Of a stretch of DNA of 23,400 nt, positions 1-23,400 are shown piece by piece. Positions within the stretch are counted from its first letter, which is position 1, and each line of letters opens with the position of its first letter. The stretch is taken from IMG/VR virus record IMGVR_UViG_3300048036_000455, positions 1 through 23,400 of that record; one strand, written 5' to 3'. The notes beneath the pieces were generated by a model that saw only the letters and a program-made list of their open reading frames with translations, was not told where the DNA came from and did no database searches. Both the position numbers and the translations under genes were made by a program. The DNA comes from a virus.

Positions 1-1
1 G

Positions 2-652
2 TTTGAAAGCGTTTATAGTATGGATGGAGATGTAGCACCAATCAAAGACATTTGTGATTTAGCAGGCGAGTATGGTGCTATGACTTATATCGACGAAGTT
101 CATGCAGTAGGACTCTATGGAAAAACCGGTGGAGGATACTGCGAAAAGATTGGAGAAAAGCGAGTCGATATTATTAACGGAACACTTGGAAAAGCGTTTG
201 GTGGTCACGGCGGATATATTGCCGGTCAGAGTATCGTGATTGATGCTATTCGAAGTATTGCATCAGGATTCATATTCACTACAAGTACGTCACCTGTTGT
301 ATGTGCCGGAAACATTGCATCAATAAGATATCTTCGAGACCATGATAATCTAAGACAGAAACACCAAGAACGAGCAGCAACACTTACAGCAATGATAAAG
401 GAAGCCGGGCTCACTATACACGAATCCGCTTGCACTCACATATTACCAGTAATGGTAGGAGATGCTAAGCGATGTAAAGCAATATCAGATAGGTTATTAA
501 ATGCACATGGAATATATGTACAGTCAATTAATTATCCAACAGTCAGTGTGGGTACTGAGCGGCTTAGAATTACACCGACTCCATTACACACTAATGGCAT
601 GATGGAAGATTTAGTAGAAGGACTTAAGGAAGCGTTCAACTATGTTAAATAG
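2..652 (+). CDS. hemA: 5-aminolevulinate synthase (ALAS), 5'-truncated by window edge
   Basis: PLP enzyme that condenses glycine and succinyl-CoA into 5-aminolevulinate, the first step of heme synthesis by the C4 (Shemin) route. The reading frame is open to the left edge, so about 216 C-terminal residues are present out of roughly 400 usual for the family. Visible are the start-of-domain motif [10 protein letters not shown] (from base 2), the cofactor-contacting [11 protein letters not shown] (Asp codon 92-94, His codon 101-103), the PLP-lysine motif GTLGKAFGG (Lys codon 191-193) and the C-terminal [14 protein letters not shown]. The stretch [12 protein letters not shown] and that C-terminal motif favour ALAS over the related BioF and Kbl enzymes. 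The stop overlaps the alternative oxidase start by 11 bases, so the two are translationally coupled. Heme is the cofactor of the CoxA encoded downstream, which makes a supply role a reasonable inference. Confidence 0.93.
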
Positions 653-1211
653 AGATAGAATAGCTTATAGTATGACCAAGTTTTTCAGGTTCTTTGCAGA
701 TACATTTTTTGCAAAGCGTTACGGTCACCGAGCCGTCGTACTTGAAACAATTGCCGGTGTGCCTGGGATGGTAGCTGGTATGTGGATACACTTAAAAAGC
801 TTACGCCAAATGAGAACTGGTTATGGACCTCAAATTCGTGAGCTCTTAGCTGAGGCTGAAAACGAGCGAATGCATTTGATGTTCTTTATTGAGATTGCCA
901 AACCGAGTGCGTTTGAAAGGTTACTCATATTATTAGCTCAAGCAATCTTTTGGCATTTTTACTTTATCATGTATGTGTTCTTTCCAAAGACTGCACATCG
1001 CATGATTTACTATTTTGAATTAGAAGCAGTACGTAGTTATAGCGAGTACATTGATCTAATCGATCTGGGTAAGGTTGAAAATATACCAGCACCACAGATT
1101 GCTATTGATTATTACGATCTCAAGCCGGATGCACGATTACGAGACATGTTACGTAGTGTAAGAGCGGATGAGAAAAAGCATAGCGAGGTAAACAAAGGAT
1201 ACTCAGAATGA
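642..1211 (+). CDS. aox: alternative oxidase (diiron ubiquinol oxidase)
   Basis: A 189-residue membrane-associated quinol oxidase of the AOX/PTOX family, which reduces oxygen to water with electrons from ubiquinol without pumping protons. The diiron ligand motifs are present in the family order: [11 protein letters not shown] (Glu35), NERMH (Glu75, His78), FELEAVRSY (Glu126/Glu128, with a conserved Tyr133) and ADEKKH (Glu177, His180). A hydrophobic stretch at about 92-115 fits the monotopic membrane-binding helix. Length is near that of short bacterial members. It overlaps the ALA synthase upstream by 11 bases and the next gene by 4 (ATGA). Cyanophages carry the related plastoquinol oxidase PTOX, so phage carriage of this family has precedent, but here it lies beside cytochrome oxidase genes. 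I am confident of the family; quinone preference is inferred. Confidence 0.93.
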
Positions 1212-2278
1212 AGTGGTTAACTTTATTCACAGCAATAATACTTGCAGCTTGTGCTGCGTGGTTTAGTATTGTTGGCCTAATGACTATTTTTGCAGGCTCG
1301 GCATTATCAATTATGATTATGGCTGGTGTACTTGAGTTTGCTAAGCTAGTTAGCGCAGCTTGGTTACACTATGAATGGGAACGAATTAACGTACTGACTC
1401 GAACATATTTTACAGTTGCTATATTAATATTGATGTTCATTACTAGCATGGGAATTTTTGGTTATCTTTCAAAGGCTCATATTGAACAGTCTGTGAAAGT
1501 TGGAGGCAACAATGAATTACAAATCGAAAACTTGGAAAGACAGATTGATAGGCAGCAAAAGGTCGTTAACGATGCAGAAACTGTACTCACGCAACTGGAT
1601 CAACAAGTCTCTGTACTCATTGAATACGACAGGATTCGTGGTCCTTCAGGTTCGATTGCAGTACGCCAAAGTCAATCGGAAGAGAGGAGTCTTCTCAACG
1701 AGAGCATCAATGCTTCGTACATACGCATTGAAGAACTCCAAGCGGTACTCGCGCCTCTACGACAAGAAAGGCTTGAGCTTGAGGTTGAAGTAGGACCACT
1801 TAAATATATTGCTGAGCTTATATATGGAGATGAAAATGCAAGACGTAATTTTGACAACGCTGTTCGTGGTATTATACTGCTCCTTGTGGGTGTGTTTGAT
1901 CCTCTTGCTATCATGCTTTTAATTGTATCAACTGGAGCATTTAAACGAGACAGACTTAAAATTAATCCCTTAATTAACGAAAATCAAATAATGAGGATGG
2001 ATATCGATGACGGAAATAACAGCAACGGGGGCAACGGCGGGTCAGATGCTTTATCAAAGGAGCAACGAGCCGAGTCCGGTAAAACAGGAGGGAGTCAAGA
2101 AGCAAGTAGTGAAGATTCTTCCGAAGGACGGAGTTCAACAGATAGTGGACTATACGTACGACGAGAAAGGTCGATTGATGTCTTCGGTGGTACGCCGATA
2201 CCAGATCAACGAATTGATATAGAACAAAACAAAAGCCGTGAAGGCTTAACTACAGTTATGAATAGGAGACCAGTTTAG
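1208..2278 (+). CDS. conserved phage membrane protein with central coiled coil
   Basis: A 356-residue protein. Hydrophobic segments at about 5-30, 32-52 and 68-88 are followed by a long charged region with heptad character (about 100-195: ENLERQIDRQQKVVNDAE and onward), another membrane segment at about 218-242 (IILLLVGVFDPLAIMLLIV), and a low-complexity Ser/Gly/Glu tail from about 265. This arrangement, including the phrase IRGPSGSIAVRQSQ, resembles from memory a hypothetical membrane protein of marine T4-like phages; no function is known to me. It starts in the ATGA overlap with the oxidase gene. The tail is unusual because another reading frame (2007-2222) is open across it. Its place between two respiratory genes may be chance or may reflect a membrane scaffold role. 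Confidence 0.8.
   Translation: MKWLTLFTAIILAACAAWFSIVGLMTIFAGSALSIMIMAGVLEFAKLVSAAWLHYEWERINVLTRTYFTVAILILMFITSMGIFGYLSKAHIEQSVKVGGNNELQIENLERQIDRQQKVVNDAETVLTQLDQQVSVLIEYDRIRGPSGSIAVRQSQSEERSLLNESINASYIRIEELQAVLAPLRQERLELEVEVGPLKYIAELIYGDENARRNFDNAVRGIILLLVGVFDPLAIMLLIVSTGAFKRDRLKINPLINENQIMRMDIDDGNNSNGGNGGSDALSKEQRAESGKTGGSQEASSEDSSEGRSSTDSGLYVRRERSIDVFGGTPIPDQRIDIEQNKSREGLTTVMNRRPV
2007..2222 (+). CDS. possible overlapping gene within the tail of the membrane protein
   Basis: A 71-residue reading frame lying wholly inside 1208-2278 in another frame. It has an ATG with a good ribosome binding site (GAGGA at 1993-1997, 9 bases upstream). Its translation has ordinary protein composition (for example VVKILPKDGVQQIVDYTYDE), whereas the longer frame over the same bases is low-complexity Ser/Gly/Glu. 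That contrast suggests this frame may be the constrained one, giving a dual-coding region. No family recognised. It could equally be a chance open frame. Confidence 0.4.
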   Translation: MTEITATGATAGQMLYQRSNEPSPVKQEGVKKQVVKILPKDGVQQIVDYTYDEKGRLMSSVVRRYQINELI

Positions 2279-2279
2279 A

Positions 2280-2909
2280 ATGGAAAACGATAAGAAAGCA
2301 ATTGATATTTCTAAGGTCTTGTCTGGAGGCCCAGCTTATTACTCAAGAACGACAAGTTTCATACACTCGTTTTACTTGTACCAGATCGGTGATGCTGAAC
2401 AATACACCGATTGGTTTGATGTAATAAGAAATGCTTCTGAAGAAGATATACTGAAGATACACATTAACTCGGCAGGTGGTGATCTACTTACAACAATACA
2501 ACTCATGCGAGCGTTGCAAGAAAGTCAAGCAACTGTTATATGTTCGGTCGAAGGTCAATGTATGTCAGCAGCAACACTGATTTTCCTCCAAGCAGATATG
2601 GTCGAGATATCAGATCATAGCATGTTTATGTTCCACAATTACTCAGGTGGAACTTTTGGTAAAGGTGGTGAAATGATGGATCAACTCCAATACGAATATA
2701 CATGGAGTACTGGGTTATTCCGTGATGTATACGCTGACTTCCTTACAGAAGACGAAATTGAGAGTATGTTAAATAACAAAGATATATGGATGAATGCAGA
2801 AGATGTAACGGCTCGAATCAAAGCGAAAGCTGAGATTCTACAAATGCGAATAGAAGCTGAGCAGCACGAAGCTGAAAAGCCTAAGCGCAAGAGACGAACT
2901 AAAAACTAA
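2280..2909 (+). CDS. clpP: ClpP-like serine protease
   Basis: A 209-residue member of the ClpP/crotonase-fold protease group. It shows HINSAGGDL (about 61-69, the usual INSPGG oxyanion region), the nucleophile region EGQCMSAATL with Ser96, and DHSMFMFHN with His119 at the catalytic histidine position. A lysine/arginine-rich tail (KPKRKRRTK) ends the protein. ClpP acts with an AAA+ unfoldase in host protein turnover; T4-like phages also use proteases in head maturation, so either role is possible. AGGAG at 2264-2268 lies 11 bases before the ATG. The catalytic Asp was not assigned. Placement inside the respiratory block raises the possibility of membrane-protein quality control, but that is inference. 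Confidence 0.82.
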   Translation: MENDKKAIDISKVLSGGPAYYSRTTSFIHSFYLYQIGDAEQYTDWFDVIRNASEEDILKIHINSAGGDLLTTIQLMRALQESQATVICSVEGQCMSAATLIFLQADMVEISDHSMFMFHNYSGGTFGKGGEMMDQLQYEYTWSTGLFRDVYADFLTEDEIESMLNNKDIWMNAEDVTARIKAKAEILQMRIEAEQHEAEKPKRKRRTKN

Positions 2910-2924
2910 CTACGGAGAAAAAAC

Positions 2925-3344
2925 ATGGAAGCAATTAAAATTTGGTTATGGCGTACAGCAGGACTTATAGCAGTAGGTTGTGCTTACATTGGTGCAATTG
3001 TGCCCGGCATTCCGACAACATCTTTTCTACTGCTCGCCCTTTGGTGTTTTGGTAAAAGCTCGCCTGCTTTACAGCAATGGATTCTTGAACATCCTACGTT
3101 CGGGATTTATGTAAAAAATTGGTCTGAAAAGCGTGTTTATCCTACCAAAGCGAAATATATAATGTTAGCATGCTGTAGTTTTAGTTTCGCTTGGATTCTA
3201 TATCTTCAACTTAAACTTGCAGCTATTATAGGTATAGGACTATTCATGTTGTTCTGGCTCGTATGGGCATGGAGATATCCCGGTTCTATTGAAGAGTACG
3301 ACCGCAGAGTAAATGCGGGGGAAAAAATAGGGTGGACTAAATGA
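2925..3344 (+). CDS. YbaN/DUF454 family inner-membrane protein
   Basis: A 139-residue membrane protein with the features of DUF454 (E. coli YbaN): an N-terminal membrane segment ending in GAIVPGIPTTSFLLLALWCF, then SSPALQQWILEHPTFGIYV and NWSEKRVYPTKAKY, then two more hydrophobic helices at about 82-118. The family has no established biochemical function to my knowledge. GGAG lies shortly before the ATG, and the stop overlaps the next gene by 4 bases (ATGA). It is an unusual family for a phage and its position just before the cytochrome oxidase genes suggests it was acquired or retained with them. Confidence 0.82.
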   Translation: MEAIKIWLWRTAGLIAVGCAYIGAIVPGIPTTSFLLLALWCFGKSSPALQQWILEHPTFGIYVKNWSEKRVYPTKAKYIMLACCSFSFAWILYLQLKLAAIIGIGLFMLFWLVWAWRYPGSIEEYDRRVNAGEKIGWTK

Positions 3345-3559
3345 CCGATTACAACGAACCTGATAACCTTGGGCCAATGAGCCCTCATGAATTTTTAAAG
3401 CATTTGCATAAAGTACATTATCTGACTAAGCAGGACGAGATGTTACTTGATTTGAATATGATTGATGCTTTAGTTGAACATATGGGTGACGACCTTCCAG
3501 ACGCCGAATATATAGTTAGGCGTATTCAAAAACGCTTGAACAACGATCTAAAATACTAA
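3341..3559 (+). CDS. small hypothetical protein
   Basis: A 72-residue acidic soluble protein that starts in the ATGA overlap with the DUF454 gene. No family recognised. The segment HEFLKHLHKVHYLTKQDEMLLDL and the rest look helical, with no membrane segment or cysteine pair. It ends 24 bases before the CoxB start and is probably in the same transcript. Confidence 0.6.
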   Translation: MTDYNEPDNLGPMSPHEFLKHLHKVHYLTKQDEMLLDLNMIDALVEHMGDDLPDAEYIVRRIQKRLNNDLKY

Positions 3560-3583
3560 ATCCTTAATACGAGAAATTTTCTT

Positions 3584-4354
3584 ATGCGCTTACTAGCAGC
3601 AATGCTAGCATTCGCCTTATCAACTGTGGCGTTTGCTCAAAACCAATTAAACATGTCTCCAGGGGCGACTGATATCGGTACAGATATCTACGATCTTCAT
3701 ATGCTTATCCTATGGATTTGCATCATCATCGGGCTTCTTGTTTTCGGAGTAATGTTCTACTCTATCATTTTTCATCGTCATGATAAAGGCTATAAACCTT
3801 CGCACTTCCATGAACATACTGGTGTAGAGATTGCTTGGACCGTTGTACCATTCTTAATATTAATAGGAATGGCAGTCCCAGCGACATCAACACTGCTCGA
3901 CATCTATGATACTGAAGATGCAGAAATCGACATACTGATTACTGGTTATCAATGGAAATGGAAATACGAATATCTCGATAGCGAAGGTGAAAACATTTCA
4001 TTCTTTTCAAACCTTGCTACAGCTCAAGAAGAAATCTATAACACGGTCGAGAAAGAAAGTGATTACTTACTCGATGTAGATGAAGCAATGGTGATACCAG
4101 AAAATACAAAAGTACGTTTGCTCGTAACTGCTAATGATGTTATCCATTCATGGTGGGTACCTGAGATTAGTGTTAAACGAGATGCTATTCCTGGCTTTAT
4201 TAATGAAGCATGGACTAAGGTACCAAATCAAGGAATTTATAGAGGGCAGTGCACCGAGCTATGTGGTGCGTATCACGGATTCATGCCTATTGAAGTACAC
4301 GTAGTCAGTCAAGAAGAATATGACGCGTGGAAAGCATCGAAGAAAGGAGCATAA
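3584..4354 (+). CDS. coxB: cytochrome c oxidase subunit II (CuA subunit)
   Basis: A 256-residue subunit II of an aa3-type oxidase, which receives electrons from cytochrome c through the binuclear CuA centre. It has a signal peptide (residues 1-19, ending AFAQ), two membrane helices (about 40-62 and 82-104, with TGVEIAWTVVP before the second) and a periplasmic cupredoxin domain. CuA ligands are complete: His188 (VIHSWW), Cys223, Glu225, Cys227, His231 and Met234 in GQCTELCGAYHGFMP. The aromatic docking patch GYQWKWKYEY (121-130) is present. There is no C-terminal cytochrome c domain. The stop is 1 base before the CoxA start, with the AAAGGAG for CoxA inside this gene. The ribosome binding site is weak. 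Nothing suggests decay. Confidence 0.97.
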   Translation: MRLLAAMLAFALSTVAFAQNQLNMSPGATDIGTDIYDLHMLILWICIIIGLLVFGVMFYSIIFHRHDKGYKPSHFHEHTGVEIAWTVVPFLILIGMAVPATSTLLDIYDTEDAEIDILITGYQWKWKYEYLDSEGENISFFSNLATAQEEIYNTVEKESDYLLDVDEAMVIPENTKVRLLVTANDVIHSWWVPEISVKRDAIPGFINEAWTKVPNQGIYRGQCTELCGAYHGFMPIEVHVVSQEEYDAWKASKKGA

Positions 4355-4355
4355 C

Positions 4356-5930
4356 ATGGGAAGTCATGCATTACCGAATACAAATTTAAATCGTTGGTTA
4401 AGTACAACTAACCATAAAGATATCGGAGCCATGTATCTTTGGTTCTCATTTGCTATGTTTTTGATGGGCGGATTCTTTGCCATGGTCATTCGAGCTGAGC
4501 TCTTCCAGCCCGGCATGCAACTCGTGGACCCTAACTTCTTTAACCAAATGACTACTATGCACGGACTGGTGATGGTGTTCGGAGCGATTATGCCGGCTTT
4601 CGTAGGGCTTGCAAACTGGCTGATACCAGTTATGATCGGAGCTCCGGATATGGCTCTACCACGTATGAATAACTTTAGTTTTTGGATATTGCCACCGGCA
4701 TTCTTAATGCTAGCTTCGACGTTGTTTATGGAAGGAGGAGCTCCCGCGTTCGGGTGGACGGCGTACGCGCCTCTGAGTACGACCTATGCTCCGCCATCTG
4801 TAACTTTCTTTATATTCGCTGTACACATATTAGGTGCTTCATCGATTATGGGAAGTATTAATATCATTGCTACAATTATGAATATGCGAGCTCCAGGCAT
4901 GACTTATATGAAGATGCCTATGTTTGTATGGACTTGGTTAATTACCGCGTTCCTACTTGTTGCAGTGATGCCAGTTCTAGCTGGTGCCGTGACTATGATG
5001 TTAATGGATATCCACTTTAATACGAGCTTCTTCTCTGCAGCCGGTGGTGGTGATCCAGTACTATATCAACATATCTTCTGGTTCTTTGGTCACCCCGAAG
5101 TTTACATTATTATTCTACCTGCATTTGGTGTGATATCAGAAATCGTTCCTACATTCTCACGTAAGCCTTTATTCGGTTATGCATCAATGGTCTATGCGAC
5201 AGCAGCTATTGCATTCATGTCATTTATAGTATGGGCTCACCACATGTACACAGTCGGAATGCCAGTTGCTGGTGAGTTATTCTTTATGTATGCTACCATG
5301 CTTATTGCCGTACCTACTGGAGTAAAGGTATTCAACTGGGTAACAACAATGTGGCGTGGTGCATTAAGCTTTGAAACACCTATGCTTTTTGCTATAGGAT
5401 TCTTAGTCCTATTTACGATCGGTGGATTCTCAGGACTCATGTTATCGATTGCTCCTGCTGACTTTCAATATCACGACACATACTTTGTAGTTGCTCACTT
5501 CCACTATGTAATGGTAGCCGGTGCAGTGTTCTCGTTAACTGCAGGCATTTATTATTGGTTACCTAAAATGTGTGGGCGGATGTATAATGAGACAATGGGT
5601 AAGGTACACTTCTGGGTATCGTTCATCGGATTCAATATTACATTCTTCCCTCAACACTTTGTCGGATTAGCAGGAATGCCACGACGAGTACCTGACTACG
5701 CATTACAATTTGCTGACTTCAATATGATGTCATCGATCGGTGCATTTATTTACGGATCTTCTCAACTCATATTCCTATATAATGTAGTAGCAACAATTGT
5801 TGCAGGTAAAGTTGACAACAGAGAAAAGACTTGGGACGGTGCACATGGACTTGAATGGACTCTTCCAACGCCGGCTCCTTATCATACATTCGAAGTACCA
5901 CCAACAATAAAGGAAACTCAGCCAGCATGA
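4356..5930 (+). CDS. coxA: cytochrome c oxidase subunit I (heme a/a3-CuB catalytic subunit)
   Basis: A 524-residue catalytic subunit of an A-type proton-pumping oxidase with about 12 membrane helices. I chose ATG 4356 because AAAGGAG (4344-4349) lies 6 bases upstream and the protein then begins like the family; a GTG/ATG-like extension to 4320 would lie inside CoxB. Heme a ligands: His69 (TTMHG) and His383; heme a3 ligand: His381 (VVAHFHYVM); CuB ligands: His246, His295 and His296, with the cross-linked Tyr250 and proton-gating Glu248 in FFGHPEVY. The K-channel Lys324 (PTGVKVF) and D-channel Asp98 are present. The C-terminal DGAHGLEWTLPTPAPYHTFE resembles gammaproteobacterial CoxA. It overlaps CtaG by 4 bases. 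All residues needed for oxygen reduction and pumping are seen; subunit III is not in the window. Confidence 0.98.
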   Translation: MGSHALPNTNLNRWLSTTNHKDIGAMYLWFSFAMFLMGGFFAMVIRAELFQPGMQLVDPNFFNQMTTMHGLVMVFGAIMPAFVGLANWLIPVMIGAPDMALPRMNNFSFWILPPAFLMLASTLFMEGGAPAFGWTAYAPLSTTYAPPSVTFFIFAVHILGASSIMGSINIIATIMNMRAPGMTYMKMPMFVWTWLITAFLLVAVMPVLAGAVTMMLMDIHFNTSFFSAAGGGDPVLYQHIFWFFGHPEVYIIILPAFGVISEIVPTFSRKPLFGYASMVYATAAIAFMSFIVWAHHMYTVGMPVAGELFFMYATMLIAVPTGVKVFNWVTTMWRGALSFETPMLFAIGFLVLFTIGGFSGLMLSIAPADFQYHDTYFVVAHFHYVMVAGAVFSLTAGIYYWLPKMCGRMYNETMGKVHFWVSFIGFNITFFPQHFVGLAGMPRRVPDYALQFADFNMMSSIGAFIYGSSQLIFLYNVVATIVAGKVDNREKTWDGAHGLEWTLPTPAPYHTFEVPPTIKETQPA

Positions 5931-6472
5931 GATTCTCAAAGATCTTCGATGACGAAATAAACGATACTGTTGCTAAGCTCTTAATACTGACATGTATTAT
6001 GGGCGCATCAGTATTCTTTATAATGATTCCCTTATATGATGTTCTATGTGATGCATTGGGAATCAACGGAAAAACAGCAGACACTGCTTACATTACGACA
6101 ACTACTGAAGTTGACATAAATAGAAATGTTGAAATACAGTTTGTTACGCAAAACAATGCTGAAATGCCTTGGTCCTTTGAGCCTTCAACTACTATTGTTT
6201 CGGTAAACCCTGGTGCACTTAATGATACTTTCTTTATTGCAGCTAACGAAACGAATAAGTATATGGTAGGACAAGCAATACCAAGCGTCTCACCATCGAG
6301 AGCAGCTCAGTATTTTCATAAGACTGAATGCTTTTGTTTTGTGTCTCAACCACTTAATGCAGGTGAACGTGTTGACATGCCTTTACGTTATATAGTCGAT
6401 CAAGACTTACCACAAGACATAAAGACAATCACGCTATCCTATACTTTATTTGATGTAACAGGAGATTTATAA
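5927..6472 (+). CDS. ctaG: cytochrome c oxidase assembly protein CtaG/Cox11 (copper chaperone)
   Basis: A 181-residue membrane-anchored copper chaperone that delivers copper to the CuB site of CoxA. ATG 5927 overlaps the CoxA stop (ATGA); a start further upstream would only extend into CoxA. One N-terminal membrane helix (about 17-38) leads into the PLYDVLC motif (Cys41), followed by the periplasmic immunoglobulin-like domain with the copper-binding CFCF motif (Cys135, Cys137) and QPLNAGERVDMP. Length matches the family. Order CoxB-CoxA-CtaG is as in many proteobacterial operons except that CoxIII and the heme a synthesis genes are absent. A maturation factor carried with the enzyme suggests the phage needs a working, newly assembled oxidase. 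Confidence 0.95.
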   Translation: MRFSKIFDDEINDTVAKLLILTCIMGASVFFIMIPLYDVLCDALGINGKTADTAYITTTTEVDINRNVEIQFVTQNNAEMPWSFEPSTTIVSVNPGALNDTFFIAANETNKYMVGQAIPSVSPSRAAQYFHKTECFCFVSQPLNAGERVDMPLRYIVDQDLPQDIKTITLSYTLFDVTGDL

Positions 6473-6615
6473 TGAAGAAAACATATATCTACGAAAGTCC
6501 AGATCGAGGCAATACAGTTTATCGCCGTGAGTTTGGAGCACCTATTAAAACACGTGAGCTTATTAAATCCAACGAGGATAACAAATGTACAGGAAGGATT
6601 ACAAAAGATACGTAG
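6472..6615 (+). CDS. small phage protein (47 aa)
   Basis: Begins one base inside the CtaG stop (TAATG) and encodes MKKTYIYESPDRGNTVYRRE and 27 more residues, ending at TAG 6613-6615. The YIYESPDxGxTVYRR pattern recalls small conserved proteins in marine T4-like phages (from memory). Function unknown. It overlaps the following methyltransferase gene by 31 bases. It matters mainly because it ties the cytochrome oxidase genes directly to phage-type sequence. Confidence 0.65.
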   Translation: MKKTYIYESPDRGNTVYRREFGAPIKTRELIKSNEDNKCTGRITKDT

Positions 6616-7208
6616 GTGGAAACTGGGAATGGGTTCAGATGTTTCAATTAGATTATCTACACCAAAAATGTAGGAAATTTTCTAATGATAAAAGATTCCT
6701 TGATCTAGGATGTGGATCGCTAAGGTTAGGTTCTCTTTTAATCCCATTGCTCGACGAAGGTAAGTACATAGGCTTAGACTATAATCAACACTTTGTTGAG
6801 CTTGGTATTGAAAAAGAACTCTCTCCTGAGATCATCGAAGAAAAGAAACCGCAATTCATTTTTAATGATAACTTTGACCTCAGCGAGATCGATGGGAAAA
6901 TCGATTTTGTTTGGGTCTATCAAGTTTTCATTCATGTGAACGACGAGAAAGTCAGAACCGCGTTAAAGAATATCGCAGGTAAGCTCACTCAAGATGGTGT
7001 TAGCTATGCGACTTTCACACGTCATATTGCGAAGAACCAACCAAAGAGTGATTATGTTTATGATCACACTCAAAGAACATTCTATAGATCGTTAGATGTA
7101 ATTGAACAAATGTATAGTGACGCTGGAATGAGTATGGTACATGTAGCCGATACTCCTAAAGGCGCTTTTATTATTAAAGGTGAACTTAAAAATGAAGAAA
7201 GAACTTGA
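6585..7208 (+). CDS. class I SAM-dependent methyltransferase (copy 1)
   Basis: A 207-residue Rossmann-fold methyltransferase with motif I FLDLGCGSLRLGS and motif II acidic strand YIGLDYNQ, then the motif IV-like region KIDFVWVYQVFIHV. The substrate cannot be deduced. GAGG at 6574-6577 is 7 bases before the ATG. It shares N-terminal YxxxVGGNW, GCGSLRLGS, YIGLD and the C-terminal YVYDxxQRTFxR with the gene at 7539-8180, so the two are paralogs separated by one small gene. Small-molecule, sugar or peptide methylation are all possible. Confidence 0.85.
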   Translation: MYRKDYKRYVGGNWEWVQMFQLDYLHQKCRKFSNDKRFLDLGCGSLRLGSLLIPLLDEGKYIGLDYNQHFVELGIEKELSPEIIEEKKPQFIFNDNFDLSEIDGKIDFVWVYQVFIHVNDEKVRTALKNIAGKLTQDGVSYATFTRHIAKNQPKSDYVYDHTQRTFYRSLDVIEQMYSDAGMSMVHVADTPKGAFIIKGELKNEERT

Positions 7209-7539
7209 AGGTAAATTTACCGTTGTAACTGTAGTCTCTCAATTCAAACAAAGATACGTAATCCCAACCGAAGGCCTCCAAGAACTCAACCAAGACTTTG
7301 ACCTTGACGCAGAGACTGCAAAGGTCTGGGCTGAGGAGTCTGTGATGGCTGAAGAAGTAAAAGAATTCAGTCAAAACTGGTTAGGTGAAACAGTCATTGA
7401 TATTGATGTAGTTGACGAAGACCGCGTAATCGAGCTTATGGCTCGTGACAATAAATATCTCGTTGAAGGGGATGATCCCTGGCCACGAGAAAAACAGATT
7501 AAATTTGTAAATAATTGGAAAGAAGAGAGGAGTAAATAA
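7192..7539 (+). CDS. hypothetical phage protein
   Basis: A 115-residue acidic protein. ATG 7192 is preferred (AAAGG about 11 bases upstream) over GTG 7180, which lies inside the methyltransferase. The N-terminal FTVVTVVSQFKQRYVIP resembles, from memory, hypothetical proteins in T4-like marine phages. The C-terminal half carries YLVEGDDPWPREKQIKF. No catalytic motif was recognised. It sits between the two methyltransferase paralogs and its stop shares a base with the next start. Confidence 0.65.
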   Translation: MKKELEGKFTVVTVVSQFKQRYVIPTEGLQELNQDFDLDAETAKVWAEESVMAEEVKEFSQNWLGETVIDIDVVDEDRVIELMARDNKYLVEGDDPWPREKQIKFVNNWKEERSK

Positions 7540-8180
7540 TGGCACTAGAACCAGGTATGGATGAATACAGGCGATGGGTAGGTGGTAACTGGCCCGAAGT
7601 ACAGAAGTGGCAATATGAGTTTTTACAAAATCGCATGTACCACTATAACGAATCTACAACATTTCTTGATGTAGGATGTGGTTCACTACGACTAGGATCT
7701 CGACTCATCCGAGAACATGATGCAGACAAATACATTGGACTTGATGTATCACAAGAACTGATTGACTTCGGTCTCAAATACGAAATACGTGATAAAGACT
7801 TAGAAGCAAAAAGACCACGGTTTATCGTGAATAGTGATTTTGATCTCACTTCGTTAGGAGATGAAAAGGTTGATATTGCATGGTGCTTCTCTCTATGGAT
7901 GCATATACCAGATTGGCTAATGAAACAAGCTTTGACGAATATCAAATCTGTTCTAGCACATGACGGAGTAATTTGGTCCAGCTTTAGTGAAGATTATGGA
8001 ATTAGTCCTCTTCACGGTGAAACACCCGATGATTATGTTTATGATCGTCATCAACGTACTTTTGTTCGATACCGTGACGAGCTTGAAAAGATATTTGATG
8101 AATGTGGTCTCACTTTCGAAGAACGTGACCCTAGTATTAAGAGCGGATATATGGTCCGTAGTGTACCAAAGGACAGATAA
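7539..8180 (+). CDS. class I SAM-dependent methyltransferase (copy 2)
   Basis: A 213-residue paralog of the 6585-7208 methyltransferase. Motif I FLDVGCGSLRLGS, motif II YIGLDVSQELIDFG and motif IV region KVDIAWCFSLWMHI are visible; the C-terminal part keeps DDYVYDRHQRTFVRYRDE. AGAGGAG (7526-7532) gives a strong ribosome binding site. Divergence between the copies is large outside the motifs, suggesting an old duplication or two separate acquisitions rather than redundancy. Substrate unknown. Confidence 0.86.
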   Translation: MALEPGMDEYRRWVGGNWPEVQKWQYEFLQNRMYHYNESTTFLDVGCGSLRLGSRLIREHDADKYIGLDVSQELIDFGLKYEIRDKDLEAKRPRFIVNSDFDLTSLGDEKVDIAWCFSLWMHIPDWLMKQALTNIKSVLAHDGVIWSSFSEDYGISPLHGETPDDYVYDRHQRTFVRYRDELEKIFDECGLTFEERDPSIKSGYMVRSVPKDR

Positions 8181-8359
8181 TGGCAACAAAGAACGATATA
8201 ACAGGTGATAGCTTAAAAAGCAAAGCATCTACCAAAGCTTATAATGATGGGTGGGATCGTATCTTCGGTAATAAAAAGAAAGCCGAAGAGGAAGAAAAGA
8301 AGGACGAAGAAAAGTCCGTCACCGGCCATCAGCAAGAGCCCTGGCATAATCGATCGTAA
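8180..8359 (+). CDS. small phage protein (59 aa)
   Basis: Starts in a TAATG overlap with the methyltransferase stop. The N-terminal MATKNDITGDSLKSK is of a type I recall from T4-like marine phages; the middle is a Lys/Glu-rich segment and the end is EPWHNRS. Low-complexity charge suggests a flexible region. Function unknown. Confidence 0.68.
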   Translation: MATKNDITGDSLKSKASTKAYNDGWDRIFGNKKKAEEEEKKDEEKSVTGHQQEPWHNRS

Positions 8360-8361
8360 AA

Positions 8362-8592
8362 ATGATTGTTATCTATGGTAATAAAGGCTGCAGTGCTTGT
8401 ACACTCGCTAAAAAGAAATGTGCAAGCCTCAGCCTTCGCTATGAGTTTCGTGACATAGGTTACAAAAAATGGTACGTTGAATATACTCAAAGCGGTGCCG
8501 TTGACTTACCATACGTACTTGTCAATGGCAAACCTATTGGTGGTTATAAAGAGCTTCGAGATTATTGCAATGATTATCAATCACAAATATAA
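8362..8592 (+). CDS. glutaredoxin
   Basis: A 76-residue glutaredoxin/NrdH-like thiol-disulfide oxidoreductase with the redox motif CSAC (Cys10, Cys13), the cis-proline region VDLPYVLVNGKPIGGY and the usual small single-domain length. In phages such proteins usually supply electrons to ribonucleotide reductase, though no reductase is in the window. It could also serve redox or iron-sulfur work linked to SdhB, but nothing shows that. It overlaps the sulfotransferase-like gene by 23 bases. Confidence 0.88.
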   Translation: MIVIYGNKGCSACTLAKKKCASLSLRYEFRDIGYKKWYVEYTQSGAVDLPYVLVNGKPIGGYKELRDYCNDYQSQI

Positions 8593-9223
8593 GTTTATCT
8601 ACTTCAAAACAAAGAAGACTGCCAGCACTACTATTGAAATCGCTTTAAGCAAGATATGCACTGAAAAAGATTTCATGACTCGTCTCATTTATAAGGACGA
8701 ATGTAAGCGAGCAAAGATTGCAAAGATCGGATCTACAAACTGGCGATACGCTCTTAAAAATCATGCAACAGCTGAGCAATGCCGACGCCGAGTCCCTCCA
8801 CATGTATGGAACACTTACACCAAGATTACAAGTGTACGTAACACATATGATATGATGGTAAGCAAATACTTCTGGGAGCGTAATAACTGGACTCGAGACT
8901 TCGAACATTGGTATAGCAAGTTTCCAGATTCTGCTACAGCAAACTGGGACATCTACACAATTAACAACCTACCCGTTATTGATCATTACATCCATTACGA
9001 AAACATACTCGAAGATTGTTCTCGCATTTCGAAAATACTCAAGCTACCTATTGATATTGCCGACACTGTAAAAGAAGTAAAAACTAAATCGAATGCGAGA
9101 AAGGAACAGTGGCCTCCCATAAATAAACAGTCGCTGGAAAAAATAACCGAAGACGCTAGACACGAGATTGAGATCTTTAACTACAACATACCTGAAGAAT
9201 ATTTGGAGACTTATTATGGCTAA
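8570..9223 (+). CDS. sulfotransferase-like protein
   Basis: A 217-residue protein of the carbohydrate-sulfotransferase fold. ATG 8570 puts the PAPS 5'-phosphosulfate loop FKTKKTASTTIE (about 12-23) near the N-terminus, where the family has it; longer starts lie in the glutaredoxin gene. The 3'-phosphate binding segment SVRNTYDMMVSKYFW follows, as in VRNPYDRLVSxY of family members. It would transfer sulfate from PAPS to a sugar or similar acceptor, possibly on the virion or host envelope. It overlaps its neighbours at both ends, so it is part of the operon. Acceptor unknown. Confidence 0.78.
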   Translation: MIINHKYKFIYFKTKKTASTTIEIALSKICTEKDFMTRLIYKDECKRAKIAKIGSTNWRYALKNHATAEQCRRRVPPHVWNTYTKITSVRNTYDMMVSKYFWERNNWTRDFEHWYSKFPDSATANWDIYTINNLPVIDHYIHYENILEDCSRISKILKLPIDIADTVKEVKTKSNARKEQWPPINKQSLEKITEDARHEIEIFNYNIPEEYLETYYG

Positions 9224-9359
9224 GAAAGCAAAAACTGGAATTACACTTCACGAACCCACCCGTAAAGGTACATGTATCGGGCGCGGCATTTTCAAAACAT
9301 CTTCTATGAACAAATCTCGAAAACGCAGTTTTAAAAAATACCGTGGTCAAGGTAAGTAA
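9216..9359 (+). CDS. small basic phage protein (47 aa)
   Basis: A short, strongly basic protein (MAKKAKTGITLHEPTRKGT at the start, KRSFKKYRGQGK at the end) of a type I recall in T4-like marine phages. ATG 9216 overlaps the sulfotransferase stop by 8 bases. The composition suggests nucleic-acid binding, which is a guess. Confidence 0.7.
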   Translation: MAKKAKTGITLHEPTRKGTCIGRGIFKTSSMNKSRKRSFKKYRGQGK

Positions 9360-9682
9360 TGCAATCAGGACATCTTGACGCTTTTGGTAACCCTGTTGGA
9401 ACCGGCTATGGCGGTGATGGCGAGTGCCCTGAGCAATATGCAGTATGCTATACGCCGAATGAATTCGAAGAATTTTTAGAGGCTGGTGATTTAGAATATA
9501 ATTATGAAGAACAAATTCTAGAACCAAAGGGTGATGCTGAAGCAGTACTCGATTGGACAACACAACTATTATTCTTAGAATGGACCACTCTACTATACTT
9601 AGTCATACCACTGAGCATATTTGCAGTTTATGGATTAACCATATATGCTGGAGTCAAGTTCATTCAGAAAAAATTTAGCTAA
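9359..9682 (+). CDS. small protein with one C-terminal membrane helix
   Basis: A 107-residue protein: a Gly-rich N-terminus with two cysteines (GECPEQYAVCY), an acidic middle, and one hydrophobic helix at about 74-98 (TLLYLVIPLSIFAVYGLTIY) followed by a Lys-rich end. It is probably an inner-membrane protein with its N-terminus outside. The two cysteines could pair in the periplasm. No family recognised. Confidence 0.62.
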   Translation: MQSGHLDAFGNPVGTGYGGDGECPEQYAVCYTPNEFEEFLEAGDLEYNYEEQILEPKGDAEAVLDWTTQLLFLEWTTLLYLVIPLSIFAVYGLTIYAGVKFIQKKFS

Positions 9683-9693
9683 GGAAAAAAACA

Positions 9694-10206
9694 ATGAGCC
9701 AACATAACAGATATGACGTAAAGGTAATCAAGGTTGTCGATGGAGACACCGTTGATGTAGATATTGATCTAGGTTTCGGTATTTGCTTGAAAGACGAACG
9801 AGTACGTATTATGGGTATCGATACACCCGAGTCACGTACTAGTGATAAAGTCGAAGATCTATTCGGTGAAGCTGCAAAAGCTCGCTTGAAGCAGTTAATG
9901 AAAAACGGTGGTAAGCTGATTACGACTGAAGACAAGCATGGCGAAGACATGAAAGGTAAGTTCGGACGAGTCCTCGGTGACTTTGAAGTGTATTACCCAG
10001 AAGGTGATCGATGGGAAAAGGTTACTAAAATCATGGCTGAAGAAGGTCACTGTGTACCTTATTTCGGTGGAAGTAAGGAAGAGACTCAAGCGGCTCATGA
10101 AAAGAATCGAACACGTCTACTTGCTGAAGGAATCGTTACTCAGGCTAAATATGACAAGGCTGTTGCTTTGATGGAGAAAAAAAGAGCAAAAGAAGCTAAA
10201 AAGTAG
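9694..10206 (+). CDS. thermonuclease-like (SNase family) nuclease
   Basis: A 170-residue OB-fold nuclease like staphylococcal nuclease. It has VVDGDTVDVDIDLGFG (Asp16, Asp18) and VRIMGIDTPESR, placing Arg38, Asp43 and Glu46 at the catalytic and calcium-binding positions, and a later Arg in GKFGRVLGD. No signal peptide is seen, so it acts in the host cytoplasm, perhaps degrading host DNA or trimming phage DNA. AAGGAAAA lies before the ATG. Its TAG stop ends directly at the -35 box of the next promoter. Confidence 0.87.
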   Translation: MSQHNRYDVKVIKVVDGDTVDVDIDLGFGICLKDERVRIMGIDTPESRTSDKVEDLFGEAAKARLKQLMKNGGKLITTEDKHGEDMKGKFGRVLGDFEVYYPEGDRWEKVTKIMAEEGHCVPYFGGSKEETQAAHEKNRTRLLAEGIVTQAKYDKAVALMEKKRAKEAKK

Positions 10207-10235
10207 TTGACAATGCACTGAGGATGTGTTAGAAT
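10207..10235 (+). promoter_or_regulatory. early-type sigma70 promoter P1
   Basis: TTGACA (10207-10212), 17-bp spacer, TAGAAT (10230-10235). It is one of six matching promoters in the window. It begins immediately after the nuclease stop codon and would drive the gene at 10269. Confidence 0.88.
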
Positions 10236-10268
10236 GGCTACTCAAATCAAAGCTAAAGGTTAGAAACA

Positions 10269-10769
10269 GTGTTCGAACCACTCCTCAATCCCTATCAAAT
10301 GCTTGAACTTGGTGTGTTTGATGGTGACTACTTTAAAGGTGACTACAGTGACTTCGACAAGGATGTAATTGTAGCACCTCAAAACCTCTTCATGGAAGGT
10401 GCATCTCAACCTAAAGAGATGTGGATCGAGAAAGGCTGGATTACAAAAGAAGACCCTATGGGTTGGTTACAGTGGTATGTACGTTACTATCATGGACGTC
10501 GCATTCCAGAACTCGATACATGGCAGATCAAACGCTGGAGATCATTTACTGCTAGGCATGGCGCTCAAGTATGTAAGAACGGAAACGGTGATCTCTGTAA
10601 GCGCCTCAAACAAAGACAGGCTCTTCTTCATTGGGGAGCCGATCCTATTCCAGATATCAATACTTCTCGCGAAGAAAAAATATCTTATCTTTTTACAAAA
10701 AAACAGTTGACAAATGCAATTGAACCTGATAGAATGGTATCCGTTGAACAGTGGAGACATATACTATGA
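10269..10769 (+). CDS. hypothetical phage protein
   Basis: A 166-residue protein with a GTG start; the opening MFEPLLNPYQMLELGVFDG resembles from memory a conserved protein of T4-like marine phages, which supports this start over ATG 10299. The region MGWLQWYVRYYHGRR and several Arg/Lys and Trp residues suggest a compact soluble domain. It lies just after promoter P1, and promoter P2 is inside its last 60 bases. Function unknown. Confidence 0.72.
   Translation: MFEPLLNPYQMLELGVFDGDYFKGDYSDFDKDVIVAPQNLFMEGASQPKEMWIEKGWITKEDPMGWLQWYVRYYHGRRIPELDTWQIKRWRSFTARHGAQVCKNGNGDLCKRLKQRQALLHWGADPIPDINTSREEKISYLFTKKQLTNAIEPDRMVSVEQWRHIL
10707..10735 (+). promoter_or_regulatory. early-type sigma70 promoter P2 inside a coding region
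   Basis: TTGACA (10707-10712), 17-bp spacer, TAGAAT (10730-10735), followed by GGTA. The whole element encodes residues near the C-terminus of the 10269-10769 protein (QLTNAIEPDRM). It would serve the gene starting at 10766. Confidence 0.87.
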
Positions 10770-11206
10770 CTATGCATTTGATACGCGGTGCTAACTCGCT
10801 TAATACACGTAAACCAAAACGTAAGCTGACTAAGGCTCGGTTAGAAGAGCTTCAAGTTGAATGGCGTGCTCATAATAAGCTTATGAAAAGAACTGGTAAT
10901 CATGATCTTCGCTACAACGATTTTAATGAGTATCTTGACTACTGCCACGGTAAAGTTAAATTTAAAAAGGAGTTTAAAGAATATGAACCGGACACAACGT
11001 ACCGCCGCACGACACCGAGCTACCCTTCAGCAAGCATCTCGCCGACGGGAGCAAATGCGTCTCAACTCGGTTCAGCAACAGGAAGACCAAAAAGACAAGA
11101 ATATACAGGAACCCTCGTCAAAGGAATAGCTACAATGCATAAATCCAATGCCGTTCCCATTATCAATAGTGAGCAAGCAACTGAGATTTCAAGGATGGCA
11201 AAATGA
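10766..11206 (+). CDS. hypothetical phage protein conserved in marine T4-like phages
   Basis: A 146-residue basic protein. ATG 10766 overlaps the previous stop (ATGA) and has GGAG at 10752-10755; GTG 10751 is an alternative. The N-terminal part is Lys/Arg rich (RKPKRKLTKARLEELQVEW), the middle has YRRTTPSYPS and a Ser/Gly linker, and the C-terminus reads EYTGTLVKGIATMHKSNAVP, a segment I recall as strongly conserved in T4-like cyanophages and related phages. Function unknown. Confidence 0.76.
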   Translation: MTMHLIRGANSLNTRKPKRKLTKARLEELQVEWRAHNKLMKRTGNHDLRYNDFNEYLDYCHGKVKFKKEFKEYEPDTTYRRTTPSYPSASISPTGANASQLGSATGRPKRQEYTGTLVKGIATMHKSNAVPIINSEQATEISRMAK

Positions 11207-11691
11207 ACGGATTTCGTAAGCTACAAGAACGTCTTACTACAGAAGGTTGGTATGTAGGATGGAATCATTATTGCTGTCAGTCATGTGCTTGGATGGATAT
11301 ACCTGACTACTTTGATGATGGAACTGAAATTGACTTGTCGAAAGTTCTTTTTAATCATAGCCAAGACTGTGAAGTATATGATGAAGAAGGTACAGAGTGT
11401 GAGGTCTGTGATGGTGAAGGATATGATGAGGATGACGAAGATTGCTCTGAGTGTAACGGCACAGGCATAGACTACGAGAATCTCCATCGCGATGATTACG
11501 ACACTAGTCAGCCTGGGTTTGTTTGCTATAATCCTGAGCAACAAGACTCAAGTACATTTTGTTTCGCTGGTGATAAAGAAGGTGTAAAGAATCTCAAAGC
11601 AATCCTTCCTATTATCGAAGAGTGTGGATGCGAATACTCTTGGAGTGAGTCCGGCGATGAACGTATCGAAATATCGTGGAAGTTGAAATGA
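11203..11691 (+). CDS. cysteine-rich protein with two DnaJ-type CxxCxGxG motifs
   Basis: A 162-residue acidic protein starting in an ATGA overlap. It has NHYCCQSC near residue 25 and two zinc-ribbon-like repeats, CEVCDGEG (66-73) and CSECNGTG (81-88), of the kind that bind zinc in DnaJ and in some RNA- or DNA-binding proteins. There is no J domain, so it is not a DnaJ. The C-terminus (YSWSESGDERIEISWKL) looks like a beta hairpin. A role as zinc-dependent adaptor or inhibitor is possible but unsupported. Confidence 0.68.
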   Translation: MNGFRKLQERLTTEGWYVGWNHYCCQSCAWMDIPDYFDDGTEIDLSKVLFNHSQDCEVYDEEGTECEVCDGEGYDEDDEDCSECNGTGIDYENLHRDDYDTSQPGFVCYNPEQQDSSTFCFAGDKEGVKNLKAILPIIEECGCEYSWSESGDERIEISWKLK

Positions 11692-11897
11692 GCATGAATC
11701 TACGAGAAAAGATTAATATGCGAATGGATATTCTTCAGGATTGGATGGAAAACAATTATCATCTTAAAAATCCTGAAGCTGTGATTGAACACATTCGAAA
11801 TGTATCTAAGTTTTGGAGTGTGTTAAGTGAAGAGGATCGTGATTATATTCACGGTGCAACCTATGCAGTTGAAGAAAAAGTGGAATGGAAACTATGA
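11688..11897 (+). CDS. small hypothetical phage protein
   Basis: About 69 residues from ATG 11688, which overlaps the previous stop; ATG 11694 is also possible. The sequence is helical and amphipathic (NLREKINMRMDILQDWMENN, then KFWSVLSEEDRDYIHGATYA). It is of a type I recall in marine T4-like phages. No motif that indicates an activity. Confidence 0.66.
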   Translation: MSMNLREKINMRMDILQDWMENNYHLKNPEAVIEHIRNVSKFWSVLSEEDRDYIHGATYAVEEKVEWKL

Positions 11898-12166
11898 CTG
11901 AATATAATGATGTGGTAGAAACTCAACGTAAAAGACTTAAAGCTGAAGAATGGGCACGTGTATGCAATGAAGTCCAATGCCACGGGCTTACGAGTATGTG
12001 GTATGAAACCGACGAGACTCGAGCCCATTTTGAAAATGGAATGGTAACTGATTACTCCTTTAATGATGGTCGCATTGAACGTTATCAAAAAGGTGAACTC
12101 ATCTATACCTTTAATAAGCCTCTTACCGGCCAAGAATTACTTGACGCATATCTTAAAAGCTCATGA
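11894..12166 (+). CDS. small hypothetical protein
   Basis: About 90 residues from ATG 11894 (ATGA overlap with the preceding stop; ATG 11885 would add three residues). The protein opens with a charged helix (VVETQRKRLKAEEWARVCNE) and continues with beta-strand-like segments (HFENGMVTDYSFNDGRIERY). No recognised family. It overlaps the hydrolase start by 4 bases. Confidence 0.62.
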   Translation: MTEYNDVVETQRKRLKAEEWARVCNEVQCHGLTSMWYETDETRAHFENGMVTDYSFNDGRIERYQKGELIYTFNKPLTGQELLDAYLKSS

Positions 12167-12678
12167 TAAAATCTAAAACTAGTTTAGGAATAGGAGCTGC
12201 GCTTCTATTCTTCGTTACTCAATCGTATGTCGTAGATGCTCAAGTAATCAGTGACTCAGAGTATTGTCTTGCACTGAATGTTTACCACGAAGCTCGTAGT
12301 GAGAATCTTGCTGGTAAGTTTGCTGTATCAGATGTTGTATTGAATCGTGTTAATGATAATCGCTATCCTGATACTATTTGTGGTGTCGTAAAGCAAGCTG
12401 TATTAAGTAAGTGGCATCTCGAGCAAGGACGTGAAGTACCTGTTCGAAACAAATGTCAGTTTAGTTGGTATTGCGATGGTCGTAAAGATGATCCTACTGA
12501 TATGGATGCTTGGGCTGAAAGCCGGCTCGTTGCATATCAAATGCTCGAAGGTAATCTGTATCGAGGTATCACTGAAGGTGCTACACATTATCATGCAACA
12601 TACGTACAACCTTCATGGCGAACACGTTTTAGTTTAGTAGGTCATATTGGTTCGCATATCTTCTACAGAGCAGAATGA
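12163..12678 (+). CDS. SleB/Hydrolase_2-type cell wall hydrolase (probable endolysin)
   Basis: A 171-residue peptidoglycan hydrolase. A signal peptide or signal-anchor occupies residues 1-27 (LGIGAALLFFVTQSYVVDAQ). The mature domain has the family motif CLALNVYHEARSE with the putative catalytic Glu43 and RVNDNRYPDTICGVV, and ends with the QFSWYCDG and GATHYHA regions. The presence of a secretion signal suggests Sec-dependent export, so it may need no holin, as with SAR endolysins. It could instead be a periplasmic hydrolase used during infection. It is the last gene of an overlapping chain from 10766. Confidence 0.88.
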   Translation: MIKSKTSLGIGAALLFFVTQSYVVDAQVISDSEYCLALNVYHEARSENLAGKFAVSDVVLNRVNDNRYPDTICGVVKQAVLSKWHLEQGREVPVRNKCQFSWYCDGRKDDPTDMDAWAESRLVAYQMLEGNLYRGITEGATHYHATYVQPSWRTRFSLVGHIGSHIFYRAE

Positions 12679-12707
12679 TAAATATCTCCTATATTCATAA
12701 TGGAGAT
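12677..12707 (+). promoter_or_regulatory. possible T4-type late promoter and SD-sequestering hairpin
   Basis: GATAAATA (12677-12684) differs from the T4 late -10 consensus TATAAATA in one base. ATCTCC (12684-12689) pairs with GGAGAT (12702-12707), which contains the Shine-Dalgarno sequence of the gene at 12713. A late transcript starting near 12690 would lack the left arm and leave the site free. Confidence 0.4.
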
Positions 12708-12712
12708 GTTCA

Positions 12713-13270
12713 GTGAACGTAGCAGGAATAGATTATAGTTTAACAAGCCCAGCAGTCTGTGTACATAGCGGTGATTCGTGGAGCTACGACAATTGTAGCT
12801 TCCACTTTTTTAAGACAAAGAAAATCGTAAGCACTTATCCTTTTATCGGATACGATTACCCTGAATGGGATTGCGATCAGAAAAGATACGAAAACCTTTC
12901 GGCATGGACTTTGGACGTATTATTTTATAGTAATGTAACAAAAGCTTTTATTGAAGGATATGCATTTGGTGCCGTAGGCCGAGTCTTTAATATTGCTGAA
13001 AACGGTGGTTATTTGAAACAACGGCTTTGGCTTTGTGGTATTGAGCAGGACACGGTTCCTCCTACCGTAATTAAAAAGTTCGCAACAGGTAAAGGTAACT
13101 CTAGTAAAGAAGCAATGTATGAATCATTCGTAGAAGAAACTGGTGTTAATGTCTTTGCTAGTCTCGATATACCAGACTCAAAGAATTGGAATCCAGTATC
13201 AGATATCGTAGATGCTTACTATATAGCAAAGCATGGATTTGAAAATGAATTACAACGTCTCAATTTATAG
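12713..13270 (+). CDS. RuvC-like Holliday junction resolvase/endonuclease
   Basis: A 185-residue RNase H-fold protein beginning MNVAGIDYSLTSPAV with the first acidic residue of a RuvC-type active site (Asp7), followed by AFIEGYAFGA (second acidic) and SDIVDAYYIAKHG (C-terminal acidic). GTG 12713 has GGAG 7 bases upstream. T4-like phages usually use gp49 endonuclease VII for junctions; marine relatives often carry RuvC-like proteins. It would resolve branched phage DNA before packaging. It overlaps the SdhB start by 26 bases. Confidence 0.74.
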   Translation: MNVAGIDYSLTSPAVCVHSGDSWSYDNCSFHFFKTKKIVSTYPFIGYDYPEWDCDQKRYENLSAWTLDVLFYSNVTKAFIEGYAFGAVGRVFNIAENGGYLKQRLWLCGIEQDTVPPTVIKKFATGKGNSSKEAMYESFVEETGVNVFASLDIPDSKNWNPVSDIVDAYYIAKHGFENELQRLNL

Positions 13271-13952
13271 GTACAACCCAGAAACAGACACAGCGCCATA
13301 TATGCAGGACTTTGATTTTGAAATCAAAGAAGGTTCTGATATGATGGTGCTCGATGTGATGATTGCTCTTAAAGAAGAGCATGGTGACTTAACGTTCCGT
13401 CGTTCATGCCGAGAAGGAGTTTGTGGATCTGATGGTGTAAACATTAATGGAAAGAATGGACTTGCTTGCATTACACCGGTCTCGTCTTTGAAAGGTAAAA
13501 AGATTACTATTCGTCCGCTTCCTGGGTTACCTGTTGTACGAGACTTAGTGGTTGACATGGCTGATTTTTATGCGGCTTATGAAAAGATCAATCCATTTTT
13601 ACAAAACAATACTCCTACTATGGGAATCGAAAGACTCCAAACACCAGAAGATCGAGCCAAACTCGATGGATTATATGAGTGTATCATGTGTGCATGTTGT
13701 AGTACAGCTTGCCCATCCTTTTGGTGGAATCCAGATAAATTCTTAGGCCCTCAGGCATTACTAGCGAGCGCTAGGTTCCTACTCGACAGTCGAGATCTTG
13801 CAACCGAGGAAAGGTTACAGGAACTCGATGATCCGTTTAGTGTATTCCGTTGCCACGGTATTATGAACTGCGTTAATGTATGCCCGAAAGGACTCAACCC
13901 AACAAAAGCCATTGGCCACATCAAGTCAATGCTATTAGAAAGAGGTATGTAA
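13245..13952 (+). CDS. sdhB: succinate dehydrogenase iron-sulfur subunit
   Basis: A 235-residue, full-length complex II subunit that carries electrons from the flavoprotein SdhA to ubiquinone through three clusters. [2Fe-2S] site: Cys55, Cys60, Asp63, Cys75 in SCREGVCGSDG and NGLAC. [4Fe-4S] and [3Fe-4S] sites: Cys146, Cys149, Cys152, Cys156 (CIMCACCSTACP) and Cys203, Cys209, Cys213 (CHGIMNCVNVCPKG), with quinone-site Trp161. Spacing equals E. coli SdhB; Asp63 in place of a fourth Cys is the gamma/betaproteobacterial form. ATG 13245 lies inside the RuvC-like gene. SdhA, SdhC and SdhD are not in the window, so it must assemble with host partners. It shows no sign of decay. Confidence 0.96.
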   Translation: MNYNVSIYRYNPETDTAPYMQDFDFEIKEGSDMMVLDVMIALKEEHGDLTFRRSCREGVCGSDGVNINGKNGLACITPVSSLKGKKITIRPLPGLPVVRDLVVDMADFYAAYEKINPFLQNNTPTMGIERLQTPEDRAKLDGLYECIMCACCSTACPSFWWNPDKFLGPQALLASARFLLDSRDLATEERLQELDDPFSVFRCHGIMNCVNVCPKGLNPTKAIGHIKSMLLERGM

Positions 13953-14590
13953 TGATAGTAATATTCAATGGCCCGCCCGGCTCAGGAAAAGACGAAGCTG
14001 CAAAGTACTTCAAAGAAAACTTTGGCTTTAAAAGCCTGAGCTTCAAATACCAATTATTCAAAGAAACAATTAAGCATTTTGATGTTCAAGAAGATTGGTT
14101 CATGGAAGGCTACGACGATCGAGAACAAAAAGAAAAGCAGTTTGATGTTTTGAATGGTTACTCTCGTCGAGAAGCTATGATCTATGTTTCAGAAGAAATT
14201 CTAAAGCCTAAGCATGGTAAAGCGTACTTTGGTGAATGTGTATCTGAAGAGATCGAGGATGGTGTTAACTATGCGATTGCTGATGGCGGATTTGTCGAAG
14301 AGCTACGACCTTTGATTGAACGAGTCGGTACTGATAATATTGTTATTGTACAGCTTTGTCGAGAAGGGCATGACTATTCAAATGATTCTCGACGCTACTT
14401 TGATGGAAATCTTATAAGGGAATTCGCTATCAACGGCGCATCTGATATAGATAATAAGTATATGCTAAATGAGAGTTTCGACATTCAAACATATCGTATA
14501 CATAATAATGGATCGCTGAGAAACTTTCGAAACGTCCTAACTTCCATACATGATGAGATCAATATTGACCATGCAATCGAACCAGCTTGA
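13952..14590 (+). CDS. deoxynucleoside monophosphate kinase-like P-loop protein
   Basis: A 212-residue NMP-kinase-fold protein. Start ATG 13952 overlaps the SdhB stop and puts the P-loop GPPGSGKDE (7-15) at the N-terminus, as expected. The region DREQKEKQFDVLNGYSRREA and ADGGFVEELRPL resemble phage dNMP kinases such as T4 gp1. It would phosphorylate dNMPs to supply phage DNA synthesis. The assignment to dNMP rather than another small-molecule kinase is moderate. It overlaps the glycosyltransferase by 20 bases. Confidence 0.76.
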   Translation: MIVIFNGPPGSGKDEAAKYFKENFGFKSLSFKYQLFKETIKHFDVQEDWFMEGYDDREQKEKQFDVLNGYSRREAMIYVSEEILKPKHGKAYFGECVSEEIEDGVNYAIADGGFVEELRPLIERVGTDNIVIVQLCREGHDYSNDSRRYFDGNLIREFAINGASDIDNKYMLNESFDIQTYRIHNNGSLRNFRNVLTSIHDEINIDHAIEPA

Positions 14591-15380
14591 CGGAATACCA
14601 AGACCTAATATAATTAATTTACGTGAATGCAAAGATCGTCGTGATTATACTATAGCCGAGTTTAAAAAGCTCGGTGTAGACGATATCAAAATACATCAAT
14701 TCGATCGGTACGCAGAAGCTCCTGTTCCCTTTATAGGGGCCGATGATCTACTTAAAGTAATTACACCAGGCGTAACAAGTTCTCATCTCTTGACCATTAA
14801 GTGGTGGCTAGAGAACACAGACGAAGAGTTCGGTTTATTCTTCGAAGACGATGTACACTTTGAGTGTGTAAAGCATTGGAACTTTACTTTGATGGAGTTC
14901 ATTGAAAGGTGTGGATCAAATTGGGGAGCGTTACAACTATGCAACGTATTCGAATATCCTTATGATAGTCAGAATGAATATCCTGCAATGGTACCTCGCA
15001 GACGTAATATGTGGGATCATGGTCTTCAATGTTATGTGCTCAAAAGATCTTATGCTCAAGCGATAGTTGATTACTATTTTGCTGAGTGGGAAGATAAGAA
15101 AGCAATCCACATTCGCATGCCACTCGGCGCACCACCCTCTTTCGAAAACAATGTTATGCATGGCTTTGGACTAGTCATTAACATGCCGTTGTTTAATCAC
15201 AATGTGTTAGATTTCAGATCTAAGAATATATACTACTACAATCAACAAGCCCCAGCAAACATTTATTCATATGAATTTTTAGATGGTTGGTGGGAAAAGA
15301 AAGGCTCACAAATGAGCATTGACGAAATTTTTAATAATGACCGTGAGAGTCATAAAACGTATGGAGTTTTAAAATTATGA
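14571..15380 (+). CDS. glycosyltransferase family 25-like protein
   Basis: A 269-residue protein with the GT25 pattern IINLRECKDRRDYTIAEFKK near the start and the metal/nucleotide-sugar acidic motif FFEDDVHFE in the middle, as in LPS glycosyltransferases. No membrane segment is seen. ATG 14571 is chosen over 14550 because it gives the motif its usual N-terminal position. It lies in tandem with a second glycosyltransferase, suggesting a short sugar-attachment pathway acting on phage DNA, virion or host surface glycan. Confidence 0.76.
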   Translation: MQSNQLDGIPRPNIINLRECKDRRDYTIAEFKKLGVDDIKIHQFDRYAEAPVPFIGADDLLKVITPGVTSSHLLTIKWWLENTDEEFGLFFEDDVHFECVKHWNFTLMEFIERCGSNWGALQLCNVFEYPYDSQNEYPAMVPRRRNMWDHGLQCYVLKRSYAQAIVDYYFAEWEDKKAIHIRMPLGAPPSFENNVMHGFGLVINMPLFNHNVLDFRSKNIYYYNQQAPANIYSYEFLDGWWEKKGSQMSIDEIFNNDRESHKTYGVLKL

Positions 15381-16351
15381 GTTGTATCTATAAAGGCGCA
15401 GTCGTCGAATCAGAGTTAAGCGCAAACTCTCGAGGCGGTACTGAGATGATGCGACAAAGGTTAATTGATGTCGCAAGGGAAGATCTCTTAAACAATACCG
15501 CTATTCATCTTTCTCGTCCTCGAGAACTTTATGATGATGTCCCAAACATCTTATGGTGCCATGATCTAGCAGGTGATCCCGAGAATAAAATCCTATTAAA
15601 CGAAGGATGGAAAAAGTTTGATCATTTTGTCTTTGTATCTGTATGGCAGCGTGATCAATATATTATTCGTTTCGGTATCCCATATTCGAAGTGTAGTGTT
15701 ATTTCAAACGCGATTGAAAAGCAATACAACCCATCAGAAAAGACTCAAGAAACAATTCGTTTCATTTACCATACCACGCCACATCGTGGATTGGAATTGT
15801 TGATACCTATTTTTGATGCGCTGAGTAAAGAGTTTGAGAACATCCATTTGGACGTATATTCTTCATTCAGTATCTATGGTTGGCCTGATCGTGATGAGCA
15901 ATACTCTGGTATCATTAAGAATATCGAAGGTCATCCTAAGATGACTTATCATGGCACCGTAACTAATGACGAAGTACTCGAAGCTCTCGACAAGTCTCAT
16001 ATCTTCTTGTATCCTAACATTTGGCAGGAAACATCGTGTATCGCTTTGATTGAAGCTATCAAGAGCCAGGTCATTTGTATCCATCCAAATCTTGGTGCAT
16101 TACCAGAGACTGCTCAGAATGCTACTATCATGTATGATTACAACGAGAATGCTAGTGCTCATGCTAACTATGCCTATGCAGTGGCTAAGCAAGTTCTCAC
16201 GGCTATGACTAATGATCCGAACTATTTCAATGGATTTACGTTCTCAGATCGTTTCAATCTAGCTCGTAACAACATGGGATCGTTTGAAACCGTATGGAAT
16301 GCTTTGCTTGCGAATGTAATTGACCGATGGAATACAAAAGAAAACAGTTGA
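15377..16351 (+). CDS. GT4-type glycosyltransferase
   Basis: A 324-residue GT-B glycosyltransferase. The N-terminal domain has SANSRGGTEMMRQRL and NILWCHDLAGD; the C-terminal nucleotide-sugar domain has FIYHTTPHRGLELLIPIF and YPNIWQETSCIALIEAI, which carries the E-x7-E motif of retaining enzymes. ATGA overlap with the GT25-like gene. The TGA stop lies inside the -35 box of the next promoter. Sugar and acceptor unknown. Confidence 0.85.
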   Translation: MSCIYKGAVVESELSANSRGGTEMMRQRLIDVAREDLLNNTAIHLSRPRELYDDVPNILWCHDLAGDPENKILLNEGWKKFDHFVFVSVWQRDQYIIRFGIPYSKCSVISNAIEKQYNPSEKTQETIRFIYHTTPHRGLELLIPIFDALSKEFENIHLDVYSSFSIYGWPDRDEQYSGIIKNIEGHPKMTYHGTVTNDEVLEALDKSHIFLYPNIWQETSCIALIEAIKSQVICIHPNLGALPETAQNATIMYDYNENASAHANYAYAVAKQVLTAMTNDPNYFNGFTFSDRFNLARNNMGSFETVWNALLANVIDRWNTKENS

Positions 16352-16376
16352 CATTTGAGTCTACCTGTGTTAGAAT
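16348..16376 (+). promoter_or_regulatory. early-type sigma70 promoter P3
   Basis: TTGACA (16348-16353), 17-bp spacer, TAGAAT (16371-16376), then GGTA. The stop codon of the glycosyltransferase (TGA, 16349-16351) is part of the -35 box. It would transcribe the gene at 16406. Confidence 0.9.
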
Positions 16377-16405
16377 GGTATCTCAATTCGACAATGGAAT
16401 AAATT

Positions 16406-17269
16406 ATGGCTATTTTAGTTGACTATAATCAGGTAATGCTGGCCAGTCTCTTCGCAGGGATTGGTAATCACACCGACATGGACGTAGATGAAAATCTTCT
16501 GCGTCACATGTTCCTTAACTCAATTCGATCCAATCGTAAGAAGTTTCACAATGAATATGGTGAGATCATCATATGCGTAGACAACAAAGATGTCTGGCGC
16601 CGAGATTACTTCCCTTACTATAAAGCGAATCGTAAAAAATCTCGAGACGAGTCTGAACTCGATTGGAATAAGTTGTTCGAATCGATTCATCGTATCCGTT
16701 CTGAGATCGACGAGTTCTTCCCATACAAAGTAATCAGTGTAGATCGTTGCGAAGCCGATGACATCATTGGTACTATCATTCATGAGGTAGGTACTGATCT
16801 GAACATGGGATCTGAAAAGTATCTCATCTTATCTGGTGACAAAGACTTTATTCAGCTTCACACATATGCTAATGTAGATCAATACAATCCAGTTATGAAA
16901 AAGTGGGTTCGTAGTGACAACCCAGATAAATATCTCGATGAACATGTGTTGAAAGGTGATGTTGGTGACGGAGTACCGAATATTCTAAGCAGCGACAACT
17001 GTTTAGCTATCGGTGAACGACAGCGACCAATGACTAAGAAGCGTATCACTGCTTTCTTAGGTGATCCTGAAGGCTCTATGGATGAAGAAACAAAGTTAAG
17101 ATATAATCGAAACAAGAAAATGATTGATCTTTCTCAGATACCTTCCGAATACAAAGAACGAGTTCTTGAGCAATTCAACATCGAGAAGGATATTGGTCGT
17201 GAACATCTGTTCAACTTCTTCGTAAAGAAAAAGCTCAAGAATCTTATTACTGACATACAGGATTTTTAA
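16406..17269 (+). CDS. 5'-3' exonuclease / RNase H (T4 Rnh-like flap nuclease)
   Basis: A 287-residue PIN/FEN-family nuclease that removes RNA primers and 5' flaps during replication. Metal-binding acidic motifs appear in order: ILVDYNQ (Asp6), IICVDNKDVWRRDYFPYYKA with the basic helix after it, DRCEADDIIGTI, ILSGDKDF and the helix-hairpin LKGDVGDGVPNIL. Length is close to T4 Rnh (about 305). It begins 30 bases after promoter P3 and is followed one base later by another gene. Confidence 0.9.
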   Translation: MAILVDYNQVMLASLFAGIGNHTDMDVDENLLRHMFLNSIRSNRKKFHNEYGEIIICVDNKDVWRRDYFPYYKANRKKSRDESELDWNKLFESIHRIRSEIDEFFPYKVISVDRCEADDIIGTIIHEVGTDLNMGSEKYLILSGDKDFIQLHTYANVDQYNPVMKKWVRSDNPDKYLDEHVLKGDVGDGVPNILSSDNCLAIGERQRPMTKKRITAFLGDPEGSMDEETKLRYNRNKKMIDLSQIPSEYKERVLEQFNIEKDIGREHLFNFFVKKKLKNLITDIQDF

Positions 17270-17270
17270 T

Positions 17271-17708
17271 ATGATACGACTATCGATTTCTGAAGTTCTT
17301 GCAGAGGTGGCTAAAGCTAAGACTAAGAATGCAAAAATTGAGGTGTTGCATACAAACGATACGCAACCTCTGCGCACTGTACTACGCCTCATCTACGACA
17401 AGGATATTGAGTTTCTATTGCCGGAAACTCCTCCACCTTGGAAACTAAATAAACTAACTGACGCACATACTATGCTTTATCGAGAAGCTCGCCGCTTACG
17501 TATATTTGTAAAAGGTGGTGGATACGACGATCTGCGACAGGTTAAAAGAGAATCACTATTCATCAGCCTCTTAGAGGACGTTGATAATGATGATGCTAAG
17601 CTTTTAGCAAATAACATGTTAAGTCATAAGCCAGTGAAAGGCTTAACTCGAAAAACACTCGAAGAGGCATTTCCTACACTCTTCACAGATATGATTAAGA
17701 TTAATTAA
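17271..17708 (+). CDS. conserved phage hypothetical (DUF6433-like)
   Basis: A 145-residue soluble protein with segments (EFLLPETPPPWKLNK, REARRLRIFVKGGGYDDL, KGLTRKTLEEAFPTLF) that I recall from T4-like marine phages, possibly DUF6433; the family name is tentative. In T4 the genes after rnh include small transcription and helicase-loading proteins, but the match here is to position only. No catalytic motif seen. Confidence 0.72.
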   Translation: MIRLSISEVLAEVAKAKTKNAKIEVLHTNDTQPLRTVLRLIYDKDIEFLLPETPPPWKLNKLTDAHTMLYREARRLRIFVKGGGYDDLRQVKRESLFISLLEDVDNDDAKLLANNMLSHKPVKGLTRKTLEEAFPTLFTDMIKIN

Positions 17709-17723
17709 GGAAACAGGTTCAAC

Positions 17724-17900
17724 ATGGCAAAGCGTTATAAGGACATCCGTGATTCGTATTCAGATGCTGATGATTGGGGAAACTCTCGCCGCGAAGAGCG
17801 CATCAAGGATAAACAAAAAAAGAATCGTCGAAAAGATAAGAGACAAACTAAATACAAGGAAAAGTTTGGAAACTTTAAAGAATTTCGTGATTATGACTAA
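17724..17900 (+). CDS. small highly charged phage protein (58 aa)
   Basis: ATG 17724 (AAGGAAAC upstream) to TAA 17900. The protein is dominated by Lys, Arg, Asp and Glu (for example KDKQKKNRRKDKRQTKYKE), with no hydrophobic core. It is likely an unstructured nucleic-acid-associated peptide. A short gap of 8 bases separates it from the next gene. Confidence 0.68.
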   Translation: MAKRYKDIRDSYSDADDWGNSRREERIKDKQKKNRRKDKRQTKYKEKFGNFKEFRDYD

Positions 17901-17908
17901 GGTGTCTT

Positions 17909-18493
17909 ATGATTAAAGAAAAAGTAATACTTGTAGATTGTGACGGTGTCCTACTTGATTGGGCATACTCATTCAACCAATGGATGGCTCGTCACGGCTA
18001 CAAAGAGGTACGGACTGACACGTACCATATCGATAATCGCTATGATATTGATAGGGATGAATCCCGAAAGCTAGTCAGAATGTTTAACGAATCGGCTTGG
18101 ATTCGTAAAATACCTCCACTACGAGATGCAATTAAATATGTAAAGAAACTTCATCAAGATCATGGTTACATATTTCACGCTATTACGTCGTTAAGTAATG
18201 ACGATTATGCTCAACATCTCCGTACCAAAAACCTAATTGAATTATTTGGACCTACTGCATTCGAGAGATATACGTATCTCGATACTGGCGCTGATAAAGA
18301 CGAAGCTCTTGCTATCTACGCTGATTCAGAATGCTATTGGGTTGAAGATAAGCCTGAGAATGCTTATGTCGGCTCCAAGGTAGGATTAACTCCGATCCTC
18401 GTAGATCACGAACATAACCGAGACGTCAAAGATGTGTTCAACTATGAACGTGTGCAAAATTGGAAAGAAATCTACGAAATCATCGTTGGTTAA
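17909..18493 (+). CDS. HAD-superfamily phosphatase / 5'(3')-deoxyribonucleotidase-like
   Basis: A 194-residue protein with HAD motif I VILVDCDGVLLDW (nucleophile Asp in DCDG), motif II AITSLSND and motif IV acidic region YADSECYWVEDKPENA. The small cap and length suggest a nucleotidase of the deoxyribonucleotidase group, which would recycle nucleotides; other phosphomonoester substrates are possible. AAGGTG lies 5 bases before the ATG. Confidence 0.78.
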   Translation: MIKEKVILVDCDGVLLDWAYSFNQWMARHGYKEVRTDTYHIDNRYDIDRDESRKLVRMFNESAWIRKIPPLRDAIKYVKKLHQDHGYIFHAITSLSNDDYAQHLRTKNLIELFGPTAFERYTYLDTGADKDEALAIYADSECYWVEDKPENAYVGSKVGLTPILVDHEHNRDVKDVFNYERVQNWKEIYEIIVG

Positions 18494-18501
18494 TATAAAT
18501 A
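18494..18501 (+). promoter_or_regulatory. T4-type late promoter
   Basis: A perfect TATAAATA, the T4 late -10 element, in a 36-base intergenic gap and 28 bases before the start of the gene at 18530. T4-like phages use this element with their own late sigma factor and no -35 box. Confidence 0.7.
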
Positions 18502-18529
18502 AATTCATAAGCACTTAACTGAGAACCAC

Positions 18530-18775
18530 ATGCCAACATACTCTTTTAGAGACAAAGAAACTCAAGAAACCTTCGATAAGATCATGTCTTATTCGCAGAA
18601 GCTAGAATTCCTCGAAGAAAATCCTCACCTAGAATCTATAATAACTAGCGGTCAACCCGTGATTGAGGCCGCGCGCCTTGGAAGAATGAAACCCGACCAA
18701 GGCTTTCGTGATTTACTTACATCTATGAAAAACAATAAATCATACACCGGTAACAAGGTAAACGATTGGAAGTAA
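18530..18775 (+). CDS. small conserved phage protein, late-promoter controlled
   Basis: An 81-residue protein opening MPTYSFRDKETQETFDKIMS, followed by KLEFLEENPHLE and RLGRMKPDQGFRDLLTSMK. I recall this as a small conserved protein of marine T4-like phages; the start resembles FmdB-like zinc ribbons but the cysteines are absent. A perfect late promoter directly upstream suggests expression with the structural genes. Function unknown. Confidence 0.7.
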   Translation: MPTYSFRDKETQETFDKIMSYSQKLEFLEENPHLESIITSGQPVIEAARLGRMKPDQGFRDLLTSMKNNKSYTGNKVNDWK

Positions 18776-18814
18776 CTGTTGTTTCTCTTTGATATCGGAT
18801 TAAGGAGGTTGCAT

Positions 18815-19564
18815 ATGTCAAAAACACGTCGATTAACCAGTAAGGAAAAAAGACGCAGAGATCGTGAACAAGGAACGCTTAATTCCAAATTTAGCATGCG
18901 AAAACTCGGACCTATAACAACAACACAGGAGGATATGTTTGATCAATACAAATCAGGCTATAACTTAGCTGCAATTGGTACGGCAGGAACTGGTAAAACA
19001 ATGTGTGCTATGTATTTAGCATTACAGGATGTTTTAAAAGAAGTAGGATATGAGAGAGTCATCATAGTCCGTTCTGCAGTCCAAACGCGAGAACAGGGAT
19101 TCATGCCCGGTTCACAAGCTCAAAAGGAAGCGGTATACGCGACACCTTATGCTGATATTGTAAATGATCTATTTGGTCGAGGAGACGCTTGGGAAATTAT
19201 GAAACAAAAGCGTCAAGTGCAGTTCATGACGTCTTCATTCGTTAGAGGTTTGACGTTTGACAACGCAGTAATCGTTGTAGATGAATGCCAATCTATGACA
19301 TATCACGAGCTTGATAGCATTATCACTCGTGTAGGAGAGTCTTCTAAAATTATATTTTGCGGAGACACAAGACAAGATGATTTAGCTGGAACCAGACATA
19401 AACACGATGTCTCAGGTCTCGTAAGCTTTATCAACGTACTAAAACGTATTCCTTCATTCAGTTTAGTAAACTTTGGAGTCGAGGATATTGTTCGCTCAGG
19501 CCTCGTAAAGGAATACATCATTGCTAAAGAACGGTTTGAATCTAAGCTTTCAGCCGTAGCATAA
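18815..19564 (+). CDS. phoH: PhoH-like ATPase
   Basis: A 249-residue P-loop NTPase of the PhoH family, common in marine phages. Start ATG 18815 is set by AAGGAGG (18802-18808) 6 bases upstream. A basic N-terminus (about 1-20) precedes the ATPase domain with Walker A GTAGTGKT (55-62), RSAVQTREQGFMPGS, Walker B VIVVDECQSM and the sensor region IIFCGDTRQDD. The family is thought to act on RNA, often with a nuclease. It has been used as a marker of marine phages. Confidence 0.93.
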   Translation: MSKTRRLTSKEKRRRDREQGTLNSKFSMRKLGPITTTQEDMFDQYKSGYNLAAIGTAGTGKTMCAMYLALQDVLKEVGYERVIIVRSAVQTREQGFMPGSQAQKEAVYATPYADIVNDLFGRGDAWEIMKQKRQVQFMTSSFVRGLTFDNAVIVVDECQSMTYHELDSIITRVGESSKIIFCGDTRQDDLAGTRHKHDVSGLVSFINVLKRIPSFSLVNFGVEDIVRSGLVKEYIIAKERFESKLSAVA

Positions 19565-19565
19565 T

Positions 19566-19612
19566 AAAGGAGGAGGGGGCTGCCTCTACGGAGGCAGTCA
19601 ACTTAATATATG
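19566..19612 (+). promoter_or_regulatory. possible split ribosome binding site with UACG-tetraloop hairpin
   Basis: A strong Shine-Dalgarno (AAGGAGG, 19567-19573) lies 36 bases before ATG 19610, with no other SD near that ATG. Between them is a hairpin with arms 19578-19586 and 19591-19599 (one G-T pair) and a C(TACG)G loop, a very stable UNCG type. Folding removes 22 bases and brings the SD to about 14 bases from the start. The hairpin could instead be a weak terminator, but a T run is lacking. Confidence 0.5.
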
Positions 19613-19852
19613 TTACAAGAAATCAATCAACACAGATTAAATTGGATCAGCGGCACTACGACAGTGAGAGTCAAAGTCGTCGGAGACTCTACAAAAGAAG
19701 TAGAGTGGCTCAACGAAAATATTGATACGCGCTCTTGGACCACTGCTCTACACGATAATCATACTACGATCTTCTTTGAGAAGTCGCAGGATGCTTCGAA
19801 GTTTCGTACCGTATTTAGTTCAGGCGACTCACGTACAGTCGATGTTGGCTAA
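19610..19852 (+). CDS. small hypothetical protein
   Basis: An 80-residue protein with alternating strand-like segments (TTTVRVKVVGDSTKEVEWL, TTIFFEKSQDASKFRTVF). No family recognised. It has no near ribosome binding site and seems to depend on the upstream hairpin arrangement. A leaderless or non-expressed frame is the alternative. Confidence 0.58.
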   Translation: MLQEINQHRLNWISGTTTVRVKVVGDSTKEVEWLNENIDTRSWTTALHDNHTTIFFEKSQDASKFRTVFSSGDSRTVDVG

Positions 19853-19887
19853 GTATCTACTTTTTCACTTAGTATATACTTTTTCAC
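19852..19887 (+). repeat. tandem 17-bp direct repeat upstream of promoter P4
   Basis: AGTATCTACTTTTTCAC (19852-19868) and AGTATATACTTTTTCAC (19871-19887) differ in one base and are 19 bp apart, about two helical turns. They lie 30-66 bp upstream of the P4 -35 box. A small inverted repeat, TCACC (19884-19888) and GGTGA (19894-19898), follows. A regulator or UP-element-like site is possible. Confidence 0.6.
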
Positions 19888-19917
19888 CGTTATGGTGACA
19901 ATCCGCTAAAATAACAG

Positions 19918-19946
19918 TTGACAATTGCAATACGCTGTGATAGAAT
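19918..19946 (+). promoter_or_regulatory. early-type sigma70 promoter P4
   Basis: TTGACA (19918-19923), 17-bp spacer, TAGAAT (19941-19946), then GGTA. It would drive the nuclease at 19975. Confidence 0.9.
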
Positions 19947-19974
19947 GGTACATTCAAATTGAAAAGGCTATATT

Positions 19975-20661
19975 ATGTTTACCCATGCAGACCATGGTAT
20001 TGATCTACCAACCTTAACACGCAAGACGACAGAAGCTGGACGTCGTTACTTTACTCCCACCGGCGAAGCCTATCCCTCAGTTACAACCGTTCTTGGTATC
20101 CTTGGTAAGAAGGAACTAATGGAATGGCGTAAGCGAGTAGGTGAAGATAAAGCCAACCAAATCTCAAGACAAGCCGCAGGCCGTGGTACCGCAGTTCATA
20201 AACTCTGCGAAGACTACATTGATAATAAAGAAGACTATTCTAAAAAGCACATGCCTGCAAACATTCATATGTTTAACACCATGAAACCTCTACTCGATGA
20301 AAAGATAAATAATATATGGTTCCAGGAGTGTTTCCTCTATAGTGATGAACTTCAGACCGCAGGTCAAGTAGACTGTATCGCTGAGTTCGAAGGTGAGTTA
20401 TCAGTCATTGATTTCAAAACCTCACGTAGACTTAAAAGTCCTGATAAGATCCAGAATTACTTTATGCAGGTTTCTTTCTATGCAAAAGCATTCGAAGAGC
20501 GTACAGGAACTCCTATCCGTAAAGGTGTAGTCCTTATTGGAGTAGATGATTCCGAGCCTCAGGTCTTTGTTATCGACACTGAGGAATACATTGAACACTT
20601 TAAAGCTGTAAGGGAGGCATACAAAAACCTCTATGAAAAAGACAAGGTACATAATAGTTGA
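19975..20661 (+). CDS. PD-(D/E)XK (RecB/Cas4-like) exonuclease
   Basis: A 228-residue nuclease. It has the RecB-type helix GRGTAVHKLCEDYI, then AGQVDCIAEFEGELSVIDFKTSRR, which supplies the catalytic D-x(n)-(D/E)-x-K residues, and a C-terminal QVSFYAKAFEERTG like the Q-x3-Y motif of this family. No iron-sulfur cysteine cluster is seen, so it is not Cas4 proper. Roles in phage recombination or host DNA degradation fit. Preceded by promoter P4 and tandem repeats. Confidence 0.88.
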   Translation: MFTHADHGIDLPTLTRKTTEAGRRYFTPTGEAYPSVTTVLGILGKKELMEWRKRVGEDKANQISRQAAGRGTAVHKLCEDYIDNKEDYSKKHMPANIHMFNTMKPLLDEKINNIWFQECFLYSDELQTAGQVDCIAEFEGELSVIDFKTSRRLKSPDKIQNYFMQVSFYAKAFEERTGTPIRKGVVLIGVDDSEPQVFVIDTEEYIEHFKAVREAYKNLYEKDKVHNS

Positions 20662-20986
20662 TGATAGGATGGGTGTATTCTTAGGAACATACTCGGGCAG
20701 TGATCTAGGTAAAACAGACGAAGATAAATTGTATGCCTGTTTTGCTGCTAACAATCCTTTCGGTCTAACATCAGCATGCTCTTTCACGGATTCATATATT
20801 GCTTTGGAATATATAAGTGACACATTCGCGCCCAATAAGCGTAACTATCTAAATATTTTAGAAGTAGAGTCTGAGTCAGAATATCCAGATGTGATCGACA
20901 TTATTAAAGCCGGTCATTCAGAGTATACACATGATATGCTGGATGAACTATTCCACGAAGAAATCGAAAATCCGACGATCCACTAA
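20633..20986 (+). CDS. hypothetical protein
   Basis: A 117-residue acidic protein overlapping the nuclease gene by 29 bases, with AGGGAGG at 20611-20617 as a distant SD. Segments such as YIIVDDRMGVFLGTYSG and ACFAANNPFGLTSAC suggest a small alpha-beta domain. No family recognised. Confidence 0.6.
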   Translation: MKKTRYIIVDDRMGVFLGTYSGSDLGKTDEDKLYACFAANNPFGLTSACSFTDSYIALEYISDTFAPNKRNYLNILEVESESEYPDVIDIIKAGHSEYTHDMLDELFHEEIENPTIH

Positions 20987-21507
20987 TGAATGATAAAAAA
21001 CTAGTTAATGACGCGCTCATGTTTGCTATCAATGCACATGGAGATCAGCGTAGAAAATATACAGGTGAGCCTTACATTGTTCATCCTGTAGGTGTAGCTA
21101 AGATAGTTGAGACTGTTGAGCATACGCCCAGCATGATAGCTGCTGCTTTGTTACATGATGTAGTAGAAGATTGTAATGTAACCATCGATGAAATATGTGA
21201 CCAATTTGGACCTAAGATTGGCATGTATGTTCATTACTGTACCAATGTATCCGAAAAGAAAGATGGCAACCGAGCCTTCCGAAAAAAGATGGATGCAGAC
21301 CACTTCGCTCTGGGGCCAGCCGAGTCTCAGACAATCAAAGTTGCTGATATGATGTTTAACGTCTCATCAGTTGTCCGATACGACCAAAAATTCTTTCATT
21401 CCAAGTTTAAGTTCGAGAAGCAGTACATGCTCAACATTCTCACAAAAGCAGACGTAACCTTATTACATCAGGCACAGGAGATGTTGGACGCAAATTGGGA
21501 ACAGTAG
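20986..21507 (+). CDS. small alarmone hydrolase (HD domain, RelA/SpoT-type)
   Basis: A 173-residue HD hydrolase that would remove pyrophosphate from (p)ppGpp. Motifs follow SpoT/Mesh1: NAHGDQRRKYTGEPYIVHP (His33), ALLHDVVED (His57-Asp58, Glu61-Asp62) and IKVADMMFNVSS (Asp121, Asn125). The synthetase, TGS and ACT domains are absent, so it is hydrolase-only. It starts one base inside the previous stop (TAATG). During infection it could lift the stringent response and keep transcription and metabolism running. Other HD nucleotide substrates are possible. Confidence 0.85.
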   Translation: MNDKKLVNDALMFAINAHGDQRRKYTGEPYIVHPVGVAKIVETVEHTPSMIAAALLHDVVEDCNVTIDEICDQFGPKIGMYVHYCTNVSEKKDGNRAFRKKMDADHFALGPAESQTIKVADMMFNVSSVVRYDQKFFHSKFKFEKQYMLNILTKADVTLLHQAQEMLDANWEQ

Positions 21508-21572
21508 CTTCACGTGCTTATAACTTTTTGATCTAACAAGTTCAATCTTTATTCCAAAATGATCTAAAAAAA

Positions 21573-21606
21573 GTGCATTTATTTGCACAAAACGGTGTAC
21601 AACCGT
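21573..21606. promoter_or_regulatory. two inverted repeats overlapping promoter P5
   Basis: GTGCA (21573-21577) with TGCAC (21584-21588), and ACGGT (21592-21596) with ACCGT (21602-21606). The second pair surrounds the -35 position of P5, so it could be an operator. The rest of the gap 21508-21657 holds no gene that I can see. Confidence 0.4.
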
Positions 21607-21624
21607 TGCTTTTTAGGGTAGAAT
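21596..21624 (+). promoter_or_regulatory. early-type promoter P5 (weak -35)
   Basis: TGTACA (21596-21601), 17-bp spacer, TAGAAT (21619-21624), then GGTA. The -35 matches the consensus at 4 of 6 bases while the -10 and flank match the other promoters, which suggests activator or operator control. Confidence 0.72.
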
Positions 21625-21631
21625 GGTACTC

Positions 21632-21651
21632 ATAAATTAATTGATAAGGAA
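21632..21651 (+). repeat. shared 5' leader element, copy 1
   Basis: A 20-base leader ATAAATTAATTGATAAGGAA before ATG 21658 recurs with one change at 22403-22422 before ATG 22431. Both lie just after matching promoters and include the ribosome binding site. Confidence 0.7.
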
Positions 21652-21657
21652 TTAAAC

Positions 21658-21993
21658 ATGAGAGTAACAGTATACCACAACGAAAACATGCACCTCGGTG
21701 ACAACGCTACCTTTACTCGAGTTGCTGTAGTAGAAGCTCCTATGGATGATGTAATGGAAGCTTTAGAGTATGCTTATCGTTGGACTAACAACATTGCAGG
21801 TTCTTGGTCACGTACTGACATCGAAGATAACGGTGACTTCAATCCTAACGTTACTCGAGTGGCTCCACTTCATGAAGGTGGCTACGGTCTTCGTTCTACT
21901 TCGATGGGTGACGTTATGTTTACTGAAGATGGGAAGTATGAAGTTGCTATGTTCGGTTTCAAGAAATGTGAAGAGATGGAGGATGTAGCATAA
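21658..21993 (+). CDS. hypothetical protein
   Basis: A 111-residue acidic protein. AAGGA in the leader and promoter P5 support the start. Segments EAPMDDVMEALEYAYRWTNN and GLRSTSMGDVMFTEDGKYE suggest a small soluble domain. No family recognised. Its own promoter and its leader, shared with the DUF932 gene, suggest high early expression. It overlaps the next gene by one base. Confidence 0.68.
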   Translation: MRVTVYHNENMHLGDNATFTRVAVVEAPMDDVMEALEYAYRWTNNIAGSWSRTDIEDNGDFNPNVTRVAPLHEGGYGLRSTSMGDVMFTEDGKYEVAMFGFKKCEEMEDVA

Positions 21994-22166
21994 TGACTGT
22001 AAATGCAGCTATTAAGATTATCAAAAAGCAAGCAGAGTTCCTTAACATGCCGTTCGACGAGATTTTGATCTTCGTTGAGCGTAACCCATACGCTTTTCCG
22101 AACTCTGCTGTTACAGCGGTGGGCGTATACAACAACAGTCCTTTAGGAGGAAAGAGTGGTGAGTGA
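21993..22166 (+). CDS. small hypothetical protein (57 aa)
   Basis: Begins at a TAATG overlap. The sequence (MTVNAAIKIIKKQAEFLNMP, then DEILIFVERNPYAFPNSAV) is helical at the start. It ends in LGGKSGE, and the same bases form the strong AGGAGG ribosome binding site of the following gene. No family recognised. Confidence 0.6.
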   Translation: MTVNAAIKIIKKQAEFLNMPFDEILIFVERNPYAFPNSAVTAVGVYNNSPLGGKSGE

Positions 22167-22353
22167 AGCTGGAATCGTAATTCAAAGCATCGATGAAAAG
22201 CTGGCAGCTATTCGTGCAGCAGAAAACTGCATCAATTCATGTCTGTCAGTTAATCCTCGAGCAGTCGATATGAAAGTCTTTGTAGCTCTGAACGAGTTGA
22301 AGATGGACCTATATGATGCAAAAGATCAACAAAGTGAAATTAATTGCTTTTAA
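22156..22353 (+). CDS. small hypothetical protein (65 aa), GTG start
   Basis: A helical acidic protein (SIDEKLAAIRAAENCINSCL, then ALNELKMDLYDAKDQQSEIN). AGGAGG (22145-22150) precedes two adjacent GTG codons at 22156 and 22159, and either could be used. It overlaps the previous gene by 11 bases. Unknown function. Confidence 0.6.
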   Translation: MVSEAGIVIQSIDEKLAAIRAAENCINSCLSVNPRAVDMKVFVALNELKMDLYDAKDQQSEINCF

Positions 22354-22366
22354 TGCAAAAAAACAG

Positions 22367-22395
22367 TTGACATTTGCTTTGAACTAGTATAGAAT
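22367..22395 (+). promoter_or_regulatory. early-type sigma70 promoter P6
   Basis: TTGACA (22367-22372), 17-bp spacer, TAGAAT (22390-22395). It drives the DUF932 gene. Confidence 0.88.
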
Positions 22396-22402
22396 AGGCA
22401 GT

Positions 22403-22422
22403 ATAAATTAATTGATTAGGAA
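22403..22422 (+). repeat. shared 5' leader element, copy 2
   Basis: ATAAATTAATTGATTAGGAA, 19 of 20 bases identical to 21632-21651, before ATG 22431. See copy 1. Confidence 0.7.
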
Positions 22423-22430
22423 ACTACATT

Positions 22431-23384
22431 ATGCATGAATTAGAAATTATCAACAACGAAGCTCAAATGGCTTACCGCTTATCTTCTGGTGTGCCTTGGC
22501 ACGGTATGGGTACTCCTGTCGAAGACGACATGACTCCTCGTGAAATGATGAAAGCTGCTGGTCTTGACTGGACAGTTTCTCTCAAAGATTCTTACATCGA
22601 CATCGATGGTGAGCAGGTTAAAACTGGTCAGCAAACATTGATTCGTGACACTGACAAGAAGATCCTTACTAATGTCGGTGGAAACTGGAATCCTTGCCAA
22701 AACACTGAAGCTTTCGACTTCTTCAACGATTTCGTTAAAGCTGGTGATATGGTAATGGATACCGCTGGTTCGCTTAAAGACGGACAAATTGTCTTCGCTG
22801 CTGCTGACGTTCGAGATGGATTCGAGCTTTTCGGTGGTGATGAAGTCAAAGGTTACCTCTTGTTTTCAAACCCTCATCGCTACGGCAAAAGTATTGATGT
22901 AAAGTTTGTTATGACTCGAGTGGTATGTAACAATACACTTTCGATGGCATTGACAGAAAAAGGTCAGCCTGCAATACGTGTCTCTCACCGTAATCAGTTC
23001 GATGCTGAAGCGGTAAAAACTGCTCTTGGAATCTCTCATAATCGAATTGAGCAATTCAAAGAAGCTGCTGCATTCCTAGGCAAGAAGCGTTATACCGATG
23101 AGTCTTTCAAGCAATTCCTTGGACAAATCTTTGGTACTTCTTCTCAGGAACACAGGACACTCAGCCGAACTGCTGAACGTGCCTTCGAGATTGTAGATAC
23201 TCAACCAGGTGCTGACTTTGCACGAGGTTCTTGGTGGAACGCTTATAACGCAGTGACTTACTTGACTGACCATGAACTTGGTCGATCAGCCGATGCTCGA
23301 GCTACTTCAGCTTGGTTCGGAGTCAACGCTAAGCGTAAACTTGATGCTCTTGACCTTGCGGTTGAGATGGCAGAGGTAGCGTAA
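22431..23384 (+). CDS. DUF932 / phage-plasmid-like protein (TIGR03299 type)
   Basis: A 317-residue protein with the DUF932 pattern: N-terminal LSSGVPWHGMGTPVEDDMTP, then WTVSLKDSYI, VGGNWNPCQNTEAFDFFNDF, FVMTRVVCNNTLSMAL and KAAFLGK-like region EAAAFLGKKRYTD, with ARGSWWNAYNAVTYLTDHELG near the end. The family occurs in phages and plasmids and its biochemical role is not settled to my knowledge. It has its own promoter, leader and terminator, making a single-gene unit with probably high expression. The TAA stop sits in the terminator loop. Confidence 0.88.
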   Translation: MHELEIINNEAQMAYRLSSGVPWHGMGTPVEDDMTPREMMKAAGLDWTVSLKDSYIDIDGEQVKTGQQTLIRDTDKKILTNVGGNWNPCQNTEAFDFFNDFVKAGDMVMDTAGSLKDGQIVFAAADVRDGFELFGGDEVKGYLLFSNPHRYGKSIDVKFVMTRVVCNNTLSMALTEKGQPAIRVSHRNQFDAEAVKTALGISHNRIEQFKEAAAFLGKKRYTDESFKQFLGQIFGTSSQEHRTLSRTAERAFEIVDTQPGADFARGSWWNAYNAVTYLTDHELGRSADARATSAWFGVNAKRKLDALDLAVEMAEVA

Positions 23385-23400
23385 GCTACCTCGTTTTTTT
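23373..23400 (+). terminator. intrinsic terminator with stop codon in its tetraloop
   Basis: Arms GAGGTAGC (23373-23380) and GCTACCTC (23385-23392) around a GTAA loop (GNRA type, 23381-23384), then a T run from 23394 that continues past the edge. The DUF932 stop TAA occupies 23382-23384. Confidence 0.93.

Follow-up and report, generated by a model that had tools for sequence, protein, structure and literature searches.

A predicted small alarmone hydrolase in the conserved replication-type gene block of a T4-like phage lineage

The window analysed here, 23,400 nucleotides of the virus record IMGVR_UViG_3300048036_000455 (positions 1 to 23,400), encodes at 20986-21507 on the + strand a 173-aa protein with a single HD domain. 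From its sequence and modelled fold, the product is predicted to be a hydrolase-only small alarmone hydrolase (SAH). This phage SAH is real and conserved, and it is probably active. According to our best explanation, to which we give a probability of roughly 0.6, it is a phage/PaSpo-like SAH removing host (p)ppGpp during infection, independently of the respiratory genes that the phage also carries. We regard the finding as solid and as a modest surprise: an uncultured T4-like lineage has fixed a hydrolase-only alarmone enzyme in its conserved block.

The SAH gene starts at an ATG whose first base is also the final base of the stop codon closing the ORF before it (20633-20986). Its product matches Pfam HD_4 (1.1e-15, 58.2 bits for a cut-off of 27.2) and PHROG 990, 'metal-dependent phosphohydrolase' (1.6e-28). 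It also matches TIGR00691 spoT_relA (2.2e-23), covering only profile positions 1-121 of 687, which are the hydrolase part; the score, 82.5 bits, falls far under the family cut-off of 499 because the protein is one domain. SpoT-type motifs are found in QRRKYTGEPYIVHP, ALLHDVVED and IKVAD..FN. When the PDB was searched by profile (E <= 0.001), only RSH/SAH-type or HD-domain chains were obtained, and the PDB sequence matches were likewise Rel, SpoT, MESH1, SAH and other HD-domain chains. A SpoT-type HD protein had been noticed at this place in the first-pass annotation, and HD_4, PHROG 990 and TIGR00691 bear out its position, length and type of motifs. The same annotation had it that no synthetase is present. 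In agreement with this, the RelA_SpoT synthetase domain (PF04607) was found in 0/33 records, namely the 23.4-kb record and 32 relatives that are 15 kb or longer, all of them fragments, and the 173-aa single-domain protein does not have the long RSH architecture of synthetase plus TGS/ACT.

Catalytic positions were mapped by aligning the 173-aa protein to a Rel chain, all codons lying on the + strand. R23-K24 (21052-21057) correspond to Rel R44/K45 in HD1, H33 (21082-21084) to H53, H57-D58 (21154-21159) to the HD pair H77/D78, E61-D62 (21166-21171) to the ED pair E81/D82, D121 (21346-21348) to D144 and N125 (21358-21360) to N148; H33 and D121 are metal ligands by homology. We take Rel R44, K45, H53, H77, D78, E81, D82, D144 and N148 to be hydrolase-site residues. 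None of the nine positions varies in any of the 49 distinct viral sequences (86 rows), nor in a second, broader set with 42 viral rows (42/42). Next to N125, the phenylalanine F124 is private to this SAH (1/42 viral rows), the others having H, S, D or A; since column 124 varies among viral SAHs, residue 124 is not catalytic. By homology, a single metal ion would be held by H33, H57, D58 and D121, and this metal, together with the E61-D62 pair, would hydrolyse the 3'-pyrophosphate of (p)ppNpp nucleotides.

Further information was obtained from an AlphaFold2 model built on a 36-sequence alignment (pLDDT 96.5). Foldseek returned 44 matches to the model at E <= 0.001, and every one of them was MESH1, SAH, Rel/SpoT, lmo0812 or a (p)ppApp hydrolase. 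Using VIA-align, the model superimposed on human MESH1 with Z 24.2 and an rmsd of 1.8 A over 168 of 173 residues, on the SAHs of Pseudomonas, Corynebacterium and Leptospira with Z 21.6-22.9, and on the (p)ppApp hydrolase of B. caccae (7smg) with Z 18.7, while non-RSH HD hydrolases scored lower (YpgQ, Z 12.9; HDDC2, about 9). We assign the protein as an SAH because it combines HD family membership, a predicted MESH1/SAH fold and the catalytic residues with the absence of a synthetase. The earlier description of a phage hydrolase-only alarmone enzyme is thus upheld as a prediction, given the complete active site, the modelled SAH fold, the missing synthetase and a phage contig.

A fold match on its own, including those to 7smg or MESH1, does not fix the substrate of the modelled SAH, and other activities have to be weighed. 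The best structural matches of the model are human MESH1 structures, one of them a complex with NADPH, and the enzyme might then act as a MESH1-like phosphatase that turns NADPH into NADH. The bacterial XccSAH is reported to do so and to alter NADH levels in vivo; however, its kcat/Km is given there as about 1000-fold in favour of alarmones (PMC9765508), and SAHMex is reported to have shown no NADPH cleavage in another assay (PMC7644958). Since enzymes of one fold may differ in substrate, we consider an NADPH phosphatase very improbable. The same very low weight goes to the proposal that the protein acts on some other nucleotide, such as dNTPs or a cyclic signal, or that it is a dead enzyme. 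Its precedent is cyanophage MazG, also a phage enzyme once proposed for ppGpp degradation, which presumably is not an HD protein and belongs to a different fold family; this difference speaks against the precedent. MazG is reported to prefer dGTP/dCTP and was shown not to hydrolyse (p)ppGpp (PMC6850273). The conservation of all catalytic positions of the SAH and the far lower Z of the non-RSH hydrolase YpgQ also argue against another substrate.

Close relatives of the SAH were found in 94 viral stretches, and broader relatives, among the matches listed, in 497 of 599 stretches. Matches also occur in 257 of 50,697 annotated phage records, whose hosts include Rhizobium, Pseudomonas, Erwinia, Escherichia and Salmonella. 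The SAH is under purifying selection, which argues against a dead enzyme. In comparisons with 19 viral relatives, synonymous differences have reached saturation (pS 0.75-0.92) at a pN of 0.145-0.244, and the median dN/dS is 0.085 in the unsaturated pairs (19/190). In a tree of 53 rows, the SAH of this record falls within a viral clade, and seven host SpoT HD domains form a separate clade (100/99 support). BLAST puts the SAH at about 32% identity to host SpoT over 126 aa, reaching 45% over shorter stretches, compared with 40-42% over 149-165 aa for other SAHs. A recent capture from host SpoT is ruled out by the tree split and by this lower identity. Moreover, a close SAH (E <= 1e-15) was found in only 5 of 194 host genomes of the same order, three of them at 42-43% identity and one in a 770-aa frame. 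By BLAST, the closest functionally tested phage relative among those compared is SSU5 PaSpo, and no supported clade joins the two in the 53-row tree. The SAH thus appears closest, by sequence, to the phage/PaSpo-like group, the tree giving no supported clade with SSU5 PaSpo itself.

The SAH belongs to a stable replication-type block of a T4-like lineage. We compared 83 SAH loci taken at +-8 kb or less, and for this reason the counts that follow are lower bounds. The block, entirely on the + strand, includes a T4 RNase H-type exonuclease (16406-17269; at least 68/83 loci), a PhoH-like ATPase (18779-19564; at least 78/83), a PD-(D/E)XK exonuclease of PHROG 298 (19975-20661; at least 80/83) and, downstream of the SAH, a DUF932 protein of PHROG 1221 (22431-23384; at least 61/83). 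Directly upstream of the SAH lies o117 (20633-20986), a 117-aa protein of unknown function that is present in at least 80 of the 83 loci, on the same strand in 80/80. The region 13.9-23.4 kb of the record is collinear with many phage contigs. One contig, L003, is 99.9% identical, and its record has T4-type tail sheath, tail tube, portal, prohead protease and major head genes. Consequently, as the block is common to T4-like contigs and the L003 record carries these structural genes, we consider the virus a T4-like phage. A chimera of two phages was rejected, as the relatives G007 and G016 keep the order ALAS-AOX-...-dNMP kinase-RNase H and have the SAH further downstream in the same orientation.

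The o117 protein carries the motifs MGVFLGTY and ACF..NNPF.LT, and it gave no match in Pfam, PHROG or PADLOC. That o117 and the SAH form a toxin-antitoxin pair was considered and rejected, there being no PF04607 in the record and no family match for o117. The setting of an ATfaRel-type antitoxin was not found either: PF04607 is missing from all 33 records, and the SAH neighbours are PhoH, an exonuclease and o117. The two proteins may have a partnership of another kind.

The presumed host was approached through CoxA, which is 84-89% identical to that of Luminiphilus and other marine Halieaceae, at the top of the 80 matches listed. This identity points to the probable donor of the cargo, and less surely, coming from one cargo gene, to Halieaceae as the host. 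From the CoxA matches we picked 24 genomes, mostly Halieaceae, as the presumed host family. A RelA_SpoT synthetase domain is present in 24/24, and 38 of its 39 matches lie in frames of 704-875 aa; the remaining one, of 171 aa, is in a genome where the HD_4 match is split too. The HD_4 matches in these genomes are in long frames, except in G085, where the match is split, and for two weak matches (259 and 263 aa). Thus, the usual alarmone source, long RelA/SpoT, is present in all 24 genomes, and no small alarmone synthetase was found among them. With long RSHs there and no small synthetase, (p)ppGpp is the evident substrate and a toxSAS is not evident.

We hypothesize that, during infection, the most likely substrate of the SAH would be the (p)ppGpp that RelA/SpoT of the host produce. 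The resulting drop in alarmone would let phage replication draw on the transcription, translation and nucleotide synthesis of the host, and the SAH, as a stable part of the replication-type block, would do its work independently of the respiratory cargo. Family, fold, catalytic residues, purifying selection, gene block and the long RSHs of the host family were all computed, and from them we infer the activity, the substrate and the benefit to the phage. As the SAH is fixed in a conserved block, alarmone removal may be routine in the takeover of the cell by these phages.

Some published observations count against this proposal. Among 67 P. putida phages infecting cells without (p)ppGpp, about half are reported to do better and half worse or the same (PMC12814882), a mixed effect that counts against the assumed benefit. 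SAHs are also described as differing in base specificity, Mesh1 cleaving A as well as G alarmones, SAHMex (p)ppApp alone and RelSeq (p)ppGpp alone (PMC7644958); this range, from (p)ppGpp-only via dual to (p)ppApp-only, counts against fixing (p)ppGpp as the substrate. In addition, the role tested for SSU5 PaSpo is reported to be the neutralisation of toxSAS, which includes taking a 3' modification off tRNA (PMC11559606). Such a role differs from the stringent response and so counts against the removal of (p)ppGpp.

The last observation leads to the main rival, a counter-defence function, which we hold to be possible though unlikely. The SAH would then undo the products of toxic small synthetases, through (p)ppApp or the pyrophosphate on tRNA 3'-CCA, and a toxSAS/CapRel-type defence would fail. 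It is in keeping with this that SSU5 PaSpo, a relative of this SAH, reverses the tRNA modification made by FaRel2 (PMC11559606) and was co-expressed to permit CapRel purification (PMC9712102). FaRel is also reported to be neutralised by the SAHs of PVP-SE1 and SSU5 (PMC7644958, citing Jimmy et al.), and jumbo-phage HD alarmone enzymes have been predicted to be counter-nucleotide defences (PMC7824862). However, small synthetase frames are absent from 24/24 genomes of the presumed host family and none of the six proteins tested matched PADLOC, while the wide and stable presence of the SAH in one lineage equally fits a housekeeping target. We prefer the removal of host (p)ppGpp.

Phage SAHs are already known from many phages, and this SAH is one more. 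SSU5 PaSpo (SSU5_099, AFL47026.1), from a Salmonella phage, is likewise a phage single-domain SAH, with 41.6% identity over 149 aa. It has the catalytic residues and the GNR..R motif in common with the SAH described here, and neither has an attached synthetase. SSU5 PaSpo is ~40 aa longer, mostly at the C-terminus, and its SAH activity has been tested, whereas ours is predicted. The HD-alarmone phosphodiesterases of jumbo phages (e.g. 201phi2-1 gp325) are also phage SAHs, at 41% identity, but from another phage lineage. Jumbo phages are reported to encode HD alarmone enzymes (PMC7824862), and an SAH is annotated in Pseudomonas phage Adele (PMC12846349). Among the matches listed in the literature on phage SAHs, phage respiratory genes and marine-phage SpoT-type genes, there was no publication on the SAH of this T4-like lineage.

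Cellular homologues are more distant. MESH1/HDDC3 (3nr1, 5vxa, 9chy, 3nqw), a eukaryotic (metazoan) protein, shares the modelled fold over 168/173 residues (rmsd 1.8-2.2 A) and, by homology, has the metal and ED residues alike, but its identity to this SAH is 23-26%. The bacterial SAHs of P. aeruginosa (6yvc, 6z3n), C. glutamicum (RelH; 7qoc, 7qod), Leptospira (7qoe) and B. caccae (7smg) have the SAH fold as well (Z 18.7-22.9), with 21-27% identity, and substrates differ among known SAHs. The HD domains of long RSHs (host SpoT and Rel; 7qpr, 6s2t, 8acu, 1vj7) are homologous hydrolase domains at about 30% identity. Their catalytic positions are those of this SAH except K24, where the host SpoTs shown have R; this SAH differs from them by the absence of synthetase and regulatory domains and by a one-residue insertion, RKYTG against RK-SG.

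The respiratory genes of the record are the end of an ALA synthase gene, AOX, CoxB, CoxA, CtaG and SdhB, and this cargo is a more unusual feature of the record than the SAH. The ALA synthase (5-aminolevulinate synthase, ALAS) gene end and the AOX gene that follows it occupy 20-1211, a pair also present in G007 and G016. Adjoining AOX is the gene of a 356-aa protein (1208-2278), 62% identical in G007 and 51% in G016, which gave no PHROG match and whose N-terminus looks membrane-bound by eye. Genes for subunits II and I of cytochrome c oxidase (CoxB, CoxA) and for an assembly protein (CtaG) form a cassette at 3584-6472, and SdhB, the iron-sulphur subunit of succinate dehydrogenase, is encoded at 13233-13952. 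SdhB is present in G007 (83%) and in phage C48C1 (77%), and the collinear part of G016 showed none; no other Sdh subunit was found among the scanned proteins of the record. The collinear G007 has ALAS, AOX, SdhB and SAH but no COX1, and in it o72 is followed by a methyltransferase within about 450 bases, in the place occupied here by the 3-kb cox cassette. As G007 has the SAH and not the cassette, the cassette is a cargo insertion into a backbone that already had the SAH.

It is tempting to propose, as the first-pass annotation did, that the SAH is coupled to the respiratory genes and sustains respiration and rRNA synthesis in a starving host. Both kinds of gene are in one phage, and in two other contigs AOX and SAH are on the same strand, with AOX 17-18 kb upstream. 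However, only 2 of the 32 SAH records that are 15 kb or longer carry AOX, and COX1 was found in none. As AOX lies within 20 kb upstream of the SAH in this record and in two AOX-carrying relatives, this limit was chosen for a stricter comparison, and among the 12 SAH records that extend 20 kb or more upstream of the SAH, AOX is present in 2 and missing from 10. Conversely, HD_4 is present in only 4 of 30 AOX/Cox records, and four of those without it are 98-170 kb long. Most SAH records have neither AOX nor COX1; the SAH and the respiratory genes thus do not travel together, and the data give no support to a joint function. Adjacency to these genes is not evidence of one, because within the lineage the SAH occurs more widely than the cargo. 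The earlier statement that the SAH 'complements the respiratory genes' is not supported, on these counts, on the place of the SAH in a conserved block and on the insertion of the cox cassette, which is absent from a collinear relative with the SAH. We consider such a coupling quite improbable, and the distribution of the SAH corrects a tempting story of respiration-linked alarmone control. We give the smallest credence of all to a broader version, in which the SAH would also, or mainly, be an NADPH phosphatase that converts biosynthetic NADPH of the host into respiratory NADH along with alarmone silencing, joined to the ALAS, AOX, SdhB and cytochrome c oxidase core of the phage. If true, one enzyme would join alarmone control to a phage-remodelled respiratory chain.

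More divergent SAHs (44-58% identity) were also observed in the AOX-carrying phage contigs L163-L165 (records G052, G048 and G040), where they have no o117 neighbour. A close CoxA was found in just one further viral contig (L082, 92%). Close relatives of AOX are present in 207 viral stretches, yet in only 1 of 50,697 annotated phage records. In this sole annotated record, phage C48C1, AOX is flanked by the genes for the sliding clamp and the clamp loader.
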